From assembly GCA_001874005.1 (NCBI GenBank), contig MNYJ01000002.1:1-37612 (forward strand): 37,612 nt of DNA, given 5' to 3'. This document shows positions 1 through 37,612 of the stretch, piece after piece. Positions within the stretch are counted from its first letter, which is position 1; every line of letters starts with the position of its first letter. The translations under genes were made by a program, and so were the position numbers. This DNA is from Desulfobacteraceae bacterium CG2_30_51_40. GTDB taxonomy: Bacteria > Desulfobacterota > DSM-4660 > Desulfatiglandales > Desulfatiglandaceae. The notes below the pieces were generated by a model, which saw nothing but the letters and a program-made list of their open reading frames with translations, made no database searches and had not been told where the DNA came from.

Positions 1-251
1 TGCGTCGGCATCACATCAATGAAAGCCTGGTGCAGAAGGCCGTAAAAGAGGCGGCATTTAGGGCCGGTATTAACAGGAAGGTCAGTTGCCATACCTTGCG
101 CCACTCATTCGCCACTCACCTGCTTGAAGCCGGTTATGACATCCGCACGGTGCAGGAACTCCTGGGCCACGCGGATGTCTCCACAACGATGATTTACACC
201 CACGTACTTAACAGGCCGGGTCTCTCAGTAAAGAGCCCGGCGGATTTCTGA
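1..251 (+). CDS. Integron-type tyrosine recombinase (IntI-like), 3' end only
   Basis: This is the last 82 codons of a tyrosine recombinase; the frame is open from base 3 to the TGA at 249-251 and the gene begins outside the window. Visible catalytic-domain residues are the H-x-x-R of [12 protein letters not shown], the His of ELLGH and the tyrosine nucleophile in [10 protein letters not shown]. The start of the visible part ([17 protein letters not shown]) and the tail (NRPG..VKSPADF) are typical of integron integrases rather than XerC/D; the XerD-like gene at 9447 lacks both. These enzymes recombine attI and attC sites to capture gene cassettes. The attI site and cassettes usually lie on the 5' side of intI, which here is off the window. 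The family call is firm, but function of the whole gene cannot be judged. Confidence 0.85.
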
Positions 252-488
252 TGGAGTCAATATCTTTAATATAACCCTCTTTTAGCGTAACCTAATATAA
301 ACATCAACACATTTTTCCCAGAGATGTGCGCAAAGACCCATAGCCTCCATGATGATGGAAGAGGCCCTATTTGTTCGAAAGCTGAAGGTTCCGTGAAAAG
401 TCCCCCTCCGCGGTTCACTTTTCTTAGCACTTCTGAGCTTAACCCCCGCCCAATTTTTGGGGGGAATTATAACTTATATGATGTGTTT
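252..488. other. Intergenic region between integrase and broken kinase
   Basis: This 237-bp, partly AT-rich stretch lies between two converging genes. It holds a 7-bp inverted repeat (GAAAAGT/ACTTTTC, about 400-430) and a C5/G5 hairpin around 443-463 that could end transcription of either neighbour. Neither has a clear T-tract. I see no attC site or cassette structure here, although the integrase is an integron type. Confidence 0.4.
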
Positions 489-1477
489 TCAGTCCATATC
501 TCCGCCTGTGGAGTGGCTTTGCCCCTCGTTTATAGGGGAGGATTTGTTACGAACTTGCGCCAGGAGGGTCTCCACCTCGGCCAGGCGCGGCAAGGTTTCA
601 TCCGGAGCCAGGCGGGAGCACTTCAGGGCGGCGGCAGCCGAGGCAAATCGCATGGAGGAGGGCATATCCCAGCCCTTGAGTATCCCGTATATGTACGCGC
701 CATGATAGACGTCGCCTGCCCCAGTGGTATCCAGTGCCTTTACCTTAAAGGGCCCCTGACGATAAACGATCCCGTTGCTCAGGCCTATGCATCCCCTTGC
801 TCCCAGGGTGATCACCACATCCCCGGGACCCACAGGGCTCTGAGGGCGTAGAGTTGCTCTTCCAGACCGGTGCCTGGAGAAACAATAGGGGCGGCAAAGG
901 TTTCGGATGCTATCAGGGTATCAACCATGGCGACAAGGCCGGCGATGCCGCTTCTGAAGGAGCCTGCATCCATGACCACGTGCATGCCTGTCTCCTTGGC
1001 CTGCCTGGCAGCCTCCACCGCGGCCTCGGTCATGAGCCCGTCAACATGGAGAATCCTGGCCCCTCTGTAAGGTCGTAAATTTACCTCCGAGGCCTTGAGA
1101 TGGGGAGCCGTTCCTCTGGTCCAAAATATGGTCCTTGCGGCAATTCCCCGGGTTACAGCTATAAAGGCGAACTGCGAGGCAGCGCCCCTCCTCTCCTTCA
1201 CATCCGCCGAGAAGACCTTTTCTCTTAACAGGGTTTCCTTAATAGTTTTACCGAATGGATCGTCTCCGATGGAACCTATGAAGGCCGTGCGGACACCCAG
1301 CCGGGCAAGGGCCATCATGGCAACCGCCGCCGGGCCGCCCACGGTTGAGAAAAGCCCTTCAAGCTCCATCTTGGAGTCTTCCCCAGGATAGGAAGGCACA
1401 ATTCCCCTGTAGTCAACACATGCCTGTCCCAGACCTATGACCTCAATTCCATTATGGGACGCCGGGGGAGCCAACAT
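489..1477 (-). pseudogene. PfkB/ribokinase-family sugar kinase, frameshifted
   Basis: Two minus-strand frames together make one PfkB-family carbohydrate kinase of about 325 residues. The N-terminal part (1477 down to 812) starts with GIEVIGLGQACVDYRG and has the family GGPAAVAMMALARLG region. The C-terminal part (about 833 down to 489) carries the signature LDTTGAGDVYHGAYIYG, with the catalytic Asp in GAGD. The frames join near 833-842, where ALRAL of one frame should run straight into GPGDVVITLGARG of the other. A one-base (or equivalent two-base) indel explains the break. It is the last gene of a minus-strand group and starts 11 bp after the methyltransferase stop. It could be a true pseudogene or a sequencing error. 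The substrate cannot be told. Confidence 0.8.
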
Positions 1478-1488
1478 GATTGTAGGAT

Positions 1489-2061
1489 TTATTTCTCTGC
1501 TGTCAGGCAGAAGTGTTTGGTAAGGAAATCATATTGAGAAACATTTCCGAACCCTGCCTCCTCTAGCTGAACGCGTACGTCTTCGGGGAGGCAGCGTATC
1601 TTCAAGGGAGGCCCCTCCTTCATCTCTTCTTTCTTCCAGTCAATGATGAGGAGTTTGCCGTTTTCCCTCAAAAGCCTTCTGCATTCTAAAAGCATTGCCT
1701 CCGGATCATCCAGCTCATGGTGCAGGGTGATCATATAGACAAGATCAGCGATAGCGTCATCAAGCGGGACACGGCTTTCTTCCATCTTGACCGGAAGGAT
1801 GTTCTTGTAAATCGGAGAGACATTTTCTTTGATCCAATCAATCATGATATCGGATAGATCGCAGGCAAAGAGGACACCCCCCGTGACATAGGCGGCAAAT
1901 TGAGTGCTCAAGAATCCAGTGCCAGCCCCTATATCCACAATGGTTCCGGGGTATTCCATCTCAAGTACAGGCCAAATTCTCCGCACAGGGATATCATTCA
2001 ATCGTTCAGGATTATTTAACTTATCAAGATGTTTGGGATCGAATTTCTTGTCTTCCCGCAT
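1489..2061 (-). CDS. Class I SAM-dependent methyltransferase
   Basis: A 190-residue protein with SAM-binding motif I (TIVDIGAGTGFLS, about residues 40-52), an acidic motif II position (FACDLSD) and a motif IV-like stretch (IADLVYMITLHHEL). This is the compact methyltransferase-11/25 fold. The C-terminal part (LLIIDWKKEEMKEGPP) resembles UbiE-like small-molecule methyltransferases, but no substrate can be assigned. It sits between the DUF202 gene (38 bp upstream) and the broken sugar kinase (11 bp downstream), all on the minus strand, so they are probably co-transcribed. The ATG at 2061 is used; an AGGAG-like sequence (minus-strand ACGAGGAGTAAATG) precedes it closely. Confidence 0.85.
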   Translation of the reverse strand: MREDKKFDPKHLDKLNNPERLNDIPVRRIWPVLEMEYPGTIVDIGAGTGFLSTQFAAYVTGGVLFACDLSDIMIDWIKENVSPIYKNILPVKMEESRVPLDDAIADLVYMITLHHELDDPEAMLLECRRLLRENGKLLIIDWKKEEMKEGPPLKIRCLPEDVRVQLEEAGFGNVSQYDFLTKHFCLTAEK

Positions 2062-2099
2062 GGATCATTTACTCCTCGTCCCTGATAAAGTTGCCGGTT

Positions 2100-2438
2100 T
2101 CAGTCTATATACTTTCCGATGACTCCGTGTTTTGCCTTGATATCCCTGATAAGGCGGTCATGGTGTCGCATCCTGAATATGGAACGAATTACGAGGTAGC
2201 CGCCCAGGATCATCAGGACAACATTGACGATAGCAAGAGGAATCAATAAATAGATCACCTTCAGCACGTCGTAGTATCGTGATGTGGCAATCAAGACGCT
2301 CATTACCGATATGGGCAAGGCCAGAACCGCTATGCCCGTTCTCATTACAGCAAGGGATGTCCTCTTTTCGGCAAGAACAAGCTGTGCCTCGCCTATGGCC
2401 ATGGAGTTTAACGTGCCTTCGTCATCTTTTATCGCCAC
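2100..2438 (-). CDS. DUF202 (YidH-type) membrane protein
   Basis: A 112-residue protein. The N-terminal segment LAEKRTSLAVMRTGIAVLALPISV matches the DUF202/YidH family hallmark of an RT...LA..RTG stretch leading into the first membrane helix. Hydrophobic segments lie at about residues 34-52 and 60-84, followed by a basic tail (RSIFRMRHHDRLIRDIKAKHG), which suggests two transmembrane helices. No biochemical role is established for the family. It lies 12 bp downstream of the MFS transporter and 38 bp upstream of the methyltransferase on the same strand, so it is probably in the same operon. Confidence 0.75.
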   Translation of the reverse strand: MAIKDDEGTLNSMAIGEAQLVLAEKRTSLAVMRTGIAVLALPISVMSVLIATSRYYDVLKVIYLLIPLAIVNVVLMILGGYLVIRSIFRMRHHDRLIRDIKAKHGVIGKYID

Positions 2439-2450
2439 AGGGTTCTTCTC

Positions 2451-3683
2451 CTAGAATCCCTTTCTCTTTCCCCCAAGGTCAAGAAAAAAGGCAATAAGGG
2501 ACACTGCCAGGATCATAACACCCACTAGGGATACACCCAGTCCGAAACGTCCGACGTCACCAAGGAATCCTACTCCCGTGGGAATGAGACCACCCCCCAC
2601 CACAAATGCAGCCGGCACAGTCAGTGACACCGCCACGTTGCGCATATTCGCCGGCCCTATGGATGAGACCGCTGCAAACCCCGCCGGGAAAAAACACACG
2701 GCCATCATTGGCTGCACAAAGACTATCACGGGCACAAGGGCCTTGCTTGCGATGCCAAGGAGTATTGTCAGTATCCCTGTTGTCACCAACACCCAGATAA
2801 GGGTCAGGCGGGGACCGAAACGGTCTGTGGCCCAGCCCCCGACAAAGGCCATGGCCATGCCGGATACCCGCGAAATGGCCAACAATGTGTTTGCCGTATC
2901 CCTTTCCATCCCGTGGTCGGTTACAAGATAAAGAGGCAGCATGGTATATACGCCTAACGTCCCGGATATGCCCATTCCGAAAAGGAGGATCATGATCCAG
3001 AAATCCCTCTCTTTAACAAGCGTTCCGCACGCCTCGATATTGGGAACCTGCCCGGGAAATTTTCCTCCTCGGCCGAAACTGTAATATCCTGCTCCTATAA
3101 GGACGGACAAAGCTCCGAGGATTGCAACGACGCCCCTCCAAGGGAAAACACGCATAAGGGCTTCAGATAACAGGGGAGCTGCCACAAAGCTCAGATTGGG
3201 AGCCATTTCGTGAATGGCCAATGCCTTTCCCCAGTTCTCCTTTGCGGCCAGATCGGTGATGGTGGCGATCCCCGAGGGCAGATAGAAACCGGCGGCCATG
3301 CCAAGGGCAAACAGGCCTGCCGCGAGCGAGCCTGCCCCGTGGCTTAAGGAAACTAGCAACAGCACAACCCCGGCCGCCACAGAGGAAGTGACTATGGTGA
3401 GCCGGTGGGTGATGCGTGAGGAAAGGAAACCTGAACAGAGCACGGTCACAAAGTAGCCGGCCGAAATCATGAGAAAGAGAAATCCCGCCTCCCCATGGCC
3501 GATCCCCAGATCCCTTTCTATCTCAGGCATGAGAGGGGCAAAGGTGATTCTCGCCATGAAATTGAGGAAGAACAGGCCTGCCAGAAATATCACAGGCCCC
3601 TTCCACCCAGGGGTGGCCCGCTCTTTGCCCCCTTTTTGATCGCCTTGATACAATGATTTGATTCCTTTCAATAATATTTTCAC
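2451..3683 (-). CDS. MFS transporter, 12-helix type
   Basis: A 410-residue, strongly hydrophobic protein with the organisation of a major facilitator: a cytoplasmic N-terminus (about 25 residues), then repeated helices starting at FLAGLFFLNFMARITFAPLMPEIERDLGI. A loop 2/3 signature-like stretch (GFLSSRITHRLTIV) and its second-half counterpart (GGWATDRFGPRLTLI) are both visible. It should sit in the inner membrane as a secondary transporter; the substrate is unknown. Reading starts at a GTG at 3683. The first roughly 25 residues are poorly constrained, so a start further in is possible. It is the first gene of the minus-strand group that continues with DUF202, methyltransferase and sugar kinase genes. 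It is divergent from the UbiA gene. Confidence 0.85.
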   Translation of the reverse strand: MKILLKGIKSLYQGDQKGGKERATPGWKGPVIFLAGLFFLNFMARITFAPLMPEIERDLGIGHGEAGFLFLMISAGYFVTVLCSGFLSSRITHRLTIVTSSVAAGVVLLLVSLSHGAGSLAAGLFALGMAAGFYLPSGIATITDLAAKENWGKALAIHEMAPNLSFVAAPLLSEALMRVFPWRGVVAILGALSVLIGAGYYSFGRGGKFPGQVPNIEACGTLVKERDFWIMILLFGMGISGTLGVYTMLPLYLVTDHGMERDTANTLLAISRVSGMAMAFVGGWATDRFGPRLTLIWVLVTTGILTILLGIASKALVPVIVFVQPMMAVCFFPAGFAAVSSIGPANMRNVAVSLTVPAAFVVGGGLIPTGVGFLGDVGRFGLGVSLVGVMILAVSLIAFFLDLGGKRKGF

Positions 3684-3708
3684 CCTTCCAAGGATGAAGG
3701 CTTATGGT

Positions 3709-3723
3709 ATTGAAATTTTCAAT
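3709..3723. promoter_or_regulatory. 15-bp palindrome in divergent promoter region
   Basis: ATTGAAA-T-TTTCAAT is a perfect inverted repeat. It lies between the divergent MFS (start 3683) and UbiA (start 3810) genes. Size, symmetry and position fit a dimeric repressor site. A TATAAT-like -10 for the plus-strand gene is visible at 3781-3786, but I see no good -35. An operator role is inferred from position only. Confidence 0.35.
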
Positions 3724-3809
3724 CGGTTCTGATAAATGATAAATAAAAGCGTATCAGCCCATTAATTGGGGGGATGGCTTTATAATAATCTTCTGCGGCA
3801 TTTTAGACA

Positions 3810-4712
3810 ATGAAAAGCTATATAAAGTCCCTGAGAGCGCCCTTTCTTGCCGGTTCCATTGTTCCCGTGTTGATAGGGGCTGCGACCGCCTTCAGCGCCG
3901 GAGCCTTTTCGTTTCCGCTTCTTCTCGTAACCGCGGCGGGGGTGGCGGCCCTGCACCTGGCAGCGAACCTGCTTAACGACTATTACGATGCAGGGGGAAG
4001 CGATCCCATCAATTTCAGGATTACTCCTTTTAGCGGTGGAAGCCGGGTAATTCAGGACGGAGCGGTATCGAGATGGGCTGTCCTGTTAATGTCCGCGATA
4101 TTCTTCCTCCTAGGCACAGCGGCAGGTATATGGCTTGTCTCTCAGGGAAGGCCCCTTGTGATAGTAATAGGCCTCCTGGGCCTTTTTGCCGGCTGGGCCT
4201 ATTCGGCGCCTCCTCTTAAGCTTATGAGCAGAGGTTGGGGTGAAATTATTATCTTTTTTGCATTCGGCCCTCTCGTAACCTTTGGGACACATTACGTCAT
4301 TACGGGAAGCCTTAGTCTTACGGCACTTATTCTGGGGATCCCTCAGGGTTTTTTTATCACCTGTGTTATATGGATAAACGAGTTTCCCGATTACGAGGCG
4401 GATAAGAATGCGGGAAAGATAAATCTTTTGGTTCGGCTGGGGCCGAGTTCTTCTCGTTATGCTTATTGCGCTATGATGATAGCTGCCTTTGTCTCCGTCA
4501 TAGTTATCATCGCCGGAGGCGACGTTACCTTTCTTACCATGTTTTCCTTCATTGCCTTTCCACTGGCCTTTAAGGCCATGCGCATCTTATGGAGAGAGTA
4601 TCTCTCCCATGAAGGAATCGTTCCGGCGCAGGCCCTGACCATTCAAACACTGATAGCCCACGGCATCCTGCTTGGCTTAGGCATCTTCATGGGCAGAGTT
4701 CTTGGAGTCTAG
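3810..4712 (+). CDS. UbiA-family prenyltransferase (MenA-like)
   Basis: A 300-residue integral membrane prenyltransferase. The first Asp-rich motif is NLLNDYYDAGGSD (about residues 52-65) and the second is DYEADKNAGK (about 195-204); these bind Mg-diphosphate of the prenyl donor. The GGSRVIQDGAVS segment resembles MenA (1,4-dihydroxy-2-naphthoate prenyltransferase). Together with the nearby Rieske/cytochrome b genes, a menaquinone-making role is reasonable but not proven; other UbiA members share these motifs. The predicted topology is about eight to nine helices. The ribosome site before ATG 3810 is weak. purB follows after 30 bp on the same strand. Confidence 0.8.
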   Translation: MKSYIKSLRAPFLAGSIVPVLIGAATAFSAGAFSFPLLLVTAAGVAALHLAANLLNDYYDAGGSDPINFRITPFSGGSRVIQDGAVSRWAVLLMSAIFFLLGTAAGIWLVSQGRPLVIVIGLLGLFAGWAYSAPPLKLMSRGWGEIIIFFAFGPLVTFGTHYVITGSLSLTALILGIPQGFFITCVIWINEFPDYEADKNAGKINLLVRLGPSSSRYAYCAMMIAAFVSVIVIIAGGDVTFLTMFSFIAFPLAFKAMRILWREYLSHEGIVPAQALTIQTLIAHGILLGLGIFMGRVLGV

Positions 4713-4742
4713 GAATATCCTTCAAAGGAGGAATAGTACCCG

Positions 4743-6044
4743 ATGATCCGACGTTACACCCGTCCACAGATGGGAGCCCTTTGGGAACCCGACCATATTT
4801 ACGCCACATGGCTAAAGGTGGAGATAGCGGCCTGCGAGGCCATGGCCGAAGAGGGACTGATACCTTCTAAAGCAGTTGAAACAATAAGAAAAAAAGCCTC
4901 CTTTTCAACCGAGCGGATTCTCAAGATAGAAGAGGAGACAAAACACGATGTTATAGCTTTTCTTACCAACGTGGCGGAATATGTCGGGCCTGACGCCCGC
5001 TTCATACACATGGGACTTACATCATCCGATGTCCTGGACACGAGCCTTGCCATAATCCTGAGGGAGGCCATGGACATCATCATGGATGGCGTTAAAACAA
5101 TATGCGGGACCATAAAGGAAAGGGCCATGGAACACAGAGACACTGTGATGATAGGCAGGTCCCACGGCGTCCACGCAGAGCCTATAACCTTCGGCCTGAA
5201 GCTGGCTGTATGGTATTCGGAGATGTTGAGGAATCTAAAGCGCCTTAGCGAGGCTGGAGAAGTAATCGCTTACGGAAAATTATCAGGAGCGGTCGGAACC
5301 TTCGCCAATGTCTCCCCAGGCGTTGAAAGGCGCGCCTGTGAGAAACTAGGACTTAAACCCGCTCCCATCTCCACCCAGATCCTCCAGAGGGACCGTCACG
5401 CCCAGTATTTCATGACTCTGGCGATACTGGCAGGCACTCTGGAAAAGATAGCCGTTGAGATAAGGCATCTCCAGAGAACCGAAGTGCTTGAGGCTGAAGA
5501 GCCATTCGGAAAGGGGCAAAAAGGCTCCTCCGCAATGCCGCATAAGAAAAATCCCGTGGGCTGCGAAAACATTGCAGGCCTCGCAAGGGTTGTGAGGGCC
5601 AACGCCATGGCCGCTCTTGAAAACATGCCGCTGTGGCACGAAAGGGACATCAGTCATTCATCGGTTGAAAGGATTATAGGCCCCGACAGCACCATCCTTA
5701 TTGACTATATGGTCAACCGCTTAAACGGCATTATAAAAGGACTTGTGGTGCATCCTGACAACATGGAGGTCAATCTGAACAAGACCGGCGGGCTCATTTT
5801 CTCCCAGCAGGTCTTGCTGGCCCTTGCCGAAAAGGGTATGCAAAGGCAGAAGGCCTATGAAATAGTCCAGAAAAACGCCATGGCGGTCTGGAGGGGGGAG
5901 GGCAACTTCAAAGCCCTCATCCTTAAGGACAAGGATATAGAAAGAGTCCTCACCCCGGGAGAGATAGAGAATATCTTTGACCTCGGCTATCATATAAAAC
6001 ATGTCTCGGATATCTTTGAGAGGGTCTTTGATCAGCCGGGCTGA
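4743..6044 (+). CDS. purB: Adenylosuccinate lyase
   Basis: A 433-residue fumarase/aspartase-superfamily enzyme. It makes AMP from adenylosuccinate and AICAR from SAICAR in purine synthesis. The superfamily signature is present as SSAMPHKKNPVGCEN (about residues 262-276), whose flexible loop holds the catalytic Ser. The conserved HMGLTSSDVLDT and IGRSHGVHAEP stretches match PurB, with the catalytic His in GRSHGVHAEP. The start at 4743 follows AAAGGAGG at 4723-4730. Length is normal for short bacterial PurB proteins. It is probably co-transcribed with the UbiA gene and converges on the RNase gene. Confidence 0.97.
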   Translation: MIRRYTRPQMGALWEPDHIYATWLKVEIAACEAMAEEGLIPSKAVETIRKKASFSTERILKIEEETKHDVIAFLTNVAEYVGPDARFIHMGLTSSDVLDTSLAIILREAMDIIMDGVKTICGTIKERAMEHRDTVMIGRSHGVHAEPITFGLKLAVWYSEMLRNLKRLSEAGEVIAYGKLSGAVGTFANVSPGVERRACEKLGLKPAPISTQILQRDRHAQYFMTLAILAGTLEKIAVEIRHLQRTEVLEAEEPFGKGQKGSSAMPHKKNPVGCENIAGLARVVRANAMAALENMPLWHERDISHSSVERIIGPDSTILIDYMVNRLNGIIKGLVVHPDNMEVNLNKTGGLIFSQQVLLALAEKGMQRQKAYEIVQKNAMAVWRGEGNFKALILKDKDIERVLTPGEIENIFDLGYHIKHVSDIFERVFDQPG

Positions 6045-6078
6045 AACCAGCGGTCTCTTTCAAGAAGATATCAGAAGC

Positions 6079-8097
6079 TCATTGGGAATATCCATAAGGC
6101 GATGCGGTCTGCCGTTCGCCCCGGTAAACAATTTCCAGTACTTCCTCCCACGGATCGGCCTTCTTAACCTTTACCCCTATGGCGTCTCCGGGTTTAAGGA
6201 GCATCCCGTTTTCCCTTTTCATCTCAGAGATCAGAAGAAAGTCTTTTAGTATCACGCGATATTTGTTCTTCAGTTCATCAAGGACTATTGCCTTAAGCGG
6301 CATTTCCTTATTCTGCGAGAGGAACTTCGTCACCCAGTATCTGAGCCTGTTTCGCTTTATGCGCTCCATCTCCTTAACCACAGGCTCGATCCCAGTGCGT
6401 ATTTCATCCAGGTCTTTTTCGCTGTACGTCGGCGCGCATCCCTCACAGAATGGGATTATCTGGCGCTGAACCACCAGATCGAGATATCTCCTTATGGGGG
6501 AGGTGGCGTGGATATAGGCATCTACCCCCAGGCCGCTGTGCGCTCCGGCCGAAAGCGATATCTGGATGGGATTGAGCTTTCTTCTTTGCTGAAATGCGTA
6601 GAAGATGAAGTCAGCCTCTCCCCTTGACACTATTTCGTTAGGGGGCGGCTGATTTCTGTAAAGCACGGGGATCGCATTATCCCGGCAAAAGCGCGCGGCC
6701 ATAAAGTTGTAAAGTATCATGAGTTCAGAGACAATAAACCTTGAGGGCGAGTTTTGGGGAATCAGCTCCAGATTCAGATTGCCTTTATGGTCGAACTTCA
6801 CAACTAATTCAGGAAGCGAAAGTTCAATGGCCCCTGCCGCAAGTCTTTTTTCTCGTAGAATGCTTACGATCCTGTGCATCTCACTCAGGATCGCCTCTTT
6901 GGTCAATGAAGCGTTGACTTCCTCGTAGGTCGTCTGGCGGCTCACTCTGATAATACTTGGAAGGAATTGACTGTTTAGAACCTCGCCGTCCCTGGTTAAG
7001 ACTACCTTCAGAGACAGCGCGGGTCTGTCAAGCCCGGCCTTGAGGCTCAACCCCTCCTGGCTGAGTTCAGGCGGAAGCATCGGTATGATCTGTCTGGGGA
7101 GATAAAGTGTAGATGCCCTGTGCCAGGCCTCCTTGTCTAGATCAGTCCCGGGCAGGATCGCTGCGGCCACATCCGCTATGTGCATCCACAACTCCAGGGT
7201 CTCGCCGTGCTGGACGAGGCTCAGAGCGTCATCATAGTCTCTGGTGAAAGGCCCGTCTATCGTCATGACCGGAAGATCCCTGAGATCTTCCCTGCTCTTT
7301 GTCTCCGGCCTTCTTATTGCTATCACTCCAGCCTCTTCAAGTAGATCTTCGCTGAAGGATACCGGTATGTCTGATTTGATCAATTCAAGATGTTCATCTT
7401 CATTCCATGTGCCCAGTTTTACCAGTATCCGCCTTGCCTCCCGGGTATCCGTGACCCCGGCCCTTGCAAGAAGCTCCTTAGCGTGCTCGTAGGATGCGGC
7501 ATCCCTTCCATAAAGAGCGATATCTTTCAGGCATCCCAGGACAAAATTCATGTAGGTTGAATCCTCCTGGAGGTTTCCGTGAAGGGCCTTTTTAAGCCAC
7601 AGGGCGCCACGACTGAGCCTTTCTTCCCTCAGGGCCTCTTCTTCCGCCTGTCTCTTGAGCAGTTCCACCCGCTCATCCGTGTTGGGAATAAAAAAGCTCT
7701 CCTTAAGCTTAAAATAGAGCCTATCCTCAAATAAGACGCGAACCAGAGAGGAAACATGCTCGTCTGAAACTGACTCGCCAAAGACCAGCTTTGCCAGATA
7801 AACATTGTCCAGAGGCATAGCCTCGTCTTTAATCAACTCCCAAAGCTCGGCAGTGTTTATCTCTTTCTTAAGGATGTTTCTCTTCTGCTCGGCGGCCCTG
7901 AGGGCTTCAAGGAGTTCCTCCCTGGGCCTTGAAACGTCAAAGGAGACGGCTGAAACGAGAAGAGCCCTCTTTGATGTGAGGTTAACCTCCCTGTTGTTTG
8001 CGGTTATCAAGTGCAGACGTCCGCCCTTGTCTTGAAGACAGAGGGCGGCAACGATCTTGCCTTCTTCGATATATTCGACTATGCGTCCCTGGGTCAC
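6079..8097 (-). CDS. RNase II/R-family 3'-5' exoribonuclease (RNB domain)
   Basis: A 672-residue protein. The RNB catalytic domain occupies about residues 275-560 and carries TIDGPFTRDYDDALSL, which supplies the four metal-binding Asp residues. The later ATSPIRRYLDLVVQRQI motif is also typical. The N-terminal part (about 1-270) lacks an obvious cold-shock pair and looks like the atypical N-terminus of the VacB/RNB-like proteins seen in deltaproteobacteria and plants. The C-terminus may form a short S1/OB-like fold. It should degrade single-stranded RNA in the cytoplasm. The start is GTG at 8097 with GGAG about 14 bases upstream. It is divergent from the aminopeptidase gene. Confidence 0.9.
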   Translation of the reverse strand: MTQGRIVEYIEEGKIVAALCLQDKGGRLHLITANNREVNLTSKRALLVSAVSFDVSRPREELLEALRAAEQKRNILKKEINTAELWELIKDEAMPLDNVYLAKLVFGESVSDEHVSSLVRVLFEDRLYFKLKESFFIPNTDERVELLKRQAEEEALREERLSRGALWLKKALHGNLQEDSTYMNFVLGCLKDIALYGRDAASYEHAKELLARAGVTDTREARRILVKLGTWNEDEHLELIKSDIPVSFSEDLLEEAGVIAIRRPETKSREDLRDLPVMTIDGPFTRDYDDALSLVQHGETLELWMHIADVAAAILPGTDLDKEAWHRASTLYLPRQIIPMLPPELSQEGLSLKAGLDRPALSLKVVLTRDGEVLNSQFLPSIIRVSRQTTYEEVNASLTKEAILSEMHRIVSILREKRLAAGAIELSLPELVVKFDHKGNLNLELIPQNSPSRFIVSELMILYNFMAARFCRDNAIPVLYRNQPPPNEIVSRGEADFIFYAFQQRRKLNPIQISLSAGAHSGLGVDAYIHATSPIRRYLDLVVQRQIIPFCEGCAPTYSEKDLDEIRTGIEPVVKEMERIKRNRLRYWVTKFLSQNKEMPLKAIVLDELKNKYRVILKDFLLISEMKRENGMLLKPGDAIGVKVKKADPWEEVLEIVYRGERQTASPYGYSQ

Positions 8098-8123
8098 GCC
8101 ACTTGTTGCTCCGGAAATTTACT

Positions 8124-8139
8124 TGCGGTTAAAACCGCA
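8124..8139. promoter_or_regulatory. 16-bp palindrome between divergent RNase and peptidase genes
   Basis: TGCGGTT-AA-AACCGCA has 7-bp perfect arms. It lies 27 bp upstream of the RNase start within the 220-bp divergent gap (8098-8317). It could be an operator for the minus-strand gene or a 5' leader hairpin. No clear -10/-35 pair was recognised in the gap. Confidence 0.3.
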
Positions 8140-8317
8140 CCTACCTTTAGAAACTTGAGGCGCGGAGAGCCGGGCTTGAATTTATAGTAAGCCGCACTCA
8201 TTGCAACCCTTGCCTCTATTTGTTAACATCCCACAATACGAACGATATTGCAACATGCTATGGTTATGCGGTATCCGATAAAAGGGAAGGGCGGCCTTCC
8301 ATGAAAGAGGTGCATTG

Positions 8318-9430
8318 ATGGATATTGAAAAGGAAAGAGAAGCGAGGATCAAATCCATTCTTTCGATTCTCGATGAGCGAAAAATTGATGCCCTCTGGGT
8401 CACAGGGGCGGAAAACAGGCGTTATCTTTCGGGATTTCGCGCAGAAGACAGCTCCCTTACCGAGTCTTCCGGCTCTCTTTTCATTGTAGGCGATACCAGG
8501 ATAGTGGTAACTGATTCGCGATTTACCTCTCAGGCGGAAGCAGAGACAAGGGGATTTGAGATATACACCGCAAAGGACGGCATAGGAGCGGCACTTGACG
8601 AACTCACGAAGAAACTTGGAGTGAGCGTCCTGGGATTCGAGGAGGAGTTTGTAACCTGGGGGCTTTATCAGAGGGTTTCCAGGGCGCTTTCCTCAAGAAT
8701 AACTCTTGTGCCCCTTGGAAAGACCGTTGAATCGCTTAGAGCGGTAAAAAGTAAACAGGAGCTTGATATGCTCAGGGCGTCGGCGGACATGATCTCAAGT
8801 GTCCTTAGCCTCGTCATTGAATCTCTTGCCGCTGGAATGACGGAAAGGGAGGCCGCCTTCCTTGTTGAGAGGCTGGCCAGGGAGGCGGGGGCGGATTGTC
8901 TTTCTTTTCCCCCCATCGTGGCATCCGGCCCTAACAGCGCCCTGCCTCATGCAATACCCTCGGAAAGACGCTTTATCGAGGGAGAGCCGATAATACTTGA
9001 TGTAGGTGTAAGGCTGAACGGTTACTGCTCGGACATAACCAGAACCGTCTTTCTCGGGAAACCATCGGCTGAATTCGCCCTGATCTATAATACGGTAAAA
9101 AGCGCTCAGGCGGCCGGTATAATTGAGATAAGAGAAGGAGTCTTGAGCACAAAGCCCGACGCGGCGGCAAGGACAATCATCAAAGATGCCGGATTCGAAG
9201 ATTATTTCGGCCACTCACTCGGTCACGGTATCGGTCTTGCCGCCCATGAAGAGCCCAGGCTTTCGCCGAAAAACCCGCAAACCCTGACTCAAGGCATGGC
9301 GGTAACGGTCGAGCCTGGTATCTATATACCGGGTAAAGGCGGAGTGAGGATAGAGGAGATGGTGGTTGTAGAAGAGCATGGATGCAGGATCATAACCTCT
9401 GAGCCCCATCTGTATCAGTTTTCTCATTAA
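8318..9430 (+). CDS. M24-family Xaa-Pro aminopeptidase
   Basis: A 370-residue metallopeptidase that removes N-terminal residues preceding proline. An N-terminal creatinase-like domain (about 1-125) is followed by the pita-bread catalytic domain. All five metal ligands are visible: Asp in ILDVGVRLNGY, Asp in CSDITRTVF, His in GHGIGLAAHEEP, Glu in VTVEPGIYI and Glu in VRIEEMVVV. The ATG at 8318 is preferred over the TTG at 8315 because AAAGAGG (8304-8310) stands seven bases upstream of it. The xerD-like gene follows after 16 bp with its own strong ribosome site, suggesting an operon. The length is typical of bacterial PepQ/YpdF-type enzymes. Confidence 0.92.
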   Translation: MDIEKEREARIKSILSILDERKIDALWVTGAENRRYLSGFRAEDSSLTESSGSLFIVGDTRIVVTDSRFTSQAEAETRGFEIYTAKDGIGAALDELTKKLGVSVLGFEEEFVTWGLYQRVSRALSSRITLVPLGKTVESLRAVKSKQELDMLRASADMISSVLSLVIESLAAGMTEREAAFLVERLAREAGADCLSFPPIVASGPNSALPHAIPSERRFIEGEPIILDVGVRLNGYCSDITRTVFLGKPSAEFALIYNTVKSAQAAGIIEIREGVLSTKPDAAARTIIKDAGFEDYFGHSLGHGIGLAAHEEPRLSPKNPQTLTQGMAVTVEPGIYIPGKGGVRIEEMVVVEEHGCRIITSEPHLYQFSH

Positions 9431-9446
9431 AGAAGGAGACCTCTTG

Positions 9447-10328
9447 TTGCACGAGATGATTGACCGTTTTACAAGTTACCTGCGCATAGAAAAAGGGCTT
9501 TCCTTTAATACGCTTCAGGCATACGGTAACGACCTCTTGAAGTTTCAAGGCTATCTCGAACAGCGGGGCATCTCTCCCCTTGATGCCTCCCCTGAGCAGA
9601 TGTCGGCCTATGTAGTGCACCTGAGCCGTAAGCTCGGCAAGAGAAGCGTCGCGAGGAATATCTCTGCGATACGAACGTTTTTCCGATTTCTTGTGACAGA
9701 GGGCGTAATCGAGGCCAACCCGGCGCGTTTCCTTGAGACTCCGAAACTCCCGAGGAAACTCCCGGATATCCTGAGCGTGGATGAGACATCAACCCTCCTT
9801 GAGAAGCCTGATTCCTCAACGCCGCTGGGGCTAAGAGACAGGGCCCTTCTTGAGCTGTTGTACGCAACGGGGCTAAGGGTCTCTGAGCTACTTAACCTCA
9901 AACCGTTCCATCTTCACCTCGAAGGAGGATTTCTGAGAACCATGGGGAAAGGCTCCAAGGAGCGGGCGGTTCCTATCGGGGAGAAGGCTATAGAAGCGGT
10001 TAAGGTCTATCTTGCGCACGGCAGGGCTTCACTGGCAGGAAGGAAAGGCTCGCCATATCTTTTTCTAAACAGCAGGGGAACAGGGCTAAGCCGTCAGGGT
10101 TTCTGGAAGATAATAAAGAGATATGGAGTCGCGGCCGGGATCAGAAAGGACATAAGCCCCCACAAGATGAGGCATTCCTTTGCAAGCCATCTTCTTGAAG
10201 GCGGAGCTGATCTCAGGTCGGTCCAGATTATGCTGGGTCACGCAGACATATCCACTACCCAGATATACACGCATGTAGCAAGGAAACACCTGAGCGAGGT
10301 CCACAAGAAACACCATCCCCGGTCCTGA
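9447..10328 (+). CDS. xerD: XerD-like site-specific tyrosine recombinase
   Basis: A 293-residue tyrosine recombinase of normal XerC/XerD length. An N-terminal SAM-like core-binding domain (about 1-85, starting FTSYLRIEKGLSFNTLQAYGNDL) is followed by the catalytic domain. This has Arg in YATGLRVSELLNL, the HKMRHSFASHL box, His in MLGHADISTTQ and Tyr in IYTHV. Chromosome dimer resolution at dif is the expected job, and XerD fits slightly better than XerC. The TTG at 9447 lies seven bases after AAGGAGA (9433-9439); a TTG at 9444 and an ATG at 9456 are alternatives. The gene order peptidase-xerD-unknown on one strand looks operonic. Confidence 0.9.
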   Translation: MHEMIDRFTSYLRIEKGLSFNTLQAYGNDLLKFQGYLEQRGISPLDASPEQMSAYVVHLSRKLGKRSVARNISAIRTFFRFLVTEGVIEANPARFLETPKLPRKLPDILSVDETSTLLEKPDSSTPLGLRDRALLELLYATGLRVSELLNLKPFHLHLEGGFLRTMGKGSKERAVPIGEKAIEAVKVYLAHGRASLAGRKGSPYLFLNSRGTGLSRQGFWKIIKRYGVAAGIRKDISPHKMRHSFASHLLEGGADLRSVQIMLGHADISTTQIYTHVARKHLSEVHKKHHPRS

Positions 10329-10373
10329 AATGATCACACAGGCATTATACAGCCATCGAAGGGAGCGCTGATC

Positions 10374-11003
10374 TTGGGAGAGGTTATTCAACTGTTCGGC
10401 GAGACAGATAAATACCTTGATAACGTAATCATATACAGGCCGTTTGAGTTCCGCAGGGCAGACTGGGAGACAGGTCATTTCATCCAGATGCAACGCGTCC
10501 ACTCGGTTCAATTTGAAGCTGCCGGGCCAAAAAAGAGGCCCCGCGAGGACGCGAAAAAGGCGCACCTGCCCCCCCACTTCGAGCTGACGGGCGGACTCTT
10601 TAATACCATCCTGTCTCTATTCAGTCACAGAGAAGATGAGGAAGCCATGAGGGAGATATACTATCTTACCGGTCTTACAGACTGCATAATAAACCAGGTA
10701 AATCCTGTCTTGAGGACAGATCTTTTGCGGGATATTTACCGCCGGATATTCAAGATGAAAGAGAGACTCCGGGTTTCATGGTATGGTAGGCCTATTGATA
10801 AGGTACTGCTTCCACTGGATGAAAGCCTTTTCAGCTTTGCCCTTTACAGGGAGAACTTAAGCTCCGCTCAAACCATGAAAGAACTATATGCCGCCATAAA
10901 AAAGGGCACAGATGAGATGTTTGATATTCTCTCCGCTAATTATGTATTCTACTGCCCGTCAGGCGGGGTCAACAGACAAAGTTCTAAAAGGCCCTCGGCC
11001 TGA
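10374..11003 (+). CDS. Uncharacterised protein, 209 residues
   Basis: I do not recognise a family. The protein is soluble and charged, without signal peptide or membrane segment. The N-terminal third (VIQLFGETDKYLDNVIIYRPFEFRRAD) looks folded. A lysine/arginine-rich linker follows at about residues 50-65 (KKRPREDAKKAH), then a mostly helical C-terminal part with EDEEAMREIYYLTGLTDCIINQ. The TTG start at 10374 is supported by GGGAG at 10361-10365, eight bases upstream. It follows the xerD-like gene by 45 bp on the same strand and converges on the electron-transfer operon. A short TGAAAAC/GTTTTTCA hairpin just after its stop may act as a terminator. Confidence 0.6.
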   Translation: MGEVIQLFGETDKYLDNVIIYRPFEFRRADWETGHFIQMQRVHSVQFEAAGPKKRPREDAKKAHLPPHFELTGGLFNTILSLFSHREDEEAMREIYYLTGLTDCIINQVNPVLRTDLLRDIYRRIFKMKERLRVSWYGRPIDKVLLPLDESLFSFALYRENLSSAQTMKELYAAIKKGTDEMFDILSANYVFYCPSGGVNRQSSKRPSA

Positions 11004-11027
11004 AAACGGCGGTTTTTCAATACGCTG

Positions 11028-11870
11028 CTAATACTCTGGAGGCATGGTCTTAAGCTGCGCCAGGGAGAAGACCGGCCCGTCCTTGCATACGTACTTATCC
11101 CCTATGTTGCACCTTCCGCAAATGCCTATCCCGCATTTCATCCTCATTTCAAGAGAGAGAATGATGCGCTCAGGAGGGAATCCCAGTTTCTCCAGCACGG
11201 GTTGGGTGAACTTGATCATGATAGGGGGGCCGCATACGATGGCAATTGCATTCTCGGCGCTGGTGATCTTCTTTTCGGTTATAGCAGGCACAAAACCCAC
11301 GTTGTATTTCCAAGTGGAGTCATTAGTCGAATCCACCGTGATATGCATATTTATGTCTTTTCTCTGCTCCCACTGCGCAAGCTCATCTTTGTAGAGGAGC
11401 ATGCCGGGGCCTCTTGCGCCGTAAACCACAGTGATCTCTTTGAATTTCGGGCGATTTTCAGGATGAAGCATATAAATTATGCTTGAGCGAAGGGTTGTGA
11501 AGGCAAAACCCCCGCCTATTATCACCACGTTTTTGCCTTCCATCTGATCCCAGGGATACCAGTTGCCCAGAGGACCGCGGATCCCCATTATATCGCCCAC
11601 CTTCATGTTGTGGAGATGGGAGCTGACAAGCCCCACCTTGTTCACGGTGAAGCAGACAAAGCCCTTTTCGGTAGGCGCTGATGCTATTCCTATCGGAATC
11701 TCTCCCTTTCCTGCTATGGAAAGCTCGGCAAACTGGCCAGGAGTGTACTTGAATCGCCCTTCATGCTCCGGGTTCAGAAACACAAACTTAAATGTCTTGA
11801 GATTCCTGTCCTCGGTTTCAACCGTTATGTTGTCAATGCGCACCGGGTAGGGAAGATATGGATTTTCCAA
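11028..11870 (-). CDS. FlxA-like FAD/NAD(P)-binding reductase subunit
   Basis: A 280-residue ferredoxin-NADP reductase-fold protein, like the gamma subunit of sulfhydrogenases, AsrB and FlxA. The FAD domain (about 1-100) is followed by a nucleotide-binding domain starting VVIIGGGFAFTTLRSSI. A C-terminal [2Fe-2S] motif MKCGIGICGRCNIGDKYVC has four Cys. It should bind a pyridine nucleotide and pass electrons to the iron-sulfur partner FlxB. The start is TTG at 11870, about eight bases after AGAGGGGG on the minus strand. It is the last gene of the large electron-transfer operon, 13 bp after the flxB-like stop. Whether NADH or NADPH is used cannot be read from the sequence. Confidence 0.85.
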   Translation of the reverse strand: MENPYLPYPVRIDNITVETEDRNLKTFKFVFLNPEHEGRFKYTPGQFAELSIAGKGEIPIGIASAPTEKGFVCFTVNKVGLVSSHLHNMKVGDIMGIRGPLGNWYPWDQMEGKNVVIIGGGFAFTTLRSSIIYMLHPENRPKFKEITVVYGARGPGMLLYKDELAQWEQRKDINMHITVDSTNDSTWKYNVGFVPAITEKKITSAENAIAIVCGPPIMIKFTQPVLEKLGFPPERIILSLEMRMKCGIGICGRCNIGDKYVCKDGPVFSLAQLKTMPPEY

Positions 11871-11883
11871 AGCAATACCCCCT

Positions 11884-12921
11884 CTAGTAGTTATTCATCA
11901 ATTCGGCCACTTGGCGGATGTCAATATTGACAGGGCAAAACCGGACGCACCTTCCGCAGCCGGAGCACTGGATTCCATTTCCATATTTGTCAACGTAATA
12001 TTTGAGTTTGTGCATAAATCTCTGTCTCACCCTCTGGGTCTTTTTATCCCTGGGGTTGTGGCCTGAGCCGTGAAGCGTAAATAGAGGCATCATGCAGGAG
12101 TCCCAGTTTCGGATGCGGTCGCCCTTTTTCCCGAAGACCTCATCCTGTATGTCAAAACACCAGCAGGTCGGGCAAAGATAGGTGCAGGTGCCGCAGTTGA
12201 TGCATGAAAAGGCCACGTCTTCCCAGAACGGCGCATTAAAAAGCTGAGTTACCACCTTGTTCTTTAGTTGATCTGTAGAGATGCCTGCGGTGATCTTTTC
12301 GCCTGCCCATCCCTCCAGGTCCTTGGCCTCTCCCAGCTCCTTTTCCCCTGCAGCCTGTCCTCCAGTCAGCCCTGCGAGAAAGTCCTCGCCCTTTGCAGTC
12401 AGACCTTCGGCCAGGAACCTGCTTCCCACATCGTGAAGAATGACATCAAGACCATTTTTTCCGAAAGGTCCCCCACCAACCGACGTGCAGAAACATGTTG
12501 CGCATGGTTCATTGCAGCCGAGCCCCACAAAGGTTGTTGCCTCATATCTCTGTACCCACCATGGGTCCCTGAACTCTTCATTGTCGAAGTTGCGTTTCAC
12601 TATCTGAAAGGCGTGCGCGTCGCAAGGCCTAATTCCCACCACTGCCTGGAGGGTGTAGTCCTTAGGGGCCTCTTTGACTATGTTGGCCTCCGGGTCGCCT
12701 TCTTCGAGGCTGTATTTGAACATCCCTTCAGATTGAGGATATACAATGGACTTGGGAGACATCCTGGTATTCTGATAAGCCCAGTCAGGAACAGTTTCTT
12801 CTGCCAGCAATTGAAAGGCAGTAAAATCGCCTTCTTTCACCGGCACGAAGACCTTGATGGACTTACCCACCGCCAAGAGGCCCTGGCCCCATTCATCCTT
12901 GCTAAATAACATCGTTGTCAT
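11884..12921 (-). CDS. FlxB-like iron-sulfur subunit (AsrA/HydB type)
   Basis: A 345-residue protein related to AsrA/sulfhydrogenase beta subunits and FlxB. A C-terminal 4Fe-4S dicluster domain has CINCGTCTYLCPTCWC and CSGCGRCVRFCP. An extra Cys-rich loop lies mid-protein (GLGCNEPCATCFC). It should carry electrons between the FAD subunit downstream and the HdrA/MvhD core. Possible starts are GTG 12930, ATG 12921 and ATG 12912; the GGGGTGG five bases before 12921 favours that one. It lies between the flxC-like gene (about 40 bp upstream) and the flxA-like gene (13 bp downstream). Confidence 0.82.
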   Translation of the reverse strand: MTTMLFSKDEWGQGLLAVGKSIKVFVPVKEGDFTAFQLLAEETVPDWAYQNTRMSPKSIVYPQSEGMFKYSLEEGDPEANIVKEAPKDYTLQAVVGIRPCDAHAFQIVKRNFDNEEFRDPWWVQRYEATTFVGLGCNEPCATCFCTSVGGGPFGKNGLDVILHDVGSRFLAEGLTAKGEDFLAGLTGGQAAGEKELGEAKDLEGWAGEKITAGISTDQLKNKVVTQLFNAPFWEDVAFSCINCGTCTYLCPTCWCFDIQDEVFGKKGDRIRNWDSCMMPLFTLHGSGHNPRDKKTQRVRQRFMHKLKYYVDKYGNGIQCSGCGRCVRFCPVNIDIRQVAELMNNY

Positions 12922-12963
12922 GGCATCCACCCCATGTTGATCTCTTTTCTGTGATCAATAGCC

Positions 12964-13914
12964 CTAGCGTATGAACTCGTTGTAGTCGTTGGGTTTATAC
13001 GTATCCAGGGCCGGTCTCTGATCAATAGCGAGGCCCGCTTCCCATGAAAAGAATTCCAAAGCGTCTTTATTGAGCTTTTTCGTAAACTGCCTTACCGGGA
13101 TTCCCACAGGGCATACACGCTCGCAGGCCCCGCAGTCCGTGCATCTCCCTGCGCAATGATAGGCCCTCAATATGTGAAATGTCATTGTGTCGGTCGGATC
13201 ATTGCTCTTGCCGACCCACTGAGGTCTTGATTCATCCACAAAACAGGTGGGGCAGTAGCACAGCGGGCAGGCGTTCCTGCACGCATAGCAGCGGATGCAC
13301 TTTGCGATGGTCCGCGTAAAGAAACCCCATTTCTTCTCAGGGGTCATCTCCTCTATCATCCTGACATCCTTAAACTGGTCAACGCCTGTCTGCTCCTCCA
13401 CGGGAGGCCCTAACATCTCGTCATAAATGACGGGATTCCTGTGTGTGCAAACCGCGCAGTTGCGCTGTAACACATCCGTCTTCTTGATGATCTCCCGGAA
13501 GCCCCTCCCTTTGACAACGAGAGTGTCTCCCTCTTCAATCACCTCTTCAAGCTCCCTGTTGCCCACGGCCCTCTTGACTGCCCTGTGATCCACCATTCCC
13601 TCGCAGGGAATACCTACTATGTAAAGCTGCTCTCTGGTAATCTGATTTTCCAGGATATGGGTTACGATATTGCGGGAATTGCATCCGTTGGCAACTATCC
13701 CGATCTTCCCCTTCATCTTTGTGAGGTAGTTGCAGAGGTTGAGGCCGCAATGGCTGTCCCAGACAAGAGTTTCGGCCTTTGCCGAATCCCTTATGACTAC
13801 AGGGTGGTTCATCATGGGAACCGTGCCCTTCGCATAACCTATAAAGACCTCCACCTTACCCTCTGAAAGCAGTCTTCCGGCTATTTCCTGTATTTTCTTG
13901 GTGTACTCGAGCAT
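12964..13914 (-). CDS. FlxC-like iron-sulfur protein with FrhB-like N-terminus
   Basis: A 316-residue protein. The N-terminal half (IGIVANGCNSRNIVTHI, then GIPCEGMVDH) resembles the F420-hydrogenase beta-subunit (FrhB) fold, and CAVCTHRNP adds a metal-site candidate. The C-terminal half has two 4Fe-4S motifs, CIRCYACRNACPLCYCPTC and CTDCGACERVCP. This matches FlxC-type subunits of Flx-Hdr complexes. The ATG at 13914 overlaps the mvhD stop (TGATG), so translation is probably coupled. Stoichiometric assembly with MvhD and FlxB is inferred. A GTG at 13917 is one codon upstream in the same frame but is less likely. Confidence 0.8.
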   Translation of the reverse strand: MLEYTKKIQEIAGRLLSEGKVEVFIGYAKGTVPMMNHPVVIRDSAKAETLVWDSHCGLNLCNYLTKMKGKIGIVANGCNSRNIVTHILENQITREQLYIVGIPCEGMVDHRAVKRAVGNRELEEVIEEGDTLVVKGRGFREIIKKTDVLQRNCAVCTHRNPVIYDEMLGPPVEEQTGVDQFKDVRMIEEMTPEKKWGFFTRTIAKCIRCYACRNACPLCYCPTCFVDESRPQWVGKSNDPTDTMTFHILRAYHCAGRCTDCGACERVCPVGIPVRQFTKKLNKDALEFFSWEAGLAIDQRPALDTYKPNDYNEFIR

Positions 13915-14345
13915 CACAACACCTCGGCTCTTTTCTTGATGAGATACTTTGCCGGCCCGAGGGCCTTTACCTCTGAGGCAATCGCATTTGCGACCTCAGC
14001 GAATTTGACCCCTTCGGCGGAGGATATCCACGAGAAGTGAAGCCTTGCGGGCTCTATTCCGATGTGTTCAAGCAGCCCTTTAAGGAGGGCGAATTTTCTG
14101 CGTGCGTAGAAATTACCTTCCAGGTAATGGCAGTCTCCCGGGTGTCAGCCGGAAACCCACACTGCGTCGGCCCCGTGACGGAGCGCCGCAAGGATAAACT
14201 TTGGGCTTATCCGCCCTGAACAGGGAACCCTTATAATCCTAAAGTTTGGCGGATACTGGAAGCGGCTGACACCTGCCAGGTCCGCAGCTCCGTAACTGCA
14301 CCAGTGACAGAGAAATGTGGTTATTTTTGGTTGCCAGTCGTTCAT
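13914..14345 (-). CDS. mvhD: MvhD-type [2Fe-2S] protein, predicted selenoprotein (Sec67)
   Basis: Reading through an in-frame TGA at 14147-14145 gives a complete 143-residue MvhD/FlxD protein. Residues before the TGA carry [15 protein letters not shown] and [13 protein letters not shown]. Directly after it come [18 protein letters not shown] and the [17 protein letters not shown] tail. The TGA replaces the first Cys of the family's CHPGDC motif, giving UHPGDC. MvhD/VhuD is a known selenoprotein in some methanogens. A hairpin with loop at nt 22 follows the codon. MvhD passes electrons to HdrA. The ATG at 14345 is preferred because AGGAG lies six bases upstream. Homology on both sides of the TGA in one frame makes decay unlikely. 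Ordinary annotation would end the gene at 14145. Confidence 0.9.
14112..14128 (-). promoter_or_regulatory. Putative bacterial SECIS hairpin of mvhD
   Basis: On the minus strand, ATTACC-TGGAA-GGTAAT forms a perfect 6-bp stem with a 5-nt loop. The loop starts 22 nt after the TGA. G occupies the second loop position, as bacterial SECIS elements usually require one G in the first two. The stem is coding sequence, as expected in bacteria. Confidence 0.7.
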
Positions 14346-14423
14346 TCTCATCTCCTGTTGAGCGCTTCAAAGAGAAACAGACAAGCCCTCTAATTTATTA
14401 TTTACAATCAGTCCAGGCATCAT

Positions 14424-17400
14424 CTACATCTCATTTATCATGGCCATAATCTGGTCTGTGCCGAAGCCTTTAAGATTGATAGCCCCTGACCTGCACGAGG
14501 CTACACAAAGTCCACAGCCCTTGCAGAGCACCGGATTTATCTCAGCCCGACCGGTAAATGGTCCTTTTTCAATAAAATGGGGAGCGGAATATGGGCAGAT
14601 GCTCACGCAGATGCCGCAACTGCTGCAATAGAGGGGATTGGTCTGGGCCACGGTGCCGCTTACGCTTATGTTCTTGCGGGCAAGGAGCCTCACGGCCCTT
14701 GAGCTTGCCGCCTGGGCGTGGGCAACCGATTCGTCAATGGGCTTGGGATAATGCGCAAGCCCGCACAAAAACACACCGTCCGTTGAAAACTCGGATGGCC
14801 CCAGTTTAGCGTGGGCCTCGACGAAGAATCCATCCTCATTCATCGGCACCTTGAAAAACTGGGCGAGCTTTTCATCCTTGTAAGGAACAATTGCCGAGGC
14901 CAGGGCCAGCATATCCGCGCGGATTGCAATGTCGCGTCCGAGGATATGGTCTTCAACCACCACTGAAAGTCCTTCCGGGGTGGCCGACACGCAAGGTTTC
15001 TTGTCGAGCGCAAAGCGCACAAAGATAACTCCCTTGGCCCTTGCCTTGCGATACAGGTACTCCCTTTCCCCGTAAGTGCGTATGTCTCTGTAAAGGACAT
15101 ATACACTTGCATCAGGGTTTATCTCTTTTATATGAAGGGCGCTTTCAATGGAATGGGTGCAGCACACCCTCGAACAGTAAGGTCTTTCCGGCTCTCTCGA
15201 ACCCACGCACTGGATGAAGACCGCCGTCTTTACGTCTTTAAGCGCAGGATCATCATCCTTGAACTTCCGGTCCAGCTCAAGGTGGGTCACAACCCGGGGG
15301 TCTTTTCCGTAAAGGTATTCAGTAGGTTTATATTCAGAGGCGCCTGTTGCGATAACCGTAACTCCATGTTCAACCGTATCCTTACCCGACTTCGAAGAAA
15401 GGCTGGTCTTGAAACTCCCCACAAACCCCTCTACATTCTCTATTTCGGAGCCAAGGCGCAGATCAATTCGGCTGTCGGACTTTACCGATCGGATCAGGGC
15501 ATCCAGTTCAGCCCCAACCTTTTCTCCCTTCCAGGTCTGGAATAGGTTGAGGGCCTGGCCTCCCAGCTCGCCTGAACGCTCCACTAGACAGACTTGATAT
15601 CCCTGGCGGCTCAGGGAACGGGCTGCCGTCATTCCCGAAATTCCACCCCCGATAACCATGGCCTTCTGATTAACCGAAAGCTGGGCCTCCTGCAGGGACT
15701 CTATCAGAGCGGCTTTAGCCACGGCCATCCTCACGAGGTCTTTTGCCTTTTCAGTGGCCTTTTCAGGCTCGTCCTTGTGTACCCAGGAATCCTGATTACG
15801 GATGTTGGTCATCTCAAAGAGGTATCTGTTGAGCCCCGCGTTAACAAGAGTTTCCTGGAAAAGCGGCTCATGGGTCTTGGGAGTGCATGCTGCCACCACT
15901 ATCCTGTTCAGGTCGTTGGCCTTGATCACCTGTGTCATGGCATCCTGCGTATCCTGTGAACAGGAATAAAGATTGTCGGCCACATACTCAACATAGGGAA
16001 GGGTCTTGGCATAGTCCCTTACGCCCTTTACATCCACGATTGAGCCTATATTTATGCCGCAGTGGCAGACAAAAACACCTATCCTGGGCCTCTCTCCCCG
16101 GATGTCCCGTTCCTTTATATCCTCTTTAGCCCTGGTAAGGGTATTCCTTGCCTCACTCAGAAGGGCGCCGGCCTCAGCAGCTGCGGAACTTGCCTCTATA
16201 ACTGACTGCGGTATATCCTTGGGTCCCTGGAAGGCGCCGCAGACGTAAATCCCTTCTTTGTTGGTTGCGACAGGGGTAAATGAGGAGGTATTGCAGAAGC
16301 CACCCTCAGTAAGGTTTATACCCAGCTTCTCGGCCAGGCCCTTTATCTCTTCAGAGATTTCAAGCCCAATGGAAAGGACGACCATGTCGAAGGTCTCTTC
16401 TACCTGCTCTCCCTTTTCGGTGGCATATCTCAAGACCAGATCATCCCCGCCCGCGTTCGGCTCTATGCTGTGAACCCTGGAGCGGATGAAGCGAACCCCG
16501 TGCTTCTCACGGGCAGCGTCGTAATACCTTTCAAAGTCCTTCCCGTGCGTGCGCATGTCCATGAAGAATATGGCGCAGTCCAGATCGCTTCCCGCGTGTT
16601 CCTTGGCGATCGAGGCCTCTTTGATCGCGTACATGCAGCACACTGACGAGCAGTAAGGATGATCGCACCTGTTCATGTCCCTGGAGCCCACGCACTGAAG
16701 CCACGCTATCTTTTTCGGTTCCTTGTGATCGGACATCCTTACCAGATGCCCCATGGTGGGACCGGAGGCGGAAAGAATGCGCTCGAATTCCATGGAAGTC
16801 ATGACGTTGGGGTGCTTCGAGTATTGATACGTAACGTATTTGGATGGATCAAAGGGCTTGAAACCCGGCGCAAGGACAACCGCCCCGACGTTCAGTTCGA
16901 GTATCTCATCCTGCTGAGTATGATCAATGGCTTTTACCCCACAAGCCTCTTCGCATATCTTGCAGCCCCCGGTCTTGAAGTGCACGCATTTGCTTCTGTC
17001 AATTGCCGGAGTGTTGGGAATCGCCTGGGCATAGGGTATATATATAGGCTTTCTACCTTTAAGACCCATGTCGTATTCGGAGGCAATCAATTCCACTTCA
17101 TGCGCGGCATGTTTCTCCCTGACGACATCCATGTTGATATGCCCTGTCGGGCAAACTGAAGCACACGCTCCGCAGGCAAGGCATACATCCGTCTTCTCAC
17201 CAAAAGGGGTGCTGACCTCCATCTCCAGCCCACGTCCCGTGAGGCTGATCGCGGATGCGCCCACACGTTCGCATATCCTTGTGCACAGCCCGCAGAGGAT
17301 ACAGTCGTCATCACCCTTCTTGAAACGTGGCTCCTCTACCCCGTATTCGGTACCGAGCCTTTTTAGGACAGGCACATCAGGACAGCGCGCAAGGAGCATC

Positions 17401-17669
17401 TCAACTATCAGTTTTCTTCCTTGCCTTACCCTAGCAGAGTCGGTCTTGACCTCCATGCCTTCCCAGATCGGGTAGTTACAGGATGTGACAAACCGGCTAC
17501 GCCGACCGTCGAAAAGCTCCACCGTACAGAGACGGCACATCCCTGCCGGCTCAAGGACCTTGTGATGGCACAGGGTAGGTATCTCAACGCCGTTTCTCTG
17601 AGCAACCGGAAGGATGTATTCTCCTCCATCGCCCTGAACTGTCTTGCCGTTCAACTTGAAAGTGATCAT
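14424..17669 (-). CDS. hdrA: NuoG-like/HdrA fusion, 1.5 HdrA modules, 1081 residues
   Basis: A very long iron-sulfur flavoprotein. Residues 1-180 are NuoG/HydA-like: a [2Fe-2S] domain (C34, C45, C48, C63) and two 4Fe-4S motifs, CILCGLCTRICE and CLACGACASVCP. Next comes an HdrA module lacking its N-terminal FAD half, starting at about residue 195 (IYIPYAQAIPNTPAIDRSKC) and continuing through NVGAVVLAPGF to the unusual cluster motif QCVGSRD...HPYCSSVCC. A second, fuller HdrA-like module (about 520-1000) has VIGGGISGMTAARSLS and QCVGSREPERPYCSRVCC. The C-terminus has two 4Fe-4S motifs (CSSCGICVSICP, CKGCGLCVASC). It probably forms the bifurcation core. The missing half of the first module matches the small upstream Sec-HdrA. 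It lies 30 bp after nuoF. Confidence 0.88.
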   Translation of the reverse strand: MITFKLNGKTVQGDGGEYILPVAQRNGVEIPTLCHHKVLEPAGMCRLCTVELFDGRRSRFVTSCNYPIWEGMEVKTDSARVRQGRKLIVEMLLARCPDVPVLKRLGTEYGVEEPRFKKGDDDCILCGLCTRICERVGASAISLTGRGLEMEVSTPFGEKTDVCLACGACASVCPTGHINMDVVREKHAAHEVELIASEYDMGLKGRKPIYIPYAQAIPNTPAIDRSKCVHFKTGGCKICEEACGVKAIDHTQQDEILELNVGAVVLAPGFKPFDPSKYVTYQYSKHPNVMTSMEFERILSASGPTMGHLVRMSDHKEPKKIAWLQCVGSRDMNRCDHPYCSSVCCMYAIKEASIAKEHAGSDLDCAIFFMDMRTHGKDFERYYDAAREKHGVRFIRSRVHSIEPNAGGDDLVLRYATEKGEQVEETFDMVVLSIGLEISEEIKGLAEKLGINLTEGGFCNTSSFTPVATNKEGIYVCGAFQGPKDIPQSVIEASSAAAEAGALLSEARNTLTRAKEDIKERDIRGERPRIGVFVCHCGINIGSIVDVKGVRDYAKTLPYVEYVADNLYSCSQDTQDAMTQVIKANDLNRIVVAACTPKTHEPLFQETLVNAGLNRYLFEMTNIRNQDSWVHKDEPEKATEKAKDLVRMAVAKAALIESLQEAQLSVNQKAMVIGGGISGMTAARSLSRQGYQVCLVERSGELGGQALNLFQTWKGEKVGAELDALIRSVKSDSRIDLRLGSEIENVEGFVGSFKTSLSSKSGKDTVEHGVTVIATGASEYKPTEYLYGKDPRVVTHLELDRKFKDDDPALKDVKTAVFIQCVGSREPERPYCSRVCCTHSIESALHIKEINPDASVYVLYRDIRTYGEREYLYRKARAKGVIFVRFALDKKPCVSATPEGLSVVVEDHILGRDIAIRADMLALASAIVPYKDEKLAQFFKVPMNEDGFFVEAHAKLGPSEFSTDGVFLCGLAHYPKPIDESVAHAQAASSRAVRLLARKNISVSGTVAQTNPLYCSSCGICVSICPYSAPHFIEKGPFTGRAEINPVLCKGCGLCVASCRSGAINLKGFGTDQIMAMINEM

Positions 17670-17699
17670 GGGTTTAATCCCTCTTGAATCCCTAGGCTA

Positions 17700-19553
17700 C
17701 TATCTCACTACAACTGCATCGAACTTGCAGCTTTCATAACATATTCCGCATTTGATGCATTTTGCCTGGTCCAATACATGGGTTTTTTTCTTCTCCCCGG
17801 TTATCGCCTCCTGTGGGCACTTTTTGGCGCAAAGCTGACAACCCGTGCACTTGTCTTTGTCTATCTCGTAATGGAAAAGGGCCTTGCACACGCCTGCCGG
17901 GCACTTTTTATCCCTTATGTGGGCCTCATATTCATCGCGGAAGTATATGATCGTGGTTAGAACCGGGTTGGGAGCCGAGGTCCCGAGACCGCAGAGGGAG
18001 AATTTCTGGATCATGGCCCCGAGTTCTTCAAGCAGTTCAATGTCGCCCTCCTTGCCTTTGCCCTGGCATATATCGGTCAGGATATCAAGCATCTGCTTGA
18101 TGCCCTCTCTGCAGGGGTTGCACTGACCGCATGACTCATCCTTTAGAAAATCCAGGAAATACCGGGCCACGTCCACCATGCAGGTGTCCTGATCCATGAC
18201 GATCATACCGCCTGAACCCATGATGGAGCCCACCTTCGTCAGCTCGTCGAAGTCAACTCCCAGATCAAGATACCTTTCCGGAATACATCCTCCAGAGGGT
18301 CCCCCGGTCTGCACTGCTTTGAATTTCTTCTTCTTGGGAATACCGCCGCCGATGTCATAAATGATGGTTCTGAGAGAAGTCCCCATGGGAACCTCTACCA
18401 GGCCCGTGTTAACAACCTTCCCCACCAGGGAGAATATCTTGGTCCCCTTGCTTCTTTCCGTCCCGATTGAAGCATACCATTCTGCTCCTCTATTTATGAT
18501 AACGGGCACATTAGCCCATGTTTCCACATTATTGAGGTTGGAAGGGCCATCCCTGAAACCCTTTTCAACGGTATGCACATATTTGGCTCTGGGGCGACCG
18601 GGTTTGCCCTCCAGAGAGGCCATAAGGGCGGTTGACTCTCCGCAGACGAATGCACCTCCACCCCGGCTTATGTGAATCCTAAAATCAAGGCCTGAACCCA
18701 AAATATTTTGGCCTAACAGGCCCAACTCTTCAGCCTTTTGAATCGCAGTGAAAAGATTTTTCACAGCCAATGGATATTCATGCCTCACATAAACATAGCC
18801 CTCTTTTGAGCCGATAGCTAAGGCTCCTATGATCATCCCCTCTATCACGCTGTGGGGATTTCCCTCCAGAAGGCTCCTGTCCATATACGCGCCGGGGTCC
18901 CCTTCATCAGCGTTACAGATAACGTATCTCTCTCCTTCATGTCTGCGGCATGTCTCCCACTTGATGCCGGTAGGGAACCCGCCTCCCCCTCTTCCTCTCA
19001 GCCCTGATTTCTTGATCTCACTGATGACATCTTTGGGTTTCATCTCGAAGAGGGCCTTCTCCAATGCGGAATAACCGCCAACAGTAATATAGTCTTCTAT
19101 ACTCGTAGGATCTATTAGGCCGTTGTTCCCGAAAATAATTCGTTGCTGGAGTCTGTAGAAGGGAATGTCCTTTTCGAAATAGATCTTCTTCTTGGTGGAA
19201 GGGTCTTTGAAGGCAAGGGAATCAACAACTTCATTACCCTTTATAGTCTTCTCCACGATCTCTTGGACATGTTCCTCTTTCACCTGAGGGTAAAAGGCTC
19301 CTTGAGGATAAATGACCATTATGGGGCCTTTTTCACAGAATCCATGGCAACCGGTACGTTTGATCTCAACCTTCTCCTGAAGGCCCTGCTTCTTTAGTTC
19401 CGCAACTAATGCTTGGTGGACTTTTGCCGTTCCGTAAGCACCGCAACCCGACCCGCCACAAAGTGAGATCAGTTTATCTTTCTTGTGCCTATCGACTACC
19501 TGAAGTGATTTTCTCAACTTCTGCAGGGCATCTTTGTTCGCTAACCTGGCCAT
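17700..19553 (-). CDS. nuoF: NuoF/HydB-type NADH-binding flavoprotein
   Basis: A 617-residue NuoF-like subunit. Residues about 20-110 are a thioredoxin-like [2Fe-2S] domain ([21 protein letters not shown]). The NADH/FMN core follows, with [17 protein letters not shown] and [26 protein letters not shown] binds the N3-type 4Fe-4S cluster. The C-terminus adds two 4Fe-4S motifs ([24 protein letters not shown]). This layout is that of electron-bifurcating HydB and related soluble complexes rather than respiratory complex I. The ATG at 19553 is chosen because homology begins there; upstream in-frame codons overlap nuoE. It should oxidise or form NADH in the cytoplasm. Confidence 0.93.
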
Positions 19554-19584
19554 CGTATTGATTTCCCCCCATCGCCCCGCTTCA

Positions 19585-20067
19585 CTAAGAGGCACTTTTC
19601 TTATACCCCTCGATAACATCAAGAACCTTGGAGCGGTCAAGTCCGCCGTGCGTGTCATGGTTCACGGTAATCACGGGACCTGAAGCGCAGCAACCAACGC
19701 AGCGCACAGCCGCCAGTGAGAAGATGCCGTCATCGGTCGTTTGGCCTTCTTCAATCATGAGATTCTGCTTCAGGGCGTCCATGATCTTTTCGGCCCCCCT
19801 GACGTGACATGCAGTCCCTGTACAGACATTAACGATATATTTTCCCCTTGGTTTAAGGCTGATGGTCTTATAGAAGGTGGCAACGCTATAAACCTGGCTT
19901 TCTCTGATACCAAGTTTTTTAGCCAAGAATGGGACCACTTCAGGCGGGACAAAGTTGTAAATATCGCTGATGTCCTGCATTATCATGAGCAGAGCCTCTC
20001 GGTTCTCGCTGTACTGTTTGATTACATTCTCTATGATGTTCCAGTCAATCTCTATTGCCTTGCCCAT
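19585..20067 (-). CDS. nuoE: NuoE/HydC-type [2Fe-2S] subunit
   Basis: A 160-residue thioredoxin-fold ferredoxin of the NuoE/HydC family. The four cluster Cys are visible in [14 protein letters not shown] and [11 protein letters not shown]. The N-terminal helical part ([26 protein letters not shown]) is typical. It docks on NuoF and forms the NADH-dehydrogenase module. It starts with ATG at 20067, preceded by a purine-rich GAGAG. It stands 31 bp upstream of nuoF and 145 bp downstream of the short Sec-HdrA gene, all on the minus strand. Confidence 0.93.
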
Positions 20068-20212
20068 CTCTCGTAAATCCTCTTAAAAGAGTCAGCTTCA
20101 GAATCCGTTTATTGGTCTTTTCATTGTAGGAGAACCATGTTTGCGCCCTTGCCGTGTGCTCGCCAACAAGGATATTTTGTCGCGCAAACTATAGAAAGCC
20201 CAAAACCAATAC

Positions 20213-20596
20213 CTATGCTGCGGCATTACTGACGACCGGGCAATTCTCAACGCAGACACCGCAGCCTGTGCAGAGATCCATATTGACACTGCGCGCCCTT
20301 TTTCTGACTTTGACTTTGAAATTTCCAGGCGAGCCCTCAGCGGACTCAAGATCGGAATAGGTGATAAGTTCTATGTTAAGATGCCGGCCGACCTCGACCA
20401 GTTTTGGCGAGATAATTCACATCGCGCAGTCGTTGGTCGGAAAGGTCTTGTCCAACTGCGCCATTACACCTCCAATGGAAGGGCTTTTCTCGAGTAGATA
20501 CACGTAATATCCGGAATCAGCCAAGTCCAGCGCGGCCTGCATACCGGCAATCCCGCCGCCTACCACAAGAACGGATCCCTGAGCCTTCTCAGCCAT
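20213..20596 (-). CDS. hdrA: Short HdrA N-terminal piece, predicted selenoprotein (Sec60)
   Basis: With an in-frame TGA (20419-20417) read as Sec, this gives a 127-residue protein. It has the HdrA FAD-binding start ([18 protein letters not shown]), the [19 protein letters not shown] loop, [18 protein letters not shown], and one 4Fe-4S motif [13 protein letters not shown]; it then ends at TAG with SNAAA. Full HdrA proteins continue for several hundred residues; no HdrA homology follows here in any frame. AAGGAG lies seven bases before the ATG, so translation is likely. The Cys at this position is Sec in HdrA of some methanogens and deltaproteobacteria. The missing part matches what the first HdrA module of the downstream 1081-residue protein has. 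The alternative is a decaying gene fragment. Confidence 0.82.
20384..20401 (-). promoter_or_regulatory. Putative bacterial SECIS hairpin of short hdrA
   Basis: On the minus strand, CTGGTCG-AGGT-CGGCCGG forms a 7-bp stem (with G-U pairs) and a 4-nt loop. The loop begins 22 nt after the TGA and has G at positions 2 and 3. Spacing and loop composition match the mvhD hairpin. Confidence 0.65.
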
Positions 20597-20646
20597 TGTC
20601 CATCTCCTTTTCCGATGCTCAATGCATAGCGACCATTTTGGGTAAC

Positions 20647-20676
20647 TTCTTACAGGTTTCGAAACATGGAAGTCAA
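20647..20676 (-). promoter_or_regulatory. Weak sigma70-like promoter upstream of Sec-hdrA
   Basis: On the minus strand, TTGACT (20676-20671) and TAAGAA (20652-20647) are 18 bp apart and about 50 bp upstream of the ATG at 20596. The -10 matches poorly. No sigma54 (GG-N10-GC) site was recognised in the 283-bp gap despite the sigma54 activator gene nearby. Confidence 0.3.
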
Positions 20677-20833
20677 GTGATTTGTGGTTTTATAAAGGCG
20701 TTGCGGATAGGGAAATACTGCTGAGTGAAAAGATAAATAATCTCCATCAACACTCGCGCGACACGATAGAATCCTCAATCTGAAAAAGAATTAGAGGGGA
20801 TGAATCATCGTGTTACAAGATTATACGACAGAC

Positions 20834-20865
20834 CAATTGCCCCCTGTTCTAGGAGGGGGCAATTG
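20834..20865. terminator. Strong 11-bp hairpin after double-receiver regulator
   Basis: CAATTGCCCCC and GGGGGCAATTG form a perfect 11-bp stem around a 10-nt loop. It lies 15 bp beyond the stop of the minus-strand regulator gene. There is no proper T-tract on either strand, so this is either a non-classical terminator or a barrier separating the regulator genes from the electron-transfer operon. Confidence 0.5.
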
Positions 20866-20879
20866 ATTCGGGCGAGGAA

Positions 20880-22127
20880 TTATGCAGCAAGTCTGATGGC
20901 GTTTTCCGCGGCGTGTCGGATTTCATCTGGGGTAAAAGGCTTTGCTAGGAAATCAACCGCTCCCATTCTGGCGGATTCAACCGCAGACTCTATGCTTGCG
21001 TAGCCCGTTATGATAACCAACATGGCATTCGGTCTGATGTCCCTTATCGCTTTGAGAAGTTCCAGGCCCTTCACTCCGGGCATCTTGAGATCAAGGAGTA
21101 CAAGCCTGTAGTCGCTCTGGGTTATTTTCTCAATGGCCTCACCCTTGCCGAAGGCCTGATCAACCATGTAGCCCTTTTTCGCGAGGATCTTCCTGATATT
21201 GTTGTTTACTGCTGCCTCATCGTCAATAACAAGGACGCTCCTCGGGGCATGATCACCGGCTCTCTTGAGAAGTAACACTTCTGTCTCTTTCTCTTTCAGT
21301 ACCGGCATGGATGCTGTCTTCTTGAGTTCCTCATAGGGGATGAATGCAACGCCGTCATGATGCAGGTTCATTATGTACTCAGGCCCTGTTACCGCCGCAA
21401 CCTCCTCATAGTTGAACGGGAGATCTATCCCTATGAGCATCCTTGTATCCAAACGCTTTTCAGCGCCAGTGCCCTTCTTTGCCTTTGCCTTTTTCTGCGG
21501 ACATTCTTTGCTTTTCGCACCGGCCTTGCATGTGGCGCCGAGCTTCTTGAATATATCGCACACCATCTGCCCCACCATGCACAGATTTTCCCCGGCAGCC
21601 GCTGCAGGCATCTGCACTACCGGCATGTCTGAGGGACCAAGCATGTCCACATATTCCGGCCCTGTTACCTTGGCAACCTCTTCCCGGTCGAATGGCATGT
21701 CCGCATCTATCAGTTCTATGGTCTCCCGCTCCCTTTCAGATACTGTGGCCTCGGTCAGCTCTCCGGACAGAGCCTTGTCAACGCTTGATCTCAGTTCGTC
21801 AGGGGTAAAAGGTTTGGCAACGTAATCCAGTGCGCCCAACCGAATAGCCTTCATGGCCGTATCCGTAGAGGCATAAGCAGTCATCATTATAACCTTGGTT
21901 ATAGGCCACTGCTTTTTTACAAGCCTCAGCAATTCGAGCCCGTTCTTGCCAGGCATAACAATGTCTGAAATGAGCAGAGAAAAACTTTCGTGGGCCATCT
22001 TGTCCAGCGCATCGTCTGCGCTTACAGCCTTCTGCACCTCAAAATTGTTCTTTGCGAGTATCTTCTCGACGTTCTCACAAATGCTCCTCTCATCGTCTAT
22101 TACCAGGATCCTGCCTTTTGTCTCCAT
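20880..22127 (-). CDS. Response regulator with two receiver domains and a duplicated middle motif
   Basis: A 415-residue protein with receiver domains at both ends: REC1 about 5-118 (phospho-Asp 55, Lys in YVAKPF) and REC2 about 296-412 (Asp 346, Lys in FLAKPF). The middle (about 125-285) is not a known output domain to me. It contains a repeated stretch: residues 138-160 (LIDADMPFDREEVAKVTGPEY) and 231-251 (LIGIDLPFNYEEVAAVTGPEY). Between them lie a Cys-containing segment and a Lys-rich linker (KKAKAKKG). No DNA-binding domain is visible, so it may act in a phosphorelay or bind a protein partner. The ATG at 22127 follows AGGAGG by six bases. It lies next to the electron-transfer operon on the same strand. 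Confidence 0.85.
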   Translation of the reverse strand: METKGRILVIDDERSICENVEKILAKNNFEVQKAVSADDALDKMAHESFSLLISDIVMPGKNGLELLRLVKKQWPITKVIMMTAYASTDTAMKAIRLGALDYVAKPFTPDELRSSVDKALSGELTEATVSERERETIELIDADMPFDREEVAKVTGPEYVDMLGPSDMPVVQMPAAAAGENLCMVGQMVCDIFKKLGATCKAGAKSKECPQKKAKAKKGTGAEKRLDTRMLIGIDLPFNYEEVAAVTGPEYIMNLHHDGVAFIPYEELKKTASMPVLKEKETEVLLLKRAGDHAPRSVLVIDDEAAVNNNIRKILAKKGYMVDQAFGKGEAIEKITQSDYRLVLLDLKMPGVKGLELLKAIRDIRPNAMLVIITGYASIESAVESARMGAVDFLAKPFTPDEIRHAAENAIRLAA

Positions 22128-22490
22128 TGCTTCCTCCTTTTGATCCGGACAACCAGCCCCGAACTCCTGCTTTTTTGTCATCTTTATAAGCATGAAGGAT
22201 GCCAATAGGTGTTCTTTGGTCAACCCATTGTAGTTTATATATAATTTGTATGGTACTGGAATGATAAGAGCAAGTGCCGTATAATAAAATACTGCATCAA
22301 AAGGCGGGAACACCCTTTTCGACATCCACCGTCAGCAGGGAGAACCCCCAGCTTTTTTTTCTTAAACATATAAGATACAAAGGCTTAACTCAGGATCGGT
22401 CACGAAGAAGGCAAGATTATAGTCAGGATAGTTCTTAGGAAAGAAGTTCAAAAAAGTATGTATAAAAAGAATATACTCTGTATATTGTTT
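22128..22490. other. 363-bp intergenic region between two regulators
   Basis: This lies between the sigma54 activator stop and the double-receiver regulator start. A weak AT-rich hairpin at 22470-22486 terminates the upstream gene. A run of eight T residues on the plus strand at about 22352 has no gene before it. An open frame extends upstream from the regulator's ATG (to 22325), but it has no homology and the strong ribosome site is at the ATG, so I do not take it as coding. No confident promoter was seen. Confidence 0.5.
22470..22486. terminator. AT-rich hairpin terminator after sigma54 activator
   Basis: AATATAC-TCT-GTATATT is a perfect 7-bp stem with a 3-nt loop. It is followed by T-rich sequence on both strands (CTTTTTAT on minus, GTTTTTA on plus). 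It begins four bases after the activator's TAA stop. The stem is AT-rich, so termination may be partial. Confidence 0.5.
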
Positions 22491-23915
22491 TTAGAGGATG
22501 TTCCGTTCCGCTCCCGGCAGGGGACGTTTTATGCCATATTTCTTAATAAGGTTCTGAAAATTTGTCCTCTGGAGGCCTACATCTTCAGCGGCCCTGGTTA
22601 TATTCCAGTTGTTACGGATAAGGGCGCTCACAACGAAATCCCTCTCAATTCTCAAGACAGACTTTTCTCTTATCTCCTTTTTGGCTCTCTTGAGTTCCTC
22701 GTTAGTGGCCGGTACGCTTTCACTAATAACTCCAGTCTCGTAGGGGAGGTCAAGTTCCCTTTCTGATATCTTCTCTTTTTCGCAAAGGATAACCGCCCTC
22801 TCGACCACGTTTCTCAATTGCCGCACGTTACCGGGCCATTCATATCCACTAAGCCTGACGATAGCGGCTTCGGTGAAGCCGCAGATCTCTTTTCCCATCT
22901 CCTTGTTGAAGATGGCCAGGAAGTGAAGTGCTATAGGCACGATATCCTCTCTCCTCTCTCTCAACGGAGGCACCACGATCGGATAGACAAAGATTCTATA
23001 AAAGAAATCCTTCCTGAAAGAGCCCGCTGCAACCATCTGCTTCAGATCCCGGTTTGTAGCAAGTATGAGCCTGATATCCACCTTATGGATCTTTGTCCCC
23101 CCCAAGGGCAGAAATTCCCTCGATTCCAGAAAACGCAGCAGCTTTCCCTGCACCTCCATACTTATATTGCTTATTTCGTCAAGGAAGACGGTACCCCTCT
23201 CGGCAAGCCTGAAGATACCTTCCTTATCCTTGTGGGCTCCAGTAAAGGCACCCTTATCATGACCGAAAAGCTCGGATTCCAAAAGGCTGCCCGTAAGGGT
23301 CCCACAATCAACGGCAAAGAAGACCCCATCACTTCTCTTACTGTTGGCATGTACAGCCCGCGCAATCAGCTCCTTTCCCGTTCCGCTCTCTCCGTATATC
23401 AAAACCGTCGAGTCGGTGGGTGCCACCTTTTCAATCATCCTTATGACAGTCCTAAGCTTCCTGCTGTTCCCAAGAAGTTGGTGTTTTGAAGGTCCTTTGG
23501 ATGGCACGGCCTCTTTGACCATTCTCTTCCGAAGAATCATCTCTCTTTCCTTGAGAGCGTTCCTCACAACGCCCCTTAATTCCTCCGGGGTAAAGGGCTT
23601 TGGGAGATAGTCGGTTGCGCCCGTCTTCATCACCTCAACTGCGGAGGATACAGTGGCATAGCCGGTTATCACTATCACCATAGTTTCAGGGAAGGTGTCT
23701 TTTACCCTCCTGAGCACCTCCATGCCCCCCATGCTGCTCATCTTGAGATCCGTAATAATCACATCAAAAGAGCCTTGTCCGAGCATCTTGATTGCCTCGT
23801 AACCGCTGACGGCGTATTCAGCTTGCCAGCCCTCTCTTTCAAGAATCTTCGCACAGCTCTCGCATATCTTTATCTCGTCATCAACAACGAGGATGCGCAC
23901 CGCTTTTTCACTCAT
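22491..23915 (-). CDS. NtrC-family sigma54-dependent response regulator
   Basis: A 474-residue activator with three domains. The receiver domain (1-120) has its phospho-Asp in DVIITDLKM. The AAA+ domain (about 140-375) has Walker A GESGTGKELIARAV, the sigma54-contacting GAFTGA loop, and Walker B GTVFLDEI. A Fis-type HTH (NWNITRAAEDVGLQRTNFQNLIKKYGI) is at the C-terminus. It should activate sigma54 promoters after phosphorylation, most likely by the kinase encoded just upstream. The two genes overlap by 8 bp. The ATG at 23915 is preferred over 23924 from spacing to AAGGA. Its targets are unknown; the electron-transfer operon and the Rieske genes are near candidates. Confidence 0.95.
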   Translation of the reverse strand: MSEKAVRILVVDDEIKICESCAKILEREGWQAEYAVSGYEAIKMLGQGSFDVIITDLKMSSMGGMEVLRRVKDTFPETMVIVITGYATVSSAVEVMKTGATDYLPKPFTPEELRGVVRNALKEREMILRKRMVKEAVPSKGPSKHQLLGNSRKLRTVIRMIEKVAPTDSTVLIYGESGTGKELIARAVHANSKRSDGVFFAVDCGTLTGSLLESELFGHDKGAFTGAHKDKEGIFRLAERGTVFLDEISNISMEVQGKLLRFLESREFLPLGGTKIHKVDIRLILATNRDLKQMVAAGSFRKDFFYRIFVYPIVVPPLRERREDIVPIALHFLAIFNKEMGKEICGFTEAAIVRLSGYEWPGNVRQLRNVVERAVILCEKEKISERELDLPYETGVISESVPATNEELKRAKKEIREKSVLRIERDFVVSALIRNNWNITRAAEDVGLQRTNFQNLIKKYGIKRPLPGAERNIL

Positions 23916-25344
23916 CCTGTCCATCCTTCTTTACCGGCAGTCTTATTGTGAAGGCAGTCCCTTCTCCTTCTTTGCTCTCAACTTCTATGGCCCCACCGTG
24001 CTGCTGGACAAAGCCGTGGGTGATGGCCAGTCCGAGGCCGGTTCCCGTATCCTTTGTCGTAAAAAAGGGTTCAAAGAGCTTCTTCATGTCCTCCTCGGAA
24101 ATGCCCTCTCCTGTGTCGCGTACGACAATAGCGACAGTTCCGGAGTCCGCTAGGAATGATGTCTCAAAGCTCACCCTGCCGCCTGAATCAGTTGCCTCTA
24201 TGGCGTTTAGTCCCAGATTGATTATACATTGCTGAATCTGATTCTTATCCAGATATACGTCAGGCATGGAATCGCTGTAGAATTGTCCGACTTCGACGTC
24301 CTTGAATGCAGCCTGCTTCCTTATCAAGGCTACGCTTTCCCTTACAAGCATGTTGACATCGCTCTGTTTCTTGGAAGGCTTGCTCTGTTTAGCGAAATCA
24401 AGCAGATTGGTTACGATCCTACGGCATCTCAAGGTCTCGTCGGCTATTGTCTTTAGGTCCTTAAACAGAGGCTCATCAGGCGCAAAGTCCTCCTGAAGCA
24501 GCATAGCAGTGGTAAGGATGGTAGTCAGGGGGTTGTTTATCTCGTGGGCCACACCCGCGGCGAGCCGGCCGACTGAGGCGAGCTTCTCCTGCTGCATCAT
24601 AGCCTTTTGAATTTCGATATCTCTTGTTATGTCTTTGGATATCTCCACCAGCGCATCTATCTTCGAGCCCTCAAAAATAGGATAGCAGGATATTGCGTAG
24701 TAATGTTCATTTCTATCCTTGTCGTAGTGCATTTGGGTTGTCTGGGATGGTTTGCCTGAATTAATTGCATCTCTGAGAGGGCATGGGTGATGCTCTCCCT
24801 CGCATGGAGTGTTCCTGTGATGGGATATCTCAAAACAGGTCTTACCGATCACCTCTTCCCTTTTAAGCCCAAGTTTTTTTAACAGCGTGTCATTTACGTC
24901 AATTATTCTGTATGCTGGACTTATGATCATTACGTCTTCCTGAAGGAGTTGGTTTATGAAGACACTGTAAAGGGTCTTTGCCTTGCTCAGCTCCTCCTCT
25001 GCCAGTCTATGCAACCGCGAGGCCCTGCTCACCTCCCAGAAAAGCTCTGCTGTCTTGCTGTCGAAGGCCCGCACGGACCTTTTCTTCTTGCTGAGTATGT
25101 CAAAAAAAACGTCTTCCCTCCCAGTAAGTTCAATAATCAGGTCAATGTCATCCCTGTTGAAAAGGTCGTTATAATCAGTGGTAACAAAAATCCCTTGGTC
25201 CCTTGCCTTAACAACACAAGGGGCATTCACTCTATCATTAGCCAGCGCAACCACCCTGGGTCTCATGGTCGGGAATTCGCTCTGCTGAATGAACTCAATC
25301 AGAAACTCGCAGCGTGGTCCGTCCCCTACTATGCCTATATTCAT
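23908..25344 (-). CDS. PAS histidine kinase with Rossmann-like N-terminal domain
   Basis: A 478-residue soluble sensor kinase. Residues 1-120 look like a nucleotide-binding Rossmann fold: MNIGIVGDGPRCEFLIEFI, then PRVVALAND, then DIDLIIELTGREDVFFDIL, as in NAD(P)-binding oxidoreductases. A PAS domain follows (about 130-250) with a Cys/His-rich loop CFEISHHRNTPCEGEHHPCP. HisKA has GVAHEINNPLTTI with the phospho-His (about 262), and HATPase_c ends near 474 with DTGEGIS and GTGLGLAITHG. No membrane helix is seen. It could sense NAD(H) or intracellular redox. The ATG at 25344 is favoured, six bases after GGAG; an ATG at 25356 is also possible. It overlaps the sigma54 regulator gene and is its likely partner. 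Confidence 0.88.
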   Translation of the reverse strand: MNIGIVGDGPRCEFLIEFIQQSEFPTMRPRVVALANDRVNAPCVVKARDQGIFVTTDYNDLFNRDDIDLIIELTGREDVFFDILSKKKRSVRAFDSKTAELFWEVSRASRLHRLAEEELSKAKTLYSVFINQLLQEDVMIISPAYRIIDVNDTLLKKLGLKREEVIGKTCFEISHHRNTPCEGEHHPCPLRDAINSGKPSQTTQMHYDKDRNEHYYAISCYPIFEGSKIDALVEISKDITRDIEIQKAMMQQEKLASVGRLAAGVAHEINNPLTTILTTAMLLQEDFAPDEPLFKDLKTIADETLRCRRIVTNLLDFAKQSKPSKKQSDVNMLVRESVALIRKQAAFKDVEVGQFYSDSMPDVYLDKNQIQQCIINLGLNAIEATDSGGRVSFETSFLADSGTVAIVVRDTGEGISEEDMKKLFEPFFTTKDTGTGLGLAITHGFVQQHGGAIEVESKEGEGTAFTIRLPVKKDGQDE

Positions 25345-25360
25345 ATCACTCTCCATGCTT

Positions 25361-25510
25361 ATCGAGTGTCCATCCGGAAATGGATATTTTCACCGATTTC
25401 GGCGTTGGGCTCAAGTTTTAATCCTCGAAATACGTCAATGTATTCCTTTGGTTAAAATTATCGCTCGCCTTGAACTCGATAAAACTATCTCATTTCCGGA
25501 TGGACCCTAT
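25361..25510. repeat. MITE-like palindromic element
   Basis: GTCCATCCGGAAATG (25368-25382) and its exact reverse complement (25491-25505) flank about 108 bp. The interior is also imperfectly self-complementary (TTTTAA/GGTTAAAA and AAATAC/GTATT), so the whole 150 bp can fold into one long hairpin. No coding capacity is seen. It lies just upstream of the histidine kinase start, in the gap between the divergent kinase and Rieske genes. Such non-coding, inverted-repeat-ended units are typical of MITEs or large REP-like elements. Copies elsewhere in the genome cannot be checked here. Confidence 0.65.
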
Positions 25511-25626
25511 CGAATAAAAACCCCGTAGAAAATCTTTCGTGTAGAGACACCTATCTCCTCCATTCCTGGATACTAGGGCAAATGACGTCCCGAATCAACC
25601 TCTCAAGATCATGGTCTTTCCCTTTC

Positions 25627-25654
25627 TTGACGCTGCCCTTATGTGCTATATTAA
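25627..25654 (+). promoter_or_regulatory. Sigma70-like promoter for Rieske/cytochrome b genes
   Basis: TTGACG (25627-25632) and TATTAA (25649-25654) are 16 bp apart and end 28 bp before the Rieske ATG. The -35 matches consensus at five of six positions. A short AACGA-A-TCGTT palindrome follows at about 25664-25674, between promoter and start. Confidence 0.5.
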
Positions 25655-25682
25655 CATTTGAAAAAACGAATCGTTCGATCCA

Positions 25683-26084
25683 ATGAAAAGAAGAGAATTC
25701 CTAAAGAAATGGATGAGCAGCACCCTTTATGCGGCAGGGGCTGCGGCCCTTGCCTACCCGGCCCTCTCTTTTATGACCTTCAGGAGGGCTAAGACAAGAG
25801 AAGTAGTCTTCGGCCAGAACGATCAGGGAGCGGATATAAACCATAAGGAGGGCGTGTATCTCATCGGGACCGGAGATAAAATCAGGGCCCTGTCCGCGAA
25901 ATGCACCCACCTGGGCTGCCTTGTGAACTACAACCCGCTGACACGCAGGTTTGAGTGCCCGTGTCACGGAAGTGTATATGATATCACAGGCAAAAAGCTT
26001 AAAGGCCCCACGACCAGGGGCCTGGATGAGCTTCCCCTTACAAAAAACTCGGATGGAAGCATAACCGTGAAGGTGGAGATATAG
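25683..26084 (+). CDS. Rieske [2Fe-2S] protein, membrane-anchored
   Basis: A 133-residue Rieske iron-sulfur protein. The N-terminus KRREFLKKWMSSTLYAAGAAALAYPAL is basic then hydrophobic and resembles a Tat-type anchor (KRREFLKK), which would hold it in the membrane with the cluster outside. The two cluster boxes are CTHLGC (about residues 74-79) and CPCHGS (about 93-98), giving two Cys and two His ligands. It should accept electrons from quinol with the cytochrome b encoded next. The ribosome site before ATG 25683 is weak. The gene stop is about 70 bp from the preferred cytochrome b start. Confidence 0.93.
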   Translation: MKRREFLKKWMSSTLYAAGAAALAYPALSFMTFRRAKTREVVFGQNDQGADINHKEGVYLIGTGDKIRALSAKCTHLGCLVNYNPLTRRFECPCHGSVYDITGKKLKGPTTRGLDELPLTKNSDGSITVKVEI

Positions 26085-26152
26085 CGGCCGGCAACTTGAG
26101 CGAAGGATATAAGCCTGCGGGAGGCATGCCGGCTCCGCCACGGGGATTGAAC

Positions 26153-27085
26153 ATGAATGAGCGCAGTTCAGTTGTAAACAGGATAGCCAAAGGTGCCGGC
26201 ATCGCCGTGACATTCTCTACGGCGATGCCGAGACTCGGGCTTGCCTCGCTTTTCATTTGCCTCTTATCCGGGATCATTCTAAGCTTTTACTACAGGCCCT
26301 TTGGAAACGTATTCCAGAATGTCGAAGAGATAACAAGCCTTGTCCCTTACGGATGGTTTTTCAGACAGATACACTACATAACAGGGCAGGCCTTTGTGTT
26401 TTTGATGCTCTTTCATACGGTGGATCACTTCGTCCGGAGGCGGTACAGGATGTATCCGGCGGGTGAATGGACAGGCCTTGTGACGGCTCTAATCGCATGT
26501 TTTTTAACGCTTTTCACAGGCTTTATACTGAAGGGGGATAAGGAAGGGCTTTTCGCTGGAACGATACTCTTGAATATGCTCGATACAATTCCCATGGCGG
26601 GAAAATGGCTCTCCCGGATTTTTGTTGGAAGCGGTGATGCCTTTTTCTTTCTTCCTTATCTTCATCATTGTCTCTTTTTGCCGGTCATTACCGCTTATCT
26701 TATAAGGGGGCATGTCAGTGCCTGGCTGCCCGGGAAGGGATTTGCGGCCGTTGCCTTTGTAGCCGCAGGGACGTACGCGATCCTGGTTGATCCCTTCATG
26801 GATATACCACCTGAGGCCCAGGCCCAAATTGTAACCGGTCCCTGGTTTTTCCTGGGGATACAAACCCTTCTCAAGAGCTGGAATCCCTTTTATGTTGGGA
26901 TACTTCTGCCTTGCGTGTTCGTAGTGCTTGTCCTCATTATACCTGCAGTTTCCAGATTCTCCGGCAGGGAATCGCGCTTTAAGGCGAAATCCGGAATTGC
27001 GGAAAAGGGCTTGTATTGGGCGATCCTAGCCGCATCGGGGGCGTATCTCATCCTTATTGTGAAGGCTTTGGTAAATGGTCCTTAA
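26153..27085 (+). CDS. Cytochrome b (b6/petB-type) of a Rieske/cyt b complex
   Basis: An integral membrane cytochrome b of about 310 residues. The N-terminal four-helix part has the haem-ligand His pattern: FFRQIHYITGQAFVFLMLFHTVDHF, then LHHCLFLPVITAYLIRGH. A subunit IV-like C-terminal extension follows (VDPFMDIPPEAQAQIVTGPWFF, then further helices to the end). The usual PEW quinol-site motif appears changed to GPW. It forms a quinol-oxidising complex with the Rieske protein. No cytochrome c1/f or multihaem c gene follows in the window. The ATG at 26153 has GGGGA six bases upstream. In-frame starts at TTG 26096 or ATG 26126 would add up to 19 residues of unclear value. Confidence 0.87.
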   Translation: MNERSSVVNRIAKGAGIAVTFSTAMPRLGLASLFICLLSGIILSFYYRPFGNVFQNVEEITSLVPYGWFFRQIHYITGQAFVFLMLFHTVDHFVRRRYRMYPAGEWTGLVTALIACFLTLFTGFILKGDKEGLFAGTILLNMLDTIPMAGKWLSRIFVGSGDAFFFLPYLHHCLFLPVITAYLIRGHVSAWLPGKGFAAVAFVAAGTYAILVDPFMDIPPEAQAQIVTGPWFFLGIQTLLKSWNPFYVGILLPCVFVVLVLIIPAVSRFSGRESRFKAKSGIAEKGLYWAILAASGAYLILIVKALVNGP

Positions 27086-27103
27086 TCGCGGAGGGCGCAG
27101 ATC

Positions 27104-27913
27104 ATGAACACCTCTTACCCGATAGTTCTCGCACACGGGATATTTCCATTCGACAGGTTCTTTACGCCTCTTCTGTCCAAGGATAACGATCCAGACGATA
27201 GACTCCATTACTTTCGAAAGATCAGGTCCACGCTGATTGATGAGGGCTTCACCGTGTTTCACAGCAGGGTTAGCTGGGGAGGCCCGCTTGAGAGGCGAGC
27301 TACCGATCTCAGAGATCAGATCCTCGACCTGACCCATGGATTCGGTAAATGGCCCAGGGTTCATATCATCGCCCACAGCATGGGTGGTCTGGATGCGCGA
27401 TGGATGATATATAAATTCAGGCTGGAGGAAAGGGTAGCCTCCCTTACCACCATCGGCACTCCCCACCTGGGAAGTCCTTACGCGCACTGGAGCCTTGAAC
27501 GCCTGAACAGGCTCCTTGACCTTGCATTAAATTTTGGCCTCGACTTAAGAGGGGCAAGGGACCTCACCCCTGAAGCATGTGCCGAAAGAAACAGACTGAC
27601 TGCCGATTTTGAGGCTGCAAACGGGGTCTGTTACAGGACCGTTGCGGGCGTACAGCCGCTTGAGAGAATCTTTAAACCCCTCAGGCTTTCCTGGAGCGTC
27701 ATTCATGCTCTTGAGGGCGAAAATGACGGACTGGTCTCTCTGCGATCTGCCACCTGGAAGGAAGAATATCTAATCAAGGTCTGGGATGCAGACCATCTCA
27801 ATCAGATAGGCTGGTGGGACGCGGCGGAAAAGTCTTCAGGCATGAGCCGCGATGCATTTGAAGAGGGCATTCGAAACAATTATTGTGAGATCGCGGAAGG
27901 GCTTTCAGATTGA
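27104..27913 (+). CDS. Alpha/beta-hydrolase, triacylglycerol lipase-like
   Basis: A 269-residue cytoplasmic alpha/beta hydrolase. It starts with the oxyanion-region pattern YPIVLAHGIFPFDRF. It has the nucleophile elbow HSMGGLDARW (Ser about residue 91), as in bacterial family I lipases. The later GTPHLGSPYAHW is also typical. A candidate catalytic Asp is in EGENDGLVS and a His in DADHLNQIGW, so the triad can be complete. No signal peptide is visible. It follows the cytochrome b gene by 18 bp on the same strand, but no functional tie is evident. The true substrate may be an ester other than a fat. Confidence 0.85.
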   Translation: MNTSYPIVLAHGIFPFDRFFTPLLSKDNDPDDRLHYFRKIRSTLIDEGFTVFHSRVSWGGPLERRATDLRDQILDLTHGFGKWPRVHIIAHSMGGLDARWMIYKFRLEERVASLTTIGTPHLGSPYAHWSLERLNRLLDLALNFGLDLRGARDLTPEACAERNRLTADFEAANGVCYRTVAGVQPLERIFKPLRLSWSVIHALEGENDGLVSLRSATWKEEYLIKVWDADHLNQIGWWDAAEKSSGMSRDAFEEGIRNNYCEIAEGLSD

Positions 27914-27991
27914 TCAGGGGGAGATATTACTGCAGTTTATTGATAAGCATTTCGCAGACAATTTACCGTGAAAATACACCCCCCACCCCGA

Positions 27992-28014
27992 CCCTCCCCC
28001 GCGCGGGGGGAGGG
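27992..28014. repeat. GC-rich palindrome (C/G runs)
   Basis: CCCTCCCCC-GCGC-GGGGGGAGGG is a nearly perfect palindrome, preceded by further C runs (about 27979-27990). It lies in the 276-bp gap between the lipase and macrodomain genes. It resembles small dispersed GC-rich palindromic repeats. It has no T-tract, so a terminator role is doubtful. Confidence 0.5.
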
Positions 28015-28189
28015 AAATCCTCGACCTCGTAAAGTGTAGAGCCGGAGGAGGATTTTCATTAGCGGGGGCGACAAAATATTTCTGTCATGAGCGTTTATAT
28101 GAAAAGCCCTTTGACTATCGAACAGTTGCATCTTTATTTGCCCCAGCTTGAAGCATGGGTTTAAGCTTGATTCGAAAGGGAGGTCATCC

Positions 28190-28705
28190 ATGAAAGAAAA
28201 GATAGAGATCATCCAGAGCGACATAACCAAACAGAATGTGGATGCCATCGTCAATGCAGCCAACACCTCGCTTCTGGGCGGGGGAGGGGTGGACGGAGCG
28301 ATCCACAGGGCAGCGGGGTCTGAACTCCTCGAAGAGACCCGCAGGCTAGGGGGCTGCCCCACAGGCGAGGCGAGGGTGAGCAAAGGCTACCGCCTTCCTG
28401 CCAGGTGGGTCATCCATACGGTCGGTCCTGTATGGCGGGGTGGCCATTCAAGGGAAAGGGAACTCCTTGCCTCATGCTACAAAAACAGCCTCAAGGCCGC
28501 GGTGGATATCGGAGCCAGATCAATAGCCTTCCCGTCCATCAGCACGGGCGCCTACGGTTTTCCCCTGGAGGAGGCAACCCAAATAGCCCTCACCGAAACT
28601 ATGCGGTTCCTGGCCTCCGATAAGACAATAGAGAAGGTCGTCTTTGTCTGCTTCGGAGACCGCGCGACAGAGGTTTACAAAAAGGCCCTCTTGCGATTGG
28701 CCTAG
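28190..28705 (+). CDS. Macrodomain protein (O-acetyl-ADP-ribose deacetylase type)
   Basis: A 171-residue single macrodomain of the YmdB/MacroD type. The ligand-binding features are ITKQNVDAIVNAANTSLLGGGGVDGAIHRAAG and, later, SIAFPSISTGAYGFP. The catalytic-loop Asn and Asp are present in NAANTSLLGGGGVDGA. Members remove ADP-ribose or acetyl groups from ADP-ribose adducts. The ATG at 28190 follows AAAGGGAGG by six to seven bases; an upstream in-frame ATG at 28148 lacks such a site. The gene stands alone. Its TAG stop is inside a possible attC-like repeat (28700-28817), which raises a cassette origin. Confidence 0.93.
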   Translation: MKEKIEIIQSDITKQNVDAIVNAANTSLLGGGGVDGAIHRAAGSELLEETRRLGGCPTGEARVSKGYRLPARWVIHTVGPVWRGGHSRERELLASCYKNSLKAAVDIGARSIAFPSISTGAYGFPLEEATQIALTETMRFLASDKTIEKVVFVCFGDRATEVYKKALLRLA

Positions 28706-28817
28706 CGGGCTTGAAATAAGGCCTTTCTGCTTGGCCCTACCTGATTCATCGCCTCTCCGGCGCACTTCTATGTGCGCCACCGGTTCACGACGGCCTGACC
28801 TCGTCAGAACGTTAGGC
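28700..28817 (+). other. Possible degenerate attC-like inverted repeat
   Basis: The segment begins GCCTAGC (one mismatch to RYYYAAC) at the macrodomain stop and ends GTTAGGC (GTTRRRY) at 28811-28817, 118 bp in all. The ends pair at six of seven positions, AGGCC pairs further in, and a perfect GGCGCAC/GTGCGCC hairpin sits at 28759-28778. Size and placement fit an integron attC. The left core is mutated and no GTTRRRY site was found on the 5' side of the gene. Confidence 0.3.
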
Positions 28818-28840
28818 GGCGGGGGCTTGTCCGGAAAACT

Positions 28841-29086
28841 TCACTCCTTCAGAAAGTAACGGTGATATTCCTCATCCGTAATGTATTTTTTCATGAGGCT
28901 TGTGACCATATCAAAGAGGGCCTCCATATCCGGGGCCGTCATCCGGCCCCTTATAAGCTCCATGAACTCATCATCGGAAAACTTCTGAAGATAGTAAGTG
29001 ATGGTCTTTTCGTCCACATCCCTGCTCAGGCCGAAGCCTACAAAGCCGTCGTATTCATCAACAAAACGATGCGTGTGCCCTGCCAT
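28841..29086 (-). CDS. Small uncharacterised protein, 81 residues
   Basis: A short acidic-to-neutral protein: MAGHTHRFVDEYDGFVGFGLSRDVDEKTITYYLQ at its start, then helical sequence with DDEFMELIRGRMTAPDMEALFDMV, ending YHRYFLKE. I know no named domain. It looks soluble and mostly helical. The ATG at 29086 overlaps the LUD gene's stop (TGATG), which strongly suggests coupled translation and argues that it is real. It is the last gene of the selB-yqeC-xdhC-LUD series. Confidence 0.7.
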   Translation of the reverse strand: MAGHTHRFVDEYDGFVGFGLSRDVDEKTITYYLQKFSDDEFMELIRGRMTAPDMEALFDMVTSLMKKYITDEEYHRYFLKE

Positions 29087-29730
29087 CAGAAACCCAGAGA
29101 CGCCGAGACCAATACCACAGAGATATCGCTCAGTATCGGTCTTCTGTGAAGTATGGTAGTTATGCGGCATATCCTCTGGGGGGAATTGCAGTCGCTGCAA
29201 AGCCCGGTTTCCGCGCAAGGGGTCGCCATTCCGAGGCTCTTGGCCCTCATGGGGCCTGCCACTTCCCTGACCCTCCTGAGGGCCGAATCAAGGTCATGCG
29301 TCACCTTGTTCATGCCCGCAACAATAACAATCTTCTTCGGGCCGAAGCTCATGGCGTTGGTTCGATTGCCTATGCCGTCAACATTGACGACCTCGCCTGT
29401 CATTGAGATGGCGTTTGCGCTGCAGAGAAAGCAGTCGCAGCGTCCCTGCTGGAGCCTGATATTCAGATCCTGCTCGCGTTCAAGCCCCTTCTGCCAGTGA
29501 TCGTAGATAATCTTTCCCTGGGCCCTCAGCTCTTCCATGATCCCTATGGCCCGGGTGGTATCGGAGCCCCCGAATCCGAAACTCTGAAAGCCTCCTATCA
29601 TGCCCATGATCAGTGTCTTTGCCTGGCCCACGGAACCGGTATAATGGGGATCAAAACCGTGTTTTTTCAAGTTTTCAACGGTCTTTAATCCAACCTTCTC
29701 CCATAGCCACTCATCGAAATTTCCAGCCAT
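29086..29730 (-). CDS. LUD-domain (LutC/DUF162-like) protein
   Basis: A 214-residue LUD-domain protein of the DUF162 type. It has GFGGSDTTRAIGIMEEL, the NAISMTGEVVNVDGIGNRT motif, PKKIVIVAGMNKV, and a Cys-rich C-terminus (ATPCAETGLCSDCNSPQRICR). The last four or more Cys suggest a metal site, perhaps iron-sulfur. LutC-type relatives work with LutA/LutB in lactate oxidation, but neither is seen here, so the function is open. The start ATG 29730 lies about 10 bases after AAGGAGA, which is inside the end of xdhC. It is co-directional with xdhC (5 bp apart). Confidence 0.88.
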   Translation of the reverse strand: MAGNFDEWLWEKVGLKTVENLKKHGFDPHYTGSVGQAKTLIMGMIGGFQSFGFGGSDTTRAIGIMEELRAQGKIIYDHWQKGLEREQDLNIRLQQGRCDCFLCSANAISMTGEVVNVDGIGNRTNAMSFGPKKIVIVAGMNKVTHDLDSALRRVREVAGPMRAKSLGMATPCAETGLCSDCNSPQRICRITTILHRRPILSDISVVLVSASLGF

Positions 29731-29735
29731 ATCCC

Positions 29736-30809
29736 TTATGTCTCCTTTTCAGCTCTCACCTTTATAAGTTCCGCGGCGATGCTAACCGCGATCTCTTCAG
29801 GGGTCTCGGCCCCTATCTCAAGCCCTATAGGGCAGTGAACCCTATCCAGGTCATTTTGGGTAAACCCGTCTTCAAGGAGGCTTGCGTAAACAGCCGCCTT
29901 CTTCCTCCTGCTCCCTATCATCCCGACATATTTGGCCCTGGTGCGCAGGGCCTGCGCCAGGACATCGCGGTCGTGCGCGTGGCCCCTTGTGACAATAGCG
30001 AGAAAGGACTCTTCATCCACATCAATCCGATCAAAAAGCCCCTCGAAAGGCCAGGCATGGACCTCGGATGCATCCGGAAATCTGGCAGGGTCAGCAAACT
30101 CCGCTCTATCGTCAATCACCACCACCTGGAAACCGACCCTCGAGGCTATGGGGGCTATCTGCGCCGAGACATGTCCGGCGCCGAAGATAAATAGTCTCAG
30201 CTCTCCCACAACCGGCTCAAGAAAAAGCTCTATCAATCGGCCGTTGGAATCATTTTCCCTGATGAGAAAGGGTTTCCTCTTTACCAGAACCTCAGCCGTG
30301 CTTTTTCCGATAATCTCTCCTATGCTTGGGAGGCCCTCAATCGAACCGGTGAGTTTCCCGTCCGCGCCGAGGAAAAGCTTGGGCGCGGCCCCTCTCCTCC
30401 ATTTCTCTTCCTGGACCACAGTAGCCAAAACCCCTGAGCCCTTTGAGGCGAAGGTTTCAAGAATCTTTTCAATAATGGAAATGGCGGCGGCGTTTTCCCT
30501 TGAAACAGGCTCAAGGAATATCTCTACCTCCCCACCGCAAAGCATGTCGCTTTTTGCTATCTCCGTTCCCTTAAGGGAAAAATATATCCTCTTTGCAGAC
30601 CCAGATCTCATGACATCCAGCCCTGCCTTTGCCGTCATGGCCTCAAGGAGCCCTCCGCCTATGGTGCCTGTAATGGAGCCGTCAGCTTTGATGACACAAG
30701 ACGTCCCCAAGCTCCTCGGCGAAGACCCGGCCTGTCTTATTATGGTGGCGATCACAGCCGTCCCTTGTTCCATAACCGCCTTCCTGAGGGCGGCGTATAA
30801 CTTCCTCAT
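29736..30809 (-). CDS. xdhC: XdhC/CoxI-family maturation protein
   Basis: A 357-residue XdhC/CoxI-family protein. The N-terminal domain has VIATIIRQAGSSPRSLGTSCVI and GTIGGGLLEA, typical of XdhC_CoxI. The C-terminal Rossmann domain has LFIFGAGHVSAQIAPIASRVGF and YVGMIGSRRKKAAV. Such proteins insert or modify the molybdenum cofactor of xanthine dehydrogenase-type enzymes, and relatives belong to selenium-dependent molybdenum hydroxylase clusters. The ATG at 30809 overlaps the yqeC stop (TGATG) and follows AGGAGG by six bases. No molybdenum hydroxylase gene is in this window, so its client lies elsewhere. Confidence 0.9.
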   Translation of the reverse strand: MRKLYAALRKAVMEQGTAVIATIIRQAGSSPRSLGTSCVIKADGSITGTIGGGLLEAMTAKAGLDVMRSGSAKRIYFSLKGTEIAKSDMLCGGEVEIFLEPVSRENAAAISIIEKILETFASKGSGVLATVVQEEKWRRGAAPKLFLGADGKLTGSIEGLPSIGEIIGKSTAEVLVKRKPFLIRENDSNGRLIELFLEPVVGELRLFIFGAGHVSAQIAPIASRVGFQVVVIDDRAEFADPARFPDASEVHAWPFEGLFDRIDVDEESFLAIVTRGHAHDRDVLAQALRTRAKYVGMIGSRRKKAAVYASLLEDGFTQNDLDRVHCPIGLEIGAETPEEIAVSIAAELIKVRAEKET

Positions 30810-31600
30810 CAATTCCTCCTGAACAATCTGTATTTCTTCCTATTGAGAGAGCCTGCAATGACCAAATCCACACCCGAGGCGGCAGCAAGCAATAGCTCCG
30901 CCAGAGACTCCATCGAATTTATATCTACTACAAGCTCCATCTTGTTTAGAAAGGCGATCAGCCTGGCCTCTTTCGGGGTCCCCTTGAAAATACCTCCAGC
31001 GTGGAGGAACAAGGCGCTTACCTTTTCCGGAGAAATGATCTCGCCGGGGGCGGTCTCAGTTATCTCCTGAAATCTCTCCTGTCTGAAGACCAGATCGTGC
31101 GAAAGAGGCCTTCCCAACACCTCGCAGCCGGCGACCGCCACAGTCATGGTTGTCAGTGATGGTACCACGGGCTCGTGACCGGCCGGGGCCTTGAGAGGTC
31201 TTCCGGCAGCCCCGTCCGCCTCAACCAGCACATGATCAATGTCGCCTCTTAAAAAGAGCCTGTCCGCCTCTTCGGAATCTATGCCGGAGATCTTTCCGTT
31301 ATCAAGGAGGTTTTTCCCCACAAATACAGACCCATAATGCTCAAGACACTTGCCGATAGCCCTGGCCGGGTCAATTTCCTCATCCGTCAAGACAACCCCG
31401 GGATACACTCCTGCCTCTGCTTCACGCACCTTGGTTGTAGTCGTTGCTGCAACCTTCTTTCCTATCCCGGTAAGCTCTTCTGTCAATCGCCTCATGAGGG
31501 TGGTTTTCCCGCCGGCACCTACGATTGCCACAAGGGACTTTTTCCCCAGGCCCAGGCAATCGCATAGAACTCCTGTTTCTTCATTCAGGACGGCGGTCAT
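30809..31600 (-). CDS. yqeC: YqeC, selenium-dependent hydroxylase accessory protein
   Basis: A 263-residue nucleotide-binding protein with a P-loop-like GAGGKTTLMRRL (about residues 28-39). The family-typical KVAATTTTKV and DHVLVEADGAAGRPLKAPA stretches follow. This matches YqeC, linked by gene context in other bacteria to labile-selenium molybdenum hydroxylases. Here it sits between selB (6 bp upstream) and xdhC (overlapping), all minus strand. Thus two selenium uses, selenocysteine and perhaps a selenium-containing molybdenum cofactor, are suggested for this organism. The second is inference only. Confidence 0.87.
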   Translation of the reverse strand: MTAVLNEETGVLCDCLGLGKKSLVAIVGAGGKTTLMRRLTEELTGIGKKVAATTTTKVREAEAGVYPGVVLTDEEIDPARAIGKCLEHYGSVFVGKNLLDNGKISGIDSEEADRLFLRGDIDHVLVEADGAAGRPLKAPAGHEPVVPSLTTMTVAVAGCEVLGRPLSHDLVFRQERFQEITETAPGEIISPEKVSALFLHAGGIFKGTPKEARLIAFLNKMELVVDINSMESLAELLLAAASGVDLVIAGSLNRKKYRLFRRN

Positions 31601-31606
31601 GAACTG

Positions 31607-33511
31607 TCACTTTTTCCTGAGCACCCTGTTATCGCCCACGCGTACCGTGATCTGTTTTTTGTCGAAATATTCAATAAGAGGAATGGTATATTTACGGGAG
31701 GCCCCTGTGAGGTCCTTGAACTCAGAGGTTGTCATCTCACCTTTATCCTTAAGGAAGGCCACCAGGCGTTTTTCGAGTTCCTCTATCGCATGGGCATGGA
31801 AAAAGAGATCTTCCTTTACCTTGACCAGCACCCCCTCCTTGCACATGACATCCAGGACTTCGGTTGCCGTCTTTTCAGGAAGCTTCTCCTTGAGTTCCTT
31901 GAAGTAGGGAGGCTGAAGACCGCCTTTTTCATATATCTCCTGGATCTGTCTTTTCGTCTTTTCCTGATCCTCAGCCAGAACCACCTTGTGGCTTTTAAGC
32001 CTCACGGTGTCCATCTCTACAGCGATTTCACCGTCCTGAGAGAGCCTGTTCAACATGTAGGCAAAAAGCTTTGGATTGACGGCCCCGACGGTTCGTGTGC
32101 GCAGCTCTTCCTTGGAAAGCCCCGGTTTCAGAGGGGAGTCCCTGTGGAATTCAGACAGGGTTTCAATAAGCTCGGAAACAGCCTTTGAAAGGGTATCCGC
32201 GTGAATGAGGGCACCTCTTTCCCGGTCGTAAGCGATTATCTTTCTTTCAGTCTTAAGGGCCTGCAAGGTAGCGGAAAGCTTTTTTGTACCCATATTGGCG
32301 AGAAACGACAGTTCCGCTTCCTCCACGCCCTTGGTCCTGGACATGGAAACAAAGGTCTCCAGCACGTCCTTTGCGTCTCCCTTGTGCAGGAGCTTCAGAT
32401 CCGAGATGGATTTCTCGACAAATCTCTTCTTTCTCAGGGGGAGGGGATGGAGGATTTCGCCTCCGCCTATGGCCCTGACGGGAGAGTAGCTTCTGAGCAC
32501 ATAACGGTCGCCCTTGAGGACAGCGGTGGGTTCATCAAGTTGGATCTGGGCAAGACAGCTCTCGCCGGGCTCCAGCTGTTCACGATCCAGAAGAACCACC
32601 GTCGCGATGATCTCGCAGGTGCCGCTGTGAAAACGGGCCTTTGCCCTGTTTTTGAGTTTCCTAGGAGCGCTCGGAAGATGCTCGAGCGTAACGTCAACAA
32701 GTCTTGTGGCCCTGAGCGAACCCTTGGCTGCAAGCACATCGCCCCTTTCTATGCTCGCCCTTTCAACGCCTTGAAGGTTCACGGCTGTTCTGAGCCCGCT
32801 CCTGACCTCGCTCACATCCTCATTGTGCACCTGAATTCCCCGCACCCTGGAGCTTACCCCTTCGGGATAAACCGTGACCTCATCGCCTGTGTGAATCACC
32901 CCTGAGATCGTCGTCCCGGTGATGACGGTACCAAATCCCTTCATCGTAAAAACGCGATCTATTGGAAGCCTGAAGATATGCCCTGTATCTTTTTCGGGAA
33001 TACCCTGAACCACCTCGTCAAGAACCTTTATGAAATCTTCTATTCCCTGCCCTGTTACGGCGGAAACCTCCACTATGGGGGCGTCGGCCAGAAATGACTC
33101 CTTTAGATATTCGCTAACATCCTCTCTCACAAGGCCAAGCCAGTCCGCGTCAACCATATCCACCTTGGTGAGGACAACTACTCCGTATTTTATCCTCAGA
33201 AGGGAGCATATCTCCATGTGCTCTCTGGTCTGGGGCATTACCCCTTCGTCGGCGGCCACAACAAGGGCCACCAGATCAATACCTGTGGCGCCTGCCACCA
33301 TGTTCTTGACAAATTTCTCATGGCCCGGCACATCCACTATGCCAAGGAGTTTTCCGCCGGGAAGTTTCAGATGGGCGAAGCCAAGCTCTATGGTTATGCC
33401 GCGCTCCTTTTCTTCCTTGAGCCTGTCCGTGTCAATGCCGGTAAGGGCCTTTATGAGGGATGTCTTTCCGTGGTCAATGTGGCCAGCGGTACCCAGGATG
33501 ATCTGCTTCAT
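31607..33511 (-). CDS. selB: Selenocysteine-specific elongation factor SelB
   Basis: A 634-residue SelB. The GTPase domain starts MKQIILGTAGHIDHGKTSLIKAL, with G3 DVPGHEKFVKNM and G4 TKVDM. The switch region DRLKEEKERGITIELGFA is typical of SelB rather than EF-Tu. EF-Tu-like domains II and III follow. The C-terminal half (about 380-634) contains winged helices that bind the SECIS RNA. It carries Sec-tRNA to the ribosome at UGA codons such as those in hdrA and mvhD here. The ATG at 33511 is used because homology begins there; an open frame upstream to 33760 crosses the tRNA region and is not coding. selA, selC and selD are not in this window. Confidence 0.97.
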   Translation of the reverse strand: MKQIILGTAGHIDHGKTSLIKALTGIDTDRLKEEKERGITIELGFAHLKLPGGKLLGIVDVPGHEKFVKNMVAGATGIDLVALVVAADEGVMPQTREHMEICSLLRIKYGVVVLTKVDMVDADWLGLVREDVSEYLKESFLADAPIVEVSAVTGQGIEDFIKVLDEVVQGIPEKDTGHIFRLPIDRVFTMKGFGTVITGTTISGVIHTGDEVTVYPEGVSSRVRGIQVHNEDVSEVRSGLRTAVNLQGVERASIERGDVLAAKGSLRATRLVDVTLEHLPSAPRKLKNRAKARFHSGTCEIIATVVLLDREQLEPGESCLAQIQLDEPTAVLKGDRYVLRSYSPVRAIGGGEILHPLPLRKKRFVEKSISDLKLLHKGDAKDVLETFVSMSRTKGVEEAELSFLANMGTKKLSATLQALKTERKIIAYDRERGALIHADTLSKAVSELIETLSEFHRDSPLKPGLSKEELRTRTVGAVNPKLFAYMLNRLSQDGEIAVEMDTVRLKSHKVVLAEDQEKTKRQIQEIYEKGGLQPPYFKELKEKLPEKTATEVLDVMCKEGVLVKVKEDLFFHAHAIEELEKRLVAFLKDKGEMTTSEFKDLTGASRKYTIPLIEYFDKKQITVRVGDNRVLRKK

Positions 33512-33556
33512 CTCTATTTCTTCCTTGATAGGAGTTCTTCTTCTATTACTGATAAG

Positions 33557-33585
33557 TTCATAGATGTTACCGGCCCTTCTGTCAA
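33557..33585 (-). promoter_or_regulatory. Sigma70-type promoter of selB operon
   Basis: On the minus strand, a perfect TTGACA (33585-33580) and TATGAA (33562-33557) are separated by 17 bp. The expected start is about 40 bp before the selB ATG at 33511. It stands back-to-back with the tRNA promoter. Confidence 0.6.
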
Positions 33586-33617
33586 GCTCATTAACCGCTG
33601 TCGATTTCAGATTTTTA

Positions 33618-33646
33618 TTGACCTCTCGAACTCCCTTTGCTACTAT
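33618..33646 (+). promoter_or_regulatory. Sigma70-type promoter of tRNA-Asn
   Basis: TTGACC (33618-33623) and TACTAT (33641-33646) are 17 bp apart. The -10 ends 15 bp before the mature tRNA 5' end at 33662. It is divergent from the selB promoter. Confidence 0.6.
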
Positions 33647-33661
33647 TTCTCCTTGTTTCAT

Positions 33662-33737
33662 TCCCCGGTAGCTCAATAGGCAGAGCGGGTGGCTGTTAAC
33701 CACTAGGTCGGCGGTTCGAGCCCGTCCCGGGGAGCCA
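33662..33737 (+). tRNA. tRNA-Asn (anticodon GTT)
   Basis: A full cloverleaf of 76 nt can be drawn. The acceptor stem is TCCCCGG/CCGGGGA, the D stem GCTC/GAGC, the anticodon stem GGTGG/CCACT with loop CTGTTAA (anticodon GTT), and the T stem GGCGG/CCGTC with loop TTCGAGC. The discriminator base is G and CCA is encoded. It is followed at once by a terminator, and then by accessory DNA, which fits use of its 3' end as an integration site. Confidence 0.97.
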
Positions 33738-33746
33738 AATAAAAAC

Positions 33747-33780
33747 AAGGGCTTAGGCAAGAAAGGCCAAAGCCCTTTTT
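33747..33780 (+). terminator. Rho-independent terminator after tRNA-Asn
   Basis: AAGGGCTT (33747-33754) pairs with AAGCCCTT (33770-33777). The stem is extended inward by GGC/GCC after one mismatch, and a run of five T residues ends at 33780. It starts 10 bp after the tRNA 3' end. Confidence 0.85.
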
Positions 33781-33898
33781 CATTCAGGTCAATAACCTGT
33801 CAATAAACTCCCCCTCCGAAAGGGTGCGGCATGGCCCTTCCTCGGCAAGGGTGATCTCCTCGGGGTCTCGTCGTTTCAGGCGTGTCCACGCCGACTTA

Positions 33899-33931
33899 CC
33901 TGTCTGCCGTGCCGGGCACGGCACAGGCAGG
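33899..33931. repeat. 33-nt palindromic element, copy A
   Basis: It starts CCTGTCTGCCGTGCC and ends GGCACGGCACAGGCAGG, with a perfect 9-bp inner stem (TGCCGTGCC/GGCACGGCA) around one base. It has the same length as copy B in hsdM and matches it at 28 of 33 positions. Confidence 0.7.
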
Positions 33932-33993
33932 CGCCGGTCTCTGCTTCTACCGCCGGGTACTGGTCCCTGTCCGGGCAAATAGAACCGAGTTCC

Positions 33994-34029
33994 CCTGTCT
34001 GCGCCACAATTCTCGTCGCGGCAGGCAGG
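33994..34029. repeat. 36-nt palindromic element, copy C
   Basis: The ends are CCTGTCTGC and GCAGGCAGG, as in copies A and B, but the middle 18 nt are different and unpaired. It looks like a diverged member of the same repeat family. Confidence 0.5.
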
Positions 34030-34220
34030 CGGCCTGGCAGTACGTAGTCTGGGATCATTGGACCGGGAGCTTCAAAGAGCTAACCGGCGGAATCTGGCGT
34101 TGATTTTTCCCTCTGCGATTCCAAAAACGCTTGACATCAACTGTCAATAACTGTAAATTATGTGCTTGATATGAGGTATGTTTTGTCGAACTTTGCCTTG
34201 AGACCAGAGAGGTGCGCTTG

Positions 34221-34427
34221 ATGGATGAAAAACCAGGTGCCGTACTGACCATCGAAGAGTTGGCCGCCTACCTGAAAATACCGAAGTCGACGCTCTACAA
34301 GCTCGTTCGGGAAGGCAAGATCCCCTCCCAGAAGATCGGCCGGCACTGGCGTTTCCGGAAAGGAGCCATTGACCATTGGCTGGAAGAAACGCGAGCTGCC
34401 AAGCCCGTTTCAGGAGGAGATCGCTAA
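34221..34427 (+). CDS. Excisionase-family (MerR-like) helix-turn-helix protein
   Basis: A 68-residue protein consisting of one winged-HTH of the excisionase/DNA-binding type: LTIEELAAYLKIPKSTLYKL, then VREGKIPSQKIGRHWRFRKGAIDHWL. Such small proteins are common at the start of type I restriction gene sets and on mobile islands, where they may act as regulators or recombination directionality factors. The ATG at 34221 lies eight bases after AGAGAGG; a GTG at 34212 is in frame but less likely. hsdM follows after 65 bp. The composition appears more GC-rich than the genes left of the tRNA. Confidence 0.88.
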   Translation: MDEKPGAVLTIEELAAYLKIPKSTLYKLVREGKIPSQKIGRHWRFRKGAIDHWLEETRAAKPVSGGDR

Positions 34428-34492
34428 TGGCGGAGCCACTTGCCCATGATTGATTTCGCGGACCCTGACCAAGATCAGAATGAGGAGCAGCC

Positions 34493-36538
34493 ATGAACCA
34501 TTTCGGCGAAAAAGTAAGCTTCATTTGGTCGGTTGCCGACCTCCTTCGCGGACCCTATCGGCCAAATCAGTACAAGGACGTCATGCTCACTATGACTGTT
34601 CTTCGCCGTCTCGACTGTGTCCTTTCGCCCACCAAGGACAAGGTTCTCGAACAGCAGAAGAAGCTTTCTGGCGGCAAGGTCAAAAACCTCGATCCCATCC
34701 TCTGCCGCGTCACGGGCGTGCCGTTCTATAACACCAGCCGGTACACGTTCGAAAAGCTAAAGGGCGACCCGAACAACATCGCCGCAAATCTGACCCATTA
34801 CATCAAGGGGTTCTCCACTCGGGCACGGGAGATCATCGAGCACTTCGGGTTCGAGGAACATATCGCCAAGCTCGACAAAGCCGACCGGCTTTACCTGGTG
34901 GTAGCCAAGTTCTGCGATATCGACTTGCACCCGCATGCCGTCTCGAACATCGAGATGGGTTACATCTTTGAGGAGCTGATCCGGAGATTTAATGAGGCAT
35001 CGAACGAAGAGGCCGGCGACCACTTCACCCCCCGTGAGGTCATTCGCCTGATGGTGAACCTCCTCTTTATGCCGGATGGCGACATCCTCACCACCAAAGG
35101 CATCGTCAAGACCCTCTACGACCCGGCCTGCGGGACGGGCGGCATGTTGTCCGTGGCTGAGGACTACGTGCGCGAGCTCAATCCCGATGCGCGCCTGGAG
35201 GTCTTCGGGCAGGACTACAACGCCCAGGCTTACGCCATCTGCGGTTCCGACATGATGATCAAGGGGCAGGATATCGAGCACATCGCGTTTGGCGACAGTT
35301 TCACCGATGACCGGTTTCCGCGCCATAAGTTCGATTACATGCTGGCCAATCCGCCCTTCGGCGTTGAATGGAAACCGCAAGCCGGCTTCATCACGCGCGA
35401 ACACGAAGAACAGGGGTTCGGAGGACGCTTCGGCGCTGGATTGCCCCGCATCAATGACGGCTCCCTTCTCTTTCTGATGCACATGATCAGTAAGATGAAG
35501 CCTGCCTGCCGCGACGGCCACGGCGCAGGCAGGGAGCCGAAGATAGGAGGCACCCGCCTTGGAATCGTCTTCAACGGGTCGCCGCTGTTCACCGGTGCGG
35601 CCGGGTCTGGAGAAAGTGAAATCCGCCGCTGGATCATCGAGAACGATTGGCTGGAGGCCATCGTCGCTCTGCCGGACCAGCTCTTCTACAACACGGGCAT
35701 CTACACCTACCTCTGGATCGTCACCAACCGGAAAAAGCCGGGCCGCCGGGGCAAGATTCAACTGGTGGACGCAACGAGCTTCTTCAAGAAGATGCGCAAA
35801 TCCCTCGGCAATAAACGAAACGAAGTCTGCAGCGATCAGCGCGACGAGATAACCCGACTCTACGGGAATTTAGAAGATGCAGATCATGTCCACATTTTCG
35901 ATAACCAGGACTTCGGCTACCGGCGCATCACCGTTGAACGTCCCCTGAGGCTCAACTTCGCAGTGGACGAGGCTCGGATCGCCCACCTCAAAGAAACCAC
36001 GGCTTTCGCCAACCTCGCTTCCAGCAAGAAACGCAAGGATACAAGGGCCGCTGCCGCCGAGATCGAAGAAGGTCGCAGGCTTCAAGAAGCCATCCTTTCC
36101 GCCCTGCGGCCGCTTGCCGCTAAAGGTATGGTCAAGAACCGGGAAAAGTTCGCGGAGATGATGAAAGAGACGTTCAAGAAGTCGGATCTCAAGGTCCCGA
36201 CCGCGCTCTTCAAGGCAATGCTCATGGCCCTTTCCGAGCGGGACGAGACGGCGGACATCTGCACAGACTCGAAGGGGAACCCCGAACCCGATCCCGAACT
36301 GCGCGACTACGAGAACGTGCCTCTCAAGGAAGACGTAGCTGAATACATGAAGCGAGAGGTCCTGCCCCACGTGCCCGACGCCTGGGTGGACGAAACCAAG
36401 ACCAAGATCGGCTACGAAATCAACTTCAACCGCTATTTCTATAAATACACCCCACCCCGCCCGCTGGATGAGATCGAGGCCGACCTCAAGAAGATTGAAA
36501 AGGAAATCGCCGAGATGCTCGCGGAGGTGACCGAATGA
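34493..36538 (+). CDS. hsdM: Type I restriction-modification DNA methyltransferase subunit HsdM
   Basis: A 681-residue N6-adenine methyltransferase. The helical N-terminal HsdM domain (about 1-150) is followed by the catalytic domain with SAM motif I YDPACGTGGMLSVAEDY and catalytic motif IV NPPFGVEW. A long C-terminal region (about 500-681) is rich in charged helices and may contact HsdS. In the middle, SKMK is separated from EPKIGGTRLGIVFNGSPLF by 11 residues (PACRDGHGAGR), encoded exactly by a 33-nt palindromic element. ATG 34493 follows GAGGAG. The stop overlaps the next gene by ATGA. Neither hsdS nor hsdR appears in the window; they may lie beyond the right end. Confidence 0.95.
   Translation: MNHFGEKVSFIWSVADLLRGPYRPNQYKDVMLTMTVLRRLDCVLSPTKDKVLEQQKKLSGGKVKNLDPILCRVTGVPFYNTSRYTFEKLKGDPNNIAANLTHYIKGFSTRAREIIEHFGFEEHIAKLDKADRLYLVVAKFCDIDLHPHAVSNIEMGYIFEELIRRFNEASNEEAGDHFTPREVIRLMVNLLFMPDGDILTTKGIVKTLYDPACGTGGMLSVAEDYVRELNPDARLEVFGQDYNAQAYAICGSDMMIKGQDIEHIAFGDSFTDDRFPRHKFDYMLANPPFGVEWKPQAGFITREHEEQGFGGRFGAGLPRINDGSLLFLMHMISKMKPACRDGHGAGREPKIGGTRLGIVFNGSPLFTGAAGSGESEIRRWIIENDWLEAIVALPDQLFYNTGIYTYLWIVTNRKKPGRRGKIQLVDATSFFKKMRKSLGNKRNEVCSDQRDEITRLYGNLEDADHVHIFDNQDFGYRRITVERPLRLNFAVDEARIAHLKETTAFANLASSKKRKDTRAAAAEIEEGRRLQEAILSALRPLAAKGMVKNREKFAEMMKETFKKSDLKVPTALFKAMLMALSERDETADICTDSKGNPEPDPELRDYENVPLKEDVAEYMKREVLPHVPDAWVDETKTKIGYEINFNRYFYKYTPPRPLDEIEADLKKIEKEIAEMLAEVTE
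35501..35533. repeat. 33-nt palindromic element inside hsdM, copy B
   Basis: CCTGCCTGCCGCGAC...GCGCAGGCAGG has the same length and ends as copy A and differs at five positions. It inserts 11 codons in frame. Removing it restores the family-like sequence SKMK-EPKIGGTRLGIVFNG. Confidence 0.75.
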
Positions 36539-37612
36539 GCGATCAGCCCATAAAGCCATCCGGTTTGGGCGAAATCTCTCCGAAGTTGCTTTGCGACATC
36601 CAGCAAATGATCGAGGAGGCCCGTGCCGCCGTCGCTGTTACGGTGAATGCCGGGCTGACCATGCTCTATTGGCGAATCGGCGGGCGTGTTGGCCAGGAGA
36701 TTCTCAAGGGCTCACGGGCCGAATACGGGGAAGAAATTGTCTCGACGGTGTCGAGACAATTGGAGATGGAATATGGAAGCGGGTTTTCTGCAAAAAACAT
36801 CCGCCACATGATTCGATTTGCCGATGTCTTCCCCGATGTTCAAATAGTCTCTACTATGTCGAGACAATTAAGCTGGTCTCATTTCAAGGAGATTATTTAC
36901 TTGAAAGAACCGTTGCAGAAGGAATTTTACGCAGAGATGTGTCGGGTGGAACGTTGGAGCGTCCGCACCCTTCGGCAGAAGATAGCCTCCATGCTCTACG
37001 AGCGCACGGCCCTTTCCAAAAAACCGGCGGAGCTGGCAAAGCTCGAACTTCAAGCCCTGCGCGAAGAAGACAAGATGACTCCCGACCTGGTCTTCCGCGA
37101 CCCCTACCTGCTCGACTTTCTTGGATTGAAAGGCGCTTACCAGGAAAAAGACCTGGAAGCGGCCATCCTGCGTGAACTGGAATCCTTCATCCTGGAATTG
37201 GGCGGCGGCTTCGCCTTTGTCGCCCGCCAGAAACGCATCACCGTGGATCATGACGATTTTTACCTGGACTTGCTCTTTTTCCATCGTGACCTGCGGCGGC
37301 TGGTGGCGGTGGAACTCAAGCTCGACAGGTTCCGGCCCGATCACAAGGGCCAGATGGAGTTATATCTGCGCTGGCTTGAGAAACACGAGCGCAAACCGGG
37401 GGAAGATTCGCCCCTGGGCATTATCCTCTGCGCCGGGAAAAACGCCGAACAGATCGAACTTCTGGAGCTCGGCCGCTCGGGCATCCACATCGCCGAATAC
37501 CTGACCGTGTTGCCGCCCAAGGATGTTCTGAAACGCAAGTTGCATGAGGCCATCGAGCGTTCCCGGCTGGCCCTGGAGAACCGCGGCGAGGATGCGGGCG
37601 AGGCAACCGCAA
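36535..37612 (+). CDS. DUF1016/YhcG-type PD-(D/E)XK nuclease, 3' end outside window
   Basis: At least 359 residues, open to the window end. The N-terminal DUF1016 domain (about 10-190) has the family pattern LYWRIGGRV, YGEEIVSTVSRQLEMEYG and MSRQLSWSHFKEIIYL. The C-terminal nuclease domain shows YLDLLFFHRDLRRLVAVELKLDRFRP, containing the D...ExK catalytic core of PD-(D/E)XK enzymes. It starts by ATGA overlap with hsdM, so they are co-translated. Such proteins often sit inside type I restriction loci. A role in DNA defence is likely, but its exact part is not known. The tail (AIERSRLALENRGEDAGEA) is near the natural end of the family. Confidence 0.9.
   Translation, partial: MSDQPIKPSGLGEISPKLLCDIQQMIEEARAAVAVTVNAGLTMLYWRIGGRVGQEILKGSRAEYGEEIVSTVSRQLEMEYGSGFSAKNIRHMIRFADVFPDVQIVSTMSRQLSWSHFKEIIYLKEPLQKEFYAEMCRVERWSVRTLRQKIASMLYERTALSKKPAELAKLELQALREEDKMTPDLVFRDPYLLDFLGLKGAYQEKDLEAAILRELESFILELGGGFAFVARQKRITVDHDDFYLDLLFFHRDLRRLVAVELKLDRFRPDHKGQMELYLRWLEKHERKPGEDSPLGIILCAGKNAEQIELLELGRSGIHIAEYLTVLPPKDVLKRKLHEAIERSRLALENRGEDAGEATA

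Follow-up and report, generated by a model that had tools for sequence, protein, structure and literature searches.

The locus described here raises the question of how a palindromic DNA unit came to lie in frame within a methyltransferase gene, and whether it stands alone or belongs to a dispersed family. The window, i.e., the whole stretch of 37,612 nt analysed (contig MNYJ01000002.1 of Desulfobacteraceae bacterium CG2_30_51_40), contains at 34493-36538 on the forward strand hsdM, encoding the 681-aa methyltransferase subunit of a type I restriction-modification system (Pfam HsdM_N and N6_Mtase; PADLOC MTase_I, 1.5e-297). The 33-nt palindromic unit CCTGCCTGCCGCGACGGCCACGGCGCAGGCAGG is found at 35501-35533 on the same strand, where it occupies codons 337-347 in frame and is translated as PACRDGHGAGR. 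It folds as DNA with -13.6 kcal/mol (z -3.4).

HsdM homologues were searched in 297 genomes of the phylum. In three close homologues (G211, G201, and G101, with 92, 90, and 87% identity, respectively), hsdM is shorter than the window gene by exactly 33 nt. Their empty site reads AAGATGAAG directly followed by GACCC, while the window has AAGATGAAG, the 33 nt, and then GAGCC, and no target duplication is found at the insert by comparison with these three empty sites. The whole 33-nt unit has entered hsdM in frame and without target duplication. The first-pass annotation had claimed that the unit adds exactly 11 codons to hsdM and that its removal restores a family-like sequence. Both claims held, the three homologues being continuous across the joint. 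The case named as a refutation, the same 11 residues encoded without palindromic DNA, was absent among the more than 55 HsdM homologues aligned.

In the phylogenetic tree, the HsdM of the window clusters with the insert-free G211, G201, and G101 proteins. Since these nearest relatives belong to other families of the phylum, hsdM has perhaps been acquired horizontally. Another genome, G224, carries a 30-nt unit in hsdM at the identical nucleotide position, and a second unit starts 18 nt past the end of the first in this decaying gene; its HsdM is on a separate branch, alongside that of the insert-free G056. Two separate insertions into the same loop are the simplest reading, which the tree favours; a common origin is not excluded because the units that G224 and the window carry at this position have similar interiors. 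Local conversion of the gene by an hsdM like that of G224 is not supported, as the sequence beside the insert is closest to that of G211 and G201, which have no insert, rather than to that of G224, while a conversion tract no longer than the unit itself remains possible.

The insert falls between the motifs KM and GG(T/S)R, where HsdM homologues naturally differ by several residues. In the AlphaFold model of HsdM (mean pLDDT 86), a helix (residues 323-333) and a strand (355-361) enclose a segment with pLDDT below 50 (342-349), most of which lies inside the insert; the insert is therefore predicted to be a flexible loop. The 11 extra residues thus occupy a low-confidence loop of the model; the first-pass annotation had proposed to test whether they fall in a surface loop. 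Their effect on methylation is probably small, although this is inferred without enzyme or expression data.

Two further units of the family are present in the window. The one at 33899-33931 on the forward strand is also 33 nt long, differs from the hsdM unit at five positions, and lies upstream of it with a start-to-start distance of 1602 nt; it is apparently intergenic, and no ORF of more than 100 aa spans it. A copy of equal length with five differences, 1.6 kb away in non-coding DNA, had been claimed in the first-pass annotation, and this held, but a third copy had been overlooked. This 36-nt unit, at 33994-34029 on the reverse strand, is located between the other two, is inverted with respect to both, and has 17 nt (CGTCGCGGCAGGCAGGC), in inverted form, in common with the hsdM copy. 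Six occurrences of the word CCTGYCTGC were counted in the window, where 0.74 would be expected, and none of 100 shuffles reached this number. Scanning of the whole genome (3.4 Mb) for units of this type, a check proposed at the outset, gave about five, three of which are those of the window. The others are a 36-nt unit at C225:9663 and a 28-nt unit at C57:5521, and the protein at the former is about 12 residues longer than its homologues, providing a second case in this genome.

The surroundings of the three units can be described as follows. In the region 33662-34427, a tRNA-Asn gene is followed by DNA that is free of genes and holds two of the units, and hsdM is preceded by a short ORF of helix-turn-helix (excisionase-like) type, a layout like that of an integrated island; in an Rfam search for known structured RNAs, the tRNA alone was matched. 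Because the tRNA-Asn lies beside the units and the nearest relatives of hsdM are found in other families, it is possible that the three copies clustered beside the tRNA and the restriction-modification gene arrived with horizontally acquired DNA. Directly downstream of hsdM, at 36535-37612, a gene for a PDDEXK-type nuclease (PADLOC PDC-S02), cut by the contig end, occupies the place where hsdS would be expected. Inside this gene, at 36735-36869, there are two 28-nt copies of AAATTGTCTCGACGGTGTCGAGACAATT, which are 86% alike and one of which is a near-perfect palindrome.

The units conform to the consensus CCTGYCTGCCG(N)CAGGCAGG, a probably non-autonomous hairpin of 21-45 nt. They were searched for with the gapped pattern CCTGYCTGCCGN{2,26}CAGGCAGG, which allows every length equally; the counts cover only units fitting a fixed motif, and nearly all data come from metagenome-assembled genomes (MAGs). 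The pattern was present in 26 of 99 relatives, with well over 100 matches and up to 28 per genome, while the reversed pattern had no match in the 99 relatives. Units were also found when 84,980 species genomes were scanned, a result to be taken as a lower bound, and some of these matches are expected by chance. The record titles name Desulfobacteraceae, Nitrospirae, Omnitrophota, Patescibacteria, Bacteroidetes, Verrucomicrobia, Planctomycetes, Kiritimatiellaeota, WOR-1, Saganbacteria, TA06, Acidobacteria, and Chloroflexi (about a dozen phyla overall), and nearly all are metagenome-assembled. Family units are also found on many IMG/VR contigs. A family spanning phyla exists, the units being rare in the genome studied here and common in other genomes of its family and in other phyla.

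Megablast returned nothing from plasmids for the commonest 30-nt unit, and only a single weak, chance-like match from phages for the unit of the window. The family is nearly missing from isolate genomes, plasmids, and isolate phages and is common in MAGs from groundwater and sediment. No description of its sequence or peptides was found in the literature searched, subscription papers being outside our reach. At loci of two relatives (L026, L091, L085, and L086 in G062 and G058), some units are nested in a conserved repeat of greater length, where one unit seems to sit in the loop of another. A second short palindrome family, CCCTGAGC..TCGAAGGG, was noticed in 12 of 46 relatives and not in the genome studied here.

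In-frame insertion is shown also for genes other than hsdM. Among the relatives, units are read in frame in HsdS (two), type III Mod (two), a PglX-like methylase, HmaB, a DUF499/HmaC ATPase, two SNF2/HmaA pieces (one holding four units), an integrase, PyrK, and a TPR protein. In other phyla, the hosts are the DNA polymerase III alpha subunit (DnaE), methionyl-tRNA synthetase (MetRS), a polyprenyl synthase, dihydropteroate synthase (DHPS), a histidine kinase, and another HsdM. The PyrK of G095 is longer than a same-genus homologue by exactly ten residues (30 nt). In another PyrK (L404 in G132), the loop that holds the unit in G095 has an ALSEVEG-containing insert, noticed along with the second palindrome family. 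In G018, genes matching the Hma (helicase-methylase-ATPase) defence system at L014, L068, L069, and L072 together contain seven or more units in frame, with four in a single helicase fragment. The two features that define protein-coding palindromes, namely palindromic DNA that is in frame and missing from close homologues, and occurrence of the same repeat in several unrelated proteins as well as in non-coding DNA, are both met.

Unit lengths favour multiples of three, with peaks at 21, 24, 27, 30, 33, 36, 39, and 42 nt. When units within three mismatches were merged into clusters, 62 of 94 clusters had such lengths, against one third expected (P 1.1e-10). The preference persists outside clear ORFs (26 of 36 without a spanning ORF of 120 aa, P 2.1e-6), ORF length being a rough proxy for gene calls, and the chance matches included in the genome set would dilute the excess. 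Steps of one codon are not expected from hairpin geometry alone, since each added base pair adds two nucleotides. All six reading frames are open in 83 of 116 units, compared with 44% of shuffled units. Of 37 units lying in clear ORFs, whether in relatives or in other genomes, 28 have the reading phase that yields LPA...QAG (P 1.7e-7), which avoids cysteine at the unit ends.

The units fold as bulged hairpins and so fit the REP-type description of a 20-40 nt hairpin with a bulge or mismatch. Positions 5 and -9 covary (57 C-G and 18 T-A pairs among 92 units). This supports a fold CCTGY/RCAGG in which two bases bulge out and the terminal CAGG stays unpaired, as well as selection on the folded strand. 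The flanks show only a weak preference, for R at -1 and Y at +1.

Comparison with known systems can place the family only in part. Rickettsia palindromic elements (RPEs) were reportedly described by Ogata et al. in 2000 and 2002, and Wolbachia reportedly has equivalents; RPEs measure about 105-150 bp and are restricted to Rickettsia (PMC2229807, PMC10969869). As with RPEs, the present units are palindromic repeats that are tolerated in frame in many unrelated proteins, have intergenic copies, and have no known transposase. They differ in having about a quarter of the RPE length, in spanning about a dozen phyla, and in favouring lengths in steps of three; the sequences are also presumed, without direct comparison, to be different, and no Rickettsia appeared among the titled matches inspected from the large scan. 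The likeness to protein-invading palindromes of Rickettsia suggested by the first-pass annotation has thus held and been widened to many unrelated proteins and other phyla, with the qualification that the element is not an RPE and has only about five units in its own genome.

The GTAG/CGTC super-families of REPs, whose main hosts are gamma- and alphaproteobacteria (Di Nocera et al. 2013, PMC3733652), share with our units the 20-40 nt bulged hairpin and intragenic copies, several of which have been described in DNA-repair and related genes (PMC3733652). The present units lack the GTAG/CGTC tag and, at the 30 loci examined for the exact motif words, a link to RAYT, and their length spectrum in multiples of three is their own feature. 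Translatable palindromes were also reported in 2005 (cited in PMC2229807), but these are archaeal and from one species. Intragenic MITEs such as ERIC, Correia/NEMIS, and QMITE1 are similarly small, non-autonomous, and able to fuse in frame with ORFs; they are typically larger and have terminal inverted repeats, and several families make TA target duplications (PMC2229807), while the empty site of hsdM shows none. No autonomous partner transposon sharing terminal repeats was found, Y1_Tnp alone having been sought. The family acts like RPEs and intragenic REPs without meeting the defining features of any named group.

Several other explanations must be weighed. That the units belong to the known GTAG/CGTC super-family of REPs, mobilised by RAYT transposases, is suggested by their similar size (20-40 bp), by a hairpin that has a bulge and may leave a tetranucleotide (CAGG/CCTG) unpaired at one foot, by the intragenic REPs on record (PMC3733652), and by the occurrence of Y1_Tnp genes in genomes with units. 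We consider this unlikely, since GTAG/CGTC beside 190 units is at chance level (3 and 6 upstream against 3.7 expected), RAYT/Y1 genes have no flanking units (30 loci, exact motif words only), Y1_Tnp is equally present in 19 unit-free genomes, and G018, with 16 units, holds just truncated Y1_Tnp ends. It could also be held that the 11 residues are ordinary length variation of a loop which does vary naturally by several residues among HsdM homologues, the palindrome being coincidental or the product of local duplication. This is practically ruled out by the match of the inserted DNA to a family at hundreds of unrelated places, by the exact empty site, and by the lack of any homologue encoding the 11 residues without the palindrome.

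The units might be suspected to have arisen artificially when metagenomes were assembled or libraries prepared, because almost all titled matches are MAGs, contigs frequently end near units, and plasmids and phages gave no match of note for the units tried. This is very unlikely, as the insertions preserve the frame and a length in multiples of three and have diverged interiors, units decay together with a decaying gene (G224), and large conserved ORFs read through units in independent projects and phyla. A positive function of the hairpin, for instance in regulating hsdM through the structure of its mRNA or DNA or in diversifying loops of defence proteins adaptively, would be in line with the many in-gene copies in defence genes of relatives, for which there is no background comparison, and with occupation of the HsdM loop in two lineages, one of them having two units. 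We doubt this explanation too, because housekeeping enzymes also host units, no position is conserved except the HsdM loop, and the closest homologues have no unit.

Our preferred explanation is that the hsdM unit represents a hairpin element which is dispersed and non-autonomous and whose insertion leaves no target duplication, and we regard this as likely; its spread as selfish or neutral sequence is inferred. Copies with a length in multiples of three and without stops in frame would survive in genes, in surface loops and linkers, and would seed more copies. Since most bacterial DNA is coding, such copies would be filtered for, and the family would consequently stay frame-neutral even outside genes. 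As to movement, the likeliest route, though unproven, is that a folded single strand is excised and inserted in trans by an enzyme of the HUH (Y1-type) class or a similar one, as has been proposed for REPs. The absence of target duplication fits such an enzyme, but this is conjecture, and the mover is unknown. RAYT/Y1_Tnp was rejected as the mover, being present alike in genomes with and without units and not being flanked by units at the loci examined. No pair of near-identical strains differing by one copy was found, and both present mobility and a mobilising enzyme are inferred only.

Protein-coding palindromes are already known from single genera (Rickettsia and Wolbachia) and from occasional intragenic REPs. 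A bolder reading, which could as readily prove wrong as right, is that a single cross-phylum class of tiny hairpins, evolved or selected to be frame-neutral by changing length in steps of a codon and keeping every frame open, colonises the coding DNA of uncultured bacteria, and that hundreds of proteins, core replication and translation enzymes included, have gained short peptides such as LPAEASAQAG, LPAGQAG, and PACRxxxAGR. LPAEASAQAG-like peptides in metagenome proteins should be taken as inserts and not as conserved domains, a point of importance when such proteins are annotated, aligned, or modelled in structure. With hundreds of loop insertions made by nature, the family would also be material for studying how proteins accept new segments. 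If true, a family of about a dozen phyla that keeps to codon steps also outside genes would mean that selfish DNA adapts to coding sequence.
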